Part shown: one piece after another, positions 1 through 64,000 of the stretch
How the letters are laid out: each line of letters opens with the position of its first letter
How positions within the stretch are numbered: position 1 is the stretch's first letter
NCBI RefSeq assembly: GCF_020166515.1
Contig: NZ_JAINZT010000007.1
Span: 1-64,000, forward strand
DNA length: 64,000 nucleotides
Direction: 5' to 3'
Source of the DNA: Robertkochia flava
GTDB lineage: Bacteria; Bacteroidota; Bacteroidia; Flavobacteriales; Flavobacteriaceae
Program-made: the position numbers and the translations under genes
The notes under the pieces: generated by a model
What the model was told of the DNA's origin: nothing
Seen by the model: the letters and a program-made list of their open reading frames with translations, nothing else
Database searches by the model: none

Positions 1-86
1 GCTCACCTCTTCCCATTCCGAACAGAGCAGTTAAGCCCGTCAGCGCCGATGGTACTACGAAAGTGGGAGAGTAGGTCGCCGCCTTC
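1..86 (+). rRNA. rrf: 5S ribosomal RNA, 3' part
   Basis: The window opens inside a 5S rRNA. Seen: the conserved block with CCATTCCGAACAG, then GTTAAGCCCGT, GCGCCGATGGTACT and the closing GGGAGAGTAGGTCGCCGCC, all in the order typical of Bacteroidetes 5S. The first roughly 25-30 bases lie before the window. It should be the last gene of an rRNA operon read to the right, which fits the terminator straight after it. The exact 3' end is uncertain by a few bases. Confidence 0.95.
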
Positions 87-91
87 TTTGA

Positions 92-124
92 AACCCTCAT
101 CATGAAAATGGTGAGGGTTTTTTT
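92..124 (+). terminator. Rho-independent terminator of the rRNA operon
   Basis: A 10-base-pair stem starting CCCTCATCAT, with one G-T wobble, closes on a GAAA tetraloop and is followed by a T run. It lies directly after the 5S rRNA, where an rrn operon terminator is expected. Confidence 0.9.
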
Positions 125-202
125 ATGACCTAAAGTGATGTGTGATGGGGGAAGTGTGACCAGGTACAGGTTACAAGTTACAAGTACAACTGGTACTCTC
201 TA

Positions 203-288
203 CTCCCGACCTACCGTGCTTCGCACAGGCAGGATTTCCTTCGGGAAGGGATGGCAAGCTCCCGACTCCCGACTAACTACTCCCGACT
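203..288. repeat. Short degenerate direct repeats and two small hairpins
   Basis: The intergenic DNA between the rRNA terminator and the first protein gene has no supported gene. It holds CTCCCGACY at 203, 259, 266 and 280, plus two adjacent hairpins: GTGC-TTC-GCAC (216-226, extendable with a bulge to about 210-233) and TTCC-TTCG-GGAA (about 236-247). The look is of REP-like or decaying intergenic repeats. Copy number elsewhere in the genome cannot be seen from here. Confidence 0.55.
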
Positions 289-374
289 CCCCACTCCAAA
301 CTGCCCCATTAACCAGCAAACAGCTTGTAACCTCGAGGTTATTTTTCTTACTTTAGGGCTCCAATTCTTGACAC

Positions 375-1685
375 ATGAGACCCGTATTTTTCTGTTCATT
401 GTTATTCCTCTTTCTTCTGCATTTCGGATTTGCCCAGCACTCCCTGGAAAATGATGTCAATGTTACTCCTTTGACCATATTTGAAGACCCTTCCCTGGTC
501 CCCATTCATCAACAGGTAAAGGCCATTATGGAGGAGGGCATAAGCGGGGAGGCCTTTCCCGGTGCGCAGCTTATGGTAGTAAAGAACGGCCAGATGCTCT
601 TTCATGAGGCTTACGGATTTCATACTTATGACAGCCTGGTGCCTGTAGGGAGAAATGACCTCTACGACCTGGCGTCGGTAACCAAAATAGCTGGAGCATT
701 ACCCGGGTTGATGAAGCTGGTGGATGAAGGGAAGCTCGACCTGGATGTGCCCTTCAGTACATATTGGACCTCCTGGGCCGGGGTTGATGATAAACGTGAC
801 CTTACCCTACGGGAGATCCTTGCACACCAGGCCGGGTTGCACCCCTACATTGTTTTCGTAAATTACCTAAAAAGAAACAACGGAAAGTTCAGAAAGCGCT
901 ACATAAGAAAGGAGTATAGTCCCAAATTTCCCGTGAAGATCACCGACAGTCTTTTTCTGTCCCGGAAATTTAAGGACGCCATGTATAAGGCGATAGACCG
1001 CTCTGCTGTTCAGGATGAAAAAAAGTATAAGTACTCCGGACTCTCCTTTTTATTATACCCCGAACTCATAGAAAATAGCACGGATACCTCCTATCGAACG
1101 TTTGTTCGCAAGACCATCTATGAACCCATAGGAGCGCATTCCCTGATGTTTGTCCCTGAGGGTTGGTATCCGGAACAATTGATCGTACCCACCGAAAGGG
1201 ATACAGTTTTTCGCAATTCCTTGATCAGGGGAAGGGTGCATGATGAAAATGCGAGCCTGATGGGAGGCCTATCAGGAAATGCCGGATTATTTGGTACAGC
1301 AGAAGACCTGGCCAGGCTTATGCAGATGTATTTACAGGATGGCCGGTTCGGGAATAACCAGGTCATTTCCGGGGCAACGGTGAATGAATTCACCCGGGTG
1401 CAGTATCCTGAAAATGGGAATCGCCGCGGACTGGGATTTGATAAACCTTTACTCAATAATAAAGGAAAGGGTATAGAAGATGCCTATCCCGCGCCGGGTG
1501 CCAGCCAGGAAAGTTTCGGGCATTCCGGGTTTACAGGCACCTTTGTCTGGGCCGACCCGAAAGGGGAGTGGGTATTTGTGTTTCTTTCCAATCGCGTATA
1601 TCCCTTCAGAAGTCATTCCGGGATCTACAGTATGAATATTCGCGAAAGACTTTTGCAGGTGTTCTACGATGCCTACCCCGATTAA
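375..1685 (+). CDS. Secreted beta-lactamase-family serine hydrolase
   Basis: A 436-residue protein of the class C beta-lactamase/DD-peptidase fold, probably acting in the periplasm or at the surface. Residues 1-20 form a signal peptide ending before QHSLEND. The nucleophile motif is S101-V-T-K104, the second motif Y220-S-G, and the third GHSGFTG at 382-388 stands for the KTG box. The stretch around 290-320 (SLMGGLSGNAGLFGTAEDLA) is typical of the C-terminal hydrolase domain that many Bacteroidetes fuse to GH3 glycosidases; here it stands alone. Substrate unknown: peptide, ester or a cell-wall fragment are all possible. Monocistronic, convergent with the next gene. Confidence 0.88.
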   Translation: MRPVFFCSLLFLFLLHFGFAQHSLENDVNVTPLTIFEDPSLVPIHQQVKAIMEEGISGEAFPGAQLMVVKNGQMLFHEAYGFHTYDSLVPVGRNDLYDLASVTKIAGALPGLMKLVDEGKLDLDVPFSTYWTSWAGVDDKRDLTLREILAHQAGLHPYIVFVNYLKRNNGKFRKRYIRKEYSPKFPVKITDSLFLSRKFKDAMYKAIDRSAVQDEKKYKYSGLSFLLYPELIENSTDTSYRTFVRKTIYEPIGAHSLMFVPEGWYPEQLIVPTERDTVFRNSLIRGRVHDENASLMGGLSGNAGLFGTAEDLARLMQMYLQDGRFGNNQVISGATVNEFTRVQYPENGNRRGLGFDKPLLNNKGKGIEDAYPAPGASQESFGHSGFTGTFVWADPKGEWVFVFLSNRVYPFRSHSGIYSMNIRERLLQVFYDAYPD

Positions 1686-1705
1686 AGCATACTTCGGAAG
1701 TATTT

Positions 1706-2176
1706 CTAGGGTACCGTGGAGAGCTTTTTTTCATAACACCGGCTGTTGGCCATGTTGGTATACTGGCCGTAACAGGGCATTTGTGTGTACCCGCAACGTT
1801 CATAAAGCCTGATGGCAGCCGTTTGTCTTAAACCGGTTTCCAGGATGCAGCGGCGGTATCCCAATTCCAGGGCCCATTCTTCCAGTTGCTCAAGTACTAA
1901 TGGGGCCAGACGGTAACCGCGATGCGCTTCCCTGGTATACATTCTTTTGATCTCTACAGTGGATTCATTAAATTCCTTAATGGCTCCGCAAGCTACTGCC
2001 TCACCTTCAATATAAAGCAGCACTACATGGCGTATGGCATTTAACTTATTGAACTGATCGTAGAAGGCGTGTTCTTCCCCATCTGTAATCGCCAGATAAG
2101 CATCCAGTTTCTCCACGAGGCCCAGGAAGTCAGGGTGGGAGGCGTTGGTACGGATGATTTTAGTCTGATTCTTCAC
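1706..2176 (-). CDS. GNAT family N-acetyltransferase
   Basis: A 156-residue cytoplasmic acetyltransferase of the GNAT fold. The acetyl-CoA binding region is seen as RMYTREAHRGYRLAPLVLEQ, followed by the usual EEWA-LGYRRCILETG and AIRLYERCGY segments. The start is a GTG at 2176 (VKNQTKIIRTN), because no ATG occurs in frame until deep inside the domain. Its 3' end faces the serine hydrolase with a 20-base gap. The acceptor substrate cannot be told from sequence. Confidence 0.85.
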   Translation of the reverse strand: MKNQTKIIRTNASHPDFLGLVEKLDAYLAITDGEEHAFYDQFNKLNAIRHVVLLYIEGEAVACGAIKEFNESTVEIKRMYTREAHRGYRLAPLVLEQLEEWALELGYRRCILETGLRQTAAIRLYERCGYTQMPCYGQYTNMANSRCYEKKLSTVP

Positions 2177-2303
2177 AACGCAACGGTTTAATGGTTGTTA
2201 ACTTTTTTTGCTGAAAATGCATGACCTGCAAAAAAAATGACAGGCACCGTAGGGGTGCTGGATATCATTTTTTAAGGGAATCTCCTTTATATCCTTAAAG
2301 GTC

Positions 2304-2630
2304 TCAGTTAGAGACAAGTTTAAGTCCGACGATCGAAGCGATCAAAGTCGAAATAAAGAACAGTCGCCAAAATGTAGCGGGTTCTTTAAAAAATATAATA
2401 CCTACCAACACGGTTCCGACGGCTCCGATTCCCGTCCATACGGCATAAGCAGTACCAATGGGTAGTTCGCGGCTTACCTTGACTAACAGGAGCATACTAA
2501 CTGACAAACAGATCAAAAAGCCTGTATACCACCAGGCGGCTTCCGTTCCTGATACTTCTTTTGCCTTTCCAAGGCAGGCTGCAAAGGCTACTTCAAAGAG
2601 TCCGGCGATGATTAACAGTATCCAGTTCAT
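2304..2630 (-). CDS. Small multidrug resistance (SMR) family exporter, SugE/Gdx-like
   Basis: A 108-residue, four-helix inner-membrane exporter. The proton/substrate-coupling Glu13 sits in GLFEVAF, and the signature GTAYAVWTGIGAVG is present, as in the SugE/Gdx branch of SMR proteins, which export guanidinium in characterised members. The E. coli Gdx tryptophan after EVV is a phenylalanine here, so the substrate is less sure. No guanidine riboswitch is apparent in the 53 bases upstream. It lies 53 bases behind the SDR gene, in the same direction, and may share its transcript. Confidence 0.87.
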   Translation of the reverse strand: MNWILLIIAGLFEVAFAACLGKAKEVSGTEAAWWYTGFLICLSVSMLLLVKVSRELPIGTAYAVWTGIGAVGTVLVGIIFFKEPATFWRLFFISTLIASIVGLKLVSN

Positions 2631-2683
2631 TTGTTTTTATGCTTCCATTTCAGGAAATATCCATTTATAAACTAAGAGCAGAT

Positions 2684-3469
2684 CTAAACGCCTTTAAGGT
2701 ATCCTCCATCCAGGGGAATCGCTGTTCCGGTAAGGTAGGCAGCCTTGTCGGAAGCCAGAAAGCTGACCAGGTAACCGTATTCCCGGGGTTCACCGATTCG
2801 GTGCAGCGAATTCTGATCGGCCATTTCTTTTTGGAGTGTTACCATGCTTTTACCGCTGCGTTCCGATTTTTTGCGATTCACTTCTTCGAGTCGCTCTGTA
2901 TCGAAATAACCGGTCAATATGGAATTTACCGTGATGCCATGAGGGCCCAGTTCCTGGGAAAGTGATTTTGACCAGGTTATGATGGAGGCTCTTATGGTAT
3001 TGGAGAGCACCAGTTCAGGCTTGGGTTCTTTCACTGTTACAGAGGTCACATTGATGATGCGCCCGAAGCCTTTTTCTTTCATGTGAGGAACCACTTCCAT
3101 GGTGGTAAAGCAAATAGTGCGGAAGAGCAGGTCGAAAGCCGTTCCGTAATCCTCATCATTCACCTCGGTGACGAAGCCCGGCGGCGGACCAGGGGTGTTG
3201 TTTACCAAAATATCTACAGGATAACTTTTTACGAATTCCCGGATATCCTTTTTATAGCGTTCCAGGTCGGCCATATCGGTACAGATATACCGGTGTTGCT
3301 GGCCGGGCCGCTTTTCCAGTTGATGAAGGAGGTTGTTTAGTTTATCCTCACTTCTGGCCATTAGGGTAACAGAGGCGCCCGACCTGGCCAATTCCCTGGC
3401 TATGCCTTCTCCTATACCCTTGCTGCTGCCCCCTACAAGGGCATGTTTTCCTGTCAGATCGATTTTCAT
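2684..3469 (-). CDS. Atypical short-chain dehydrogenase/reductase
   Basis: A 261-residue Rossmann protein like 3-oxoacyl-ACP reductases. The cofactor loop reads GGSSKGIG (13-20) rather than TGxxxGIG, VNNTPGP stands for NNAG, and Ser143 is kept. The catalytic YxxxK is not: the aligned residues are S156-N-T-I-R160. I recall a BKR-like SDR subgroup lacking a perfect catalytic tetrad, which would fit, so it may be a divergent reductase or non-catalytic. The start MKIDLTGK at 3469 is preferred; an upstream in-frame start would overlap the cupin gene. It follows the cupin gene with a 2-base gap, suggesting an operon. Confidence 0.85.
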   Translation of the reverse strand: MKIDLTGKHALVGGSSKGIGEGIARELARSGASVTLMARSEDKLNNLLHQLEKRPGQQHRYICTDMADLERYKKDIREFVKSYPVDILVNNTPGPPPGFVTEVNDEDYGTAFDLLFRTICFTTMEVVPHMKEKGFGRIINVTSVTVKEPKPELVLSNTIRASIITWSKSLSQELGPHGITVNSILTGYFDTERLEEVNRKKSERSGKSMVTLQKEMADQNSLHRIGEPREYGYLVSFLASDKAAYLTGTAIPLDGGYLKGV

Positions 3470-3471
3470 TT

Positions 3472-3789
3472 CTATTGGTATTCTTCCCGGGGTGGACAAA
3501 AGATATCTGTAATCTTACAAGGGGTAATAGCCTTGCCGCCATGAGTGATATGAGGCTCCAGGTAAACCACGGTGCCGGGGCCATAGATTCTTTTAACGCC
3601 GTCTACAGTGAGTTCAAATTCTCCCTCAGTAACCTGCATGATCTGTTCGTGATAATGGCTGTGCTCGGGAATCTCTGCTCCGGCTTCCACTTCCCAATAC
3701 GCTATGGTGGTTTTTGGAGTGTGCACCATCCTTCCGTGAAACCCCGGAATGATCTCCTTTTGAGGCATGTCTTTAAGTTCGATGTCCAT
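3472..3789 (-). CDS. Cupin domain protein
   Basis: A 105-residue single-domain cupin. The first metal-binding motif is HSHYHEQ followed by TEGEFELTVDG, and the second is PGTVVYLEPHITHGG, so a His-rich metal site is likely. Such proteins range from dioxygenases and isomerases to sensors; nothing here decides. It is the first gene of a probable operon with the atypical SDR, which hints at small-molecule metabolism. Cytoplasmic, no signal peptide. Confidence 0.85.
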   Translation of the reverse strand: MDIELKDMPQKEIIPGFHGRMVHTPKTTIAYWEVEAGAEIPEHSHYHEQIMQVTEGEFELTVDGVKRIYGPGTVVYLEPHITHGGKAITPCKITDIFCPPREEYQ

Positions 3790-3902
3790 GATAGTTGATC
3801 GGTTATATAGTTATACTACTAAATTGTTCTAATATGTTTTAACTAAAAATCTCAATTTCAGATGCTATAATTCACCATCCACCATTCACCACTCTATACT
3901 CT

Positions 3903-4643
3903 CTACAACAATTCCTTTCCTGCGAGGGCAGCACCGATAATTCCGGCTTCATTAAGGGTCTTTGCCGGGATCACGGGTACAGTGATTTTTAAATATTCTT
4001 CTATTTCAGGCAGGTATTTTGCTCCGCCGCCACCAAGAATATACAGATCGGGAGAGAAGAGTAAATTGTAATAGTCGAGCACCTTGTTGATTCGTTTCCC
4101 CCATTTTTTAAAACTGAGTTCCTGTTGTTTTCTTGCAGAATTTGCTGCGTAATGCTCGATCTTTTCATATTCTCTGAAGTGCACCTGTCCCAATTCAAAA
4201 TTAGGGATCAGTACGCCGTTGAAAAATGCACCCGATCCTATTCCGGTACCCAGGGTGATCACCAGTACCAGTCCTTTTTTGTTTTTTCCGGCACCGAAAT
4301 CCATTTCGGCCAGGGCAGCAGCATCGGCATCATTGATCACCTTAAAGGGGAGTCCGATAGATTCACTGAAGTAATCTTCAGCATTGACACCTACCCATTG
4401 TTTGTGCAGATTACTCTCCGTCTGGCAAACGCCGTTCTTGATAGCAGTTGGGAATCCGCAACCTACAGGGCCTTTCCATTTGTGGTGTTTTACGATCTTT
4501 TCTATAACATGGGTAACGGCAGCAGGGGTGGCGGGTCGGGGTGTGGGTATCCGGTAACGTTCAGTAAGCATTTTACCTTTTTTAAGGTCAACTATAGCTC
4601 CTTTTATTCCGGACCCACCTACATCAATGCCAAGAATTTGCAT
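3903..4643 (-). CDS. ppgK: Polyphosphate glucokinase (ROK fold)
   Basis: A 246-residue ROK-type kinase predicted to phosphorylate glucose to glucose-6-phosphate with polyphosphate (often also ATP) as donor. The N-terminal phosphate-binding loop [15 protein letters not shown], the catalytic-base segment [10 protein letters not shown] and the [10 protein letters not shown] loop match the PPGK family closely, as does the end ([11 protein letters not shown] ... [11 protein letters not shown]). Length is normal. It appears to be transcribed alone. A PPK2-type kinase elsewhere in the window (33538) could exchange the same polyphosphate pool. Confidence 0.88.
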
Positions 4644-4747
4644 ATATCCTGATATTTTTAAAAACGATTCCTTAAAAATACGGGATTAATGGGTATTTAC
4701 ATAAAATGATTCTCCGGAATGGGAGGAGGGAGTTTAAATTACCAGGG

Positions 4748-5431
4748 TTACACACTTTTCTGAACCACTTCAAATACCTTACTACCATCACATTTAAGGG
4801 TTTTCGAAGGGAATTTAAGCAGGAGCGCATAATCGTGGGTAGCCATAAGAATGGTTCGCCCGCTATTGTTAATTTCTTTTAGCACCTTCATCACTTCTAC
4901 GCTGGTCTGTGGGTCAAGATTTCCGGTGGGTTCATCTGCCAGGATCAGTTCAGGATCGTTGAGCAATGCCCTTGCGATGGCTACACGCTGCTGTTCTCCC
5001 CCGGAGAGCTGATGGGGATATTTAAAGCCTTTGGTTGCCATCCCTACTTTTTTGAGAACCTCATCTATCTTATTATCTATAAGTTCCTTGCTGGTCCATC
5101 CGGTGGCCTTTAGTACGAAAAGCAAGTTGTCGTAGATGGTGCGGTCGGGAAGGAGTTTGAAGTCCTGAAATACGATGCCGAGCTTTCTTCTTAAAAACGG
5201 AATGTCTTTCTCCTTAAGGGTGCGGAGATCAAAGTCTACGATCTCTCCCGAGCCCTGGGTAAGGGGGAGGTCTCCGTAAAGTGTTTTCATAAAACTACTC
5301 TTTCCGCTCCCTGTCTTTCCGATAAGGTAAACAAATTCGCCTTTGTTGATGCTCAGATTGATATCGCTCAATACCAGGTTTTCTCTCTGGTATATGGCAA
5401 CGTCCCGTAATTCAAGAATGACTTCGTTCAT
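4748..5431 (-). CDS. ftsE: Cell-division ABC ATPase FtsE
   Basis: A 227-residue ABC ATPase that in FtsEX couples to FtsX and regulates cell-wall hydrolases at the division site. Walker A is GKTGSGKS, the signature [15 protein letters not shown], Walker B ILADEPTG. The start MNEVILEL at 5431 is preferred over an upstream in-frame start because FtsE proteins begin there. No ftsX lies next to it; the gene is divergent from the TPR-barrel pair across a dyad-rich leader. A LolD-like ATPase cannot be fully excluded. Confidence 0.85.
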
Positions 5432-5807
5432 GATGGTAGATTTGTTCCCGGTAAATATAAGGACTTCTGATCGTGTTTTCATAGTCGCCAGTTTTCAGAA
5501 TGCAATAATCTGCAATGGTTATAAGCATGGAATTTCTGTAAGGATAGAGGTAAGGTGATAAATCCATTGCAGATCAGGGAATTGGAAGGGAGCTCCAGTG
5601 GAGGGCCTGAAGATCGTATCGAACATGCATGATCAGGTGCATGTTATGTAGGAATAAAATGACGGGTTGATTAGAATAATCGTCAGGCCTTACCTGTTCC
5701 TCTTTTTTAATCCATAAATTCCCGGCGATCCATATAATTAACGGGAATTTGCTGCGTTATTAGTATGTTTGTTATTAGTTTCAGATCACTCAACTTAAAA
5801 CCTTCTT
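5432..5807. other. Divergent intergenic region with three inverted repeats
   Basis: No gene is supported in these 376 bases. Seen: ATCTGCAATGG at 5508-5518 with its exact complement at 5564-5574; AACATGCA at 5622-5629 with TGCATGTT at 5638-5645; and AAATTCCCG at 5716-5724 with CGGGAATTT at 5742-5750. A consensus -7 element lies at 5764. The region separates ftsE from the TPR protein gene and probably holds both promoters. Confidence 0.7.
5764..5771 (+). promoter_or_regulatory. -7 promoter element for the TPR-barrel operon
   Basis: TATGTTTG matches the Bacteroidetes -7 consensus TAnnTTTG exactly and lies 36 bases before the start codon at 5808. A well-spaced -33 TTTG is not obvious; the nearest, at 5748-5751, is only 12 bases upstream. 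Confidence 0.5.
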
Positions 5808-8800
5808 ATGCGTGTACTTCGTCATCTCTTTGGTTGTATGCTGTGTCTTTTTTTGATGCCGCTTTTTGCACAGCAATCCAGAATATATACCTATGAAGAT
5901 CGGGAATACCAGGAAGCTTTGGAATTGTATAACAATAAACAATACCAGGCCGCCCAGGCAATTTTTCAAAGGGTTAAGGAGAAGACGGACGATCCGGAAG
6001 TCAAAGCCAATGCCTCGTATTACAATGCCAATGCCGCCATCCGGTTGAATCAACTGGGTGCCGATAAGCTCATGGAAGATTTTGTGAATACCTATCCGAC
6101 GTCTGTAAAGCGCAATTCGGCCTTTATGGATGTTGCCGATTATTACTTTAAACACGGTAAGTATGCCCAGTCTCTTCCCTGGTACAGCCGGGTAGAAGAA
6201 CAGGGAATAAACAGAGGCGAACGCGAATCCTTTAACTTTAAAAAGGGATATGCGCTATTTGCCTCCAGGAAATACGGAGAGGCTCAGAAATACCTCGAGC
6301 GGGTGTCTACATCCTCAAAATTCGGATCTCAGGCTAAATATTATATTGGGTATATGGCCTATCAGTCTGATGATTATAACCAGGCTAACCAGTACTTTGA
6401 ACAAGTCTCCTCCGATCCTGAATTAAGTTCTAACCTGTCGTATTACCAGGCCGATATGAACTTTAAACTCGGTAATTTTGATAAGGCCATTGCTCTGGCA
6501 AAGGAACAGTTGCCCAAAGCCGACAGGAAAGAGATCTCTCAACTCAACAAGATCATTGGAGAGAGTTATTTTAATAAACAGGAATACCAGGCAGCCCTGC
6601 CGTACCTGAAGGCCTATAAAGGAAGTCGCGGGCAATGGACCCTGACCGATTATTACCAATTGGGATATGTGTATTACAAGCAAGGACTTTATGAAGAGGC
6701 AATTTCGGAATTCAATAAGATCACAGAGGGTAGCAATGGTGTAGCTCAGAACGCCTATTACCACCTCGGGGAATGCTATCTGCGCACTAACAGAAAACAG
6801 GAAGCTCTCAATGCATTCAGAAATGCAGCTCAAATGGATTTTAATGCCACCATCAGTAAAGATGCCTGGCTTAATTACGCCAGGCTGAGCTATGAGATCG
6901 GGAACCCGTATGAGAGTGTTCCGGAAGTGCTCACTGCTTACCTGGAGAAGTATCCCGAAAGTGAACACGGGGAGGAGGTCAGAGGTCTTCTGGTAGACTC
7001 CTTTATCACCTCGCGTAATTATGAGGCGGCCCTGGAGCTGTTGCGCAAGAACCGGTCCTATGGCAGTAAATCGGCATACCAGAAGGTGGCTTTTTATTAC
7101 GGGCTTGAATTGTATACCGAGGAACGATTCTCAGAGGCCCGGGAGTATTTTGAGAAAGCACTGGAAGAACCACAGAACGACCTGATCACTGCAAGGGCTA
7201 CCTTCTGGAAGGCAGAATCGGATTACCTTGCCCAGGATTACAATTCGGCCGTTATTGGATATAAACAATTTAAGATGTTGCCCGGAGCCCGAACCACCTC
7301 AGAGTACGGGGATGTCGATTACAACCTGGGGTACGCATATTTTAACCAGAAAGATTATACCAATGCCTCTGGGCATTTCCAGGATTTCGTGAACACAGGT
7401 AGAGGAGAAGGAGAACAGCTTAAGGATGCTTACCTCAGGTTAGGCGATTCAAGGTTCGTTAACCGGGAATACTGGCCTGCGATGGAAGCCTATAATAAGG
7501 TGATCTCACTGGGCGGCAGGGGAGCAGATTATGCGGCCTACCAGAAAGCAGTGTCCTATGGTTTTGTGAACAGGACAGAAGATAAGATCAAGGCTTTAAA
7601 TGAATTTGTAGGTGCCTTTCCTAATTCCACCCTGAAAGACGATGCACTTTACGAAATGGGGAATACGTATGTGAACAGCAACCGTGAGGATGAAGGGGTG
7701 AGGGCTTATCGTAAGATGGTATCCGAATACCCTATGAGCTCCCTGGTCCCCAAAGCAATTCTTAAGGAAGGGCTGGTATATTACAACGGAGGGCAAAACA
7801 GTAAAGCACTGGAGCGATTTAATACTGTGGTTCAGAAATACCAGGGCTCAGAGGAGGCCATGCAGGCGGTGGCAACGGCAAAACTAATTTATGTCGATGA
7901 GGGTCGTGTGAATGAATACGCCAACTGGGTGCGGGAACTGGATTTTGTGGATGTCTCTAATGAGGAGCTGGATAATGCCTCCTTTGAATCGGCCGAGCGC
8001 CATTATGCGGAGAAGAACTTCTCCAGGGGGATTAAGGCCATGGAGTCTTACCTTGGCCAGTTCCCTAAAGGGATTCATCACGTTAAGGCACATTATTACC
8101 TGGCAGAGATGCGCTATGAAACTGACGATAAGGCGGGAGCTCTTGAACATTATGAATTTGTAGCCAATTCGGCAGGAGCCGAATTCAACGAGCCTTCCCT
8201 TTCCAGGGTAGCGGATATCTATCTTGAACAAAGAGAAAATGCAAGGGCTATCCCTTATTTGAAGCGACTGGAACAGGAAGCCAACTATCCGCAAAATATA
8301 ATGTTTGCCCGTTCCAATCTTATGAAGGCCCATTATGAACTTAAGCAATATCAGGAAGCTCTGGCCTATGCCGAGAAGGTACTTGCTGAGAACGGTATCG
8401 ACGACCGTATCAAGGGTGACGCGTGGATCGTTATAGCGCGGTCTGCCCTGGAAACGGGTAACGAGGCCAGAGCAAGACAAGCCTATGGGGAAGTGGCGAA
8501 AGTGGCCACCGGGTCCCTGGCGGCAGAAGCCCTGTACTATGACGCCTTCTTTAAACAAAAGGATGGGAATTACGAAGCCTCCAATACCGCAGCCCAGAAA
8601 CTGGCAAAAGACTATGCTTCCTATAAGGAGATCGGCGCTAAAGGTCTGGTATTGATGGCGAAGAACTTCTATGCCCTGGGTGATGCCTTTCAGGCCACCT
8701 ACATTCTTGAAAACGTTATTAAAAATTTTTCGCAGTTTCCGGAGATTACCGAAGCGGCCGGTCTGGAGCTGGAAAAGATAAGGTCTCAGGAAGCACTAAA

Positions 8801-8831
8801 GAATACTACTTCAGCCCCGGAACAGAAATAA
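5808..8831 (+). CDS. Large secreted tetratricopeptide-repeat protein
   Basis: A 1007-residue protein with a signal peptide (MRVLRHLF ... LFAQQS) and TPR helices over nearly all its length, seen as recurring A-x-x-Y/F and YY-x-G-x-x-Y patterns (for example YYQLGYVYYKQGLYEEAI). It should be periplasmic or lipid-side and act as a scaffold. The next gene, 10 bases downstream, codes for an outer-membrane barrel, so the two probably form one complex or pathway; ftsE lies divergently upstream. I recognise the pairing as common in flavobacteria but know of no assigned function. Confidence 0.85.
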   Translation: MRVLRHLFGCMLCLFLMPLFAQQSRIYTYEDREYQEALELYNNKQYQAAQAIFQRVKEKTDDPEVKANASYYNANAAIRLNQLGADKLMEDFVNTYPTSVKRNSAFMDVADYYFKHGKYAQSLPWYSRVEEQGINRGERESFNFKKGYALFASRKYGEAQKYLERVSTSSKFGSQAKYYIGYMAYQSDDYNQANQYFEQVSSDPELSSNLSYYQADMNFKLGNFDKAIALAKEQLPKADRKEISQLNKIIGESYFNKQEYQAALPYLKAYKGSRGQWTLTDYYQLGYVYYKQGLYEEAISEFNKITEGSNGVAQNAYYHLGECYLRTNRKQEALNAFRNAAQMDFNATISKDAWLNYARLSYEIGNPYESVPEVLTAYLEKYPESEHGEEVRGLLVDSFITSRNYEAALELLRKNRSYGSKSAYQKVAFYYGLELYTEERFSEAREYFEKALEEPQNDLITARATFWKAESDYLAQDYNSAVIGYKQFKMLPGARTTSEYGDVDYNLGYAYFNQKDYTNASGHFQDFVNTGRGEGEQLKDAYLRLGDSRFVNREYWPAMEAYNKVISLGGRGADYAAYQKAVSYGFVNRTEDKIKALNEFVGAFPNSTLKDDALYEMGNTYVNSNREDEGVRAYRKMVSEYPMSSLVPKAILKEGLVYYNGGQNSKALERFNTVVQKYQGSEEAMQAVATAKLIYVDEGRVNEYANWVRELDFVDVSNEELDNASFESAERHYAEKNFSRGIKAMESYLGQFPKGIHHVKAHYYLAEMRYETDDKAGALEHYEFVANSAGAEFNEPSLSRVADIYLEQRENARAIPYLKRLEQEANYPQNIMFARSNLMKAHYELKQYQEALAYAEKVLAENGIDDRIKGDAWIVIARSALETGNEARARQAYGEVAKVATGSLAAEALYYDAFFKQKDGNYEASNTAAQKLAKDYASYKEIGAKGLVLMAKNFYALGDAFQATYILENVIKNFSQFPEITEAAGLELEKIRSQEALKNTTSAPEQK

Positions 8832-8841
8832 AAGCATTGCC

Positions 8842-10596
8842 ATGAAAAAGATCATCAAGAATATCGCTGCTAATCCTATGCGTTTTAGTCATAAATTATT
8901 GTTTTCAGGATCCCTTCTTTTTTTCTCCTATGCCGGAACTTATGCCCAGGAGAAGGAAGGTGTGGGTACTGAGGTTGTAAATGTGGTCAAGGCTTTTGAT
9001 CCCACGGTAAATAAGGCCGTGAAGATTCAAAAACTTCCTGTTTTGGAAGACTCTGTGACCACGACAAAGAAAAAGGTGGAGTACACCATCTTTTCGGTGC
9101 CGGTGGCCTCGACTTTTACCCCTGCCAAAGGAAAGGCCACGGTGCTCAAAAAAGAACCCGGAGAAGAGCTCTTTAACTCCTATGTAGCCCTGGCGTTAGG
9201 GAATTATACAGCAGCCGACCTGGATGCCTATACCAGTTTTACCATCAGCCGCGATCAGCGATTCGACCTGGCGGTGAATCACACTTCTTCTCAGGGCGGA
9301 CTGGATGCGGTGAACCTGGACGACAGGTATTTTAACAGCAGGATAGATGCAGGATACAGAATGAAGGATAATTATATGGATTGGGGGGTCATGGGGGGCT
9401 TCCAGCATCAGGTTTATAATTGGTATGGTATTCCGGATATCTTTTCTGAAACCGAAATTAACCAGATCGCCGAACGCCAGTCCTACCTTACTGCCGAATT
9501 GGGCGGAGACATAGGTTTTGAACGCTCCTTCTTTAAAAAAGGGGAGTTCCAGGTACGAAGATTTTCGGATCGGTTCAGTTCCGGGGAGAACCGGGCCCTT
9601 CTGAAGGCTGCTATGGAGCTTCCGATCTCCACAGAAAGGGTAACCCTGGACTTTGGAGTAGATTACCTCAACGGCAGTTTCGAGAGAAACTATGCCAATA
9701 CGGATGATCTTGCCTACAGCAATCTGATGACGCATCTTTCCCCAGGACTGGAAATTCTCAGTGATGACCTTACAGTAAACCTGGGAGCGGCCCTGTATTA
9801 TAATTTTGATATACAAAATGCAGATCATGATTTCTTCCTGTATCCAAGAGTTTCTGCATCTTACCGCCTTATCGAAGAATATATTATTCCGTACGGCGGC
9901 CTGGAAGGAGAATTGATCCAGACCAATTACCACGACCTTGTGGGAGAAAATCCCTTTCTTTCTCCTACCCAGAATATCCAGCCTACCGATATGCAGTACA
10001 ATGCCTATGTAGGGGTTAAAGGACGGTTATTGCCTAACCTGGGCTATAATCTTAAGGGGGGCTATAAGGCGAGTAATGCAATGCCGTTATTTCGATCTAA
10101 TCCCGAACAGGCCGGACAGTTAACCCAGGGGTATGAATACGGGAATTCCTTTGGTGTGGTGTATGATGATGTGAAAACCCTCACTGTTGCAGCCGAATTA
10201 AACCTGGATGTGAATTCCGACTTTCACCTGGGGTTACGGGGAGAAGTTATGGATTATAACACTCAGGACGAGGCAGAAGCGTGGAACCTGCCTTCGCTCA
10301 CAGGAACTTTGACTATGGATTACAAACTGGGCGAAAAGTGGCTCGCAGGAGCAAATGTTTTCTTTGTGGGAGACCGGAAGGATCTTATAGACAACAGAAC
10401 CTTACTGGATCCGGAAGTGGTAACCATAGACAGTTACTTTGATATTAATGCCCGTTTGTCTTACCAGGTTTCCAAACCTCTTGCAGCATTCGTTCGTCTC
10501 AATAATATCAGTAATAATGAATACGCCCGCTGGAATAATTTCCCGGTACAGGGATTTCAGGTGTTGGCGGGAGCTTCCTATAAATTTGACCTGTAG
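8842..10596 (+). CDS. TonB-receptor-like outer-membrane barrel without plug
   Basis: A 584-residue protein with a signal peptide ending near GTYAQEKEG and a beta-rich body ending in an aromatic/hydrophobic strand (AGASYKFDL), as outer-membrane barrels do. The last third resembles the C-terminal strands of TonB-dependent receptors (VRLNNISNNEYARWNNFPVQG), but no TonB box or plug domain is visible: the signal peptide leads into a 90-residue linker (VVNVVKAFDPTVNKAV) and then strands. It is 10 bases behind the TPR gene. An open pore or an assembly partner of the TPR protein is inferred. Confidence 0.8.
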   Translation: MKKIIKNIAANPMRFSHKLLFSGSLLFFSYAGTYAQEKEGVGTEVVNVVKAFDPTVNKAVKIQKLPVLEDSVTTTKKKVEYTIFSVPVASTFTPAKGKATVLKKEPGEELFNSYVALALGNYTAADLDAYTSFTISRDQRFDLAVNHTSSQGGLDAVNLDDRYFNSRIDAGYRMKDNYMDWGVMGGFQHQVYNWYGIPDIFSETEINQIAERQSYLTAELGGDIGFERSFFKKGEFQVRRFSDRFSSGENRALLKAAMELPISTERVTLDFGVDYLNGSFERNYANTDDLAYSNLMTHLSPGLEILSDDLTVNLGAALYYNFDIQNADHDFFLYPRVSASYRLIEEYIIPYGGLEGELIQTNYHDLVGENPFLSPTQNIQPTDMQYNAYVGVKGRLLPNLGYNLKGGYKASNAMPLFRSNPEQAGQLTQGYEYGNSFGVVYDDVKTLTVAAELNLDVNSDFHLGLRGEVMDYNTQDEAEAWNLPSLTGTLTMDYKLGEKWLAGANVFFVGDRKDLIDNRTLLDPEVVTIDSYFDINARLSYQVSKPLAAFVRLNNISNNEYARWNNFPVQGFQVLAGASYKFDL

Positions 10597-10614
10597 TTTC
10601 ATCGGCCATTTCGG

Positions 10615-12840
10615 TTAATCGGGATAATGAGCTTCCAGATAGCGCTCCATGTCAGAATACAGCCTGACACTTAAACGATAGATCCATTCCAGCTGCTCGG
10701 AGAGAATTCTGGCTTCTTTGATATGTTCTCGAAAACTGGCATTAAATTCTGTGGTGCCCGCATTTTCCATACGTTTAAGTTTATCCTTAAGGACGTGGTA
10801 ATGCACAATGAGGGCCTTTCTGGCTTCCTCCACCGTGCCTTCCATTTCCTCTAATCGATGAGACCCCGGCTCGATCAGGTTGGCAGCTTTTTTCAGGGTG
10901 TTAAGCGTTCCGGTAATATAGATATTGAAATGGATACTGGCTTCAGAGGTCGGGTGTATCTGTATGTAGGTACCCATGGCCGCAGTGGCCGATAACAGGT
11001 CCTGGGAGGTGCTCACCAATTCCTGCAGTTTTGCGGCCCCCTTTTGCCTTGACTTCGGTTCCTGAAGTAACCGGTGAAAGGCAGAATTTAACTGCGACAT
11101 CATCAGGAACACTTCCTTCCTGGCCAGCCGGTACCGGGTAGTGGTTTGTCCTTTCAGGATGTAAGATTCCCTGATGCTTTCCAGGTAATTTTGTTCGGCT
11201 GCCAGATAGTTCAGCAGGATAGCACTGATCTGTCTGTATTCCCAGAAGGGGAGGATCAGGTAATTGGTTAGCAAGGCAATCCCGGCTCCGATAAGCGTAT
11301 CAATGATTCGGTACTGGATAACGCCGTAAGGATCGGAAGTAAGCAGTACATAGATCAGGATGATGGCTATCGTTACAAAAGTTGCCGAGGTCCTGTAATT
11401 TTGCTGGACATAGGTAAAGGCCAGGGTAAGTGTGATATAAGTAAACAGGATGAGAGGGAGCTGCCCCCTGAACAGGAAAATAAGGATCGCGGCTATACCT
11501 GCACCCAGAATGGTGCCAGCTGTACGTTGCTTTGACCGCTGTTTGGTTAACGAATATGCCGGGCGCATAATTACGAATATGGTCAGCAGGATCCAGTAGG
11601 TTTGTGGCAGGGAAAATACCTGTCCTGTGATCATCCCGATAAGAATCGCAAAAACCAGTCGCAGGGAATGCCGGAATATAGGTGACTTCAGGCTGAGGTG
11701 CTGCAAGAATAACAAGGGCTCATAAGTTTGCCGTGTTAAAAATTTTTCCTTCTCTGTGATATCTTTATCGCCACTGCTGTTTTCCGATTCGGACAGAAAC
11801 CGCGTTATACAATCTACCTTTTCATCGATTTCCAGCGCATAATCGTGCAGGTTTCTCAGGTAAATAATTGCTTCTGTATATGTTGAGACAGATACTTCTG
11901 TCTTGAAATTTTCAATGGCAGCCTGGCATTTATAACTTAATTGCCGGCTTTCTTCGGTAGTTGCGTTCGTGCCGTCCTCCTGGTGGGAAAGATGAAAGAG
12001 GTTATTGGCACTGTGTTCGAGGAAGGAACAGATGGTGTTCAAAGCCTCCAGATAACTATTTTTAGCAGGCCGTTCGTGATTATGCTCCTTCATCTGGGCT
12101 ACGATCACCTCGAACAGGTCAATCAGCTCTGCGGTGGCTAGGAGTTGTTTTCTCTGATCGCCTCCAATTCCCTGAAGGGCCTCCCTGGTTAAAAGTTCGT
12201 TTCTGAGTTGCTCGTGAAGTTCGGTAAGACTTACCTGCAGTTCGTTCATACGTTTAATACTGAACCGGTCTTTGGGGTCTTGTATCTGTTTGATGTTGAA
12301 TTTCAGGAAATCCGCAGTTTTCCGGATACCGGTATTGAGAAGCTCATTGCGCAGCACAGGGGGTGTGATCAGGTCGATAAGCAAAGCAATGCCCATGTAC
12401 CAGAGCCCACCGAGAATGATGTATAGCGCGACATTATCTACCCTGTCTAGTGGCACAGGCCTGGCAAAACTGACAGCGATCCCCAAAAGAGACGCAAAAG
12501 ACACCAGGGAAGCGCGAAATCCAAAGATGGAGAGGTAGCTGCTCGCAAAAACACAAATCGCCGTAACAGGGTAAAGTATCCAGAGGGTATCTTTGCTGAG
12601 CTGAATAAGAATGTAATTGAGAACTCCCAGGAACAGGGCAACGAACATGCCTCCAACCCGGTGCCGTCGCAACCCGGTAATATCGCTCATGGAAACTATA
12701 AGTACCCCGAAAGCCATACCAATACCTGTATTGATATCGAAGAACAGGTATGACAGTAAGAGCGCAAGCAGGGCACTGCTGCTGATCAGTAAGCCTTTGA
12801 GAAAGTGAAAACTTTTGAGAAAACGAAATACCTTTTTCAT
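10615..12840 (-). CDS. FUSC/YccS-like inner-membrane protein
   Basis: A 741-residue membrane protein with two groups of about six transmembrane helices (roughly residues 15-160 and 400-540), each followed by a long helical cytoplasmic part, the plan of the YccS/YhfK and fusaric-acid-resistance (FUSC) family. Members are thought to be efflux components, mostly without proven substrates. The ends of this gene and of the barrel gene converge with an 18-base gap. No membrane-fusion protein gene is adjacent. Confidence 0.85.
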   Translation of the reverse strand: MKKVFRFLKSFHFLKGLLISSSALLALLLSYLFFDINTGIGMAFGVLIVSMSDITGLRRHRVGGMFVALFLGVLNYILIQLSKDTLWILYPVTAICVFASSYLSIFGFRASLVSFASLLGIAVSFARPVPLDRVDNVALYIILGGLWYMGIALLIDLITPPVLRNELLNTGIRKTADFLKFNIKQIQDPKDRFSIKRMNELQVSLTELHEQLRNELLTREALQGIGGDQRKQLLATAELIDLFEVIVAQMKEHNHERPAKNSYLEALNTICSFLEHSANNLFHLSHQEDGTNATTEESRQLSYKCQAAIENFKTEVSVSTYTEAIIYLRNLHDYALEIDEKVDCITRFLSESENSSGDKDITEKEKFLTRQTYEPLLFLQHLSLKSPIFRHSLRLVFAILIGMITGQVFSLPQTYWILLTIFVIMRPAYSLTKQRSKQRTAGTILGAGIAAILIFLFRGQLPLILFTYITLTLAFTYVQQNYRTSATFVTIAIILIYVLLTSDPYGVIQYRIIDTLIGAGIALLTNYLILPFWEYRQISAILLNYLAAEQNYLESIRESYILKGQTTTRYRLARKEVFLMMSQLNSAFHRLLQEPKSRQKGAAKLQELVSTSQDLLSATAAMGTYIQIHPTSEASIHFNIYITGTLNTLKKAANLIEPGSHRLEEMEGTVEEARKALIVHYHVLKDKLKRMENAGTTEFNASFREHIKEARILSEQLEWIYRLSVRLYSDMERYLEAHYPD

Positions 12841-12923
12841 TCATGATGTTTACGGGGTACAAAGGTAAAAACATCTTTTGAGGGCATTAAGGGTTTTCGG
12901 GGGTATCCTTTGAAAAAGAATAG

Positions 12924-12931
12924 TATTTTTG
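12924..12931 (+). promoter_or_regulatory. -7 promoter element for the amidohydrolase gene
   Basis: TATTTTTG matches TAnnTTTG and sits 31 bases before the ATG at 12963. The same AGTATTTTTG string precedes the DUF1684 lipoprotein gene at 17569. No clear -33 box at the right distance. Confidence 0.5.
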
Positions 12932-12962
12932 TTAGAAGATATACTAACCATATTCTCTTACT

Positions 12963-14585
12963 ATGAAATTCAGATTTATCTTATTGAGTACATTGCTGTT
13001 GCTTCTCGCTTGTGAAGAAAAGGAACAGGTAGACCTCATTGTTCATAATGCCAAAATCTATACCGTTGATTCTCTCCAGTCACAGGCCTCTGCTTTTGTT
13101 GTTGCCGATGGAAGGTTTCTGGATGTAGGAAGTTCTGACGATATTCTCGAGCGGTTCAGAGCAAAAGAAGTAGTGGATGCCGGGGGAAAGACCATTGTTC
13201 CCGGATTCATTGATGCCCACTGTCATTTTTACAACCTGGGCTTAAATCAGCTTCGGGTTGACCTGAATGTCACCCAAAGCTACGAGGAGGTACTGCAGCG
13301 GGTAGTGGCCTTCCAGGAAGAAAAGAATGTGCCCTTTATTCTGGGTCGGGGATGGGATCAAAACGACTGGGCCTTAAAGGCCTTTCCCCATAAGGAACGT
13401 TTGGATGAATTGTTTCCTGAGACCCCAGTGATCCTGGAAAGGGTAGACGGCCATGCATACCTGGTGAATCAAAGAGCCCTGGATATGGCAGGCATTAACA
13501 GTGCCACCCAGGTAGAAGGGGGAGCGATCATACAAGAGAACGGGGAGCTTACAGGCGTCCTGATCGATAACCCTATGGCAATGATCGATGCCATTATTCC
13601 CGATTACGATAAGAGCACAAAGATCGATGCACTTAAGGCGGCGCAGCAAATCTGTTTCGATTACGGCTTAACCACCGTTAACGATGCTGGACTCAACCGG
13701 GAGACCATTTCTCTTATTGATAGTTTGCAGAAATCAGGAGACCTGGATATGCGCGTCTATGCCATGATCAGTAATAATGCTGAAGATGTGGATTACTACC
13801 TTGAACAGGGTGTTCTGAAGACAGAGAAGCTTCATGTGGGCTCCGTAAAAGTGTATGCAGATGGAGCTCTGGGTTCCAGGGGTGCTGCTATGAAAGCTCC
13901 ATACAGCGATCACGAGGGTCATTTCGGCGCCATGGTTACCCCTGTTGCAGACATTGAGGCGCTGGCTTCTAAGCTGGCTGCTTCCAGATTTCAGATGAAT
14001 ACCCATGCTATTGGCGATTCGGCGAATGTAGCCGTACTCCGAGCCTACGATAAGGTATTAAATGATGGGGACGATCGCAGATGGAAGATCGAGCACGCAC
14101 AGATCGTGGACCTTGAAGACATGCATTATTTCTCCCGAAATATCATTCCTTCGGTACAGCCTACGCATGCTACCAGTGATATGTACTGGGCCGAAGACCG
14201 GGTAGGTGCTGAACGTATGAAGGGAGCATATGCTAACAGGAAGCTCCTTGAAGAATCCGGAATGGTTGCGCTTGGAACTGACTTTCCGGTTGAGCAGGTG
14301 AGTCCCTTCCTTACATTTTATGCCGCAGTGGCCAGAAAAGATCTCCAGGGATATCCTGAGGGTGGTTTCCAGCCGGAAGATGCCCTTACAAGGGAAGAAA
14401 CCCTGAAGGGAATGACATTATGGGCTGCATGGTCGAACTTCGAAGAAACGGAAAAGGGAAGTATAGAGCCGGGGAAGTTCGCTGACTTTATTGTTCTTGA
14501 TAAGAATATCATGGAAGTGCCCCTGGAGGAAGTTCCCGGAATACAGGTGTTGCAGACCTGGCTGGGCGGAAAAAAAGTAAAATAG
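12963..14585 (+). CDS. YtcJ-like amidohydrolase lipoprotein
   Basis: A 540-residue metal-dependent hydrolase of the amidohydrolase superfamily (Amidohydro_3/YtcJ type). Lipobox LLAC with Cys17 predicts a lipid-anchored protein. Metal and active-site motifs appear in order: DAHCHF near residue 80, a conserved VKVYADGALGSRGA, HAIGDSANVAV, EHAQIVD, and GTDFPVE. Length is typical. The reaction is hydrolysis of C-N bonds in an unknown compound. It converges with a second amidohydrolase gene and shares a terminator with it. Confidence 0.88.
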   Translation: MKFRFILLSTLLLLLACEEKEQVDLIVHNAKIYTVDSLQSQASAFVVADGRFLDVGSSDDILERFRAKEVVDAGGKTIVPGFIDAHCHFYNLGLNQLRVDLNVTQSYEEVLQRVVAFQEEKNVPFILGRGWDQNDWALKAFPHKERLDELFPETPVILERVDGHAYLVNQRALDMAGINSATQVEGGAIIQENGELTGVLIDNPMAMIDAIIPDYDKSTKIDALKAAQQICFDYGLTTVNDAGLNRETISLIDSLQKSGDLDMRVYAMISNNAEDVDYYLEQGVLKTEKLHVGSVKVYADGALGSRGAAMKAPYSDHEGHFGAMVTPVADIEALASKLAASRFQMNTHAIGDSANVAVLRAYDKVLNDGDDRRWKIEHAQIVDLEDMHYFSRNIIPSVQPTHATSDMYWAEDRVGAERMKGAYANRKLLEESGMVALGTDFPVEQVSPFLTFYAAVARKDLQGYPEGGFQPEDALTREETLKGMTLWAAWSNFEETEKGSIEPGKFADFIVLDKNIMEVPLEEVPGIQVLQTWLGGKKVK

Positions 14586-14603
14586 GGTGTTAAAATATAA
14601 ACA

Positions 14604-14635
14604 GGAGAAGGGGTGATATCACCCCTTTTCTTTTG
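14604..14635. terminator. Bidirectional terminator built on a perfect palindrome
   Basis: The 20-base palindrome AAGGGGTGATATCACCCCTT at 14608-14627 is followed by a T-rich run on the plus strand. It lies between two convergent amidohydrolase genes, and the TGA stop codon of the minus-strand gene (14619-14621) is inside it. Confidence 0.85.
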
Positions 14636-16016
14636 TTCCATTTTCAGAGGATTTCAGGGGGTGTATTTTTTGTCCCTTGATCACCTTTTCTATCGATTTG
14701 ATATTCCCGATATCTTCGAGGGGATTTTTCTGTAACAGAAGCATATGTGCCTTCTTTCCTTCCTGTATCGTTCCGTATTCAGTTTGAAGTCCGAAGAACT
14801 GCGGACCATTGATGATCGAAGTTGCCAGGGATTCTGCAGGTGACAATCCTGCCTGGGTTAACAGCATGAGCTCTTCCTGAAGAGAGGCTCCCGGATATAC
14901 ATAGGAATTATATGCACCACAATCAGATCCGGCAAGCAGGGTAATGCCAGCCGCGTGCATGGGTTGAATAAGTTCTTTAAATAACTGAAAGCGTTTTTCT
15001 GTGTATTCCTGTTGTTCATCACTCCTGCTTTTTGCCCCGGATTCTCTTCGTGCATAAGTTTTTCGGATGTGATCTCCCATTTGAGATAAAAGCGAGTCCT
15101 GGCTGTGATCCCGGGTTCGGAGGTCTTTTAAAACCTTGCCGATATGCATTGTGGGAGTGGCGTAAAACTCCTTTTTGACCAGGGTTTCAAAAGCCTGTTG
15201 GGCAGTTTCAGGATCAAAACTGTCTATCAATGCCGGAAGGCTCCCGTAGCCGTTACTCAGCCGTCGGATGCTGTCTCCTGAAGGAGAACTTACCCCAAGC
15301 ACGTAATAGAGGTGTTCTATTCCGTCCAGTCCCAGGTTATAGGCCTTAATTAGGTCTGCACTCATAGGCATATGGCCGGTCACCTTCAGGTTTCTGGACT
15401 CCGCTTGTTTAATGATCTCGTAATAGATATCCTCCTGAAGGGAGCCGTCATAGATCTTCACGTAATCAACTCCGAGCCGCTCTAAAGAGTCGAGTGCAGC
15501 AGACACTTCTTCCGGGCTGGTTACCCTGAGTGATCCGGGCCAGGCCGGGCGTTCTCCATCGAGTTTAGGGCCTGAAGTGAAGATGTCGGGGCCTTCGAGA
15601 TTTCCCATTGCTATTTCCTTCTTCCACTCCAGGATGGCCGTGGTAATATCGCCTCCGGCATCCCTGACAGTGGTTACACCGTGATTTAGGAACATCTTAA
15701 GCAATGCCTTATTCTCTGTAATCATGGTGTCGCCACCCCGGAAGTGCACATGCATATCCCAAAGTCCGGGCATCAGATACTGCCCTTTTCCATCCACCTG
15801 CACTTTAGCAGTAGTTACCAGGTTGCTGTCCATATCGGCCACCATAGCTATGGTATCCCCATTAATACCAACTTTCATAGGGGCGGAGGTGCTGTTTTCG
15901 ATAACGTCTATGATCCTTACATTGGTAAGAAGTAGATCGAATTGAGGGGTGGGTTCAACTGAACAGGAATGGATGAGAAAAGAGAGAAGGAACAGAAAGG
16001 AAATGGGTCTCAGCAT
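14619..16016 (-). CDS. Amidohydrolase lipoprotein (imidazolonepropionase/prolidase-like)
   Basis: A 465-residue amidohydrolase-superfamily protein. The N-terminus ends in lipobox IHSC (Cys18). Metal-site motifs: WDMHVHFRG, then VKIYDGS (position of a carboxylated Lys), VTGHMP, and GSDCGAYN near residue 355. It resembles the secreted amidohydrolases, often annotated as Xaa-Pro dipeptidases or imidazolonepropionase-like, that are abundant in Bacteroidetes. Substrate unknown. Unlike its convergent neighbour it lacks the YtcJ-type insertions, so the two are not recent duplicates. Confidence 0.85.
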   Translation of the reverse strand: MLRPISFLFLLSFLIHSCSVEPTPQFDLLLTNVRIIDVIENSTSAPMKVGINGDTIAMVADMDSNLVTTAKVQVDGKGQYLMPGLWDMHVHFRGGDTMITENKALLKMFLNHGVTTVRDAGGDITTAILEWKKEIAMGNLEGPDIFTSGPKLDGERPAWPGSLRVTSPEEVSAALDSLERLGVDYVKIYDGSLQEDIYYEIIKQAESRNLKVTGHMPMSADLIKAYNLGLDGIEHLYYVLGVSSPSGDSIRRLSNGYGSLPALIDSFDPETAQQAFETLVKKEFYATPTMHIGKVLKDLRTRDHSQDSLLSQMGDHIRKTYARRESGAKSRSDEQQEYTEKRFQLFKELIQPMHAAGITLLAGSDCGAYNSYVYPGASLQEELMLLTQAGLSPAESLATSIINGPQFFGLQTEYGTIQEGKKAHMLLLQKNPLEDIGNIKSIEKVIKGQKIHPLKSSENGTKEKG

Positions 16017-16195
16017 TTTTAAAGTATTTGGGTTTGCGCTCCATCCTCAGCCGGAAGTATTCACCAGGTTGCGGCCTGATGCCACTCGGCAGTGGCAATG
16101 CCACTCATAATGGAAAGTATAAATATACGTTAATTGTTGGTGAAGAATGCCTCATGATATTTTCCTGATTTTCCCGTGGGGAAAACCGTTTGTAT

Positions 16196-17404
16196 TCAGG
16201 ATGCGGTGTGTGAGAGTTTTTTCCTTAACGCAAGGAACATGAACATGCTCAGCAATCCAAGCCCTGCCATAAAATACCAGGTGTAGGTGAAGCCTTTCCA
16301 GCTAATGAGTTGCATCCCGGAATTATGACTGAAAAGATGTCCGAGAGAAAAGGCAATGGTATACAGCCCCATATAGGCCCCTTGTTTTCCTTTTTGAGCC
16401 ATCTGCAGCGCAATGGCATTGGAAAATGGAAAGGCAATCATTTCCCCGACGGTTACCAGCAGCATTCCTATAACCAATACCCCGGACCAGGACCCAAGAT
16501 TAAGTATGGCGAAACTGCATATGGTGAGAAAGATCCCAAAAATGATGTTTTGAACGGCAGAATGGCTGCGGGCTTCCAAAAATTTGATCAGGGGCATTTC
16601 CAGGAGGAAGATCAGAAACCCGTTCATGGCCAGCAGAAGTCCGATACTGCTTTCCTTTAAGCCATGCACCTGTTTGTAAAAAAGAGGCACCGTTGAAAAG
16701 TACTGAAGAAATATAAATCCGAAAAGAAAGGTGGCTCCCAGGAAAAGCAAATAGCTTCGGTCTTTATAAGGACTGATATTGTTGTATTCGGTGCTTTGGG
16801 ATTCCAGTACTTTTGACCGGCGGGGATCAAGGATCTTAAGCAGCAGAATCCCGGCAATGATACAGCTTATTCCATCAACCCAGAACAGTCCCCCGTAACT
16901 CAGTTGGGCAATGATAAGTCCCCCAACTGCGGGACCTGCAGAAAACCCCAGGTTTATCGCCAGGCGTATAAGGCTTACCGAGCGCGTTCTGTTTTCTACC
17001 TTGCTGTATGCTGTAAGGGCTACAAATACGGCAGGGCGGAACATATCAGCTACAACCATCACCACAAGAATTCCGGTGCATATGCCCCAAAACCCTGTAA
17101 TGTACTGCAAGCCGATAAAACCTATCCCGGACAGGAGAAGACTGGAGTACATAACCTTATAATACCCTATGGTATCGGTGAGCTTACCTCCCAACCAGGA
17201 CCCGATAAGGGAGCCCAGTCCGAAGGCGCTCATTACCCAGCCAATATGTTCCAGGCTAAAGGAGAGGCTTTCCGAGAGGTAGAGGGAGAGAAAAGGGATC
17301 ACCATGGTTCCTGCCCTGTTGATCAGGGTGATCAGGGCCAGCCACCAGACCTCTTTCGAAAGTCCGGAGAACGAATGGATGTAATGTCTGAGAATGAAAT
17401 TCAT
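16196..17404 (-). CDS. MFS transporter
   Basis: A 402-residue major facilitator with about 12 transmembrane helices and an MFS loop 2-3 motif seen as GSLIGSWLGGKLTDTIGYYK. Start chosen at 17404 (MNFILRHYIHSF) because everything farther upstream is polar, out of family, and includes structured leader DNA. Likely an exporter of the DHA1 type; substrate unknown. Its leader carries two strong hairpins (see the regulatory entry), so expression may be controlled after initiation. Confidence 0.85.
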   Translation of the reverse strand: MNFILRHYIHSFSGLSKEVWWLALITLINRAGTMVIPFLSLYLSESLSFSLEHIGWVMSAFGLGSLIGSWLGGKLTDTIGYYKVMYSSLLLSGIGFIGLQYITGFWGICTGILVVMVVADMFRPAVFVALTAYSKVENRTRSVSLIRLAINLGFSAGPAVGGLIIAQLSYGGLFWVDGISCIIAGILLLKILDPRRSKVLESQSTEYNNISPYKDRSYLLFLGATFLFGFIFLQYFSTVPLFYKQVHGLKESSIGLLLAMNGFLIFLLEMPLIKFLEARSHSAVQNIIFGIFLTICSFAILNLGSWSGVLVIGMLLVTVGEMIAFPFSNAIALQMAQKGKQGAYMGLYTIAFSLGHLFSHNSGMQLISWKGFTYTWYFMAGLGLLSMFMFLALRKKLSHTAS

Positions 17405-17408
17405 AATT

Positions 17409-17452
17409 TTTTCCCTTGGGAAAATCAAAGAACCCGGCCTTTTTGCCGGGTT
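17409..17452 (-). promoter_or_regulatory. Two hairpins in the leader of the MFS gene
   Basis: Seen on the minus strand just before the start codon at 17404: AACCCGGC and GCCGGGTT (17431-17452) with a 6-base loop, followed by a T-rich stretch and a second hairpin UUUUCCC-AA-GGGAAAA (17409-17424) that ends five bases from the ATG. The layout could act as an attenuator plus ribosome-site sequestering hairpin. No known riboswitch was recognised. Confidence 0.5.
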
Positions 17453-17569
17453 TCCGAATTCGTATTTGGGTACGGTATAAGTTTTTTCAAAGGGAGGGTA
17501 TTCCGGAACATACCATAAAGAATTGACCTCCTTATCCTCCTCAAAACTATGAAAAAGAAGGATATGTAG

Positions 17570-17577
17570 TATTTTTG
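17570..17577 (+). promoter_or_regulatory. -7 promoter element for the DUF1684 gene
   Basis: TATTTTTG matches TAnnTTTG and lies 19 bases before the ATG at 17597, giving a very short 5' leader. No -33 box seen at a normal distance. Confidence 0.45.
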
Positions 17578-17596
17578 AGGTCAAAATAATTGAACC

Positions 17597-18250
17597 ATGA
17601 TCAGATTGGCCTTTTTTATATGGATAGCATTGGTGGTTTCCTGTAAATCGGATAAGCGTTATCATGACGATTCAGGTGTACAGGAGGAACAGGAAATGAA
17701 GGCCGGTACTTCTTACCCGGAAGAAATTGCTGCCCTCAGGGCCGAAAAGGATAAAAAGTTTGCAGAAGCGGGGAGTTCTCCCCTGATAGCAGCAGACCTG
17801 GATGAATTTACGGGTCTGCCCTATTTTCCGGTAGATACCACTTATAAGGTAGAGGCTACCCTGGAGCTTTCTCATTCGACTGAGCTTACTTCCATGCCTA
17901 CTACCACCGACAGGGAAGTGAAGCAAAGGGTATTTGGAGTTTTACGGTTCACCCTCCAAGGGCGGCATCTGAGCCTGAAGGTGTACCAGGATCCAATGCT
18001 CACGGAGCCCGGATACGAAAATTATCTTTTTCTTCCGTTTACAGATCAGACCAATGGGGAGCAAACCTACGGTGGAGGCAGGTACCTGGATCTGGAAGTC
18101 CCCGAGGGGAACCGGTTAACCCTTGATTTTAATAAGGCCTACAATCCCTATTGTGCATACAACCCAAAATATTCCTGCCCCCTGGTGCCCAGGGAGAATC
18201 ATCTGGATGTGGCTGTAAAGGCCGGAGAACGGGTTGCAGAAGAACAGTAA
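17597..18250 (+). CDS. DUF1684 family lipoprotein
   Basis: A 217-residue lipoprotein (lipobox VVSC, Cys16) of the DUF1684 family. The hallmarks are present: SPL near the N-terminal helix, FTGLPYFPVD, the GGRYLDLE segment, and the Cys-containing LDFNKAYNPYCAYNPKYSCP followed by VPRENHL. The function of the family is not established; the conserved Cys pair and aromatic-rich motif suggest a binding site. Monocistronic, with its own terminator. Confidence 0.85.
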   Translation: MIRLAFFIWIALVVSCKSDKRYHDDSGVQEEQEMKAGTSYPEEIAALRAEKDKKFAEAGSSPLIAADLDEFTGLPYFPVDTTYKVEATLELSHSTELTSMPTTTDREVKQRVFGVLRFTLQGRHLSLKVYQDPMLTEPGYENYLFLPFTDQTNGEQTYGGGRYLDLEVPEGNRLTLDFNKAYNPYCAYNPKYSCPLVPRENHLDVAVKAGERVAEEQ

Positions 18251-18254
18251 ATAT

Positions 18255-18286
18255 AAAGAGCAGCCCAGAAGGCTGCTCTTTACTTG
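18255..18286 (+). terminator. Rho-independent terminator after the DUF1684 gene
   Basis: AAAGAGCAGCC (18255-18265) pairs exactly with GGCTGCTCTTT (18271-18281) around a 5-base loop. It separates the convergent DUF1684 and ammonium transporter genes and can serve both strands. Confidence 0.85.
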
Positions 18287-18304
18287 TGCAAATAAATGTT
18301 TATA

Positions 18305-19561
18305 CTACCTGGAGTGCTCTACGCTGAGGTCAGCATAGGTGGCATCCAGTCCCTCTTCATAGGCTTCCATACCGTGTTCGTGAGTATCCAGTCCGTCCAG
18401 CTCTTCCTGCTGACTAACCCTGATCCCCATGGTTTTTTTCAGGCTGTAAATGATAATAAAGGCAGATCCGGTACAGAACAAAGCATAGGTAGCCACGCCT
18501 CCTAATTGGGCGAGGAACTGCGTCCATCCGGCTTTTGCGCCAAATATACCCACGGCAAGCGTTCCCCAGATACCACAGATCAGGTGAACGGCTACGGCTC
18601 CCACAGGATCGTCAAGTCTAATCCGGTCTATCAGGGATACGCCCAGGACAATGATGCATCCGGCGATGGCGCCAATGGCAATCGCATCTCCCGGACTCAT
18701 AACATCCGCCCCTGCGGTAATACCTACCAGTCCTCCAAGGATCCCGTTGAGAAACATGGTGAGATCCATATTCTTGTACAGGAAGGTTGAGAGCATGGAA
18801 GCGCATACGCCTCCTGCTGCTGCTGCAAGACATGTGGTTACCAGTACCAGGGATGTGGCAGAAGGGTCGGCAGAGAGCACTGAACCTCCGTTAAATCCGA
18901 ACCAGCCTAACCATAGAATGATAACCCCGGCCATGGCCAAAGGTATATTATGTCCCGGGATGGCACCAAGGCTTCCGTCGGCTCTGAATTTTCCAATTCG
19001 CGCCCCCAGCAGGGCAATCGCTACAATGGCAGCCCATCCGCCTACAGAGTGCACCAGGGTGGATCCTGCAAAATCATAGAATCCCATCTCATCCAGAAAT
19101 CCGCCGCCCCATTTCCAGGATCCGGCTATCGGATAGACCAGGCCTACATAAATAATCGTGAAGATCATAAAAGGGAGCAGCTTCATGCGTTCGGCTACAG
19201 CACCGGATACGATGGTTGCGGCCGTGGCAGCAAACATTCCCTGGAATAGAAAATCGGTCCAGTAGGTGTATCCTGAATTGTATGCCAGATCTAAGGTGCC
19301 TCCGGCTACGGGAGCTTGTAATCCAAAACCGGCAAATCCGAGAAAGCCATTAAACTCTCCCGGGTACATCAGGTTAAAACCCATCAGGGCATAAAGCAGC
19401 AGTCCCGAGGTGATAATGAATACGTTCTTAAAGAGAATGTTGATCGCATTCTTCTTTCGGGTAAGTCCGATCTCTAAAAATGCAAATCCCAGGTGCATAA
19501 AAAATACCAGGGCAGTGCATATCATCATCCATACGTTATTGGTGGTTAACAGGTTTTCCAT
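18305..19561 (-). CDS. amt: Ammonium transporter
   Basis: A 418-residue Amt/Rh channel in the inner membrane with about 11 helices. Family motifs seen: FMHLGFAFLEIG near the start, DFAGSTLVHSVGGWAA (with the first pore His), WLGWFGFNGGS, and the second-half LICGIWGTLAVGIFG. It lies 12 bases behind the PII gene in the same direction, the classic glnK-amt operon, so PII is expected to gate it according to nitrogen status. Confidence 0.95.
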   Translation of the reverse strand: MENLLTTNNVWMMICTALVFFMHLGFAFLEIGLTRKKNAINILFKNVFIITSGLLLYALMGFNLMYPGEFNGFLGFAGFGLQAPVAGGTLDLAYNSGYTYWTDFLFQGMFAATAATIVSGAVAERMKLLPFMIFTIIYVGLVYPIAGSWKWGGGFLDEMGFYDFAGSTLVHSVGGWAAIVAIALLGARIGKFRADGSLGAIPGHNIPLAMAGVIILWLGWFGFNGGSVLSADPSATSLVLVTTCLAAAAGGVCASMLSTFLYKNMDLTMFLNGILGGLVGITAGADVMSPGDAIAIGAIAGCIIVLGVSLIDRIRLDDPVGAVAVHLICGIWGTLAVGIFGAKAGWTQFLAQLGGVATYALFCTGSAFIIIYSLKKTMGIRVSQQEELDGLDTHEHGMEAYEEGLDATYADLSVEHSR

Positions 19562-19573
19562 TTCAATGCAATT

Positions 19574-19912
19574 TTAATTAAGTGATGAGCCTCCTTTTTC
19601 TTTTGTTCTGATGCGATAAGCCTCTTCGATGGTCGAAACGAAGATCTTTCCATCGCCTACCGTGCCGCTGCCTGCAGATTCCAGGATGGCGTTGATCGTG
19701 GGTTCCAGGAAATCATCGTTCACCACAATGGAAAGGTACCGCCGCTGAATATCGGCCGTACTGTAACTTACCCCGCGATATACGTGGCCTTTTTTCTCAT
19801 TTCCAACCCCGGTGACATCCCAGTAGCTGAAAAAATTAACACCCACCTCGTGAAGGGCATCGCGAACCTCATCGAACTTGGATTTACGAATAATGGCTTC
19901 AACTTTTTTCAT
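19574..19912 (-). CDS. glnK: PII nitrogen regulatory protein (GlnK/GlnB)
   Basis: A 112-residue PII signal protein; the start MKKVEAIIRK at 19912 fits the family. T-loop tyrosines Tyr45 and Tyr50 (KKGHVYRGVSY) are kept and correspond to Tyr46 and Tyr51 of E. coli. Two 2-oxoglutarate contacts differ: Gln39 is replaced by Glu39, with one extra Lys following, and Lys58 by Arg57, and the usual VDFLPK reads TADIQR. The C-terminal GDGKIFV and IRT boxes are normal. First gene of the glnK-amt operon. Confidence 0.92.
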   Translation of the reverse strand: MKKVEAIIRKSKFDEVRDALHEVGVNFFSYWDVTGVGNEKKGHVYRGVSYSTADIQRRYLSIVVNDDFLEPTINAILESAGSGTVGDGKIFVSTIEEAYRIRTKEKGGSSLN

Positions 19913-20009
19913 GAAATAATATGATTTTACTCTAGTAAAACTATACATATTTCAATACCAACCCAAAAAAATAGGGGGTACGGTTGAAAAAAATACGCTT
20001 TTGTTAATA

Positions 20010-20034
20010 AATACCCCTAAAATTTAAGGGTATT
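20010..20034. promoter_or_regulatory. 25-base palindrome upstream of glnK
   Basis: AATACCCCTAAA, a central A, then TTTAAGGGTATT form a near-perfect palindrome with one mismatched pair. It lies 98 bases before the glnK start and 31 bases after the crcB stop. It may be an operator for glnK-amt or a weak terminator for crcB; there is no long T run on the minus strand. Confidence 0.55.
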
Positions 20035-20064
20035 GTTATGGAGAGTTAAATAATCCAGAAGTAC

Positions 20065-20448
20065 TCAGGCGATCACCCTGCTTAACCAAATGCCTCCCAT
20101 GACCGCAGCAATTCCGGTGATAAGGCTCATCAGGCTGTAGAGAAAAAAGGAGTTCAGTTCACCGCTTTTAAGGATCTCGAGATTCTCCAGGGAAAAAGTG
20201 GAAAAGGTGGTGAACCCACCACAGAATCCGGTTATGAGCAGCAAACCAATGGTTTGGTCGAGGTAGTTGGTGCGCACTACCCAACCCGAGATCAATCCGA
20301 TGACCAGGCAGCCGATAATATTCACGCTGAAAGTGCCTATATAGAAGTGGGCGATCAGCGGATTGAGCCATTTTGAAAGCAGGTAACGCAGGGCACTTCC
20401 GGCGCCGCCACCGATAAAAACAAGGATGAGTGCTTTGAGGGTTTGCAA
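20065..20448 (-). CDS. crcB: Fluoride channel CrcB/Fluc
   Basis: A 127-residue, four-helix inner-membrane fluoride exporter, active as a dual-topology dimer. Hallmarks: GGGAGSALRYLLS at residues 13-25 and GFCGGFTTFSTFS in helix 3. The start appears to be TTG at 20448: the only ATG upstream (20460) is followed two codons later by TAG, and no ATG occurs inside the first helix. No fluoride riboswitch is visible in the 18 bases before it. Probably cotranscribed behind the SRPBCC gene. Confidence 0.9.
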   Translation of the reverse strand: MQTLKALILVFIGGGAGSALRYLLSKWLNPLIAHFYIGTFSVNIIGCLVIGLISGWVVRTNYLDQTIGLLLITGFCGGFTTFSTFSLENLEILKSGELNSFFLYSLMSLITGIAAVMGGIWLSRVIA

Positions 20449-20466
20449 GGTCTACTGCATTTCAGA

Positions 20467-21504
20467 TTATTCAATTGAGGGTGCCACAGGAACGTAGATC
20501 TCTGTGATCCAATCGGCAGGATTGTCGGAACTGTCGGGGCCTTTGGCAAAAACTTCAAAAGGAACACGATCCTGGTCTATGGTGATGTCGAGTTTCTCCA
20601 TGTTGAACATGGTCTTTTCATAAGCTTCCTGAAGGTTCTTATGATCGCCTTCGAGTATGGTTTTGTAATAGGGGCCTTTCTCCTGATATCCGGCCATTAC
20701 TGTGCTTCCCGAGGCTACATTGGTCATATCGCGAACCGGAATGTGAACCGTGAGCAGGGCGGCATTGGTTGCGCGATCCCATTTCTCAATCGCCACAAAA
20801 GGAGGACCGGCCGGGTTGATATTTTCACGTTCCATATAGGATCCGATCTCTTCCAGAAGCCTGCTGATCTGTGTGTCCGCATCATCTATAGGACATGCAA
20901 CCGATTGGTACAGGTTGTATCCGCCGCCGTACTCGGTAAGTCCTTTAAATTCGATCTTGTACTGCGACATTTCCTCATGGAGCTTATCGTCCAGGTTCAG
21001 AAGTCCCCTTTCATAATCCGGTCCGATCAGGCCTTCCATATCTTTACCCTGAAAAAACATATAGGCTTTTTCCATGAAACTCAGTCGGCCTTCCATACCC
21101 CAGGTCACCTCTATGCCCATCTTTTTTTTCTCCAGGATCCAGTAAACGTCACCCTCGGATTCATAGGGCTTAATGAAACTGATCTTTTGCATCAGGGAAT
21201 CCGGAGTGCTGTAGAGCGTTTTCATATTCCCTTCCCCCAGGGCTTCCCCTGACCAGCTGTAATACGCATCCTTTCCTGAAGAAGGGTCGCTGAAATTGAG
21301 TTGGGCCTCCGGATCCTGCTCCATCCAGGGGGACCATTCCGGCCATTTCCGGTAGTCGTCTATATAATTATAAACCATGCTCTCAGGGGCATTGATCAGT
21401 CTGCTGCGTTCCACTTTGTAGTGGTCCGGTTTGGTGGTGACATATACTGAAAAACCGATAATGGCGATCAGAAACAGAAAGAGAAGGTATTTTAAAATTT
21501 TCAT
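20467..21504 (-). CDS. SRPBCC plus GyrI-like domain protein
   Basis: A 345-residue protein with an N-terminal membrane helix (residues 3-23), a polyketide-cyclase/SRPBCC domain (about 30-175, with APESMVYNYIDDYRKWPEWSPW) and a GyrI-like small-molecule-binding domain (about 185-340, GPYYKTILEGDHKNL ... EIYVPV). The two ligand-binding folds on one membrane anchor suggest binding of hydrophobic small molecules; no function is established. Upstream of crcB with an 18-base gap, same strand. Confidence 0.82.
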   Translation of the reverse strand: MKILKYLLFLFLIAIIGFSVYVTTKPDHYKVERSRLINAPESMVYNYIDDYRKWPEWSPWMEQDPEAQLNFSDPSSGKDAYYSWSGEALGEGNMKTLYSTPDSLMQKISFIKPYESEGDVYWILEKKKMGIEVTWGMEGRLSFMEKAYMFFQGKDMEGLIGPDYERGLLNLDDKLHEEMSQYKIEFKGLTEYGGGYNLYQSVACPIDDADTQISRLLEEIGSYMERENINPAGPPFVAIEKWDRATNAALLTVHIPVRDMTNVASGSTVMAGYQEKGPYYKTILEGDHKNLQEAYEKTMFNMEKLDITIDQDRVPFEVFAKGPDSSDNPADWITEIYVPVAPSIE

Positions 21505-21588
21505 CAGGTTGGTATTACGGTTCTAAAATACAAAAATCCACTTACAAGTAACGCCCCGAAATGCCGACAGGAGAACGGGTGTAATCAT

Positions 21589-21777
21589 TTATTGGGTGAG
21601 CAGGTATTTGATGAGAAGCAGTATGGCCATAAACGCGATGAACCCAATAAGAACCCACTTGGTGCCACGGAACTGGTTGAGGTGAATTTTTTTGTCTTTT
21701 CTGTAGCTGATGACCATGATAATAATAAAGGCTACAACGAAAAAAATGGCGAAGATCTTTTGACCCGTACTAAACAT
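21589..21777 (-). CDS. Small two-helix membrane protein
   Basis: A 62-residue protein with two transmembrane helices (about 9-24 and 42-58) flanking a basic loop (YRKDKKIHLNQFRGTK). No signal for cleavage. I do not know a function, but similar tiny proteins are common in flavobacteria. It precedes the SRPBCC gene on the same strand by 84 bases. Confidence 0.7.
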   Translation of the reverse strand: MFSTGQKIFAIFFVVAFIIIMVISYRKDKKIHLNQFRGTKWVLIGFIAFMAILLLIKYLLTQ

Positions 21778-21858
21778 ATACTTCGGTTTTTAAGTGAAAT
21801 TAAGCGACCCCGTGGGTGAAGGCTATTGGGAGTGAGGCACCCGGCCTGAGGTTAAAAT

Positions 21859-21885
21859 AAAAAAGGGGCGGTGAGCCCCTTTTTT
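21859..21885 (-). terminator. Rho-independent terminator after ilvE
   Basis: On the minus strand GGGGC, a 5-base TCACC loop and GCCCC are followed by TTTTTTATTTT. It lies 8 bases after the stop of the aminotransferase gene. Confidence 0.85.
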
Positions 21886-21892
21886 CCGCGGT

Positions 21893-22960
21893 TTATACTT
21901 TATATCTCCAGCCAAACTTGTCTTCGGCCTTGTTGTATTGGATGTCCATAATTCGCTTTTTGATTTGCTGGGCATAAGTGGAGTCCTGTTTGGGCAGTTC
22001 CCATTTATCGCCCTTATATCCGAAACCGAGTACAGGAGTGATCACTGCTGCGGTACCGCTACCAAAGATCTCCTTCAGGCGCCCATCGTTTGCGGCTTCG
22101 ATGATCTCTTTTACCTTCACCGGCCTTACCTCGACGTTTATTCCCATATCGCGGGCTACATCAATCACACTTTTCCGGGTCACTCCATCCAGGATACGAT
22201 CGCTTATCGGGCAGGTAACCAGGGTGTCATCTATTCTGAAGAACACGTTCATGGTGCCTGCTTCCTCCAGGTATTCGTGGGTGTTGGCATCCGTCCAGAT
22301 CACCTGTTGAAAGCCATCTTCCTTGGCCAGGTTGGTAGGGTAGAACTGACCGGCGTAGTTTCCTGCCGCCTTGGCAAATCCGAATCCGCCACTGGCTGCA
22401 CGGCTGTAGTGATCGGCGATCTTAACCCTTACTTCCCCTCCGTAATAGGCCTGGGCGGGAGAGCAGATGATAATGAATTTATAGGCGTTTGATGGCGAGG
22501 CCATGACACCTGCCTGGGTGGCAATTACAAAAGGTCTTATGTAAAGTGAATTTCCAAATCCCTTTTTGATCCAGTCTTTATCGAGTTCCAGGAGGGTTTT
22601 AAGACCCTCATAGAAATAGTTTTCCGGGAATTCGGGCATGGCCAGCCTTTCACAGGATTTGTTGATTCGGTTAAAGTTCTCGTCCGGACGGAAAAGCCAG
22701 ACCTGATCCTCATCATCCCTGTAGGCTTTCATCCCTTCAAAAACAGCCTGGCCATAATGGAATACCCTGGCAGATGGGTCAAGGGTTAGGGGTTGATAAG
22801 GAATAACCTGGGGATCCTGCCACTGCCCGTCATGGTAGTCACAAACGAACATATGGTCGGTAAATACCGAACCAAACACGAGGTTGTCAAAATCAACTTC
22901 CCCGATTTTGGAATTCTTATTTTTTTCTACGGTTATGTTTTGTAAGGTTTCTTTTGTCAT
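21893..22960 (-). CDS. ilvE: Branched-chain amino-acid aminotransferase
   Basis: A 355-residue class IV PLP aminotransferase (BCAT type), interconverting Val, Leu and Ile with their 2-oxo acids. Seen: the N-terminal ARVFHYGQAVFEGMKAYR, the PLP-lysine region FGFAKAAGNY, and the phosphate-binding GSGTAAVITPV near the end. The ATG at 22960 (MTKETLQN) is preferred over the TTG two codons upstream. Divergent from the DUF4920 gene. Length and motifs fit the longer, eukaryote-like BCAT group. Confidence 0.93.
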   Translation of the reverse strand: MTKETLQNITVEKNKNSKIGEVDFDNLVFGSVFTDHMFVCDYHDGQWQDPQVIPYQPLTLDPSARVFHYGQAVFEGMKAYRDDEDQVWLFRPDENFNRINKSCERLAMPEFPENYFYEGLKTLLELDKDWIKKGFGNSLYIRPFVIATQAGVMASPSNAYKFIIICSPAQAYYGGEVRVKIADHYSRAASGGFGFAKAAGNYAGQFYPTNLAKEDGFQQVIWTDANTHEYLEEAGTMNVFFRIDDTLVTCPISDRILDGVTRKSVIDVARDMGINVEVRPVKVKEIIEAANDGRLKEIFGSGTAAVITPVLGFGYKGDKWELPKQDSTYAQQIKKRIMDIQYNKAEDKFGWRYKV

Positions 22961-23062
22961 TTCCAATTGGTTTTCGCAAAATTAACAAATTAATAGCTGT
23001 CCTTTAGGAGTGATGTGGGTTTTTTCATTTAATTTGAAACTGAATTTAATAAAATTTCAGCT

Positions 23063-23572
23063 ATGAAATTCAATGTATGTGTGCTTCTGGCATGGTTATG
23101 TCTTACCGCATGTAAGTCGGAGAATAAACAGGATCAGCCCGATACGAAAAAACCGGCCGTGGCGGCTGCAATCCAGGACCAGGAGTTTGGAAAGGGAATC
23201 AACGCCGATAAGATCTCTTCTGCGGCAGATATGGCCGGAATGTATGAAGGAATGATGGAGCCTGACACCCTGTCTGTGGCTTTCGAAGCAAAGGTGGTGG
23301 AGGTGTGCCAGATGAAAGGTTGCTGGATGAAACTCGACCTGGGCAATGATCAGACAGCTATGGTGCGGTTTAAGGACTATGGTTTTTTTGTACCTAAAGA
23401 CCTTGCGGGAAAATCTGTGGTGGTTGAGGGGAATGCTTTTGTTGACCTGATGAGCGTAGAAGACCAGAAGCACTATGCGGAAGATGCGGGAAGCACCGTG
23501 GAGGATATAGAGGCGATCAAAGCTCCTAAAAAAACCTACACCTTTATCGCTTCCGGAGTAGCAGTAAAATAG
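23063..23572 (+). CDS. DUF4920 family lipoprotein
   Basis: A 169-residue lipoprotein with lipobox LTAC (Cys17). The core matches DUF4920: AKVVEVCQMKGCWMKLD with two conserved Cys, then VRFKDYGFFVPKDLAG and VVEGNAF. A beta-barrel, possibly metal- or haem-binding fold is plausible from the Cys-rich motif but not established. Three bases separate it from mnmD, so the two are likely cotranscribed. Confidence 0.85.
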   Translation: MKFNVCVLLAWLCLTACKSENKQDQPDTKKPAVAAAIQDQEFGKGINADKISSAADMAGMYEGMMEPDTLSVAFEAKVVEVCQMKGCWMKLDLGNDQTAMVRFKDYGFFVPKDLAGKSVVVEGNAFVDLMSVEDQKHYAEDAGSTVEDIEAIKAPKKTYTFIASGVAVK

Positions 23573-23575
23573 GTT

Positions 23576-24253
23576 ATGGAACGAAAGATCATTAAGACCG
23601 CCGATGGGTCGGTAACCATTTATCTGAAGGAATGGGATGAGCATTACCACTCCAGACATGGGGCTATCCAGGAGGCCTTTCACGTATTTATCGGGATGGG
23701 CTGGAATCTCGCCCTGGAAAATTTCGGTAAACAGCTCCGGATCATGGAGATCGGTTTCGGAACGGGTTTGAATGCCTTTATTACTTTGCTGGAAGCAGAA
23801 AAGGAGGGAGTGGAAGTAACCTATACGGGCGTAGAGGCTTATCCGGTGGAAGAAGCGGAATGGAAACAGCTTAACTACGCGGAACAATTAAGCGCTACTC
23901 CGGGTCAAAGTGCCCTTTTTGAGAAACTCCACCGGGCATCCTGGGAGCAGGAACAGGAGATTACCCCGGGATTCCTCCTGAATAAACGCAAACAATTCTT
24001 TAACGATATTACAGACCAGGACGCTTTTGACCTGATCTATTTTGATGCCTTTGGGGCCAGGGTCCAACCCGAACTCTGGGAAGAAAGCATTTTTCAAAAA
24101 ATGTATGAAGCCCTCGTACCCGGGGGTATCCTGGTAACCTATGCTGCAAAGGGAAGTGTCCGCAGGGCGATGAAGGCGGTCGGGTTTGGAGTAGAGAAAC
24201 TCCCCGGACCTCCGGGAAAACGCGAGATGCTAAGGGCCATAAAACCGAAGTGA
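23576..24253 (+). CDS. mnmD: tRNA 5-methylaminomethyl-2-thiouridine methyltransferase MnmD
   Basis: A 225-residue SAM-dependent methyltransferase, the stand-alone MnmD half of what is MnmC in enterobacteria, finishing mnm5(s2)U at the tRNA wobble base. Seen: the SAM-binding IMEIGFGTGLNAFI, the catalytic-side YFDAFGARVQPELWE, and the family tail KLPGPPGKREMLRA. Length fits MnmD without the oxidoreductase domain. Cotranscribed with the DUF4920 lipoprotein gene, with no obvious functional link. Confidence 0.9.
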   Translation: MERKIIKTADGSVTIYLKEWDEHYHSRHGAIQEAFHVFIGMGWNLALENFGKQLRIMEIGFGTGLNAFITLLEAEKEGVEVTYTGVEAYPVEEAEWKQLNYAEQLSATPGQSALFEKLHRASWEQEQEITPGFLLNKRKQFFNDITDQDAFDLIYFDAFGARVQPELWEESIFQKMYEALVPGGILVTYAAKGSVRRAMKAVGFGVEKLPGPPGKREMLRAIKPK

Positions 24254-24354
24254 TTGAAGATTTCTGAAAAAATTACGCTTCTTATTGTTAAACCTTCATT
24301 AAACCCTATTAAAGAGCAGGGATTATTGTTTATTTTTAAATAAACCATTAATCG

Positions 24355-25293
24355 ATGCGAATACTTATTACCGGTGCCACCGGCTTGGTGGGCAGCGCAA
24401 TTTCAGCCTTATGCATGGAAAAAGGGCACGAGGTGTTTTACCTGACCACCAGTAAGGATAAGATTTCAGGAACTCCTAACTATAAAGGGTTTTACTGGAA
24501 TCCTTCAGAGAATGAGATCGATACTTCCTGCTTTCAAGGGGTTGATGCTATTATCAATCTGGCGGGAAGCAGTGTGTCCAGACGATGGACTTCCTCCTAT
24601 AAACAAGTCATCCGGGATAGCCGGGTGAATTCCCTGGACACTCTTTTTACAGGTTTAAAGCGTTCCGGAGAAAAGGTGGCCAGCCTGGTAAGTGCATCGG
24701 CTATTGGATATTATCCCTCCTCGCTCACCAATTATTACGAAGAAGATACCCACGAGACTGCTGCCTCCTTTCTTGGAGAGGTGGTACGCGACTGGGAGCA
24801 GGCTGCAGACCAGTTTACCGCCCTGGAGATGCAGGTGGCCAAAGTACGTATCGGCCTTGTTCTGAGTATGGATGGGGGCGCTTTACCTGAAATGGTAAAA
24901 CCTGTCAGGTATTATGCAGGGGCAGCCTTTGGTTCCGGGGAGCAATGGCAAAGCTGGATTCATATCAATGATCTGGCATCTGTTTTTCTGCATCTTTTGG
25001 AAAATGAATTTTCGGGCATCTATAACGGGGTTGCACCTAACCCGGTAACTCAAAATAAACTCATTCAAGGCATAGCCGGTGTTCTGGGAAAACCCCTGCT
25101 TTTACCCAATATTCCCAAGTGGGCCGTTGAGGCTTTACTTGGAGAAATGAGCTCGGTCCTGCTGGAGAGCCAGCGGGTAAGTTCCAAGAAGATCGAAGCC
25201 AGTGGCTATCATTTTATATACCCCAACCTGCTTCCGGCCCTGAAAGATCTGATCAATGAAAAAGGCCAGCTCCGGGAAGAACTGGCCTCTTGA
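24355..25293 (+). CDS. TIGR01777 family NAD-dependent epimerase-like protein
   Basis: A 312-residue extended SDR of the YfcH/SulA-like TIGR01777 family. Nucleotide loop GATGLVGSAI is at 7-16, ASAIGYYPSS carries the expected active-site region, and the C-terminal DUF1731-like part ends with GYHFIYPNLLPALKDL. Cytoplasmic. Substrates of the family are mostly unknown. Monocistronic; the 3' end overlaps a hairpin that appears to terminate the convergent yceI gene. Confidence 0.87.
   Translation: MRILITGATGLVGSAISALCMEKGHEVFYLTTSKDKISGTPNYKGFYWNPSENEIDTSCFQGVDAIINLAGSSVSRRWTSSYKQVIRDSRVNSLDTLFTGLKRSGEKVASLVSASAIGYYPSSLTNYYEEDTHETAASFLGEVVRDWEQAADQFTALEMQVAKVRIGLVLSMDGGALPEMVKPVRYYAGAAFGSGEQWQSWIHINDLASVFLHLLENEFSGIYNGVAPNPVTQNKLIQGIAGVLGKPLLLPNIPKWAVEALLGEMSSVLLESQRVSSKKIEASGYHFIYPNLLPALKDLINEKGQLREELAS
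25257..25288 (-). terminator. Terminator of the YceI gene inside the end of the facing gene
   Basis: AGGCCAG (25263-25269) and CTGGCCT (25282-25288) form a stem. On the minus strand it is followed by TTTTTC. It lies 26 bases after the yceI stop and within the last codons of the plus-strand epimerase gene, so the coding sequence also serves as the facing gene's terminator. Confidence 0.65.
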
Positions 25294-25313
25294 AAATATC
25301 TCAAATACTTTAA

Positions 25314-25988
25314 TTAGCTATTCTTAGCCATTACCTTAATGGTTAATTCGATCTCGTCGTTGATGAATTTATCTCCCAGGTTATCGAAAACACTCTTTGA
25401 ACCGTAGTTTACATTCCATTCTGTTCTGTCGATGGTGAAAGGTTCGCTGCTCACTTCGATCATGTCTCCGTTGTTCTGAACCTGTACCGGGAAGCTAATA
25501 TTTTTAGTAATTCCCTTAATAGTCAGGTTTCCTTCCATCATGGTTTTCTCTCCCTCAGTGCTGATTCCGGTTACCTCAAAACTGGCAGTTGGGTGTTCCT
25601 GAACATTAAAGAAGTGGTCTTTTTTCTCTTCCACAGTACCTTTAAGGTGGGCTTCCAGATCCTCTTTTCCATCTCCTGCTTCCAGGTCGGTTACGTTGAT
25701 GCTGGTCATATCAATGGTAAATTCACCACCTTTAATTTCTTCTCCGTCAACCATAAAACTCCCCGAAGAAATGGCTACGGTTCCGGTATGTGTTCCTGTC
25801 GGTTTAAACCCTTTCCACTCTATGGTACTGTTGGCAGGATCTGCACTGTATTCTGCAGCAGCCATTTCGGTAACACTTTCCGTAACCACTGCTTCTTCGG
25901 CACTGGTTTTATTTTTCGATTCTGATTTACAAGAAGCCATAACTGCAATACATGCTATGGCACCTAACTTAATGATGTTCTTTTTCAT
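25314..25988 (-). CDS. YceI family lipoprotein
   Basis: A 224-residue protein with lipobox MASC (Cys20), a low-complexity Ser/Glu/Ala linker, and a YceI domain (about 50-222), a lipocalin-like barrel that binds isoprenoid or other lipids. Seen: STIEWKGFKPTGTHTGT, the ISSGSFMVDGEEIKGG segment, EGNLTIKGITKNISFPV and the closing EIELTIKV. It sits at the cell envelope. Monocistronic. Confidence 0.9.
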   Translation of the reverse strand: MKKNIIKLGAIACIAVMASCKSESKNKTSAEEAVVTESVTEMAAAEYSADPANSTIEWKGFKPTGTHTGTVAISSGSFMVDGEEIKGGEFTIDMTSINVTDLEAGDGKEDLEAHLKGTVEEKKDHFFNVQEHPTASFEVTGISTEGEKTMMEGNLTIKGITKNISFPVQVQNNGDMIEVSSEPFTIDRTEWNVNYGSKSVFDNLGDKFINDEIELTIKVMAKNS

Positions 25989-26078
25989 AATAAATTGATT
26001 TCTTAATTAGTTGCCCAAAAGTAAGGAATAGGAAGCGGGGAGTTTATTAAGGATTTATTAAATATTTTAAGATGACAT

Positions 26079-26111
26079 TTTGACATTTTACAGGAAATGG
26101 CAGTACTTTTG
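26079..26111 (+). promoter_or_regulatory. Promoter of the grpE-dnaJ operon
   Basis: TTTG at 26079-26082 and TACTTTTG at 26104-26111 match the Bacteroidetes -33/-7 consensus with a 21-base spacer. It lies 40 bases before the grpE start. No CIRCE element was seen. Confidence 0.75.
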
Positions 26112-26150
26112 CCGTTTGAAAATCAGGTTTTAGAAATTTCATCATTCACT

Positions 26151-26705
26151 ATGGCAAAAAAAGAAAAGGATATAAAGGAGATGGAAGGCCTCTCGGAAGA
26201 GCAGAAGGCCGCACAGGAAAATCAGCAACAGAAGGAACAAGCCGAAGAGCGTTCTGAAACTGAAGTGCTGGCGGAAGACCTGGCCAGGGAAAAGGATAAG
26301 TTTTTGAGGCTGTTCGCCGAATTCGAGAATTACAAGAGGCGAACCTCAAAGGAACGTATTGAGCTTTTCAAGACCGCCGGACAGGATATTATGGTAGCGA
26401 TGTTACCGGTACTGGACGATTTTGACCGTGCAGTAGCCGAGCTGAGCAAGAACAGCGACCAGGAAGTCCTAAAGGGGGTGGAGCTCATCCATAATAAATT
26501 CCGCGATATTCTTCAAAATAAGGGATTGGCAAAGATTGAAGTGAACCAGGGCGATGCTTTTGATGCAGAATTGCACGAAGCCGTGACCCAGATTCCGGCT
26601 CCCACCGACGATCTGAAAGGAAAGATCATTGATGTCGTTGAAAATGGATATAAGCTGGGCGATCGCGTGATTCGTCACCCGAAGGTGGTGGTAGGTCAGG
26701 CCTGA
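26151..26705 (+). CDS. grpE: Nucleotide exchange factor GrpE
   Basis: A 184-residue GrpE that releases ADP from DnaK. Start MAKKEKDIKEME at 26151; an upstream in-frame start lies over the promoter. An acidic, coiled-coil N-terminus (EEQKAAQENQQQKEQAEE) is followed by the core helix (FLRLFAEFENYKRRTSKER) and the beta domain (KGLAKIEVNQGDAFDAELHEA ... GYKLGDRVIRHPKVVV). Upstream of dnaJ in the common grpE-dnaJ order; dnaK is not in the window. Confidence 0.95.
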   Translation: MAKKEKDIKEMEGLSEEQKAAQENQQQKEQAEERSETEVLAEDLAREKDKFLRLFAEFENYKRRTSKERIELFKTAGQDIMVAMLPVLDDFDRAVAELSKNSDQEVLKGVELIHNKFRDILQNKGLAKIEVNQGDAFDAELHEAVTQIPAPTDDLKGKIIDVVENGYKLGDRVIRHPKVVVGQA

Positions 26706-26809
26706 TTTGAAGACCGATGGTTAGTGGCGAAGACAACGCCCTGACCGCTATGGAGCAGATGTCAAATGAAAAAATTCCGGAGTGATCCGGGTCCCAAAAT
26801 CTAAAATTG

Positions 26810-27931
26810 ATGAAGCAAGATTATTACGAAATACTGGGGATAGAAAAAGGCGCCAGTACGGCAGAGATCAAAAAGGCCTATCGTAAAAAGGCTATAAAAT
26901 ATCACCCGGATAAGAATCCAGGCGATACGGAGGCCGAGGAGATGTTTAAGAAGGCTGCTGAAGCTTATGAGGTGTTGAGCAACCCCGAAAAACGCGCCCG
27001 ATACGACCAATATGGCCATGCAGCCTTTGACGGATCCGGAGGTTTCGGTGGAGGCGGTATGAATATGGATGATATTTTCAGCCAGTTTGGTGATATCTTC
27101 GGAAGTGCCTTTGGCGGCGGAGGCGGTTTTGGCGGCTTCGGTGGTTTTGGTGGCGGTCGCGGCCGTGTGAAGGGGAGTAATCTGCGCATCCGGGTGAAAC
27201 TTAACCTTGAAGAGGTAGCTAATGGAGTGGAGAAAAAGGTAAAAGTAAGGCGTAAAGTACAAGCCGACGGAGTTACCTATACCACCTGTTCCACCTGTAA
27301 TGGTACCGGTCAGGTAACGCGAATTACCAATACCATTCTCGGTCGTATGCAAACGGCTTCTACCTGTAACACCTGTTCGGGTGCCGGTCAGATGATCGAT
27401 AAGAAACCTGCCGACGCAGATGCCCAGGGCTTAAAGGTGAAGGAAGAAACCGTGTCCATCAAAATCCCTGCCGGGGTTGTAGATGGCATGCAGCTTAAAG
27501 TCTCAGGAAAGGGGAATGAAGCTCCCGGTAACGGAATCCCTGGTGACCTGATTGTGGCCATTGAAGAAGAGGAACACCACAGCCTGAAGCGGGAAGGCGA
27601 TAACCTGCATTTTGATCTGTACATTAATATTGCTGAAGCTGTTCTTGGAACTTCGAAGGAAATTGATACCGTGAGCGGAAAGGTGCGTATCAAACTGGAA
27701 GAAGGGATACAGTCTGGAAAGATCCTTCGCCTGAGAGGGAAAGGGATCCCCAATTTAAATGGGTACGGAAGTGGTGACCTGTTGGTTCATGTAAATGTAT
27801 GGACGCCCAAAACCCTGAATAAAGAACAAAAAGATTTCTTCGAAAAAATGATAAACGACGAAAACTTTGCTCCAAATCCGGAGAATAGTGATAAGTCATT
27901 CTTTGAAAAAGTGAAGGATATGTTTTCCTAA
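26810..27931 (+). CDS. dnaJ: Chaperone DnaJ with a reduced zinc domain
   Basis: A 373-residue Hsp40. J domain 2-68 with HPD at 32-34, Gly/Phe-rich linker 75-118, substrate-binding domains after 120. Only two of the four CxxCxGxG zinc repeats remain: CSTCNGTG (C160, C163) and CNTCSGAG (C186, C189), equal to repeats 2 and 3 (zinc centre II). Repeats 1 and 4 (centre I) are replaced by VQADGVTY and KKPADADA. From memory this is shared by flavobacterial DnaJ. The ATG at 26810 is used, not the TTG just before it. Confidence 0.95.
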
Positions 27932-27939
27932 TTTAACTT

Positions 27940-27967
27940 TTTGATATTTTAAAAAAAACTATCTTTG
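27940..27967 (+). promoter_or_regulatory. Promoter of a candidate small RNA
   Basis: TTTG at 27940-27943 and a perfect -7 element TATCTTTG at 27960-27967 with a 16-base spacer, slightly short. It lies just after dnaJ and no coding region follows before the terminator at 28023. Confidence 0.6.
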
Positions 27968-27971
27968 TTAA

Positions 27972-28061
27972 GATGCTAGTGTTCCACTAGTGTTAATTTT
28001 TTCTTTTTCATAGCAATTTTTTCCCATCCTTGATCCTGATTAAGGGTGGGTTTTTCTTTTT
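27972..28061 (+). ncRNA. Candidate orphan small RNA (about 90 nt)
   Basis: Between dnaJ and the ABC transporter gene lies an isolated promoter-terminator unit with no ORF. The predicted transcript contains a small hairpin CTAGTG-TTC-CACTAG (27976-27990), a direct repeat CTAGTGTT at 27976 and 27987, U-rich single-stranded DNA, TGCTA (27975) able to pair with TAGCA near 28011, and a terminator. Not matched to a known family by eye; the start is inferred from the promoter. Confidence 0.5.
28023..28061 (+). terminator. Rho-independent terminator of the candidate small RNA
   Basis: CCCATCCTT (28023-28031) pairs with AAGGGTGGG (28042-28050), one G-T wobble, 10-base loop, followed by TTTTTCTTTTT. 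It could also end the grpE-dnaJ transcript. Confidence 0.85.
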
Positions 28062-28139
28062 ATACCTCCCGGCATTATTCCAAAATGTGGCCGTGTAGCT
28101 GGAGGGCTTTTTTATATCTTTACAAAAAGCGTTGCAGCC

Positions 28140-29087
28140 ATGTCTGATCTATTGGTACTTAAAGACCTGTGTAAATGGTATGGAGCTTATCAGGCTCTTG
28201 ACCATGTCAACCTGGAGATCCCGAGGGGAAGTATTTTCGGACTCCTGGGGCCAAACGGTGCGGGAAAGACCACTCTTATTCGTATCATCAATCAGATCAC
28301 CCATCCTGATTCCGGGGAGGTGCTTTTCGATGGCAAGCCCCTTAACAGAGATCATATCCGACGTATTGGCTACCTGCCAGAGGAACGGGGGCTGTATAAG
28401 TCCATGAAGGTGGGGGAACAGGCGCTTTACCTATCGCAATTAAAGGGGCTCAGCCATCAGGAAGCAAAACGACGCCTTGAGTATTGGTTTGAAAAATTTG
28501 GGGTCAGCGGCTGGTGGGATAAAAAAGTACAGGAGCTTTCCAAGGGAATGGCGCAAAAGGTTCAGTTTATTGTAACGGTACTACACGAGCCGGAACTGCT
28601 TATCTTCGATGAGCCTTTCAGTGGGTTTGACCCTATAAACGCCAACCTGATCAAAGATGAGATCCTTCAATTAAGAGACAAGGGCGCAACGGTGATCTTT
28701 TCCACTCACCGTATGGAATCGGTAGAAGAACTATGCGACCACATCGCCCTGATCCACCAATCCAGGAAGATCCTTGACGGGAACCTGAACGCCATTAAGA
28801 AGGCGCATAAAAGCAATACGTATGAGGTGGGGCTGCTCCATGACAACCCTCAAGACCTGAAACAGGAACTCGATACAATGTTTACTACCAGGGAGGCTGT
28901 ATTCAGGTCTCTGGGTGAAGAATTAAAACTTCGAATAGCCCTTGAAAACGGTACAGGGAGAAAAGAACTTCTTAGTCTGCTGAACTCCAGGGCGGAGGTA
29001 ACCTATTTTAATGAAGTGATCCCATCTGCCAACGATATTTTTATTCAAACTGTTAATGAACAAGCCGGTGGCAATGGACAAGCTTAA
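28140..29087 (+). CDS. ABC-2 exporter ATP-binding protein (NatA-like)
   Basis: A 315-residue ABC ATPase. Walker A GPNGAGKTT, signature ELSKGMAQKVQ, Walker B LLIFDEPFSGFDP, and a C-terminal extension of about 90 residues typical of ABC-2 exporters of the NatA/DrrA type. It overlaps the permease gene by 14 bases, so they are translated together. Substrate unknown; sodium or drug export is seen in relatives. A TATCTTTA sequence at 28115 is a possible -7 element. Confidence 0.9.
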   Translation: MSDLLVLKDLCKWYGAYQALDHVNLEIPRGSIFGLLGPNGAGKTTLIRIINQITHPDSGEVLFDGKPLNRDHIRRIGYLPEERGLYKSMKVGEQALYLSQLKGLSHQEAKRRLEYWFEKFGVSGWWDKKVQELSKGMAQKVQFIVTVLHEPELLIFDEPFSGFDPINANLIKDEILQLRDKGATVIFSTHRMESVEELCDHIALIHQSRKILDGNLNAIKKAHKSNTYEVGLLHDNPQDLKQELDTMFTTREAVFRSLGEELKLRIALENGTGRKELLSLLNSRAEVTYFNEVIPSANDIFIQTVNEQAGGNGQA

Positions 29088-30414
29088 ACTCATCATCAAA
29101 AGAGAATACCTGGCCAAGGTAAGAAACCGTTCTTTTATCGTCATGACCATTCTGAGTCCCCTACTCATCGTAGGTATGATCGCAGTTGTAGTATTCCTCA
29201 CCAGGATGAATAACGACCAGAAGAAAGTGATCGGGTTGCTGGATGAAAGTATCTATTTCGGAAACCAGTTTATAACCGGGCCCGAGCTTTCCTTTGTAGA
29301 CCTGGAAGGGATCACCCTGGAAGAGGCCAGAGATTCCGTGGCGGCCATGGGCTATTACGGACTTCTTCATATTCCTAACGATACCTCCATAGAAGCCGTT
29401 TCTGAAGGTATTCAGTTTTATTCGCGGAATTCACCTTCCATGGCCGTTACCGGGATGCTTGAATCCAGGATCGGGAAGCGGCTCCGGGAGGAGAAATTGC
29501 AGGAACTGGGGGTCTCCCAAAAGGTGGTCCAGGAACTGGCTTCCAATTATGAGATACGCACTTCCACCTTTAGCGGGGAACGCAGTGTGAAGGGAATAAA
29601 TGAACTCAAGGCGGCCATAGGCGGAGGATTCGGGTACCTTATTATGATGTTCATTATTATTTATGGTGCCTTTGTAATGCGAAGCGTGATCGAGGAGAAA
29701 ACCAGCCGGATCATAGAGGTGATCATTTCTTCTGTAAAGCCTTTCCAGCTTATGCTGGGTAAGATCATCGGCACCTCCCTGGCGGGCATTACCCAGTTCG
29801 TTATCTGGATCATTTCTGCCTCAGTGCTCGGGGTTGTGGTGTTCAGTCTTATGGGAATCCATTGGACCGAATTAAATTCCGGAACTAATATTCCTCCGGA
29901 GACCATGGAGACCATTAATGAAGCTGCGGCCTCCAATGAGATCGTGGAGATCTACCTGGCTGAACTCCTTAAAATTCCATGGATTACTCTATTCGTGTCT
30001 TTTATTATTTATTTTGTGCTTGGCTACCTTATTTACAGCTCGATCTATGCCGCAATAGGTGCAGCAGTAGATAATGAAACAGATACCCAGCAATTCATGT
30101 TTCCTGTTATCATGCCACTCATGCTTGCCATTTATGTAGGATTCTTTTCGGTGTTCGACAATCCGCACGGTCCCATCGCTGTAGGATTCTCGCTGTTTCC
30201 TCTAACCAGTCCGATTGTCATGCTAATGAGGCTGCCCGCAGGGGTGGGAGCCGATGGTGTGCCCTGGTGGCAATTAATAACCTCCGTAATTTTATTAATG
30301 CTTACTTTTATAGGCATTGTTTGGCTTGCCGCAAAAATCTATCGGGTGGGAATCCTGATGTATGGCAAAAAACCTACTTACAGAGAATTGTATAAATGGC
30401 TAAAATACAATTAA
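29074..30414 (+). CDS. ABC-2 exporter permease (NatB-like)
   Basis: A 446-residue permease with one N-terminal helix (MTILSPLLIVGMIAVVVF), a large extracytoplasmic domain (about 50-175) and five or six C-terminal helices, as in NatB/ABC2_membrane_3 proteins. Seen: VIEEKTSRIIEVIISSVKPF, the conserved loop of this family. Start MDKLKLIIKREYL at 29074 is preferred. Partner of the ATPase before it and closely followed by mscS. Confidence 0.88.
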   Translation: MDKLKLIIKREYLAKVRNRSFIVMTILSPLLIVGMIAVVVFLTRMNNDQKKVIGLLDESIYFGNQFITGPELSFVDLEGITLEEARDSVAAMGYYGLLHIPNDTSIEAVSEGIQFYSRNSPSMAVTGMLESRIGKRLREEKLQELGVSQKVVQELASNYEIRTSTFSGERSVKGINELKAAIGGGFGYLIMMFIIIYGAFVMRSVIEEKTSRIIEVIISSVKPFQLMLGKIIGTSLAGITQFVIWIISASVLGVVVFSLMGIHWTELNSGTNIPPETMETINEAAASNEIVEIYLAELLKIPWITLFVSFIIYFVLGYLIYSSIYAAIGAAVDNETDTQQFMFPVIMPLMLAIYVGFFSVFDNPHGPIAVGFSLFPLTSPIVMLMRLPAGVGADGVPWWQLITSVILLMLTFIGIVWLAAKIYRVGILMYGKKPTYRELYKWLKYN

Positions 30415-30419
30415 CCGCT

Positions 30420-31265
30420 ATGGAGATCATTAAGCGTATCCTGTCTGAGATCGGTAATTTTCTCGGACTTCATATTTACAAAGGAGTAACCCTGGGCACC
30501 CTGATCAGCATTGTGCTGGGTATCTTCATTTCCTTCTATATTTTGAAATTTATCAGAAAATGGGTCACCCGACGGATGCCCATGGAAGATAAACTCAAGT
30601 TCAAAGGGATCTTTAAGTTCGTGAATTACCTGGTGTATATCCTGGTAGTGATCACCGTGCTCAATTCGGCCGGAATCAACCTGACTGTGCTGCTTACAGC
30701 TTCGGCTGCGTTGTTTGTAGGTTTGGGTTTTGCCCTGCAGTACCTGTTTCAGGATATTATCTCCGGTATTCTCATCATTCTGGACCAGTCGCTCCACGTA
30801 GGCGATATCATAGAAATGGAAGGAAAGGTGGCCAGGGTGGAAGATATAAAACTGCGCACCACCCGGGCCATTACCAGGGATGATAAAGTGCTCATAATTC
30901 CTAACCATAAATTTCTTACCGAGAACATCCTTAATTACACCCAGAACAGAAGGGTTACACGGGAATCTGTAAAGGTGGGCGTTGCCTATGGCAGCGATAC
31001 CAGGCTGGTTACCAAATTGCTGCTGGAGGCTGCAAACGAACAAAATGGTGTGTTGCGATCTCCACAGCCAACAGTGCTTTTTGATGATTTCGGAGATTCC
31101 GCCCTATTATTCATTTTGAACTTTTTTGTCAGGGATAGCTTCGGAGATCCGACTACTAAAAGTGAAATCCGTTACCGGATTGACAAGAAGTTTCGCGAAA
31201 ACGGAGTCACGATTCCTTTCCCGCAGCGGGATGTACATATTTACAAAACAGGGGGGGAGTCCTGA
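30420..31265 (+). CDS. Small-conductance mechanosensitive channel (MscS)
   Basis: A 281-residue MscS channel that opens on membrane tension to protect from osmotic downshock. Helices near 22-45 and 65-110; the pore helix TM3 is seen as LTASAALFVGLGFALQ, followed by FQDIISGILIILDQ and the beta-domain VGDIIEMEGKVARVEDIKLR. The end VTIPFPQRDVHIYKT is typical. The start at 30420 lies 5 bases after the permease stop; an alternative at 30396 would overlap it. Confidence 0.92.
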   Translation: MEIIKRILSEIGNFLGLHIYKGVTLGTLISIVLGIFISFYILKFIRKWVTRRMPMEDKLKFKGIFKFVNYLVYILVVITVLNSAGINLTVLLTASAALFVGLGFALQYLFQDIISGILIILDQSLHVGDIIEMEGKVARVEDIKLRTTRAITRDDKVLIIPNHKFLTENILNYTQNRRVTRESVKVGVAYGSDTRLVTKLLLEAANEQNGVLRSPQPTVLFDDFGDSALLFILNFFVRDSFGDPTTKSEIRYRIDKKFRENGVTIPFPQRDVHIYKTGGES

Positions 31266-31359
31266 GTTCCTTATTTTCTGTATTTAGTCAGAGAAATTAC
31301 GGTATGATTGTTGAAAGTATCCCTTCGGTAAACCTATTTGAAAACCTTATTTAAGATAG

Positions 31360-32523
31360 ATGTCAAAGATTTTGATCATAGAAGACGAAGCGGCCATCAG
31401 GCGGGTACTGGTAAAGATTCTAAGTGAAGAGAATTCAGATTACCAGGTTGCCGAGGCAGCCGATGGTCTTTCCGGTTTGGAGCTAATCAAGCAGGACGAT
31501 TACGACCTGGTGCTTTGCGATATTAAAATGCCTAAAATGGACGGGGTTGAAGTCCTGGAGGCCGCCATGAAGATAAAGCCTGAAACTCCCTTTGTGATGA
31601 TATCCGGTCATGGCGACCTGGATACAGCGGTGAATACCATGCGAATTGGTGCCTACGACTACATTTCAAAACCCCCGGATCTGAATCGTTTATTAAATAC
31701 GGTAAGAAATGCTCTTGATAAAAAGGAACTGGTTTCTGAGAATAAAAGATTAAAGAAGAAAGTGGGGAAGAATTATGATATGATAGGAGAGAGCGATGCT
31801 ATTACCCATATAAAGGATATCATAGAAAAGGTGGCACCTACAGATGCACGTGTGATGATTACCGGGCCAAACGGGACCGGGAAGGAACTCGTGGCACATT
31901 GGATTCATCAGAAAAGTGACCGTTCTTCGGGGCCGATGATAGAGGTAAATTGCGCTGCCATTCCTTCTGAACTCATCGAGAGTGAACTTTTCGGACATGT
32001 TAAGGGAGCCTTTACTTCTGCGGTAAAGGACCGTGCAGGTAAATTTGAAGCGGCTAATAAAGGGACCATATTTTTGGATGAGGTGGGAGACATGAGTCTT
32101 TCGGCCCAGGCCAAGGTTTTAAGAGCACTTCAGGAGAATAAGATTTCCAGGGTAGGAAGTGATAAGGATATCAAGGTGGATGTACGGGTTATTGCAGCTA
32201 CCAATAAGAATTTACAGGAAGAGATCGAAAAGGGGAATTTCCGGGAAGACCTGTATCACAGGCTGGCAGTGATCCTGATCAAGGTACCGGCGCTTAATGA
32301 CCGCAGGGAAGATATTCCCATGCTCGTGGAGCATTTCAGTAAAAAGATAGCGGGAGAGCAGGGCAGCCCGGTGAAAAAATTCTCAGAGGAGGCACTGGAG
32401 TTGTTACAGCACTATAACTGGACCGGGAATATCCGGGAGTTGAGAAACGTAGTAGAGCGATTGCTCATCCTTGGAGGAGAAGAAGTCACCGAAGAAGATG
32501 TGAAGTTGTTTGCAAGTAAATAA
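31360..32523 (+). CDS. NtrC-type response regulator lacking a DNA-binding domain
   Basis: A 387-residue protein: receiver domain (1-118; acidic pocket E8-D9, phospho-acceptor D54, K102) and sigma-54-type AAA domain (about 138-370; Walker A GPNGTGKE at 167-174, Walker B FLDEV with D238/E239). The sigma-54 contact loop reads GAFTSA (214-219), not GAFTGA. The chain ends after NIRELRNVVERLLILGGEEVTEEDVKLF, with no Fis-type helix-turn-helix. It may activate sigma-54 from solution or do another AAA task. No sensor kinase is adjacent. Confidence 0.9.
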   Translation: MSKILIIEDEAAIRRVLVKILSEENSDYQVAEAADGLSGLELIKQDDYDLVLCDIKMPKMDGVEVLEAAMKIKPETPFVMISGHGDLDTAVNTMRIGAYDYISKPPDLNRLLNTVRNALDKKELVSENKRLKKKVGKNYDMIGESDAITHIKDIIEKVAPTDARVMITGPNGTGKELVAHWIHQKSDRSSGPMIEVNCAAIPSELIESELFGHVKGAFTSAVKDRAGKFEAANKGTIFLDEVGDMSLSAQAKVLRALQENKISRVGSDKDIKVDVRVIAATNKNLQEEIEKGNFREDLYHRLAVILIKVPALNDRREDIPMLVEHFSKKIAGEQGSPVKKFSEEALELLQHYNWTGNIRELRNVVERLLILGGEEVTEEDVKLFASK

Positions 32524-32526
32524 ATC

Positions 32527-32573
32527 GAACACAAAAAAAGCCCTGATAAGTAATCAGGGCTTTTTTTGTGTTC
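32527..32573. terminator. Bidirectional terminator with 21-base arms
   Basis: A perfect inverted repeat: arms 32527-32547 and 32553-32573 around a 5-base AAGTA loop, core GCCCTGAT, with A and T runs on the two sides. It ends the response regulator gene and the convergent gene at 32589. Confidence 0.93.
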
Positions 32574-32588
32574 TGTATTTCTTAAGAA

Positions 32589-33416
32589 TTACTGCTGAGC
32601 ACAGCTCCCGAGGGCTGCAGCAACATCTTTTTGCATTCTTATCGTTTGCTGGAGGTACCAGGCCTTGGTTTCTTCAAGGCTTTCGTTCTCCAATACACCG
32701 TCGTTTCGCTTATAACTGCTGTTAAGAACGGATATAGCTTTGGAGCATCCAAGACTTTCCGCCAGATCGCGAAGACTTTGTTCCACAGCCTGCAGGTGTA
32801 CCTCAGCAGCTTGCTTTACTACCAGTTGCTCCTCCAGTTCCCTGGCCCTGGCCATTCTGGCCTTCTCTGCAAGCGCTCTCTGACGAGCAATTTTTTCTTC
32901 AAGCTTACGCTGCTCTTCTTCGAGGCGTCTGCGTTCTGCTTCCAGTTTTTCCTGTTCAGAGATCAGGTCGCTGTTTGCTGCGATATACTCTGTAGATGAA
33001 TCTGCAGAGGCGGTGAGTTCGTAATCTGAAGAAGGAGTAGCAGGAGCGGTGGTATTCATGGTGCATTGATCTAATGCCCCCATCACCGCCTTGGCATGTT
33101 CGAAAGCAATTTTAGTGTAATATCTGCCAGCTTCCCAATCGGCGGGATCTGTCGCTTTTACCAGGTTGTCCAGTCCCTGTGTCATTTCATTCAGGGCAGG
33201 CTGGCATCCGCAGTCTTCAATAAGAACCCGGGCTTTCTCCATGGCTTCCACTCCACGATCCGCATAAAGCATCTGATGGTCAAAGTTGTCTGCATTTAAA
33301 GCCCTTTTGGTATGTGCAAGCGCATAAGAAGCTGCAGAGTAGGCTGAGGTGCACTGGGCTGAAACCGCAACTGCGGAAGCAATAAGCAGGGTAAAGAGTA
33401 AAGTAAATTTTCTCAT
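32589..33416 (-). CDS. Secreted coiled-coil protein of unknown function
   Basis: A 275-residue protein. Start MRKFTLLF at 33416 gives a clean signal peptide ending at VSAQ. The first half is helical with Cys residues (CTSAY, DCGCQP, DQCTMN); about residues 150-205 form a highly charged coiled coil (KLEAERRRLEEEQRKLEEK); the last part carries LGCSKA and a terminal GSCAQQ. No family recognised. Periplasmic, possibly disulphide-linked. Monocistronic, ended by the shared terminator. Confidence 0.75.
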   Translation of the reverse strand: MRKFTLLFTLLIASAVAVSAQCTSAYSAASYALAHTKRALNADNFDHQMLYADRGVEAMEKARVLIEDCGCQPALNEMTQGLDNLVKATDPADWEAGRYYTKIAFEHAKAVMGALDQCTMNTTAPATPSSDYELTASADSSTEYIAANSDLISEQEKLEAERRRLEEEQRKLEEKIARQRALAEKARMARARELEEQLVVKQAAEVHLQAVEQSLRDLAESLGCSKAISVLNSSYKRNDGVLENESLEETKAWYLQQTIRMQKDVAAALGSCAQQ

Positions 33417-33537
33417 AGTTGGAATAGGTTGAGTTAAATACAACTGAAATTTGGGTTTAACAATATTACGATTAATCTTTCATTTTAAAAAACTTCGACT
33501 TAAAGCGCTAAAAATGAATTCATTAAATGGTATTTTT

Positions 33538-34431
33538 ATGAAAAAGTATCACATGGATAAGATTAGAACCGAACGCTACAGGGTAGATAGCCCGGTAAAA
33601 CTTTCGGAATTGGAGACGTATGAAGACCTGAATTCGGACGATGATGGGTTAAAGAAAAGACTTGCAGAAACCAGAAGAAAGCTCGGTAAACTTCAGGATG
33701 TTATGTATGCACATGGCAAATATGCTGTACTGATTTGTTTACAGGGGATGGATACGGCAGGAAAGGACAGCCTGATCAGGGAGGTATTTAAGGATTTTAA
33801 TATGAGGGGAGTTGTGGTGCATAGTTTTAAGGCCCCTACATACCTGGAGAAGAAACAGGATTATTTGTGGCGACATTATTTGCGGCTCCCCTCAAGAGGG
33901 AAGTTCGGCGTATTTAACCGTACCCATTACGAAAATGTACTGGTTACCAGGGTTCATCCCGAGTATATCCTGGGGGAACACATTCCCGGTATCGTAACGG
34001 TGGAAGATGTCAATGAGTCGTTCTGGCATCGCCGGTTCGAGCAGATTAAAAATTTTGAACAACACCTGGTAGAGAACGGTACCCTGGTATTCAAGTTTTT
34101 CCTGCATCTCTCAAAGGAAGAGCAAAAAAACAGGTTACTCAGGCGACTGGACCTGCCGGAGAAGAACTGGAAATTTTCTCCCGGAGATATGGAAGAACGC
34201 AAGTACTGGGATCAGTACCAGCAATATTACCAGGAAGCCATCAATATTACCTCAGGACCGAAAACACCCTGGTATGTGATCCCGGCCGATAACAAAAAAG
34301 CATGCAGGACCATAGTGGCAGATATCATTTACGACGAATTAAAAGGATATAAGGATATTGATGAGCCTGTTCTGGCGAAGGAGGTCAGGGACAATATTGA
34401 TCGCTACCGCAAAGAATTAGAGAAGGATTAA
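33538..34431 (+). CDS. ppk2: Polyphosphate kinase 2 family protein (class III-like)
   Basis: A 297-residue single-domain PPK2 that would transfer phosphate between polyphosphate and nucleotides. Walker A GMDTAGKD at 70-77, then FNRTHYENVLVTRV, a lid segment RRLDLPEKNWKF, and TPWYVIPADNKK. The N-terminal region and lid resemble class III enzymes, which phosphorylate both NMP and NDP; the class call is by eye. Start at 33538 is preferred, 33553 is also possible. A polyphosphate glucokinase is in the same window. Confidence 0.88.
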   Translation: MKKYHMDKIRTERYRVDSPVKLSELETYEDLNSDDDGLKKRLAETRRKLGKLQDVMYAHGKYAVLICLQGMDTAGKDSLIREVFKDFNMRGVVVHSFKAPTYLEKKQDYLWRHYLRLPSRGKFGVFNRTHYENVLVTRVHPEYILGEHIPGIVTVEDVNESFWHRRFEQIKNFEQHLVENGTLVFKFFLHLSKEEQKNRLLRRLDLPEKNWKFSPGDMEERKYWDQYQQYYQEAINITSGPKTPWYVIPADNKKACRTIVADIIYDELKGYKDIDEPVLAKEVRDNIDRYRKELEKD

Positions 34432-34503
34432 TATTTATTGAAAATTTAACATGACTTTTGAAGGGGAATGCCCAATTTAGAACTCATAAAATGCGATGCT
34501 ACC

Positions 34504-35895
34504 ATGAGAAGGATTCTTACCCTGTTCTTACTGTTACCACTTGCGCTCCTGGCTCAGACTGAAGACCAGAGGCAAATTGAGGAGATTTTCTCCCAATCCC
34601 TTACCAACGGCAAAAGTTACTCCTGGCTGGATTATCTGAGCAATCAGATAGGGGGGCGTCTTTCGGGGTCATTAAATGCGGAAAGGGCCGTGACCTATAC
34701 AAAGCAGGAAATGGAATCCTTGGGGCTGGACAGGGTTTGGCTGCAACCCGTTATGGTGCCTAAATGGACCAGGGGGGTTAAAGAGTATGCGTATATAGAA
34801 TCCGGACCGGGGAAGATCACCCCGGTGAATATTTGTGCCCTGGGCGGTAGTGTAGCTACTCCGGACGGTGGACTCAGGGGACGTGTGGTTGAGGTAAATG
34901 GTATTGCAGAGATGGAAACCCTTGGTCGGGAAAAGCTCGAGGGCAAGATCGTGTTTCTGAATGAGCCCATGCAACCAGATCTTATCAATACGTTCCAGGC
35001 CTACAGTGGCTGTGTGAACCAGCGTTATGCAGGAGCCCTGGAAGCCGCTAAATACGGAGCCACCGGAGTTATTGTACGATCGCTGAATCTTCGCCTGGAC
35101 GACCTGCCGCACACCGGAAGCATGTCTTACGGAGATCTGCCAGCAGAAGAGCGAATTCCGGCTGCGGCCATCAGTACTAAGGACGCAGAGCTGTTGAGTA
35201 CTATGCTCAGGCTCGATGATAAGATCACCTTTTATTTCAGCCAGAAATGCCGCGTATTTGAGGATGTGAAATCCTATAATGTTATTGGAGAGATCAAGGG
35301 CTCTGAATTTCCTGAACAGATCATTACCGTTGGAGGTCATCTCGATTCCTGGGACCTGGGTGACGGTGCCCATGACGATGGTGCCGGATGCGTGCAAAGT
35401 ATGGAGGTGTTGCGCTTATTAAGCGAAACCGGTTACCGACCTAAAAGAACCATCCGGGTGGTACTCTTTATGAACGAGGAGAATGGACTGCGCGGGGCTA
35501 GAAAATATGCTGAGGTGGCTTCTGAAAATGGAGAAGAACATCTTTTTGCACTGGAAAGCGATGCCGGAGGTTTTACCCCCAGAGGGTTTTCCTTTGATTG
35601 CAGGGACGATCAATTCGAGAAGGTTTTAAGCTGGAAGCAATTGTTTGAGCCCTACCTTATCCATTTATTTGAAAAGGGTGGAAGCGGAGCCGATATCGGT
35701 CCGCTGAAAAATGGTCAAACCGTTCTGGCCGGGTTGAGACCTGATTCACAAAGGTATTTTGACCACCACCATGCAGCAAATGATACGTTCGAGCACGTCA
35801 ATAAACGGGAACTCGAACTGGGAGCTGCAACCATGGCAGCCCTGGTGTACCTGGTGGATAAATACGGATTTAACTCTTCAGAAATTAAGGGCTGA
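34504..35895 (+). CDS. Secreted M28 metallopeptidase (carboxypeptidase Q-like)
   Basis: A 463-residue zinc peptidase with a signal peptide (MRRILTLFLLL ... LLAQ). A PA-type insert lies about 115-240. Zinc-site residues in order: GGHLDSWDLGDGAHDDGAG (His, Asp), NEENGLRG (catalytic Glu-Glu), LESDAGG (Asp), and HHHAANDTFEHVN (His). Such enzymes act as aminopeptidases or dipeptidases in the periplasm or outside. Start at 34504 rather than an upstream in-frame start because the signal peptide begins there. Confidence 0.9.
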   Translation: MRRILTLFLLLPLALLAQTEDQRQIEEIFSQSLTNGKSYSWLDYLSNQIGGRLSGSLNAERAVTYTKQEMESLGLDRVWLQPVMVPKWTRGVKEYAYIESGPGKITPVNICALGGSVATPDGGLRGRVVEVNGIAEMETLGREKLEGKIVFLNEPMQPDLINTFQAYSGCVNQRYAGALEAAKYGATGVIVRSLNLRLDDLPHTGSMSYGDLPAEERIPAAAISTKDAELLSTMLRLDDKITFYFSQKCRVFEDVKSYNVIGEIKGSEFPEQIITVGGHLDSWDLGDGAHDDGAGCVQSMEVLRLLSETGYRPKRTIRVVLFMNEENGLRGARKYAEVASENGEEHLFALESDAGGFTPRGFSFDCRDDQFEKVLSWKQLFEPYLIHLFEKGGSGADIGPLKNGQTVLAGLRPDSQRYFDHHHAANDTFEHVNKRELELGAATMAALVYLVDKYGFNSSEIKG

Positions 35896-36025
35896 GCAGT
35901 TCCAAAGAAACCTGTCTGGCGGTGTTTTGCTTGCTGGTCAAAACCTTTATTAACAAAACTTTAGGCCGGGTCTTTGCCCCGTTCCATCCTTAGCCCCGGT
36001 AAAAAATTAGTATTTTTACAAGGCT

Positions 36026-37168
36026 ATGAAAGATGTATTCAGAAAAGGATTTGTATTTGATTCTTACAGCGCTCCGGAGGTTTCTACCTTCGAAAAGCTC
36101 TTTGAGATTTTTAAGGAGCTTATCACCCATACTTCGGGTGATTTCGATGAAGCTATATCGTGGCTGAGGGAACTGGACAAGGAGTATGAGCTTACCACAG
36201 AAGATTATTCCATTGATGATTTTATAGAGGACCTCAAGAAAAAAGGGTATATCAGGGAAGAGATCGACCCGGAAGCCGGTGAAGGAGAAGGCAATGGAGA
36301 TCCAAACTATGCCATAACCGCAAAGACAGAACAGCTGATCAGGAAGCATGCCTTAGACCAGATCTTCGGGAAATTAAAGCGCAGCGGTTCCGGTAACCAC
36401 CGTACCTCATTTGTAGGTCGGGGGGATGAGCATACCGGGGATTTCAGGGAATACCGCTTTGGAGATCCCCTGGAGCGTATTTCCATGACAGAGAGTATGC
36501 GAAATGCCCAGATCAATCACGGAATAGGGGCCTTCACTCTTAATGAAGATGATCTTGTGGTGGAGGAAACCCATCTCAAAGCGCAAATGAGTACGGTACT
36601 GATGATTGATATCAGTCATAGCATGATCCTTTATGGGGAGGACAGAATAACCCCGGCAAAAAAGGTAGCTATGGCCCTGGCCGAACTTATTACCACCCGT
36701 TACCCTAAAGACACGCTGGACATTCTGGTCTTCGGGAATGATGCCTGGCCTATAGCAATAAAAGATCTTCCCTATCTGAAGGTAGGGCCTTACCATACCA
36801 ATACGGTGGCAGGTTTGCAGCTGGCTATGGATATGCTGAGGAGAAAAAAGAATACCAATAAGCAGATCTTTATGATCACCGATGGAAAGCCCAGCTGCCT
36901 TCGCGAGCCTAATGGTGAATACTATATGAACAGCATGGGCCTGGACCCCTATATAGTTGATAAGTGCTACCAAATGGCGCGGCAGGCGCGAAAACTCCAT
37001 ATCCCGATCACTACCTTTATGATCGCACAGGACCCTTACCTCATGCAGTTTGTGCGTCATTTTACCGAAGCCAATCGCGGTAAGGCCTTCTTTACAGGCC
37101 TGCAGGGATTGGGAGAAATGATTTTTGAAGACTACGAAAACAATCGAAAACGAAGGATCAGAGGATAA
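36026..37168 (+). CDS. VWA-domain protein paired with an AAA ATPase
   Basis: A 380-residue cytoplasmic protein. Residues 1-185 are an uncharacterised helical part with an acidic GEGEGNGD linker and a DUF58-like RGDEHTGDFREYRFGDP; residues 187-365 are a von Willebrand A domain with an intact MIDAS: D195-I-S-H-S199, Thr in YHTNT (258/260), and D286 in ITDGKPS. A MoxR/CoxE- or Mg-chelatase-D-like partner role is inferred from the AAA gene that follows. A TATTTTTA sequence at 36011 may be the -7 element. Confidence 0.87.
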   Translation: MKDVFRKGFVFDSYSAPEVSTFEKLFEIFKELITHTSGDFDEAISWLRELDKEYELTTEDYSIDDFIEDLKKKGYIREEIDPEAGEGEGNGDPNYAITAKTEQLIRKHALDQIFGKLKRSGSGNHRTSFVGRGDEHTGDFREYRFGDPLERISMTESMRNAQINHGIGAFTLNEDDLVVEETHLKAQMSTVLMIDISHSMILYGEDRITPAKKVAMALAELITTRYPKDTLDILVFGNDAWPIAIKDLPYLKVGPYHTNTVAGLQLAMDMLRRKKNTNKQIFMITDGKPSCLREPNGEYYMNSMGLDPYIVDKCYQMARQARKLHIPITTFMIAQDPYLMQFVRHFTEANRGKAFFTGLQGLGEMIFEDYENNRKRRIRG

Positions 37169-37187
37169 CCTTAAAGCAACATTGTTT

Positions 37188-38651
37188 ATGAATATTGAAA
37201 AGATAAAGACCCTTGGTGAATTAAAAGCATCCGGGTACCGTTCCCGAACGGTGAAGGAAGAACTCAGGGAAAACCTGATAGCATGTATAAAAGAGGGCAA
37301 GGCCCCTTTTGAAGGCATACATGGCTACGAGCATACCGTTTTACCGGAACTCGAAAGGGCTATTCTTTCCCGCCATAACATCAATTTACTGGGACTAAGG
37401 GGCCAGGCAAAAACGCGGTTGGCCCGGCTCATGGTTGGTTTACTGGATGAGTGGATGCCGGTAGTGGAGGGGTCTGAAATTAACGACGACCCCCTGAATC
37501 CCATCTCCAGGTATGCCAGAACGCTGATAGCCGAGAAGGGTGACCAGACTCCTGTAAACTGGATTCACAGGAATGAGCGTTTTTATGAAAAACTGGCCAC
37601 CCCGGATGTTACTGTGGCCGACCTGATCGGGGATGTGGATCCGATCAAGGCTGCCAATCTCAGGTTGTCGTACGCAGACGACAGGGTGATCCATTTCGGG
37701 ATGATCCCAAGAGCCAACAGAAGCATTTTTGTGATCAACGAATTGCCCGATCTTCAGGCACGGATCCAGGTGGCGTTATTCAATATTTTGCAGGAAGGAG
37801 ATATCCAGATCCGGGGATTTAAATTGCGGTTGCTCCTGGATATCCAGTTTGTGTTTACCGCCAACCCTGAGGATTATACCAACCGTGGAAGTATCGTGAC
37901 CCCGTTAAAAGACCGGATCGGGTCGCAGATCCTGACGCATTACCCGGAGACTGTTGCCATTGCCAAAACCATTACCCAACAGGAGGCCAGGCTGGATGAG
38001 AACCAAAAGGAACGCATACATGTTCCTGAACTTGCAACCCTGCTTATCGAACAAATTGCATTCGAAGCCCGTGAAAGCGAATTTATAGACCATAAAAGCG
38101 GGGTTAGTGCCCGTATGAGCATTACCGTGTTTGAGAACCTGATGAGCACAGCCGAAAGGCGTATGTTGTTAAATAATGAGGAGAAGGGAACGATCCGCCT
38201 CAGCGATTTTATGGGTGTAATCCCTGCCATTACCGGTAAGGTTGAGCTGGTATATGAAGGCGAACAGGAAGGTGCCGAATATGTGGCCAACGCGCTTATC
38301 ATGAGCTCTGTAAAAAGTCTGTTCCCGGATTATTTTCCCAAGATAGAAAAGCTTGAAAAGCCTGGAGAGGAAAGCCCTTACGATGAGGTGATGCAATGGT
38401 TCTTTGAGGGCAGTGGTTTTGAACTGGAAGACGACCTGGCAGATGCGGAATACAAGGTGCAACTCGATACGATACGGCCGCTGGAAAGGCTGCTCACAAA
38501 ATACCAGCCTGAACTTCCGGAAAAGGACCGTCACTTTATGAAGGAATTCCTTCTGTGGGGCCTGGCAGGCCATAAAAAACTGTCCAGAAATCGTTTTGTT
38601 TCCGGATTACAGTTCAAGGATGTCTACGGCAATTACATCAGCAGACTTTAA
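37188..38651 (+). CDS. Magnesium-chelatase-like AAA ATPase
   Basis: A 487-residue AAA+ protein. Walker A GLRGQAKT (69-76), Walker B FVINE with Asn184 where Asp is normal and Glu185 kept, sensor-1 Asn226 in FTANPED, and PLKDRIGSQI with a candidate Arg finger R243. The C-terminal 120 residues are helical, WFFEGSGFELEDD included. Start MNIEKIKTLG at 37188; the longer frame would overlap the VWA gene. With the VWA protein it forms an I/D-subunit-like pair; the client is unknown, and no porphyrin genes are near. Confidence 0.87.
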   Translation: MNIEKIKTLGELKASGYRSRTVKEELRENLIACIKEGKAPFEGIHGYEHTVLPELERAILSRHNINLLGLRGQAKTRLARLMVGLLDEWMPVVEGSEINDDPLNPISRYARTLIAEKGDQTPVNWIHRNERFYEKLATPDVTVADLIGDVDPIKAANLRLSYADDRVIHFGMIPRANRSIFVINELPDLQARIQVALFNILQEGDIQIRGFKLRLLLDIQFVFTANPEDYTNRGSIVTPLKDRIGSQILTHYPETVAIAKTITQQEARLDENQKERIHVPELATLLIEQIAFEARESEFIDHKSGVSARMSITVFENLMSTAERRMLLNNEEKGTIRLSDFMGVIPAITGKVELVYEGEQEGAEYVANALIMSSVKSLFPDYFPKIEKLEKPGEESPYDEVMQWFFEGSGFELEDDLADAEYKVQLDTIRPLERLLTKYQPELPEKDRHFMKEFLLWGLAGHKKLSRNRFVSGLQFKDVYGNYISRL

Positions 38652-38695
38652 TTAAAAGAAGGTTCGGGGGGATGGACCCTCTGAATCTTTCCTGC

Positions 38696-38857
38696 TTATA
38701 TCGCAGGCATTCCCATGCTGATCGAACTTAGCGCCTGATAGCAAAGTTCACCTATGGTATAAGCGAGATATACGCTTAATACGACCATGAGTATGGCAAA
38801 GAATGATTGAATTAAAATGCCGGCCTCCTCTTTTCGGTTTTGTTCTGCAGTTTTCAT
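38696..38857 (-). CDS. 53-residue single-helix membrane protein
   Basis: A short reading frame, ATG at 38857 to TAA at 38696, coding for MKTAEQNRKEE, then one strong hydrophobic helix (about residues 13-37, ILIQSFFAILMVVLSVYLAY), and a short tail ending SMGMPAI. It fills what would otherwise be a 300-base gap, and the charged N-terminus plus helix is protein-like. No family known. It converges with the AAA gene; a role with the VWA-AAA pair is only a guess. Confidence 0.6.
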   Translation of the reverse strand: MKTAEQNRKEEAGILIQSFFAILMVVLSVYLAYTIGELCYQALSSISMGMPAI

Positions 38858-38951
38858 ATTGGTTGGTTTAAGTGTTAATTGAGCGTTCAGCAGATTTTAG
38901 TTCAGGTTGGTATGATAGGGTTTGTGAACGGGGAGCCAAGGGTGCAGTACC

Positions 38952-39548
38952 TTAATATTCAACTACCTTATCCACAAAAAATATTTTTGAGTTTTCACCA
39001 TTTTTCAATTTGTATTGTATTTGCCGGGTCGAACCGTCGCTAAGAATAAACCGCCTTACCAGGGAGGTTTCCACCACTGCAAATTCGTCTCCGCCCACAT
39101 AGCCTTGCACCAGGTCGGGATCATCTTCCATGGGAGGCAGGTAAACCGGGGTCAGAGATTTTCCATTAAGTACAGAATAGGCGAAGGCATTACCTTTTTT
39201 AGCCTCGTCTGCAGTTTGGGTATACACCACAAGTTCCGGCCATCCATCGCTGTCCAGGTCTTCCGCTTCAGCCTTTACCACAACCCCTTTCGCCTGGGTT
39301 TTTAAAGGAGAATTATCGATCTCCAAACCGGAGGGAGTCACTACAAGAACATTCCCGTTTTGCGTTACTGTAAATTCTGTCCCGTTCATCGAGTAGGTTT
39401 CTGAAAAGGAAGTGATTTCAGGTGCAGTAGTTACCTCCTTTTCATCCCCGGTTTCAGGAACAGGACTTTCTTTGCTTTCCGGGTCTGTCTTACAGGCCAT
39501 TACAAAAAGCAAGCTGATCCATACTACTTTGTGAGATTTTAACTGCAT
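38952..39548 (-). CDS. PliI-like lipoprotein (lysozyme-inhibitor fold)
   Basis: A 198-residue lipoprotein (lipobox VMAC, Cys19) with a Glu/Pro/Thr-rich linker (20-45). The C-terminal part strongly recalls the PliI family, periplasmic inhibitors of invertebrate-type lysozyme: AEAEDLDSDGWPELVVY, LNGKSLTPVYLPPMEDDP, GGDEFAVVETSLVRRF, RQIQYKL and the closing VDKVVEY. DLDSDG could bind calcium. Whether it inhibits a lysozyme or a self-made hydrolase is unproven. Monocistronic. Confidence 0.75.
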   Translation of the reverse strand: MQLKSHKVVWISLLFVMACKTDPESKESPVPETGDEKEVTTAPEITSFSETYSMNGTEFTVTQNGNVLVVTPSGLEIDNSPLKTQAKGVVVKAEAEDLDSDGWPELVVYTQTADEAKKGNAFAYSVLNGKSLTPVYLPPMEDDPDLVQGYVGGDEFAVVETSLVRRFILSDGSTRQIQYKLKNGENSKIFFVDKVVEY

Positions 39549-39691
39549 ATACTTCTTCAGTAGTGATTTACAGCATTAAGTTAAGAAAAAATTAACAAAT
39601 TTCACAGGTGTTTCCAGTGATCTGTCTAAAGATTGTAATGAACTTCCCATAAGATGGAAAGAATAAGTATATTTAAGTAAAACATTTGTTC

Positions 39692-40177
39692 ATGGCTGAA
39701 TTTTTCAGAGCCCGTGTTAATAGCACGTACGAATTCGATCTTTCCGAAACATCGCTTTCTGATATGGACCAGATCCGCACGGGTCCTGATGCCTACCATA
39801 TTTTAAAGGATAACCGGTCAGTACATATCACCGTAGAATCGTCTGATTTTTTTAATGCCCGGTATACGATCCGGATTGAAGGTGAAACCTTTGAGGTGGA
39901 TCTGGATACGCCTCTGGACCTGTTTATTGAAAAAATGGGATTTGCCGTGGCCGGGGACAATGCCGTCGACAAAGTAGCGGCACCCATGCCAGGCTTGCTG
40001 CTTAGCATTTATGTCACTGAGGGACAGGAGGTGGAAAAAGACACCCCTTTACTTGTCCTCGAGGCGATGAAGATGGAAAATGTGATCCTTTCCCCCAGGA
40101 AAGGAATTATTGATTCTATAATGGTCTCTCAGGGTACTTCAGTAGAAAAGGGAACAGTACTAATATCATTCCGCTAA
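39692..40177 (+). CDS. Biotin carboxyl carrier protein of an acyl-CoA carboxylase
   Basis: A 161-residue BCCP. The C-terminal biotinyl domain (about 90-161) has APMPGLLLSIYVTEGQ and the biotinylation motif EAMKMENV; the N-terminal half is a beta-rich BT-like domain. The ATG at 39692 is used rather than the TTG two codons before it. First gene of the three-gene carboxylase operon; one base separates it from the biotin carboxylase gene. Confidence 0.92.
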   Translation: MAEFFRARVNSTYEFDLSETSLSDMDQIRTGPDAYHILKDNRSVHITVESSDFFNARYTIRIEGETFEVDLDTPLDLFIEKMGFAVAGDNAVDKVAAPMPGLLLSIYVTEGQEVEKDTPLLVLEAMKMENVILSPRKGIIDSIMVSQGTSVEKGTVLISFR

Positions 40178-40178
40178 C

Positions 40179-41621
40179 ATGAAAAAATTATTGATTGCCA
40201 ACCGCGGCGAGATCGCGGTCAGGATCATTCACAGTGCCCATAAAATGGGAATAGCTACCGTAGCTGTGTACTCTGATGTCGACAGGGATGCGCCTCATGT
40301 GCAGCTTGCCGGAGAAGCATGGAATATTGGTGGTCCGGATTCGGCCTCGTCCTATCTGGATATGGATAAGATCATTGCTGTCGCTAAAAGTTCGGGAGCA
40401 GATGCCATCCATCCCGGATATGGATTTTTAAGTGAGAATGCGGCGTTCGCAGAACGCGTAACTTCGGAAGGGATCATTTTTGTCGGGCCTTCTCCGGAAT
40501 CGATTCGGGTAATGGGGAGTAAGCTGGAGGCGAAGGCTACCGTGTCTGCCTATGATATTCCCATGGTTCCCGGCACTGAAGCGGCCATAACTGATGCCGA
40601 AGCGGCCATGGAAATTGCCCGTAAAATCGGTTTCCCCATTCTTATCAAGGCTTCTGCCGGGGGTGGTGGTAAAGGCATGCGCATCGTAGAGAAGGAGGGT
40701 GACCTGGCATCCCAAATGGAAAGAGCCATTAGCGAAGCAAAGGCGGCATTTGGGGACGGAGCCGTTTTTATAGAAAAATACGTAAGCTCGCCCCGCCATA
40801 TCGAGGTACAGGTGTTGGCAGATACACATGGAAATACCGTGCATTTATTTGAACGGGAGTGCAGTATTCAAAGGCGTCACCAAAAGGTGGTCGAAGAAGC
40901 ACCATCCAGCGTGCTCACGCCGGAGCTCAGAGAGAAAATGGGACAGGCGGCTATTCATGTGGCCAGGTCCTGTAATTATGTGGGAGCAGGTACGGTGGAA
41001 TTTCTTCTGGATGCTTCCCATAATTTCTATTTTCTCGAAATGAATACCCGATTGCAGGTGGAACACCCGGTTACAGAGCTGGTTACGGGTAAAGACCTGG
41101 TAAGGTTACAAATTGAGATTGCGATGGGTCAGGAACTGCCTTTTAAACAGGAGGACCTGGCCCTGAAAGGTCATGCCATCGAGCTTCGGGTATATGCCGA
41201 GGATCCGCTGAATAACTTCTTACCAAGTACGGGAACCCTGGAGACCTATCAATTGCCCAGCGGACCGGGCATCAGGGTTGATAACGGGTTTAAGGAAAAG
41301 ATGAAAGTTCCCATATATTACGATCCCATGTTATCCAAACTGATCTGTTACGCAAACGACCGTACCGAAGCCATCCAGCTCATGCTAAAGGCCATTGAGA
41401 ATTACCGGGTGGAAGGCGTGGAGACTACGCTTTCTTTCGGAAGTTTTGTCATGCAGCATCCCGCATTTAAAAGCGGGGAATTTGACACGCATTTCGTAAA
41501 ACAGTATTACGATCCTGAGGTTATAGCCCGAACCCGGGAATACAAGGCTCATCTAGCGGCATTGGTGGCCTTTAGTGAATACCTGAAAGATCGTAAGATC
41601 TTGAGATTACCAAACGCATAG
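40179..41621 (+). CDS. accC: Biotin carboxylase subunit
   Basis: A 480-residue ATP-grasp enzyme that carboxylates biotin on the carrier protein. Start MKKLLIANRGEIAVRII, ATP-binding loop ASAGGGGKGMR, RECSIQRRHQKVVEEAPS, and EMNTRLQVEHPVTE are all present, and the length is normal. Second gene in the operon, between the carrier and the carboxyltransferase, which points to a propionyl- or methylcrotonyl-CoA-type carboxylase rather than the classic AccABCD acetyl-CoA enzyme. Confidence 0.95.
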   Translation: MKKLLIANRGEIAVRIIHSAHKMGIATVAVYSDVDRDAPHVQLAGEAWNIGGPDSASSYLDMDKIIAVAKSSGADAIHPGYGFLSENAAFAERVTSEGIIFVGPSPESIRVMGSKLEAKATVSAYDIPMVPGTEAAITDAEAAMEIARKIGFPILIKASAGGGGKGMRIVEKEGDLASQMERAISEAKAAFGDGAVFIEKYVSSPRHIEVQVLADTHGNTVHLFERECSIQRRHQKVVEEAPSSVLTPELREKMGQAAIHVARSCNYVGAGTVEFLLDASHNFYFLEMNTRLQVEHPVTELVTGKDLVRLQIEIAMGQELPFKQEDLALKGHAIELRVYAEDPLNNFLPSTGTLETYQLPSGPGIRVDNGFKEKMKVPIYYDPMLSKLICYANDRTEAIQLMLKAIENYRVEGVETTLSFGSFVMQHPAFKSGEFDTHFVKQYYDPEVIARTREYKAHLAALVAFSEYLKDRKILRLPNA

Positions 41622-41624
41622 GCT

Positions 41625-43166
41625 ATGAAAGAAAAGATAGAAGCACTTAGAAATAAACTGGAAGCGGCCCGAAAGGGAGGAGGAGAAGCCCGGATCTCAC
41701 GTCAGCACGAGAAAAAGAAGCTCACCGCAAGGGAGCGTATCGATTATCTTTTGGATGAGGGGTCCTTTGAAGAGATGGGAGCGCTGGTAACCCACAGGGC
41801 TACCGATTTCGGGATGGAGAAACAACAGTACTACGGAGACGGGGTCATTACCGGATATGGAACAATTGAAGGCCGGATGGTATATATTTTTGCTCAGGAT
41901 TTCACGGTGTTCGGCGGAGCGCTCTCGGAAACCCATGCAGAAAAGATCTGTAAAGTTATGGATATGGCCATGAGAACCGGTACCCCTATGATCGGATTAA
42001 ACGATTCGGGAGGTGCCCGCATTCAGGAAGGGGTAAATTCTTTGGGAGGCTATGCAGATATATTTCATCGCAACGTCAGGTCTTCAGGCGTTATTCCACA
42101 GATCTCAGCCATTATGGGGCCTTGTGCCGGGGGCGCCGTATATTCTCCTGCCATGACCGACTTCACCCTGATGGTGGAGAACTCCAGTTATATGTTTGTA
42201 ACCGGACCTAACGTGGTAAAGACAGTGACCAACGAAAATGTAACGGCCGAAGAGCTGGGTGGCGCTGCTACACATGCGTCGAAATCGGGTGTGGCGCATT
42301 TTACGGCTATGAATGATGTGACCTGCCTGGATAAGTTAAAAAAGCTCTTGTCCTACCTGCCTCAGAACAACAGGGAAAAACCGGAAAAGATCCCCTATGT
42401 ATCGGGTGAAGAGTACCGGGATATGCTAACTTCCCTTATACCGGATCATCCAAACCAGCCTTATGATATGCATAAGGTGATCGAAGAAATCATCGATACC
42501 GATACCTTCTTTGAGGTTCATGAGGAATACGCCGAAAATATTATTGTGGGCTTTGCCCGACTTGGGGGTCGCAGTATTGGTATAGTTGCCAACCAGCCCA
42601 TGCACCTTGCGGGAGTACTGGACGTGAACAGCTCGGTTAAAGCAGCTCGTTTCACAAGATTTTGCGATTGTTTTAATATCCCGCTGCTGGTGTTGGTGGA
42701 TGTCCCTGGATTTCTTCCCGGTACCGACCAGGAATGGAACGGGATCATTGTAAATGGAGCAAAGTTACTTTACGCACTTAGCGAGGCCACCGTACCCAAG
42801 GTAACCGTAATCACCCGAAAAGCCTATGGGGGAGCATATGATGTGATGAACTCCAAGCATATCGGGGCCGATCTTAACTTTGCCTGGCCTTCTGCCGAGA
42901 TCGCCGTAATGGGCGCCAAGGGAGCCAGTGAGATCATTTTCAAGAAGGAGATCCGGGCGGCCGAAAACAGCGAGGCTAAACTTGCTGAGAAAGAGAAAGA
43001 ATACGCGGAGAAATTCGCCAACCCCTATACGGCGGCGCAAAGAGGGTTTATCGATGAGGTTATTGAACCCCGGGAAACCCGGCGAAAACTGCTGAAAGGA
43101 TTTAGTATGCTCGAGTGTAAAAAAGCTGAGCTTCCCCAACGCAAGCATGGCAATATCCCATTATAA
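41625..43166 (+). CDS. pccB: Acyl-CoA carboxylase carboxyltransferase (PccB-like)
   Basis: A 513-residue crotonase-fold carboxyltransferase. Seen: [18 protein letters not shown], the oxyanion region [33 protein letters not shown], and the second-half [37 protein letters not shown]. This pattern is closest to propionyl-CoA carboxylase beta subunits, making methylmalonyl-CoA, with acetyl-CoA possible. Last gene of the operon; terminator follows. Confidence 0.93.
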
Positions 43167-43199
43167 AAAAGGTCCGGAAGCGCATCCGGACCTTTTTTT
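43165..43199. terminator. Rho-independent terminator after the carboxylase operon
   Basis: GGTCCGGA (43171-43178) and TCCGGACC (43185-43192) with A and T runs on either side. The A run starts at the pccB stop codon. Works for both the operon and the convergent SOD gene. Confidence 0.9.
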
Positions 43200-43223
43200 A
43201 TTTTCTGTTATGCAATCGTAAAA

Positions 43224-43811
43224 TTATTCGATAACGCCTCCGCAACTAACCCTGGCGCCTGCAGCACCACTGGGCTGGGAGGTAAAGTCGTCTGTACCCT
43301 GGTGTACGATCACGGCTTTACCGAGGATATCTTTTTTCTCATCCCCGCATCCGATACACCATTGGTCGGTCGCAAATTGAATAGCACCTTTCCCGGTTTC
43401 ATCTGCCGTGAAATTACCGATATCCCCCAGGTGATAACCATCAGCATCTCCCCATTGGCCATGTTTGGCAAAGGTGGGATTCCAGTGGCCTCCGGTGGAG
43501 GTAGCATCGTCTGCAGAGCAGTCTGCTTCTTCATGAAGGTGAATGGCATGTTCGCCGGGGGCAAGCCCATCAAAAACTGCGGTCATACTCACCACCCCGT
43601 TTTCTTCTGAGAAAGTCACCTCTCCCTTTACTTCACTACCGCTTTTCGATTCCATGACTACCACTACCTCCCGGGCAGTTTCGGTCATGGGTTCGGTTTT
43701 CATCTCTTCAGTCTGGACCGCATCCTCCGTGGTCTCTTTTTTTTCATTCCCTTTACATCCTATAGCCAGGGTTAATACCCCTAAGGATAGTATTCCTATA
43801 TACTTTTTCAT
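43224..43811 (-). CDS. sodC: Cu/Zn superoxide dismutase lipoprotein
   Basis: A 195-residue protein. Start MKKYIGILS at 43811 gives a signal with lipobox AIGC (Cys22), then a Thr/Glu-rich linker. Metal ligands can be followed: HAIHLHEEADC, GGHWNP, KHGQWGDADGYHLGDIGN, and VIVHQGTDDF, with the Cys pair to the terminal SCGGV. It removes superoxide in the periplasm or on the outer membrane. An extra WCIGCG motif in the middle is unusual and may bind metal or form a further disulphide. Confidence 0.92.
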   Translation of the reverse strand: MKKYIGILSLGVLTLAIGCKGNEKKETTEDAVQTEEMKTEPMTETAREVVVVMESKSGSEVKGEVTFSEENGVVSMTAVFDGLAPGEHAIHLHEEADCSADDATSTGGHWNPTFAKHGQWGDADGYHLGDIGNFTADETGKGAIQFATDQWCIGCGDEKKDILGKAVIVHQGTDDFTSQPSGAAGARVSCGGVIE

Positions 43812-43880
43812 GTTTGTCATACAAATGTTGGTTTTTTGTGTTAAACCCGAAGATACTAAGTAATACCGTTTTTCACAACA

Positions 43881-45098
43881 TTATGACTCCCTGATACGGG
43901 TTTCTATATGATTTGGGGTTTCCAGCGATTTATGAACCGGACACTTATTTGCTATGACCAAAATTCGTTTCATCTGTTCAGGGTCCAGGTCACCTTCGAT
44001 CTGAATTTCCCTCTGAAAATGATCGATCCTCGCATTCGGGTCTGTACATACTTCGCAGTCCTCCCCATGTTTTCTGCTGTGAGACACAAAGACATTAATG
44101 CGTTCTACCTTCCAGTCTTTGCGATCCAGATACATTCGCAGGGTCATTGCCGTACAGCTGGCCAGGGCTGCCGCCAGGAGGTCGTATGGGGTGGGCCCCA
44201 GGTTGGCACCGCCGTACGCCTCAGGTTCATCTGCAAGCATATAGGTGTCGCCTGCGAACATTTGCGTCGTGAATTTATCGTCAGGGTCCAGGCTTGCCGC
44301 CACCTGGTGGTCGGTTTGTTTTACGGGGATTTCAGGTCTGGGGATGTATCGGCTGGCCCAGCTCCCGATAAGTTTTCCGGCATAAAGCGAGTCTTTCTTA
44401 TCGCTTAGTAAATGGTCGGCCCCATCGAGGGAAACAAAGCTTTTTGAATGCCGGGCGGCTTTATACAATTCCCGGGCATTTTTGATGTTCACAATGCTAT
44501 CCTGGGGTGAGTGCATGATCAAAAGAGGGGTTCCCGGGGCTTTACTGACTCCATTTTCAGACATGTTCTCCAGGTCATCCAGAAACTGTTTTCTTATGGT
44601 GAAGTCACGTCCCCCAATATTGATAAGGGCTTTTCCCGTTTCAAGGATACTGTCTTTGCCTTCTTTTAGCAGATGAACTACATGTGAAGGATGAGATGGT
44701 GCTCCGATGGCTACCACGGCTTTTACAGAAGGGATTTTTGAGGAAGCAACCAGGACAGCGGCTCCGCCAAGAGAATGACCCACAAGCAGGGCCGGAGCGC
44801 TGAATTGCCGTTCAAGCATTTCGGCGGCGTCTTCCAGGTCGTTTATATTTGCCGAAAAGTTGGTGTTGGAAAAATCACCTTCGCTATTTCCCAGGCCTGT
44901 AAAATCAAACCGCAATACGGCAAACCCCTCAGAAGTTAAACCACGACTGATGTTTTTTACCGCAGGGAAATTTTTGCTGCACGTAAAGCAATGGGCAAAA
45001 ATAGCCCAGGCATGGGGTTTTTGGTCAGGTGGCAGATCAATCCTTCCGGAGAGTTCAATACCGTCCCTGTTTTTAAAGGTCAAGGCTTCTGTTCTCAT
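43881..45098 (-). CDS. Alpha/beta hydrolase-OsmC fusion protein
   Basis: A 405-residue two-domain protein. Residues 1-250: alpha/beta hydrolase with nucleophile S109 in GHSLGGAA, D200 in HSPQDSI, H229 in DGADHLL. Residues 270-402: OsmC/Ohr peroxidase domain with C315 in LASCTAMT and C386 in NKCPVHKS, the redox pair. It is likely cytoplasmic and handles peroxides or acyl compounds; many Bacteroidetes carry this fusion. Its ATG overlaps the stop of the DUF2490 gene by 4 bases (ATGA), so the two are translationally coupled. Confidence 0.88.
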   Translation of the reverse strand: MRTEALTFKNRDGIELSGRIDLPPDQKPHAWAIFAHCFTCSKNFPAVKNISRGLTSEGFAVLRFDFTGLGNSEGDFSNTNFSANINDLEDAAEMLERQFSAPALLVGHSLGGAAVLVASSKIPSVKAVVAIGAPSHPSHVVHLLKEGKDSILETGKALINIGGRDFTIRKQFLDDLENMSENGVSKAPGTPLLIMHSPQDSIVNIKNARELYKAARHSKSFVSLDGADHLLSDKKDSLYAGKLIGSWASRYIPRPEIPVKQTDHQVAASLDPDDKFTTQMFAGDTYMLADEPEAYGGANLGPTPYDLLAAALASCTAMTLRMYLDRKDWKVERINVFVSHSRKHGEDCEVCTDPNARIDHFQREIQIEGDLDPEQMKRILVIANKCPVHKSLETPNHIETRIRES

Positions 45099-45796
45099 AG
45101 ATTACGATTGTGCCGACTTCCGGAGAAATCAGGATTAAAGAATACAGCAAATTGCAGACGGTCGTAGTTGCGGCCCGTAAAATGGTTTTTCAGAAAGCCC
45201 AACTGCAGGCTGAGGTCCGGACGTAATTTATAACCCAGGGCCCCGTACAACCTGTTCTGGCCAAAGAGGGGTTGCTGTAAGTTAATAAATATTTCATCGT
45301 AAAAATTCAGAAACCACTTTTCATTCAGCGGATAGGTGAGTTGCAGGCGGTATCGGGCCCGATGCTGGGTATCGGATCTTCCGTATTGCTCGAGGAATCG
45401 CTGTTCGAGTCTGTAGCGGTGTTCAAATGCAATATCGCCCAGGGAGTTTTTGAGTATAAATTGCTGAAAGATCCGGTGTTCAAAACTTTTCTTTTCCCCT
45501 TCAAATTCTTCGAATTCCGTATCGGTGTCGATATAGGCGTAACCCAAAGTGGCTATGGCGTTTGCTGCAATATGGAAATTGGCTCCGGTACGCAGCAGCA
45601 TCTGATTGAAATTACCGGCCACCTCGTAGTACCGGAATTGCGCCTCGGTATGAATACTCCATTTTTCCGAAATCCTGTTGGTTCCGAAATACATATACCA
45701 TGCCCCCAGGCGGTCTTCTCCGGTATCCTGGGCAATGGCAGCGCTATGACCCGAAAGTAAAAGAGCCAGAAAAAGGCAGGTTAAGAATCTTTTCAT
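45095..45796 (-). CDS. DUF2490 outer-membrane protein
   Basis: A 233-residue protein with a signal peptide (MKRFLTCLFL ... AIAQ) and antiparallel strands ending in LQFAVFFNPDF, as outer-membrane barrels do. The order WYMYFGTNRISEKWSIHTEAQFRYYE ... EHRYRLEQRF is typical of DUF2490. Function unknown. First gene of a two-gene operon with the hydrolase-OsmC fusion. Confidence 0.85.
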   Translation of the reverse strand: MKRFLTCLFLALLLSGHSAAIAQDTGEDRLGAWYMYFGTNRISEKWSIHTEAQFRYYEVAGNFNQMLLRTGANFHIAANAIATLGYAYIDTDTEFEEFEGEKKSFEHRIFQQFILKNSLGDIAFEHRYRLEQRFLEQYGRSDTQHRARYRLQLTYPLNEKWFLNFYDEIFINLQQPLFGQNRLYGALGYKLRPDLSLQLGFLKNHFTGRNYDRLQFAVFFNPDFSGSRHNRNL

Positions 45797-45817
45797 CGCT
45801 TCACATTGTTATGGGTT

Positions 45818-45853
45818 AAAAAAAATCCTGCCTGTACCGGAGTACAGGCAGGA
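45818..45853 (-). terminator. Terminator of the S9 peptidase gene
   Basis: TCCTGCCTGTAC (45826-45837) and GTACAGGCAGGA (45842-45853) form a perfect 12-base stem with a 4-base loop; the minus strand continues into TTTTTTTT. It lies 21 bases after the S9 peptidase stop and so isolates the DUF2490 operon. Confidence 0.92.
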
Positions 45854-45874
45854 CCTAAGTTGTTACATCCTGAA

Positions 45875-47815
45875 TCAGGATTCCGGGATGTCTTTACTGT
45901 TCTTCATGTCGGGATCTGCAGGCTCCTTTTTCAGGTAGGTGTCCAGAAAGGTGAGGATAGATTGATATGCTCTGATCTCATTCTCCTTTTTATTAAATCC
46001 ATGGCCTTCATCTTCAAAAAGTACATATTCCACAGGGACACCATTGGCTTTTACCCCTGCAACGATCTCATCCGACTCCACCTGAAGTACCCTTGGATCC
46101 TGTCCGCCCTGAAGTACCAACAGGGGTTTTGTTACCTGTTCGGTATGGAATAGCGGGGAAATGGCTCTTAGCCGTACAGAATCTGCAGAATTCGGGTCTC
46201 CCATTTCCTGGTACAAGGCATCCTTAAAGGATTCCCACCATGGCGGTATGCTTCTCAGGGTACGGATCCAGTTGGTTACCCCAAACAGATTGACCCCGAC
46301 CTCGAATTCTTCAGGAGCAAAGGTCATGGCGGCCATAGTCATATATCCGCCATAGGAACCTCCCAGGATACCGATCTTTTCGGCATCGATATTATTTTGG
46401 GAAGCCAGCCAGTCTTTTCCGGCAATACAATCCTTCAGGTCTTTATCCCCGTGGTTCTGGTCATCCATGCGGTAAAAGGTCTTCCCATATCCGCTGCTCC
46501 CCCTGTTATTTACGGCCAAAACCGCATACCCGTGGTTAACCAGGTATTGAATGGTAGAAGAATAATTTTGTCTGGACTGGCCTCCGGGTCCTCCGTGAAC
46601 CCAAACGATTGCCGGTACTTTATGTTCGGCAGTGGCTTGATGAGGTTCGTAATAGATGGCCGGAATCTCAAGGCTGTCAAAGGAAGGATATCTGATGACT
46701 TTTGCTGCTACAAGGTCTTCCTGGTTAATAGCCGGATTCAGCACGTCTGTTAACTGTTGTAGTGACCCGTCTTCAGGGTGGTAAGCCCAGGTGTTGGTTG
46801 GGGTGTGAGACCCGCCAACGCTTAACAGCATGCTGCTCTCATCTCTGGAAAAACGCACCCCGTTGATAAAGGCATCATCGAATTCCGGTAAATCCAGGGT
46901 TTCCCCGGTGTTTACCCGGGTAACGATCACCTTCGACCTGGCATCCTCGTTGATGCTGGTAATGCTGTAATTCCCGTCATGACTAAAACCAAAACCATTG
47001 ATGTCCCAGTTTTCTTCTCTTACCTTCTCCCTGCTTCCGGATGCGATGTCATACTTCACGAGGTAACTGAATTCAGAGCCCTCGTCTGTGGTGTAGTACA
47101 AAGCACTGTTATCCGGTGCAAAATCCTGGGGACTATTCCCCGATTGGTTCTCATTGATCTGTACGGCCTCGCCGGTTTCCAGGTTCAGAAGAAACAAATC
47201 GCTATCATTGGTGTTGATAGGTTTTACATAGGCAAGGTATTTCTCGTCAGATGAAAGTGCACTGATCTGAACCCCCTCCTTATTGGTGAATACGGCTTCT
47301 GATGCATAGGTTTCCGTATCCATCTTAAAGAGGTCCATCTGGCGGGAATCCCTTTCATTACTCATGTAATAAAACGCATCCCCATCTTTACTCCATCCCC
47401 AGAAAAGCGCTCTTACTCCTTCAGCAGGTGTAAGCCGTTTAATTTCACTACTATCCTTGACAAAAATCTTGAAGATCTCATCCCCATTGTTGTCCATTCG
47501 GAAAAGTACCCTGTCGTCTTTTGGGAAATACGATATTCCCCAGGCTGAGGTACTGTCTGATTGTGTGATAGGTTCCGGTGCTCCTCCGGTAGAAGGAATA
47601 CTGTAAAGATTGAAAATACCCGATCGGTTACTGGTAAGCAGTACTTTCGAATTGTCATGATTGAAGCCATTTCCCCAGGCCTCCTCGTTATTCATGAACT
47701 GCTCGATGCTGTACTGCGACACCTCCCGGTTATCAGTTTGAGAACCATCGGCCTTATCCTGCTTACAGGAAAACAGGATAAGACTCAATAGTGTGGTGTA
47801 AAAAAAAGATTTCAT
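45875..47815 (-). CDS. S9 family peptidase lipoprotein (prolyl oligopeptidase-like)
   Basis: A 646-residue serine peptidase. Lipobox LFSC (Cys17) anchors it. Residues about 35-360 form a beta-propeller/WD40-like domain and 390-640 the alpha/beta hydrolase with GILGGSYGGYMTMAAM (Ser), VLQGGQDPRV (Asp) and EDEGHGF (His). It cleaves oligopeptides, of acylaminoacyl- or dipeptidyl-peptidase type. It follows the BNR protein gene by 22 bases and may share its transcript. Confidence 0.92.
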   Translation of the reverse strand: MKSFFYTTLLSLILFSCKQDKADGSQTDNREVSQYSIEQFMNNEEAWGNGFNHDNSKVLLTSNRSGIFNLYSIPSTGGAPEPITQSDSTSAWGISYFPKDDRVLFRMDNNGDEIFKIFVKDSSEIKRLTPAEGVRALFWGWSKDGDAFYYMSNERDSRQMDLFKMDTETYASEAVFTNKEGVQISALSSDEKYLAYVKPINTNDSDLFLLNLETGEAVQINENQSGNSPQDFAPDNSALYYTTDEGSEFSYLVKYDIASGSREKVREENWDINGFGFSHDGNYSITSINEDARSKVIVTRVNTGETLDLPEFDDAFINGVRFSRDESSMLLSVGGSHTPTNTWAYHPEDGSLQQLTDVLNPAINQEDLVAAKVIRYPSFDSLEIPAIYYEPHQATAEHKVPAIVWVHGGPGGQSRQNYSSTIQYLVNHGYAVLAVNNRGSSGYGKTFYRMDDQNHGDKDLKDCIAGKDWLASQNNIDAEKIGILGGSYGGYMTMAAMTFAPEEFEVGVNLFGVTNWIRTLRSIPPWWESFKDALYQEMGDPNSADSVRLRAISPLFHTEQVTKPLLVLQGGQDPRVLQVESDEIVAGVKANGVPVEYVLFEDEGHGFNKKENEIRAYQSILTFLDTYLKKEPADPDMKNSKDIPES

Positions 47816-47837
47816 AATTTATTGGTTTTCAGCTACT

Positions 47838-50800
47838 CTAATCTAAGGAAAAAGTTTTAATCTCCTTAAATCTTTCGATATTTGTAGCTTCCATTTTTTC
47901 GCGATAAGCCGGCCAGTCATTCTTGTAGAACGCATTGGTGTGCTGTACCGTCTGGTCGAGAGCATCCTCAGCCTGTTTCATCAATTGGGTTTCCGTGTCG
48001 GTGATACCGGTCTTTCTGCTGCTCACATACCCTGAAGCCAGGCGGATTCGCGAGGTTACCGTAGGGTCATTGTTACGGGTAATTCCCTGGCGTTTGTCTT
48101 CTTTGCCAAAGATCTCATCAAGGATACTGTCAATCTTCTTAACGATCTCTTCTGAAGCTTCGATCTCTTCCTTAAAGGCCTCCTTATCTTCTTTCTTAAA
48201 ATCATTTTTAAAAGATTCAGCTGTTTTTCGGCTCTCCAGCAGTTGCTGACTAAGGTCGGCAGTGAGTTGCTGCCAGGTTTCCAGCTGTTGTCCGGCCTGG
48301 TATACTTCTTCCAGGTCTGCCATATCATAGTCGATACGTGGATCGGTCTTTACTTCAATGCTGTTTTCAGAGACCTGGTCACCGTAGGTGAGTCTGAGGT
48401 TATAGGTGCCTGGAAGGACTTTTACACCTCCTGGTTCGCGGTTTGATTTGCGTATCCGGCGTGCAGGGCGGTCTGCGCCTTTTTCATCCAGATTCCAAAA
48501 CATTCTGTGAATTCCCTTTTCTTCAGGGGCTTTTTGCTTCAGGGTTCTGATGAGCTTGTCACCTTTAAAGATCTCCAGGGTCAGGCTGTCCCATTTTACT
48601 TCGTTCTCTTGTTGTTCCTGAGTTTCTTCTCCTGTTTCTTTCTCGTTTTTATTTTCATCCGCTTTTTTGGCAGGAGGATTTATGAAGAAGGAGATCATGG
48701 CACCGTCCTGTTTGTTTTCTCCGGCGAACATGGCATCTGCCCCGAACCGGCTTCCTGTGGGTTGCTGGTAGGCTGCATCATATGCTGCCGGCGGGGTGAA
48801 CAAGGCGATCTTACCGTTGAGGACATCTTTATTTGCTGCGATCTCCCTTAGCGGGCGGATGTCATCCAATACCCAGGCTGCACGGCCAAAGGTACCGATA
48901 ACCAGGTCGCCTTCACGTTCCTGTATCGCCAGGTCCTTGGTGGATACCGAAGGGAAGCCCTCGGTCCACTTTTGCCAGTCTTCCCCGGCGTTTAAGGACA
49001 AATAGAGCCCGTCATCGGTGCCCATGAACATCAGTTTCGGTTCTTCGGGATCTTCAATGATCGAAAGAGCGTAGCTTTTTACATCGTTTTCATCCACGAT
49101 ACGTTCCCAGGATTTTCCGTAATTCTTCGTTCTGTAGGCATAAGGGGTGTAGTTGTACCTGCGATAGTCATTAGCAACAAGCAAGGCTTCCCCTTTATTG
49201 GTCTTTGAGGCTTTGATCTGAACGATCCAGCTGCCCTGTGGCAGTCCTTTGATGTTTTTGGTAACCTCGTTCCAGCTTTCACCGCCGTTGGTGGTATAAT
49301 GCACCCTTCCGTCATCGGTACCTGCCCAAAGCATATCTTTTTCAACCGGGGAAGGCTCAATAACCAGGATCGTGGTATAATTTTCTGCTCCTGTAGCATC
49401 CAGGGTGAGTCCTCCACTCTCATCCTGCTTTTGCTTTTCAGGATCATTGGTGGTTAAATCCGGGGAGATCACCTCCCAGGTCAGTCCTTTGTCTGTGCTC
49501 TTGTGCACGAACTGGCTGCCGAAGTAGACCGTAGACGGGTCGAACGGATCCTGACCGATAGCTGCATTCCAGTTGAACCGGAGTTTCATCTCCGGATCCG
49601 GGTGGGTGGGTCGAACGGTGTAGTTATTTCCGGTTTCTGCATCGTATCGCGAGACATAACCCTGCTGGCTCATCGCATAACCGTATCGGGGGTCGTTTTG
49701 ATCGGGAACCACATCAAAGCCATCTCCAAAGGCGATTTCCTGCCAGTAGGAATTGCGAATGCCCTGGTCTTTCCATACATAGGCAGGACCCTTCCATGAA
49801 CCGTTGTCCTGCATTCCTCCGTAAACATTGTATGGAAAGTCGTTATCGGTACTGATGTGGTAGAACTGCGCCACAGGAATGTTTCCTATGAATCTCCAGG
49901 TCTTCCCTCCGTCGTGAGTGATGTTGAGTCCACCGTCGTTTCCATCCATCATAAAACTACCGTCTTCCGGGTGAATCCACCAGGCGTGGTGATCCGGGTG
50001 TACCCCGTTACTCACACCATAGGCCGGCATCAGGGCATCAAAACTTTTTCCTCCGTCTTCTGATACATTCACATAAGTAAAGATGGAGTAGAGGCGATTT
50101 TCATTTTCCGGGTCAACCGCCAGGTCGGAATAATAGAAGGGACGGTTACCGATCTCCTCCTTATCGTTCACTTTTTTCCATTTAAAACCACCATCCGTAC
50201 TTTTGTAAAGGGCGTTCTTTTTAGATTCAATCAGGGCATAGACAATATTGGGCTTGTTCCTGGCCATGGCCAGTCCGATACGTCCGAGTTCTCCCTTGGG
50301 AAGTCCGTCTTTCTCCGTGAGTTTTTTCCAGTTTTTACCTCCGTCATGCGTGAGATAGAGACCACTGCCTTCTCCTCCGGATTTAAAAAACCAGGGGTCT
50401 CTTTTGTGTTCCCACATGGCGGCTATAAGTTTATTGGGATTCGAAGGATCCATGATCAGTTCTGCAGCTCCTGTTCTGTTATTTACAAAAAGGATCTTTT
50501 CCCAGCTCTGTCCGCCGTCAGTAGTTTTATAAATACCGCGTTCCGGATGCTCTCCCCAGGGAGATCCTATCGCAGCCACGTACACGGTGTTGGGATTTTC
50601 AGGGTCAATGATCACCCGGTGGATATGACGGGTTTCTTCCAGACCCATGGAGGTCCATGATTTCCCTCCGTCGAGTGATTTGTAAATACCGTACCCACCG
50701 TTGAGACTGTTTCTGGGGTTACCTTCTCCGGTACCTACCCAGATCACAGAGGGATTGGATTGCTGAATGGCTACTGCCCCGATAGATGCGGTAACCTCCT

Positions 50801-51044
50801 TTTCGAAAACAGGTTCCCATTTGATGCCTCCGGAAGTAGATTTCCACAATCCTCCGGAAGCGGTACCCACGTACATAATATCCGGGTTTTCTGTAACCAC
50901 ATCAATGGTGGTGACACGTCCGCTCATCCCGCCCGGACCAATATTTCTGGGTTTCATGTCCTGAACCAGGTCCATTGAAAAATCCTGGGCAAAACACATA
51001 AGTGATGCGAAGAGCATCACTCCTGTAGTAAAAAAGTTTCTCAT
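47838..51044 (-). CDS. Large secreted BNR/VPS10-like propeller protein
   Basis: A 1068-residue protein with a signal peptide ending MCFAQ. Residues about 30-760 hold many Asp-box (BNR) repeats such as DGGKSWTS, DGGQSWEK, NGGESWNE and AGEDWQKW, the plan of sortilin/VPS10 or sialidase propellers, but no sialidase active-site set is evident. The last 300 residues have a Lys/Glu-rich segment (KKADENKNEKETGEET) and a helical end. Often called a glycosyl hydrolase by annotation; binding or peptidase-helper roles are as likely. Inverted repeat upstream at 51054. Confidence 0.85.
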   Translation of the reverse strand: MRNFFTTGVMLFASLMCFAQDFSMDLVQDMKPRNIGPGGMSGRVTTIDVVTENPDIMYVGTASGGLWKSTSGGIKWEPVFEKEVTASIGAVAIQQSNPSVIWVGTGEGNPRNSLNGGYGIYKSLDGGKSWTSMGLEETRHIHRVIIDPENPNTVYVAAIGSPWGEHPERGIYKTTDGGQSWEKILFVNNRTGAAELIMDPSNPNKLIAAMWEHKRDPWFFKSGGEGSGLYLTHDGGKNWKKLTEKDGLPKGELGRIGLAMARNKPNIVYALIESKKNALYKSTDGGFKWKKVNDKEEIGNRPFYYSDLAVDPENENRLYSIFTYVNVSEDGGKSFDALMPAYGVSNGVHPDHHAWWIHPEDGSFMMDGNDGGLNITHDGGKTWRFIGNIPVAQFYHISTDNDFPYNVYGGMQDNGSWKGPAYVWKDQGIRNSYWQEIAFGDGFDVVPDQNDPRYGYAMSQQGYVSRYDAETGNNYTVRPTHPDPEMKLRFNWNAAIGQDPFDPSTVYFGSQFVHKSTDKGLTWEVISPDLTTNDPEKQKQDESGGLTLDATGAENYTTILVIEPSPVEKDMLWAGTDDGRVHYTTNGGESWNEVTKNIKGLPQGSWIVQIKASKTNKGEALLVANDYRRYNYTPYAYRTKNYGKSWERIVDENDVKSYALSIIEDPEEPKLMFMGTDDGLYLSLNAGEDWQKWTEGFPSVSTKDLAIQEREGDLVIGTFGRAAWVLDDIRPLREIAANKDVLNGKIALFTPPAAYDAAYQQPTGSRFGADAMFAGENKQDGAMISFFINPPAKKADENKNEKETGEETQEQQENEVKWDSLTLEIFKGDKLIRTLKQKAPEEKGIHRMFWNLDEKGADRPARRIRKSNREPGGVKVLPGTYNLRLTYGDQVSENSIEVKTDPRIDYDMADLEEVYQAGQQLETWQQLTADLSQQLLESRKTAESFKNDFKKEDKEAFKEEIEASEEIVKKIDSILDEIFGKEDKRQGITRNNDPTVTSRIRLASGYVSSRKTGITDTETQLMKQAEDALDQTVQHTNAFYKNDWPAYREKMEATNIERFKEIKTFSLD

Positions 51045-51053
51045 AGAGTAAGA

Positions 51054-51084
51054 TTCGTTATTTTTTCAGCACTAAAATAACGAA
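51054..51084. promoter_or_regulatory. 11-base-arm inverted repeat before the BNR gene
   Basis: TTCGTTATTTT (51054-51064) and AAAATAACGAA (51074-51084), spacer of nine. It lies 10 bases before the BNR protein start and so may be in its leader RNA or be an operator. Confidence 0.5.
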
Positions 51085-51129
51085 AACTCCTGCAGTAACT
51101 CTTAAAGACCTGTTAAGGGATGCTGCGAA

Positions 51130-52767
51130 TTACAATTGTTTGCTCACCACCAGGTAGTCGCGGTCTACGGTGAATGAAGCCACCTTCTCTGTAAGTGGCA
51201 TTTCTTTCCAGGTGGCGGTGGGGAAGATCCAGTCGGTGTGGCCGTTGAGGGTTACTTCCAGCGGCATATCGAATCCATTGACAATGTCGGTATAGCGGTA
51301 GCGCAGGGTATTGCCCTGTAATTCGTATTCAAATACGGGGATACGGGTGTCTCTGAGATACTGGTTGAAAAAAGCGGAAAGGTCTTTTCCGGTTTTTTCC
51401 GACAGGTAAGCTTCCACCTGGGCAGAACTCACGGTTTGATGGTAAAAGTCTTTATTCAATCCTCTTAGAATGTTGCGCCACTGTTGGTCGTCTTCCACCA
51501 GTTGCCGCAGGGTGTGCAGCATATTGGCCCCCTTGTAATACATATCGCCGGAGCCCTCATGATTTACATGGTAAACGCCAATAATGGGTTTGTCGTTCAG
51601 GATATTCTTCCGGGTTCCGGTAACATAGTCGGCACCGGCCTCTTTTCCGTGAAAATATTCCACGAAAAGGCTTTCGGAATAAGCGGTAAAGCTCTCGTGG
51701 ATCCACATGTCTGCGATGTCAATATTGGTAATGTTGTTGGCAAACCACTCGTGTCCGGATTCATGCACGATTATAAAATCGAACTTGAGGCCCCAGCCCG
51801 ATCCGGAAAGATCGGTGCCTCTGTAACCGTTCTGGTAACCGTTTCCGTAGGTTACAGAACTCTGATGTTCCATCCCAAGATAGGGGACCTCTACAAGTTT
51901 GTATCCATCTTCGTAAAAAGGATAGGGGCCAAACCAGTGTTCAAATGCTTCCATGGTTTGAGCAGCCTGTTTAAAATGTTCTCTGGCCTTTTCCAAATTG
52001 TAGGACAATACATAATAATTCATATCCAGCGGGCCTTTCTCTCCCTGGTAGACTTCTCCGAAGCCTACATAATCGCCTATGTTAATGTTTACCCCGTAAT
52101 TGTTTATCGGATTGGTTACCCCCCAATGGAAGGTTCTTTTCTTATTGATTTTGTCGTGATCGATACCCAGCAGCCTTCCGTTGGAAACATCTACCAGGCG
52201 TTCCGGTACGGTCACACTGATCTTCATGCTGTCTGCCTCGTCGTACATATGATCCTTATTGGGCCACCATACACTGGCGCCAAGTCCCTGGCAGGAGGTG
52301 GCGATAAAATCCTCGTCATTGCGATCTTCCTTCCAGGATAATCCTCCATCCCAAGGGGCCCGAACCGCCTCTTTGGGGTGGCCGGAATAAAATACCCTGA
52401 TCTCCTGGATACTGCCACTGTCTGCCACCTTTTCAAGATGAATGAAATGGGCATTGCCTTCAGACTCGACCTTAAGGGCTTTCCCTTCCTGTTCTACCCG
52501 GTCGATCTTCATGGGTTCCTGGAGGTCAACCTGGAGGACCCGTCCCGGTTTTAAAGCGGTAAATGCGATGAGATTACTCCCGGTGATCATTTTTTCTTCC
52601 GGTAACACTTCGATGTCCAGGTGGTAATAATTCAGGTCCCACCATTCCCGTTCAGGGGTTATACTCCCTCTTAGGGTGTCTTGTCGGGTAAACTGCTGTT
52701 CTTCTTTAAAGAGTTGTGCCTGGGTAAGCAGTGGAAGGATCAAAAGCAGGTAGCATATATTTTTCAT
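51130..52767 (-). CDS. Secreted M1 family aminopeptidase
   Basis: A 545-residue zinc peptidase with a signal peptide ending LTQAQ. The zinc site is HESGHEW followed 18 residues later by the ligand Glu in MWIHESFTAYSE. An N-terminal beta domain precedes it (residues 40-230). The protein stops soon after the catalytic domain (SAQVEAYLSEKTGKDLSAFF), so the long C-terminal helical domain of ERAP or PepN types is missing; a short form is common in Bacteroidetes. Acts on extracellular peptides. Confidence 0.92.
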   Translation of the reverse strand: MKNICYLLLILPLLTQAQLFKEEQQFTRQDTLRGSITPEREWWDLNYYHLDIEVLPEEKMITGSNLIAFTALKPGRVLQVDLQEPMKIDRVEQEGKALKVESEGNAHFIHLEKVADSGSIQEIRVFYSGHPKEAVRAPWDGGLSWKEDRNDEDFIATSCQGLGASVWWPNKDHMYDEADSMKISVTVPERLVDVSNGRLLGIDHDKINKKRTFHWGVTNPINNYGVNINIGDYVGFGEVYQGEKGPLDMNYYVLSYNLEKAREHFKQAAQTMEAFEHWFGPYPFYEDGYKLVEVPYLGMEHQSSVTYGNGYQNGYRGTDLSGSGWGLKFDFIIVHESGHEWFANNITNIDIADMWIHESFTAYSESLFVEYFHGKEAGADYVTGTRKNILNDKPIIGVYHVNHEGSGDMYYKGANMLHTLRQLVEDDQQWRNILRGLNKDFYHQTVSSAQVEAYLSEKTGKDLSAFFNQYLRDTRIPVFEYELQGNTLRYRYTDIVNGFDMPLEVTLNGHTDWIFPTATWKEMPLTEKVASFTVDRDYLVVSKQL

Positions 52768-52816
52768 AGGACGAACTTGTGTGCTGTAAAAATATCACAT
52801 TCTTTTTATTTGACAG

Positions 52817-52846
52817 AAAAAAGGCCTTTCCGTGAAGAAAGGCCTT
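52817..52846 (-). terminator. Terminator of the M28-FN3 peptidase gene
   Basis: AAGGCCTTTC (52821-52830) and GAAAGGCCTT (52837-52846) around a 6-base loop; on the minus strand it is followed by TTTTC. It lies between the peptidase stop and the M1 gene, so the M1 gene needs its own promoter. Confidence 0.85.
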
Positions 52847-52867
52847 ATGTTTTTTATGTATCAGGTG

Positions 52868-54205
52868 CTAGTCCCTGATGATACCTCCCGGAAAGCTCAC
52901 TACGCTTTCATTGCCATTCTCATCAACGGCAGTTACGCCAAAGAAGAAATTATCGATTACGATCCCCTCCAGGGTATATGCTGTAACATCACCAACGTAC
53001 CGGCTGTGGTCCCATGTTGGGCTGGTGGTATCTCTCCAGTAGATCTTATACCCGGAAGCGCCTTCTACCTTATCCCAGCTCAGTTTGGCTGCGGGTTCCA
53101 CGATGCCTCCGATCTTCACATTATCCGGTGCAGGAGGCGCCCAGGCAATGGAGGCGAGATTGATAGCATTCACTGCGGTGAGTTTGGCAGCATATTCAAA
53201 ATTGACGTGTTTTACCACATCGCCATACTCAATGCCATTCTCGGTGCGCAGGTCCTGGTGTTGCTGGGTGTAATTCTCATGGGCTTCCATAATACGCAGT
53301 CCGGCAAAGCCGGCATCGTTAAAGGGGCGGTGGTGGCCCCCACGACCAAAACGGTCGAGCCTGTAAATGAGCATGGGGTTCATTTCCGGCATATAGGTCT
53401 TAGTGGTTCTGTACACGTACCTTGCCAGCTGGCGACTGATGCCGTCGACTTCCCCTCCGAAGAAACGTCGGGCGCGACGCTGCTGTTCGGTTTCCGTAGG
53501 TGGTACAGGTTCTGAAAAGATCCTGAAATCCCGGTTACTCACCACGCCGTCTACCCCCCGGATATTCCCGATCATGTCATTATTAAAAATGCCTATTATA
53601 TTCCAGTTCTGCTCCTTGGCATAGGCGGCAAGGCCTTTACCACCGAACAATCCCTGTTCTTCCCCGGAAAGTCCGGTAAAGATGATACTATGCTCAAACT
53701 CGTAATCTTTAAGAACACGCGCGGCCTCGATGGTACCGGCCATCCCACTGGCATTATCGTTGGCCCCAGGGGCATCAGAGGTGTTATCGTTGGGGTCAGA
53801 TACCCTGGAGTCGATGTCTCCACTCATGATAATAAAGTTGTTCGGGTACTTGGTTCCTCTTTTAATAGCCACCACATTCACTACCCAAACATTTTCAAAG
53901 ATCCTGTCGTTACTGCCTTTTTCCACGAGATTCTTCTGGTAGAAAACTTCCAGGCAGTTGTTACAACTTTCTGAGATCCGGTCAAATTCGGCTTTGATCC
54001 AGCGGCGGGCAGCACCAATTCCCCTGGTATCGGAGACCGTATCGCTCAGGGTGTGCCGGGTACCAAAATTGGCCAGGATACGAATATCACTTTCTATTCT
54101 TTCAGGAGAGACCTGGTCTATGATCTCGTAGATTTTCGGGTTTAACTGGGCAGAGCTCCAGCAGGTTACCAGGATGGCAACAGCAGTCAATAGGTAAGTT
54201 TTCAT
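52868..54205 (-). CDS. Secreted M28 metallopeptidase with a C-terminal FN3 domain
   Basis: A 445-residue protein with a signal peptide ending CWSSAQ. Catalytic residues: SGDIDSR (in place of the usual His-Asp box), GANDNASGMAG (Asp), SGEEQGLFG (Glu-Glu), NDMIGN (Asp), and GHHRPFNDAGF. Residues 355-440 form a fibronectin type III module (AAKLSWDKVEGASGYKIYWRD). The His in the first motif seems replaced by Asp, so zinc coordination may differ from the other M28 enzyme at 34504. Confidence 0.87.
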   Translation of the reverse strand: MKTYLLTAVAILVTCWSSAQLNPKIYEIIDQVSPERIESDIRILANFGTRHTLSDTVSDTRGIGAARRWIKAEFDRISESCNNCLEVFYQKNLVEKGSNDRIFENVWVVNVVAIKRGTKYPNNFIIMSGDIDSRVSDPNDNTSDAPGANDNASGMAGTIEAARVLKDYEFEHSIIFTGLSGEEQGLFGGKGLAAYAKEQNWNIIGIFNNDMIGNIRGVDGVVSNRDFRIFSEPVPPTETEQQRRARRFFGGEVDGISRQLARYVYRTTKTYMPEMNPMLIYRLDRFGRGGHHRPFNDAGFAGLRIMEAHENYTQQHQDLRTENGIEYGDVVKHVNFEYAAKLTAVNAINLASIAWAPPAPDNVKIGGIVEPAAKLSWDKVEGASGYKIYWRDTTSPTWDHSRYVGDVTAYTLEGIVIDNFFFGVTAVDENGNESVVSFPGGIIRD

Positions 54206-54261
54206 GTAAGTTTTTTGGTTAAAAATATAAATTCCTTCAGAAATGACTTAATAAAGTGCGT

Positions 54262-56478
54262 TTATCTTATTCCGGGAAACTTCTCCAGCAGTTGGTGTAC
54301 CTGTTCGTTGGTGCGCACATAGTACCTGGCTTTGGTTTTCTGATAGCCCACTTTAACCGTATATGCGTCTTCGGGCATCTCTTCAAACATATACTCGTCT
54401 GTCCAGTCGTCTCCAATAGCGAAGAGAAAATCATAGGTGTCGTTCTGCGAGAGTAGTCGGGATAAAGCTCGTCCCTTATTCACATTACTGCTTTTGATTT
54501 CGGTGACCTTATTGCCTTTCAGGACGCTGAGTTCATTGTTGGAGATCAGGCTGGTTAATACAGTATTGAGTTCCATCACCCTGATTTCGGCCAGTTCGGG
54601 GTCGGCCTTGCGGTAATGCCAGGCCAGGGAATAATTTTTTTCTTCGATAAAGGTCCCCGGGGTGCGGTCTACGAAAGTTTCCAGGATGGGCCTGATGTTT
54701 TCCATCCATTCGGTTCGGATTCGTTCCAGGGATTCCCATCCTTTTTCGGCAGTATGCAGCCAAACTCCGTGGTCGGTGATCATGGTAAACCCGTATTTCC
54801 CGAACCATTTTTCCAGGGTTTTTCGGTCGCGCCCGCTAATGATGACCATATCGTTACCCGGGATCTCATGGATCTTTTTCAAAAGGGCGATCAGGCGCTC
54901 ATCCGGACCGGCATCCTCAGGATTATCCCTGAACCCGGTGAGGGTACCATCGTAGTCCAGCATCATTAGCGACCGGTTGGCGGACTTGAATTCGCCCAGC
55001 ATTTTTTGTTCCGTTTCCTGGCTCATACGCTGGGCCACTATGACCTGTCCAAGATTTTGAGTGGCCTTAAGCGACCTGAAAAATTCTGCAGCCCATTTGT
55101 CGATGCTATACCTGCGCAGTCTTTTCTGGAGTACCTTATTGCGTTTTTTCTGTTCTTTAACGGGCATTTCCAGTGCCTGTTTGATACTGTCTGCCAGATC
55201 TTCAAAATTATTGGGATTGATGAGGAGGGCTTCGTTCATTTCCTGGGCCGCTCCCGCCATTTCGCTAAGAATAAGGACCCCGTCTTTCTTTACCCTTGTA
55301 GCGATGTATTCCTTGGCTACAAGATTCATTCCATCCCGTACCGGGGTGATAAGGGCCACATCAGAAGAGGTATAGAGGTCGATGAGGTTATGAAAGGGGA
55401 GCGAGCGGTAAAAGTACCAGATAGGTGTCCAGCTTACAGTGGCAAACTGCCCGTTAATACGCCCTACCAGCTCATCGGTTTCCTTCTTTAGCAATTGATA
55501 TTGGGGTACGTTGGATCGGGAGGGTACAGCAAGCATCACCAGGCGTACCTTTTGCTTGAATTGGGGGTATTTGTTTAAGAAATACTCAAAGGCTCGGATC
55601 CTGTTCGGAATTCCCTTGGTATAATCCATCCGGTCTATGGAGAGGATAAGTTTGGTGTCTTCATCTGTCTGAATATGATCGTCGAGGCGTCTTTGGAGGT
55701 CGGACCGTTCCGAAGGCGATTTTTCCAGGTGTTCCCTGGCCGCCTCGTGGAATTTGTCATAATCAATTCCCATAGGAAAAGAATCGACCTTTATGATACG
55801 ATCCTTGTAAACGATCTCGTTGAAATTAACCTCCAGTCGCAGGATCCTTTTAACAGAACTCAGGAAATGCCGTTCGTAATCATAGGTGTGGAAACCGAGA
55901 AGATCGGAACCCAGCATGCCCTCCAGGACCTCTTCCCGCCAGGGGAAGGTTCTGAAGATCTCGTATGAAGGAAAAGGGATATGGAGGAAGAACCCTATGG
56001 ATATATCGGGTTTTGATTCCCTGATCAATTTTGGCAACAGAAGGAGCTGGTAGTCGTGAACCCAGATGGTATCGCCGTCTTCTGCATGGTCCAGCACAAC
56101 TTTTGCAAATTTTTCATTTACGGTTTTATACGAATCCCAATAGTCTTTTTCAAATTCGGTATACTCCATAAAATAATGGAACAGGGGCCAAAGGGTCCGG
56201 TTGCTGAATCCAAAATAGAATTTATCGATGTCTTCCCCGGTGAGGGGTACCGTAGCACATTTTTCTTTTCTCACCGCTACTTTGACCTCCTCTTTGAGCT
56301 GGTCGTTCAGTTCTTCCTCGGTTAACCCGGACCAGCCGATCCAAAGGCCATTACCTTCGGAGTGTACAGATTTCATCCCGGTGGCCAGTCCACCAACACT
56401 GGGGGTGATCTGAAGTTGTTCATCCTGAAGTTTTACCTGAAGCGGCAGTCGGTTGGAAACAATAATGGTTTTACTCAT
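54262..56478 (-). CDS. otsBA: Fused trehalose-6-phosphate synthase/phosphatase
   Basis: A 738-residue bifunctional enzyme making trehalose from UDP-glucose and glucose-6-phosphate. Residues 1-470: GT20 synthase (IIVSNRLPLQ, VGGLATGM, VWVHDYQLLLLP-like segment, RDGMNLVAKEYIA). Residues about 500-735: HAD phosphatase with LDYDGTLTGF, VIISGRD, and GDDWTDEYMF. Start MSKTIIVSNR at 56478; the longer frame is not supported. Divergent from the GH15 gene across 74 bases. The fused form is typical of Bacteroidetes. Confidence 0.95.
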   Translation of the reverse strand: MSKTIIVSNRLPLQVKLQDEQLQITPSVGGLATGMKSVHSEGNGLWIGWSGLTEEELNDQLKEEVKVAVRKEKCATVPLTGEDIDKFYFGFSNRTLWPLFHYFMEYTEFEKDYWDSYKTVNEKFAKVVLDHAEDGDTIWVHDYQLLLLPKLIRESKPDISIGFFLHIPFPSYEIFRTFPWREEVLEGMLGSDLLGFHTYDYERHFLSSVKRILRLEVNFNEIVYKDRIIKVDSFPMGIDYDKFHEAAREHLEKSPSERSDLQRRLDDHIQTDEDTKLILSIDRMDYTKGIPNRIRAFEYFLNKYPQFKQKVRLVMLAVPSRSNVPQYQLLKKETDELVGRINGQFATVSWTPIWYFYRSLPFHNLIDLYTSSDVALITPVRDGMNLVAKEYIATRVKKDGVLILSEMAGAAQEMNEALLINPNNFEDLADSIKQALEMPVKEQKKRNKVLQKRLRRYSIDKWAAEFFRSLKATQNLGQVIVAQRMSQETEQKMLGEFKSANRSLMMLDYDGTLTGFRDNPEDAGPDERLIALLKKIHEIPGNDMVIISGRDRKTLEKWFGKYGFTMITDHGVWLHTAEKGWESLERIRTEWMENIRPILETFVDRTPGTFIEEKNYSLAWHYRKADPELAEIRVMELNTVLTSLISNNELSVLKGNKVTEIKSSNVNKGRALSRLLSQNDTYDFLFAIGDDWTDEYMFEEMPEDAYTVKVGYQKTKARYYVRTNEQVHQLLEKFPGIR

Positions 56479-56552
56479 AATACGCGATAAATCCCTATTT
56501 TTTTGGTAATTTAATGATTTAATGACGGTTATTTGAAATATAATAGGAATTA

Positions 56553-58358
56553 ATGGACAATCTTGACTACGGAATAATAGGGAATTGCCGCAGTGCGGCA
56601 CTGGTCTCGAGGGACGGATCGATTCACTGGGCATGCTTACCGGAATTTGACTCTCCTTCGGTTTTTGCAAAATTGCTGGATGATGAGATCGGGGGCAGCT
56701 TCGGGTTTAAAGTTTCAGAAAAATACAGGATCTCCCAGGAGTACATGAGAAATACCAATATTCTCATTACCCGCTTTACCAATGGGAAAGACTGTTTTGA
56801 GGTACGCGACTTTATGCCGAGGTATAAAGAAGAGATCGGCAGCCATTACACCCCGCCTGATATCGTGAGGTATATCAAGCACATAAGCGGGAAACCAAAA
56901 TTCAGGGTAAAGTATGATCCCAAGCTGGAATATGCCAAAGGGACCACCTCTACCTATATAAAAGACGAATTTGTGGAGAGCCTTACAGATAAGGAAAAAT
57001 ACGACACGCTTTTTCTCTACACGAATTTCGACAAGACTAAGGTGGTGCAAGGAGAGGAGATCATCCTGCATTCAGACGGGTTCTTTACCATGGGATATAA
57101 TGAAAAGATCTTTCCGCCCACTACAGAAAGGGCCCACCTGGAATTGTCGCGCACCATGGTATACTGGCTGAACTGGATGGAACGAACCCCCTCCTACGAT
57201 AAATACAACGATTATATTTCCAGAAGTGCCCTTACCCTGAAAATGCTCAGCTATGATAAGTCAGGGGCAGTACTGGCTGCCGCCACAACCTCCCTTCCGG
57301 AAACCATCGGGGAGGTGAGAAACTGGGATTATCGCTTTTGCTGGATACGGGATGCCAGCATGGTGATCAAGGTGGTTTCGGAACTGGGACATAAGAATAT
57401 CGCCCGCAGGTACCTGCAGTTCATCATAGACCTGGTTCCCGATAAGGATGAGAAATTGCAGATCATGTACGGTATCAATAAGGAAAAGATGCTTACCGAG
57501 GAAACCCTCGATCACCTGAAGGGGTACAAGAATTCGCGTCCGGTACGTATCGGTAATGCGGCCTATGAGCAGCGGCAAAATGATATCTACGGAATCCTGA
57601 TGGATGTGATCTATGAACAGGTAGCAAAATTCAAGAACGACATAGAAAACAGTGAAGAACTCTGGGCGATCACCAAGGGTATCGTCTGGGTGGTGAACAG
57701 GCACTGGAAGGAACCGGATAAGGGAATCTGGGAATTTCGTACTGAAGAAAGGCATTTTACGTTTTCAAAGGTGCTTTGCTGGGTGGCGGTAGACAAGGCT
57801 CTTAAGGTAGCTGATCTGTTAGGGAAATACAGGAGAAGAGGTCGGTGGCTTCAACTGGCAGAGACCATTAAGGAGGATATCCTTAAAAATGCGTGGAATG
57901 AGGAAGCCGGAGCTTTTACGCAAAGCTATGGATCTGAAGACCTCGATGCCTCGGTATTGCTTATGGAACCCTATGGATTTATCGATGCGATGGACCCTAA
58001 ATACGTAGACACCGTTCACGCCATAGAAAGAGAACTGAGTTTTGACGGATTGCTGTACAGGTACAAGAATAAGGACGATTTCGGTTTGCCCTCTTCTTCT
58101 TTTACCATATGTACTTTCTGGTTTATCAATGCCCTGAATAAGATCGGGGAGACTGACAGGGCGGTAGCGTATTTTGAGAAGTTACTCTCTTACAGCAACC
58201 ACCTGGGGCTTTTTAGTGAGGATATCGATTTTAAGACCAAACGCCTTCTCGGTAATTTTCCGCAAGCGTATTCTCACCTGGCTCTTATTGAAACTGCGGT
58301 AAATCTCAACAATTCCATCTCCCACCAGGATACGGTCATGGGAAAAATGCACCGTTAA
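56553..58358 (+). CDS. GH15 glucoamylase/trehalase-like enzyme
   Basis: A 601-residue glycoside hydrolase family 15 protein without signal peptide, hence cytoplasmic. N-terminal beta domain (YGIIGNCRSAALVSRDGSIHWACLPEFDSPSVFA), then the alpha/alpha barrel with NWDYRFCWIRDAS and a catalytic Glu in KGIWEFRTEERHFTFSKVLCWVA. Close relatives are trehalases or glucan hydrolases. Next to otsBA, trehalose is the likely substrate or a linked pool. Convergent with a lipoprotein gene. Confidence 0.9.
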   Translation: MDNLDYGIIGNCRSAALVSRDGSIHWACLPEFDSPSVFAKLLDDEIGGSFGFKVSEKYRISQEYMRNTNILITRFTNGKDCFEVRDFMPRYKEEIGSHYTPPDIVRYIKHISGKPKFRVKYDPKLEYAKGTTSTYIKDEFVESLTDKEKYDTLFLYTNFDKTKVVQGEEIILHSDGFFTMGYNEKIFPPTTERAHLELSRTMVYWLNWMERTPSYDKYNDYISRSALTLKMLSYDKSGAVLAAATTSLPETIGEVRNWDYRFCWIRDASMVIKVVSELGHKNIARRYLQFIIDLVPDKDEKLQIMYGINKEKMLTEETLDHLKGYKNSRPVRIGNAAYEQRQNDIYGILMDVIYEQVAKFKNDIENSEELWAITKGIVWVVNRHWKEPDKGIWEFRTEERHFTFSKVLCWVAVDKALKVADLLGKYRRRGRWLQLAETIKEDILKNAWNEEAGAFTQSYGSEDLDASVLLMEPYGFIDAMDPKYVDTVHAIERELSFDGLLYRYKNKDDFGLPSSSFTICTFWFINALNKIGETDRAVAYFEKLLSYSNHLGLFSEDIDFKTKRLLGNFPQAYSHLALIETAVNLNNSISHQDTVMGKMHR

Positions 58359-58373
58359 TACATACTGATCACA

Positions 58374-58409
58374 GAAAACCGGGCCCCCATAGAGGGGTAC
58401 CCGGTTTTC
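58374..58409. terminator. Bidirectional terminator between GH15 and the lipoprotein gene
   Basis: GAAAACCGGG (58374-58383) pairs with CCCGGTTTTC (58400-58409), with inner CCCC/GGGG pairs. Stem length and T/A flanks fit a terminator usable from both sides. Confidence 0.75.
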
Positions 58410-58434
58410 AAGATCTAACCAACCACGATCTGTT

Positions 58435-59052
58435 TTATATTCCGGAAATTATTCCGTTCAGTGAAAAGCGCGTCATGGAAGCCCCTGCCTGAAAGCCGGT
58501 GCCCAGCCTGGTGGTGAATGACCCTTCGGCACTGCTGTATTGCCCGGTACCTCCTGTAATCTCCAGCTGAAGCAGGTCGTTGTCTTCGTTTAAGACGCCG
58601 TTTCCGGGGAAGTTGGTATCGGTGACTCCCGAGTTATTAACGAACGAATTTCCCTCATTATCATTAGAAGCGTTCTCATCTTTTTCCCGCAGGAATAGCT
58701 GGTTTCCGCTGGCATCCTCTATAATGATCTCGATCCCTGAGATTCCCGCTGTTTGTGGCACCCCGCAGTAGGAGATATCTACCGAATAATTTCCAAGGAC
58801 CGCACTGGAGCCTTGTCCACTGTGCTGGAAGAGAAAATTGCCTCCCCCGCACCCCTGATCCTGGGAAAGGGAGTTCAGGTTTGCTGTAAAACTCAGGTCT
58901 ACCGGGGTAGGAGCATCATTTAAGGGCTCATTAAGATTACGGGGAGTAGGTGGAGTTCCGGTTAAATCGTCTACGTCGTCATTGCTGCAGGAAAGCAGCA
59001 GTCCTGCGATACACAACAGTGTGAACAGGCGGTTTAAATTAAAAGTTTTCAT
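58435..59052 (-). CDS. Lipoprotein of unknown function
   Basis: A 205-residue lipoprotein with lipobox LLSC (Cys22), an acidic SNDDVDDL start and a Pro/Thr/Asn linker (35-55), then a beta-rich domain with Cys residues (QGCGGGNF, SYCGVP), ending in a strand SLNGIISGI. No family recognised. Surface exposure is likely because an SDD/N acidic export signal follows the lipid Cys. A 157-base gap without a gene separates it from the regulator gene. Confidence 0.75.
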   Translation of the reverse strand: MKTFNLNRLFTLLCIAGLLLSCSNDDVDDLTGTPPTPRNLNEPLNDAPTPVDLSFTANLNSLSQDQGCGGGNFLFQHSGQGSSAVLGNYSVDISYCGVPQTAGISGIEIIIEDASGNQLFLREKDENASNDNEGNSFVNNSGVTDTNFPGNGVLNEDNDLLQLEITGGTGQYSSAEGSFTTRLGTGFQAGASMTRFSLNGIISGI

Positions 59053-59209
59053 GATGGTGATTTTTGATTAATGAATGTTTTTTGTGATCGTGGAATTGAT
59101 CCTTACGAAGATGCGAAAAGGAAGCAGGGGACAATAAGCAGCTATGTGGTAAAAGGTTGCAATCACGGGGTGTACCTATGTTGCACACTGCAATTATGTT
59201 GTATGGAAA

Positions 59210-61108
59210 TCAGGGTTGGAGTGTGGAAGGAGGAAGTTGGAGGTCGCGAAGGATATTGCGGAAATCGGTTCTGTTTTTGTATGCACTGAAATGGTAATTG
59301 CCGGCCAGGTCCGGAGGAAGCACTCCTGTTTCGAGACCGGTTTGCAGCAGGTTCAACGCTTTATCATCTTGTGAAAGCATCGCGTAACACTCTGCCTGTT
59401 CGATGATGTTCTGACAGCGTTTTATACGCAGTTGCAACAAGCCGTTGGTACCGGCGGCGGCAAAGGCCGAATCGGCTTTCACGGGATGGAATTCCCCACT
59501 TAGCTCCCCGAAAGTCTTAAAGGATCGAAGTGCTTCCTGCTGGCGATGTTCCAGGGTATGTACCTTAAAACTCAGCCAGTGACTCCATCCGTGTTCCGGG
59601 AGGATTTCCCTGCACCTTTCACTTTCCTGAAGGGCAAGGTCCATTTGTCCGTTCTGAAAATACAACCTGGCACTATGGTACCTAACAGTATAGGAAAGGG
59701 GGTCCAGCTCTAAGGCTTTGTTCATCTGTTGCCTTGCCTTAAGGGTGTCCCCAAGGATCCATTTCAGGTTGGCGTGATACATATAACTTTGGGATAGGTT
59801 GGGGTTGATGCGGATGCTTTCTTCAAAGGTGCGGTCGGCCAGGGTCCAGTTCTTATCCATAAAACCATAAATGGCAGCCAGCAGGGTTTTTGCCTCGGCA
59901 AGCCCGGGATCACTTTCCAGGGCTTTTTCAGCCAGGGATACGGCGAGGTTCCTGGCCCGCTCGTTTTCGATCTCGTTCTCCAGTCCCATCAGGAAATAGG
60001 TTTCCGCCAGCCCGGTATAGGCCTTTCCATAGGTGGGATCCTCATTTATGGCCTCCTGAAAATAATTGAGGGCCCGCACGTATCCCGCACCGGTTCGTTT
60101 TTTGAGTTCAAAGGTTCCTAATGAATACATTTCAAAGGCCTTCAGGTTTTCGGTTTGCTGCCCCTGCAAAGAAGCTGCCTGGACGTCGGTAAGCAGCTGG
60201 TGCACTTCTGTAGCAATATTCAGGGCGATCTCGCTCTGTACGGCAAACAGGTCGGTGATGCGCCGGTCGTAATTCCTGCTCCAGATGGTCTGGTCTTTGG
60301 AAGCGTCTATTAGTTTGATGTTGATACGGGCCTGATTGTCGTAGCGCTGTACGCTGCCCTCCACGATGTACTGTACCCCAAGTTCATCGGCGATCTCACT
60401 CAGGGAATGGTCCCCCCGGTTCCTGTAAACCTCCGACGAGGTCCGGGAGATCACCCGGATGTCGCTTACTTTGGAAAGGCGATGCAAGAGGTCGTCCATC
60501 ATACCGTCTGCAAAAAAACGGGTGTTTTCATTATTGCCCATATTGGAAAAAGGGAGTACGGCTATGGATGGTTGCCCGGGAAGTGCTGCTTCCTGCAAAG
60601 GGGAAAGCCTGAAAATGACCAGGCCGATAATCACCGCTGCCGCCACAGCAATCCATGTCGCAGGCCGTAACAAGAATTTAGGAACCTCCCGGTTTTTAGA
60701 AGATCCTGTGGGTTTGACCCTTATACCTTCCGAATTCGGAAGCGTCATATCGGGATTGCTGAGGTAGCTTTCCTTAAATGCCCCGGGGGTCATACCGTAA
60801 TAACGATGGAAACATCGGTGGAAGTAAGAAGGGCTGTGAAACCCTACGCGGTAAGCGATCTCAGAGGTAGTGGCTTCGTCGTGCTTCAGCATCTCCAAAG
60901 CTTCAGTTAACCGAACTCTTCTTATGAAAACACTGGCCGAATGGCCCAACAGCGATTTTACCTTCCGGTGTAATTGTGAACGGCTGTACCCTGCAGCCCC
61001 GGCGAGTTCATTAACTCCGAAGTCTTCTTCTTCAAGATGTGCTTTAACCAGCTGTTCCAGCCTGTGAAGAAACTGTTCGTCTTTGCTTTCCCTGATGGGC
61101 GTACCCAT
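59210..61108 (-). CDS. Membrane-anchored AraC-type regulator with TolB-like and TPR domains
   Basis: A 632-residue one-component regulator. Residues 8-112: AraC/XylS helix-turn-helix (GYSRSQLHRKVKSLLG, IAYRVGFHSPSYFHRCFHRYYG). Residues 151-167: one transmembrane helix. Residues 179-300: TolB-N-like domain (IAVLPFSNMG, ADGMMDDLLHRLSK, IVEGSVQRYDNQARINIKLID). Residues 330-570: TPRs. DNA-binding is inside and the sensor outside, as in CadC/ToxR. It is divergent from the barrel gene across 247 bases with palindromes, its probable target. Confidence 0.88.
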   Translation of the reverse strand: MGTPIRESKDEQFLHRLEQLVKAHLEEEDFGVNELAGAAGYSRSQLHRKVKSLLGHSASVFIRRVRLTEALEMLKHDEATTSEIAYRVGFHSPSYFHRCFHRYYGMTPGAFKESYLSNPDMTLPNSEGIRVKPTGSSKNREVPKFLLRPATWIAVAAAVIIGLVIFRLSPLQEAALPGQPSIAVLPFSNMGNNENTRFFADGMMDDLLHRLSKVSDIRVISRTSSEVYRNRGDHSLSEIADELGVQYIVEGSVQRYDNQARINIKLIDASKDQTIWSRNYDRRITDLFAVQSEIALNIATEVHQLLTDVQAASLQGQQTENLKAFEMYSLGTFELKKRTGAGYVRALNYFQEAINEDPTYGKAYTGLAETYFLMGLENEIENERARNLAVSLAEKALESDPGLAEAKTLLAAIYGFMDKNWTLADRTFEESIRINPNLSQSYMYHANLKWILGDTLKARQQMNKALELDPLSYTVRYHSARLYFQNGQMDLALQESERCREILPEHGWSHWLSFKVHTLEHRQQEALRSFKTFGELSGEFHPVKADSAFAAAGTNGLLQLRIKRCQNIIEQAECYAMLSQDDKALNLLQTGLETGVLPPDLAGNYHFSAYKNRTDFRNILRDLQLPPSTLQP

Positions 61109-61227
61109 GTAGCGGAGGGTTTGATTGGTTTTGATTGATATTTTAAAGCTACTAAATATTACAGTTTAAAACTGTTAAGGAGTTCTTATTGTTACTCCTA
61201 CAGGTCTGATTGTTTATCCGGGGGTTA

Positions 61228-61276
61228 TTTGCTGATTATGACATGATATTATGTTAATCACCCGATAATCAGCAAA
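61228..61276. promoter_or_regulatory. 12-base-arm inverted repeat in the regulator-barrel intergenic region
   Basis: TTTGCTGATTAT (61228-61239) and its exact complement ATAATCAGCAAA (61265-61276), 25-base spacer. Two such half-sites in a divergent promoter region suggest an operator for the AraC-type regulator. Confidence 0.6.
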
Positions 61277-61300
61277 ATAAATAAGGGTTTTACAATAATA

Positions 61301-61320
61301 ATATAGAATATTTTCTATAT
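61301..61320. promoter_or_regulatory. Perfect 8-base-arm palindrome before the barrel gene
   Basis: ATATAGAA-TATT-TTCTATAT. The right half continues into TATATTTA (61316-61323), a near-consensus -7 element, so a protein binding here would affect the promoter of the gene at 61356. Confidence 0.55.
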
Positions 61321-61355
61321 TTAAGGTAATTCTCCATACCCCGGGGAATTCCCAT

Positions 61356-63758
61356 ATGAAGCGAATACTGATTCTAAATGTGGTTCTTCTGAGCTTTCAT
61401 CAGGGTATATCCGGGCAGCATTTCCGGCTCGAGGATTTTGGTAAGGATCGCTGGCTGCGCTACCAGGGTAGGGTAAGTGCTATGGGGCTGTGGTACGACG
61501 GGGGAGCACCCCGTGATCCCTTTTCATATATGATCACCGGAAGTCTTAATTTTACTTTTGCAGGTATTTACCACCTTCCTCTGGCCTTTGCGTATAGCGA
61601 TCAGGAATTCCGGATGCCCTCTCCCGTTAAGCTTAACCGTTTCAGTTTACATCCTTCCTATAAGGGCCTGAGGCTCCATCTTGGCGATGCGGCTATGAGC
61701 TTTACCCCCTATACCCTCAACGGACATCAGTTTACGGGGGCAGGGCTGGAGTGGCAAACAGAAAAGCACTGGAGTATTGCCTTAATGTACGGAAGGTTGC
61801 TTAAGTCAAAGGCCTATAATGCGGAGGAGCCCTCCGGGGTACCTGTCCTCAAGCGAAAAGGGTATGGTTTGCAGCTGGGCTATGACCGGGGAACCTGGCA
61901 GCTCAAAGGAAATGTCTTTTCAGCAGCCGATCTGTTGCCCAAAGGGATTTCCGGCGATCTGCTTAATTACCCCTTTCCCGAACACAACCTTGTGATCGGG
62001 TTACAGGGCCGATTCCCGACACCTGGCAAGGGAACACTCATGTTTGATCTGGCAAACTCTCAGATAACCGTGAAGTCCGATGAGCTCAAGAAGTATGGTA
62101 TATCCCAGGAAAATGACAGTCTCTCTTTAGCAGCTCCTTCCGGTTTTAAGGCTATGAAGTTCAACCTGGCTTATCCTGCATTTCATGGGAATCTCTCCTT
62201 GATTTATGAGCGCATTGACCCCGGATACCGGACGTTCGGGGCCTACTATTTCAATGCCGACCTGGAAAATATCAGTGCCTCTGTGACACAATCCCTTTTT
62301 AGCGGGAAGGTGCATCTCAGCCTACGGTCGGGAATACAAAGGGATAACCTGGATAAGGCAAAGAAACAGGAGTTACAACGTCATGTGCATGCCGTTTCCC
62401 TTCAGGTTAATGCGGGCAAGCGTCTTTCCATGCAGGGGGCGTATTCTAATTTCAGGAGTTTCACCAATTCCAGGAATCAATTTGATAAGATCAACCAGGT
62501 AAATGAACTTGAAATGCCGGACACCCTGAATTACCGTCAACTTTCGGCTCAGGCTTCGCTTTCAATGAACTACAGGTTGGAAGGTGATGAGGGGAATACC
62601 AGGTCTGTTTCCTTTTACTCGGGCTACCAGGAGAACCGAAATGAAGGCGGTACCGGAGCAATACCCGAAGACAGGAATCAATTCCTTCAGGGAAACCTCT
62701 CCTATCATTCCCGGCTGGCATCTTCCGGATGGAGTTATACAGTAAACTGTAATAGCGCTTTGAATCTGAGCTCACAGGACACCTATTTTATATGGGGCCC
62801 GGGCCTGGACCTGGGGAAACATTTCTTTTCTGAAAAACTCCGTACCGCGGTTTCATTTTCCTATAACAGCAGCAAAAGCAGGTCTGAAACAAATACCAGG
62901 GTCTTTAATACCCGTATCAATGGCACCTACCAGATACATCCTGATCATGCCTTCAGAATTTCAGGGCTTTTTCAACACCGCGATCCGGGGGCGATGAGGT
63001 CTCATGACCTGACCCTGCAAATATATTACCAGTACACCTTTGACAACCTGAGGATTCATCTGGATCCTAAATCCGGGGTACGGGACCAAACCCCGGTAAG
63101 GGTGAGTTTCAGGTATCGCAATGTATCCTATTCGGGTACCCTGCCGGAGGTGAACCGGCAGATCGCCCTGGTAAGCCAAATGCCACAGTTTAAAAAACTG
63201 CCTCCTACGGTTCAGCACGATCTGGAGGTATTGCGCCAACGGTACCTGGAGCAGGAGAAAAGAGCGGGGTATAAAATACACGCCCTGAATTACCTGAAGG
63301 TACTCTATGACTATGGCGATATACTGATGGATTACTACACCTATGCCGATAAGACCATCAGAAAGATCATCCACGATATGAAAAGGACCGATCGTGAACT
63401 GGAACGCCGTTATGTGACCAGCTATCACGCCTTTCATGACCGGGAAGAAGAAAGGGAATGGGTACACGATCCGAAAGCGGTTCTTGAAGAATGCACCCGA
63501 AGGCTCAAAGCACACCGTTGGCTGGAGCGGGAATTCAATACCTACACAGGTATTGGGTTGGATCGAAAGAACCCACCCATGATTCGCACGTATATGGATG
63601 CCCATCTTGGGCGGTATTTTAAAACCATCAGTAAGAACACTTCCCCCGAAAACATCATGGAAGTCATGGAAACCAGCCTGATCGATCACTTCTACCGGTG
63701 GTCTCTGAAATACACCCCTGACCAAAAAGTTGAATTGCGTTATCCCCCGGAAAATTAA
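61356..63758 (+). CDS. Large outer-membrane barrel-like protein with C-terminal helical domain
   Basis: An 800-residue protein. Signal peptide MKRILILNVVLLSF ending near GISGQ. Residues 25-600 are amphipathic strands with aromatic girdles (LHPSYKGLRLHLGDAAMSF, AGLEWQTEKHWSIALMYGR, SYRLEG-like), as in an outer-membrane barrel. Residues about 605-800 are helical and charged (QRYLEQEKRAGYKIH, REEEREWVHDPKAV), an unusual periplasmic or extracellular tail. Seven bases separate it from a TANFOR-type gene. No family recognised; surface export or anchoring of its neighbour is inferred. Confidence 0.8.
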   Translation: MKRILILNVVLLSFHQGISGQHFRLEDFGKDRWLRYQGRVSAMGLWYDGGAPRDPFSYMITGSLNFTFAGIYHLPLAFAYSDQEFRMPSPVKLNRFSLHPSYKGLRLHLGDAAMSFTPYTLNGHQFTGAGLEWQTEKHWSIALMYGRLLKSKAYNAEEPSGVPVLKRKGYGLQLGYDRGTWQLKGNVFSAADLLPKGISGDLLNYPFPEHNLVIGLQGRFPTPGKGTLMFDLANSQITVKSDELKKYGISQENDSLSLAAPSGFKAMKFNLAYPAFHGNLSLIYERIDPGYRTFGAYYFNADLENISASVTQSLFSGKVHLSLRSGIQRDNLDKAKKQELQRHVHAVSLQVNAGKRLSMQGAYSNFRSFTNSRNQFDKINQVNELEMPDTLNYRQLSAQASLSMNYRLEGDEGNTRSVSFYSGYQENRNEGGTGAIPEDRNQFLQGNLSYHSRLASSGWSYTVNCNSALNLSSQDTYFIWGPGLDLGKHFFSEKLRTAVSFSYNSSKSRSETNTRVFNTRINGTYQIHPDHAFRISGLFQHRDPGAMRSHDLTLQIYYQYTFDNLRIHLDPKSGVRDQTPVRVSFRYRNVSYSGTLPEVNRQIALVSQMPQFKKLPPTVQHDLEVLRQRYLEQEKRAGYKIHALNYLKVLYDYGDILMDYYTYADKTIRKIIHDMKRTDRELERRYVTSYHAFHDREEEREWVHDPKAVLEECTRRLKAHRWLEREFNTYTGIGLDRKNPPMIRTYMDAHLGRYFKTISKNTSPENIMEVMETSLIDHFYRWSLKYTPDQKVELRYPPEN

Positions 63759-63765
63759 GTGGCTT

Positions 63766-64000
63766 ATGAAAAAAGTATGTTTTTTAATTTTATTCATCCT
63801 GTTGGCGGTTGCAGTCCGTGCCCAGGTATTTCCCGTCACAGCAGACCTCAGGGTACAACCGGTTCATCTGCAAAGACTGAGCGACCTCGGAGGATTTGGA
63901 TCTTCGCCTTATCCTGTTCAGGTTCATCTGTTACTCAACGACCTCAGTATAGACCAAAGAAGCGTTACTTTAAGCTATTCTCTGAGGGGGGAGGGCATTT
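63766..64000 (+). CDS. TANFOR/fibronectin-type secreted protein, 5' part
   Basis: A reading frame open to the window edge (78 complete codons). Signal peptide MKKVCFLILFILLAVAVRAQ, then VFPVTADLRVQPVHLQRLSD ... VQVHLLLNDLSIDQRSVTLSYSLRGEG. This matches in memory the N-terminal TANFOR-type domain of large Bacteroidetes surface proteins with fibronectin modules (pattern QV-P-LIPPYS-YLSDY ... LLNDL). Full length cannot be seen. Cotranscribed with the barrel protein gene. Confidence 0.7.
   Translation, partial: MKKVCFLILFILLAVAVRAQVFPVTADLRVQPVHLQRLSDLGGFGSSPYPVQVHLLLNDLSIDQRSVTLSYSLRGEGI

What the first reader, a model, noticed from the sequence alone, without database searches (positions are those of the whole stretch)
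61356..64000. Uncharacterised surface system: barrel with helical tail plus TANFOR-type protein
Seen: an 800-residue predicted outer-membrane protein with a 190-residue charged helical C-terminus, 7 bases before a signal-peptide protein that looks like a TANFOR/Fn3 surface protein. Known: TANFOR proteins are large, widespread in Bacteroidetes, and have no assigned role. Inference: the barrel exports, anchors or displays the partner, and the two are one secretion or adhesion unit.
Basis: partly seen in the sequence, partly recalled or inferred. Interest (0 to 1): 0.8.

Follow-up and report, generated by a model that had tools for sequence, protein, structure and literature searches.

The report
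Outer-membrane barrel paired with toxin protein
Next to a Bacteroidota surface toxin of a published class sits an unnamed, very wide outer-membrane barrel that travels with it across the phylum and is sometimes fused to it, which points to a dedicated export or display unit for these toxins that we did not find described.

The parts
61356..63758 (+). Whole barrel gene, 800 aa: N-terminal leader (model helix 2-19), barrel 34-566, hairpin 582-595, helical tail 596-786
   Evidence: relatives aligned
61455..63053 (+). Barrel domain, residues 34-566, 26 strands in the model (25 of 7 or more residues, one of 4); closest fold MtrB (6r2q_B)
61635..61763 (+). Highly conserved stretch of the barrel, about residues 94-136 (N94, P100, K103, G110, T120, G123, G128 invariant in 20 sequences, untailed barrels included)
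63141..63713 (+). Helical tail, about residues 596-786 (one helix spans 636-694); absent from untailed barrels of the wider family
63759..63765 (+). 7-base gap between the two genes
63766..64000 (+). Start of the TANFOR-related partner (78 codons in the window; on the contig to 67830, then a stop and a same-frame 423-aa ORF 67864-69135 that carries the C-terminal side)

Best explanation
The two genes encode one outer-membrane weapon unit. Shown by computation: a wide, predicted 26-strand barrel of an unnamed family is the steady partner of TANFOR-type proteins across Bacteroidota. In the tailed subgroup the partner is typically a polymorphic toxin of the form TANFOR, fn3, conserved middle, HExxH protease motif, variable toxin end. 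Inferred: the barrel binds the TANFOR end as a sleeve or gate, so that the effector is held across or just outside the outer membrane with the toxin end outward. The internal zinc protease then cuts the toxin free at contact with a target. The (inferred) periplasmic helical tail is an addition specific to the toxin-carrying form, perhaps a docking or safety element. Step likelihoods: functional pair 0.95; direct TANFOR-barrel contact 0.8; partner is a toxin in relatives 0.9; protease frees the toxin 0.6; barrel is itself the conduit rather than only an anchor 0.5.
Against: No binding, export or killing has been measured. Adjacent genes are inherited together, so co-variation is partly expected, and the fall along the chain may partly reflect faster-saturating regions. 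The phylum profiles are partly circular: five untailed seeds of A1 came from TIGR02542-selected stretches, and A2 seeds include barrel neighbours. TANFOR lies before the barrel in the fusions, which does not say on which side of the membrane it sits. All 80 TANFOR-positive genomes tested (78 with a strong barrel) have SprA, so T9SS may do the export. Barrels without TANFOR exist: G016 and G023 show none in the 20 kb fetched; 13 of 112 strong copies have none within 20 kb; 35 of 395 genomes have a weak barrel hit and no TANFOR hit, and in both such operons scanned with Pfam the barrel kin neighbours a CHASE2-cyclase gene. 11 of 72 complete partners are short and lack the protease motif. The own partner is interrupted by a stop and its C-terminal piece matches no known toxin family. 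pTM of the barrel model is only 0.55.
Confidence: 0.6

Rival explanations
1. T9SS exports the TANFOR protein through SprA; the barrel is only its surface anchor or shuttle, as SprF and PorP are for type B substrates.
For: SprA over cut-off in 80 of 80 TANFOR-positive genomes (78 of them with a strong barrel) against 45 of 78 genomes with neither. Jana et al. proposed T9SS export (PMC7073777). PorP/SprF barrels anchor and shuttle type B substrates, often encoded next door (PMC9143113 abstract; PMC12618676 passages and discussion).
Against: 31 of the 33 control genomes without SprA over cut-off belong to one family (f18), so the association is confounded by descent. No CTD reported in 72 partner ends. 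The conserved part is N-terminal, not C-terminal. No PorP/SprF model was reported for 20 barrel members at E up to 0.1, and the barrel is far wider than those shuttles (their strand number recalled, not looked up).
Confidence: 0.35
2. The barrel is a sensor or receptor: TANFOR is its ligand-binding part and the pair signals or senses contact rather than secreting.
For: Distant barrel kin lie next to CHASE2-cyclase genes in both operons scanned, L233 and L235, and beside FecR in L233. Fusions put TANFOR in one chain with the barrel.
Against: The tailed subgroup is tied to a protease-toxin chain. The kin in L233 to L236 show no TANFOR hit and are distant (my barrel HMM E 4e-22 to 5e-17).
Confidence: 0.07
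3. Chance or operon convenience: an unrelated porin that happens to lie upstream.
For: Barrel and TANFOR are sometimes kilobases apart or on other contigs: 13 of 112 strong copies have no TANFOR within 20 kb on the same strand and contig.
Against: Phylum-wide co-occurrence (odds ratio 45.5 for all hits), 76 of 80 adjacency, seven fusions.
Confidence: 0.02

Closest known systems
TANFOR-class polymorphic toxins (Jana, Salomon and Bosis 2020, PMC7073777)
   Same: Homologous N-terminal domain, fn3, leader peptide (by eye), variable toxin end in relatives, Bacteroidota
   Different: No TIGR02542 match reported for the own protein; that paper names neither a barrel partner nor an internal protease (term search of its text); the partner here is tied to a barrel
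SprF/PorP barrels with type B CTD substrates of T9SS
   Same: Outer-membrane barrel and large surface protein, often encoded side by side as cognate pairs in Bacteroidota (PMC12618676)
   Different: Conserved element at the N-terminus, no CTD reported, no PorP/SprF model reported, wider barrel, helical tail
MtrB of the Mtr electron conduit (6r2q)
   Same: Best fold match, 26-strand barrel; MtrB holds a folded partner (PMC7198977 passages)
   Different: 12 percent identity in the fold alignment, no MtrB family hit in Pfam; partner is a toxin chain, not a cytochrome
Chaperone-usher barrels (PapC, FimD)
   Different: No usher family match; partner is one long chain; chaperone or pilin genes nearby were not looked for
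Two-partner secretion (CdiB/CdiA type)
   Same: Barrel gene next to a large toxin gene; N-terminal part of the effector is the conserved one (recalled)
   Different: No Omp85 or POTRA family match; different protein families
PVC metallopeptidase toxins (PMC3482391, passages)
   Same: HExxH peptidase placed before the toxin domain, proposed there to self-process
   Different: Their signature is HExxHxxQ-E; here HExxHG(I/V)(F/Y)xLxH; a contractile tail system was not looked for

Membership tests
TANFOR (TIGR02542) | Match to the curated model above its cut-off | tested here: not met
   No NCBIfam match at E up to 1; own genome without a match; no genome of 395 over the cut-off
TANFOR (TIGR02542) | Homology to proteins found by the model | tested here: met
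   phmmer of the own N-terminus against ORFs at TIGR02542-selected loci, E 3.4e-49 to 2.8e-8
TANFOR polymorphic toxins | fn3 domains after the N-terminal domain | tested here: met
TANFOR polymorphic toxins | Variable C-terminal toxin domain | tested here: inconclusive
   Relatives: toxin families in at most 22 of 72 ends; own C-terminal piece: none
T9SS substrates, type A or B | C-terminal sorting domain | tested here: not met
   Own pieces; 72 relatives
T9SS substrates | Export abolished without SprA | not testable with these tools
   Only co-occurrence: SprA in 80 of 80 TANFOR-positive genomes, 78 with a strong barrel
PorP/SprF family | Match to its family model | tested here: not met
   NCBIfam, 20 barrel members, E up to 0.1: only three unrelated single-member hits; that the library holds a PorP/SprF model is recalled
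MtrB/PioB | 26-strand barrel fold | tested here: met
MtrB/PioB | Sequence family match | tested here: not met
   Pfam, 20 members, E up to 0.01: only DUF5425 and CRASP-2, one member each; that Pfam holds an MtrB/PioB model is recalled
Two-partner secretion (Omp85/TpsB) | POTRA and Omp85-type barrel family match | tested here: not met
   Pfam, own barrel at E up to 1 and 20 members at E up to 0.01; that Pfam holds these models is recalled
Ushers | Usher family match | tested here: not met
   fold similarity only; that Pfam holds an usher model is recalled

The most novel reading that the evidence does not exclude
A new outer-membrane export route of Bacteroidota: a 26-strand barrel recognises an N-terminal TANFOR signal and itself passes or sheathes the effector, without T9SS. 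The toxin form adds a periplasmic helical tail and a self-cutting protease; other forms carry giant surface proteins, and some are fused as TANFOR-barrel chains.
Probability: 0.3. Interest if true: 0.9.

Novelty: new variant of a known kind. Interest (0 to 1): 0.76.

Why it matters
How TANFOR toxins leave the cell was left open in 2020, when T9SS was only proposed (PMC7073777). A barrel that is nearly always with them, sometimes in the same chain, gives a concrete and testable candidate. The barrel family, hit at any strength in 131 of 395 sampled Bacteroidota genomes, gave no entry in the libraries searched. The tie between barrel tail and internal protease suggests how such a toxin is kept safe and then released.

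Tried and rejected
Rejected: that the pair is a chance neighbourhood; that the own partner carries a T9SS sorting domain; that SprA co-occurrence proves T9SS export, since the SprA-less controls are nearly all one family. Considered: PorP/SprF, Omp85/TpsB, usher and MtrB membership; only fold likeness to MtrB and ushers remains. Sequence search of the barrel profile against PDB gave only one weak hit, a designed binder (E 0.62). A Foldseek 'pdb' search of the barrel model was never accepted; the VIA-align second look was. Families missing from its list are not excluded. The barrel-TANFOR complex, the fusions and the tail alone were not folded. Scanning the own C-terminal piece and the 108-aa ORF after it gave no toxin or immunity family.

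Selection to keep in mind: the 80 named loci are the best 80 of 421 and all are tailed. The 20 untailed regions were picked by me from pairs already seen to be adjacent; 17 of them enter the count of 22 untailed pairs. Loci and overlap in part (same genomes). The first look scored at most two barrel and six TANFOR candidates a genome, so copies are lower bounds. Profiles A1 and A2 were built partly from genomes in the sample, and five untailed A1 seeds came from TIGR02542-selected stretches. SprA was tested in 80 of the 90 listed TANFOR genomes and in 78 of 242 genomes without either hit.

Full report
What is there. The window is bases 1-64000 of a 453-kb contig of a 3.45-Mb genome. Named relatives and shared family handles point to Flavobacteriaceae (inference: G001's contig C16 and the Zobellia uliginosa record have the same length). 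ORF 61356-63758 encodes 800 aa. Its stop is followed by 7 bases and the ATG of the partner at 63766. The partner continues past the window to 67830; after a stop a same-frame 423-aa ORF (67864-69135) follows, then a 108-aa ORF. In relative L031 both parts align to one 1884-aa chain, so the 423-aa ORF is the C-terminal side of the effector. Whether the stop is a real split, decay or a sequencing error is unknown, and the pieces were not joined.

The pairing. With the window protein alone as query, 15 of 149 family genomes hit, own genome included. Of the 14 others, 10 have TANFOR directly next (G001, G011, G019, G050, G056, G073, G096, G127, G129, G143), G021 and G057 have it on the same contig, and G016 and G023 show none in the 20 kb fetched. 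In 395 genomes of the phylum the barrel profile hits 131 and the TANFOR-type profile 111, both 96, barrel only 35, TANFOR only 15, neither 249. For strong hits, all 87 barrel genomes are among the 90 listed TANFOR genomes. Of the other three, G338 turned out to hold a fusion, G185 has a weak barrel hit and G452 none listed. Of 112 strong barrel copies, 64 have a TANFOR match starting within 600 nt downstream, 35 more have one within 20 kb on the same strand, and 13 do not. Among the 80 best named loci (of 421), 76 have TANFOR directly downstream, one has a gene between, and three end with the contig. Five of the 76 have a small called ORF in the gap.

Fusions. In L237, L239, L240, L241, L242, L243 and L247 (seven genomes) one ORF of 863-1016 aa carries TANFOR first and the barrel domain after it (TANFOR E 1e-31 to 2e-21, barrel E 8e-36 to 3e-13). 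This is gene-fusion evidence for direct contact. The order recalls autotransporters, in which the passenger precedes the barrel (recalled), but does not fix the side of the membrane.

Co-variation. Over 59 pairs of the tailed group, barrel distances follow TANFOR distances (r 0.945) more closely than TANFOR follows the middle region of its own chain (0.865). The correlation falls along the chain to 0.186 at the toxin end. Adjacent inheritance and unequal rates weaken this, but the order is what binding at the TANFOR end predicts.

Tail, protease, toxin. In 72 complete partners of the named set, an HE(L/I/M)GHG motif with a third H further on lies near residue 840-990 in 60 of 61 chains of 1500 aa or more, and in none of 11 chains under 1100 aa. 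The own partner has the motif too, with a sub-threshold Peptidase_M10 match (E 0.0023). All 22 adjacent complete partners of untailed barrels lack it (17 of them from regions I chose). The spacing differs from the HExxHxxQ-E signature of PVC metallopeptidases, a class proposed to self-process toxins (PMC3482391, passages). Ends of the 72 partners match ADP-ribosyltransferases, nucleases (WHH, colicin DNase, EndoU, NS_2), deaminases, TNT and RES; at most 22 of 72 match a toxin family. None was reported to match a T9SS sorting domain. Untailed barrels instead go with chains of 1351-4150 aa in the 20 chosen regions; three of these, L213, L225 and L230, were scanned whole with Pfam and gave no toxin family, the rest were not scanned.

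T9SS. 31 of the 33 without it belong to family f18, so this is compatible with T9SS need but confounded. SprB and CTD proteins stand near some pairs (L034, L036), as Jana et al. reported. PorP/SprF set a precedent for barrels that anchor or shuttle cognate substrates (PMC9143113 abstract; PMC12618676 passages and discussion; PMC12635249 passages).

Verdict. The effector class is known; the barrel, the fusions, the tail-protease tie and the phylum-wide pairing were not seen in the paper searches made (listings; texts as told above). I commit to a dedicated barrel that grips the TANFOR end and holds or passes the effector at the outer membrane, with release by the internal protease. The rival is T9SS export with this barrel as anchor.

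Noticed in passing
L233:2602-8062 and L235:1228-6177: Distant kin of the barrel (801 and 918 aa) lie directly before CHASE2-guanylate cyclase genes, with a FecR-domain gene before it in L233; perhaps an outer-membrane signalling operon with this barrel fold.
   Followed up: partly
L002:11829-11865 (contig 67828-67864): The own effector is split by an in-frame stop between the linker and the toxin side; in L036 the parts also lie in two neighbouring ORFs, divided at another place.
   Followed up: no
L238:3424-8267: A TANFOR-type N-terminus is joined to RCC1 repeats, in the gene just before a 693-aa barrel relative: a cargo that does not look like a toxin.
   Followed up: no
window 59210-61108 (-): AraC-type DNA-binding domain joined to a FlgO-like part and TPR repeats, pointing away from the barrel gene; a possible regulator.
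   Followed up: no
L039:12444-18235: A 1373-aa ORF that looks like Cas9, with ORFs that look like Cas1 and Cas2, lies near an untailed barrel (identity by eye, recalled).
   Followed up: no
phylum sample of 395 genomes: The TANFOR-type profile finds 111 genomes where TIGR02542 finds 12, so the domain seems much more widespread than that model shows.
   Followed up: partly
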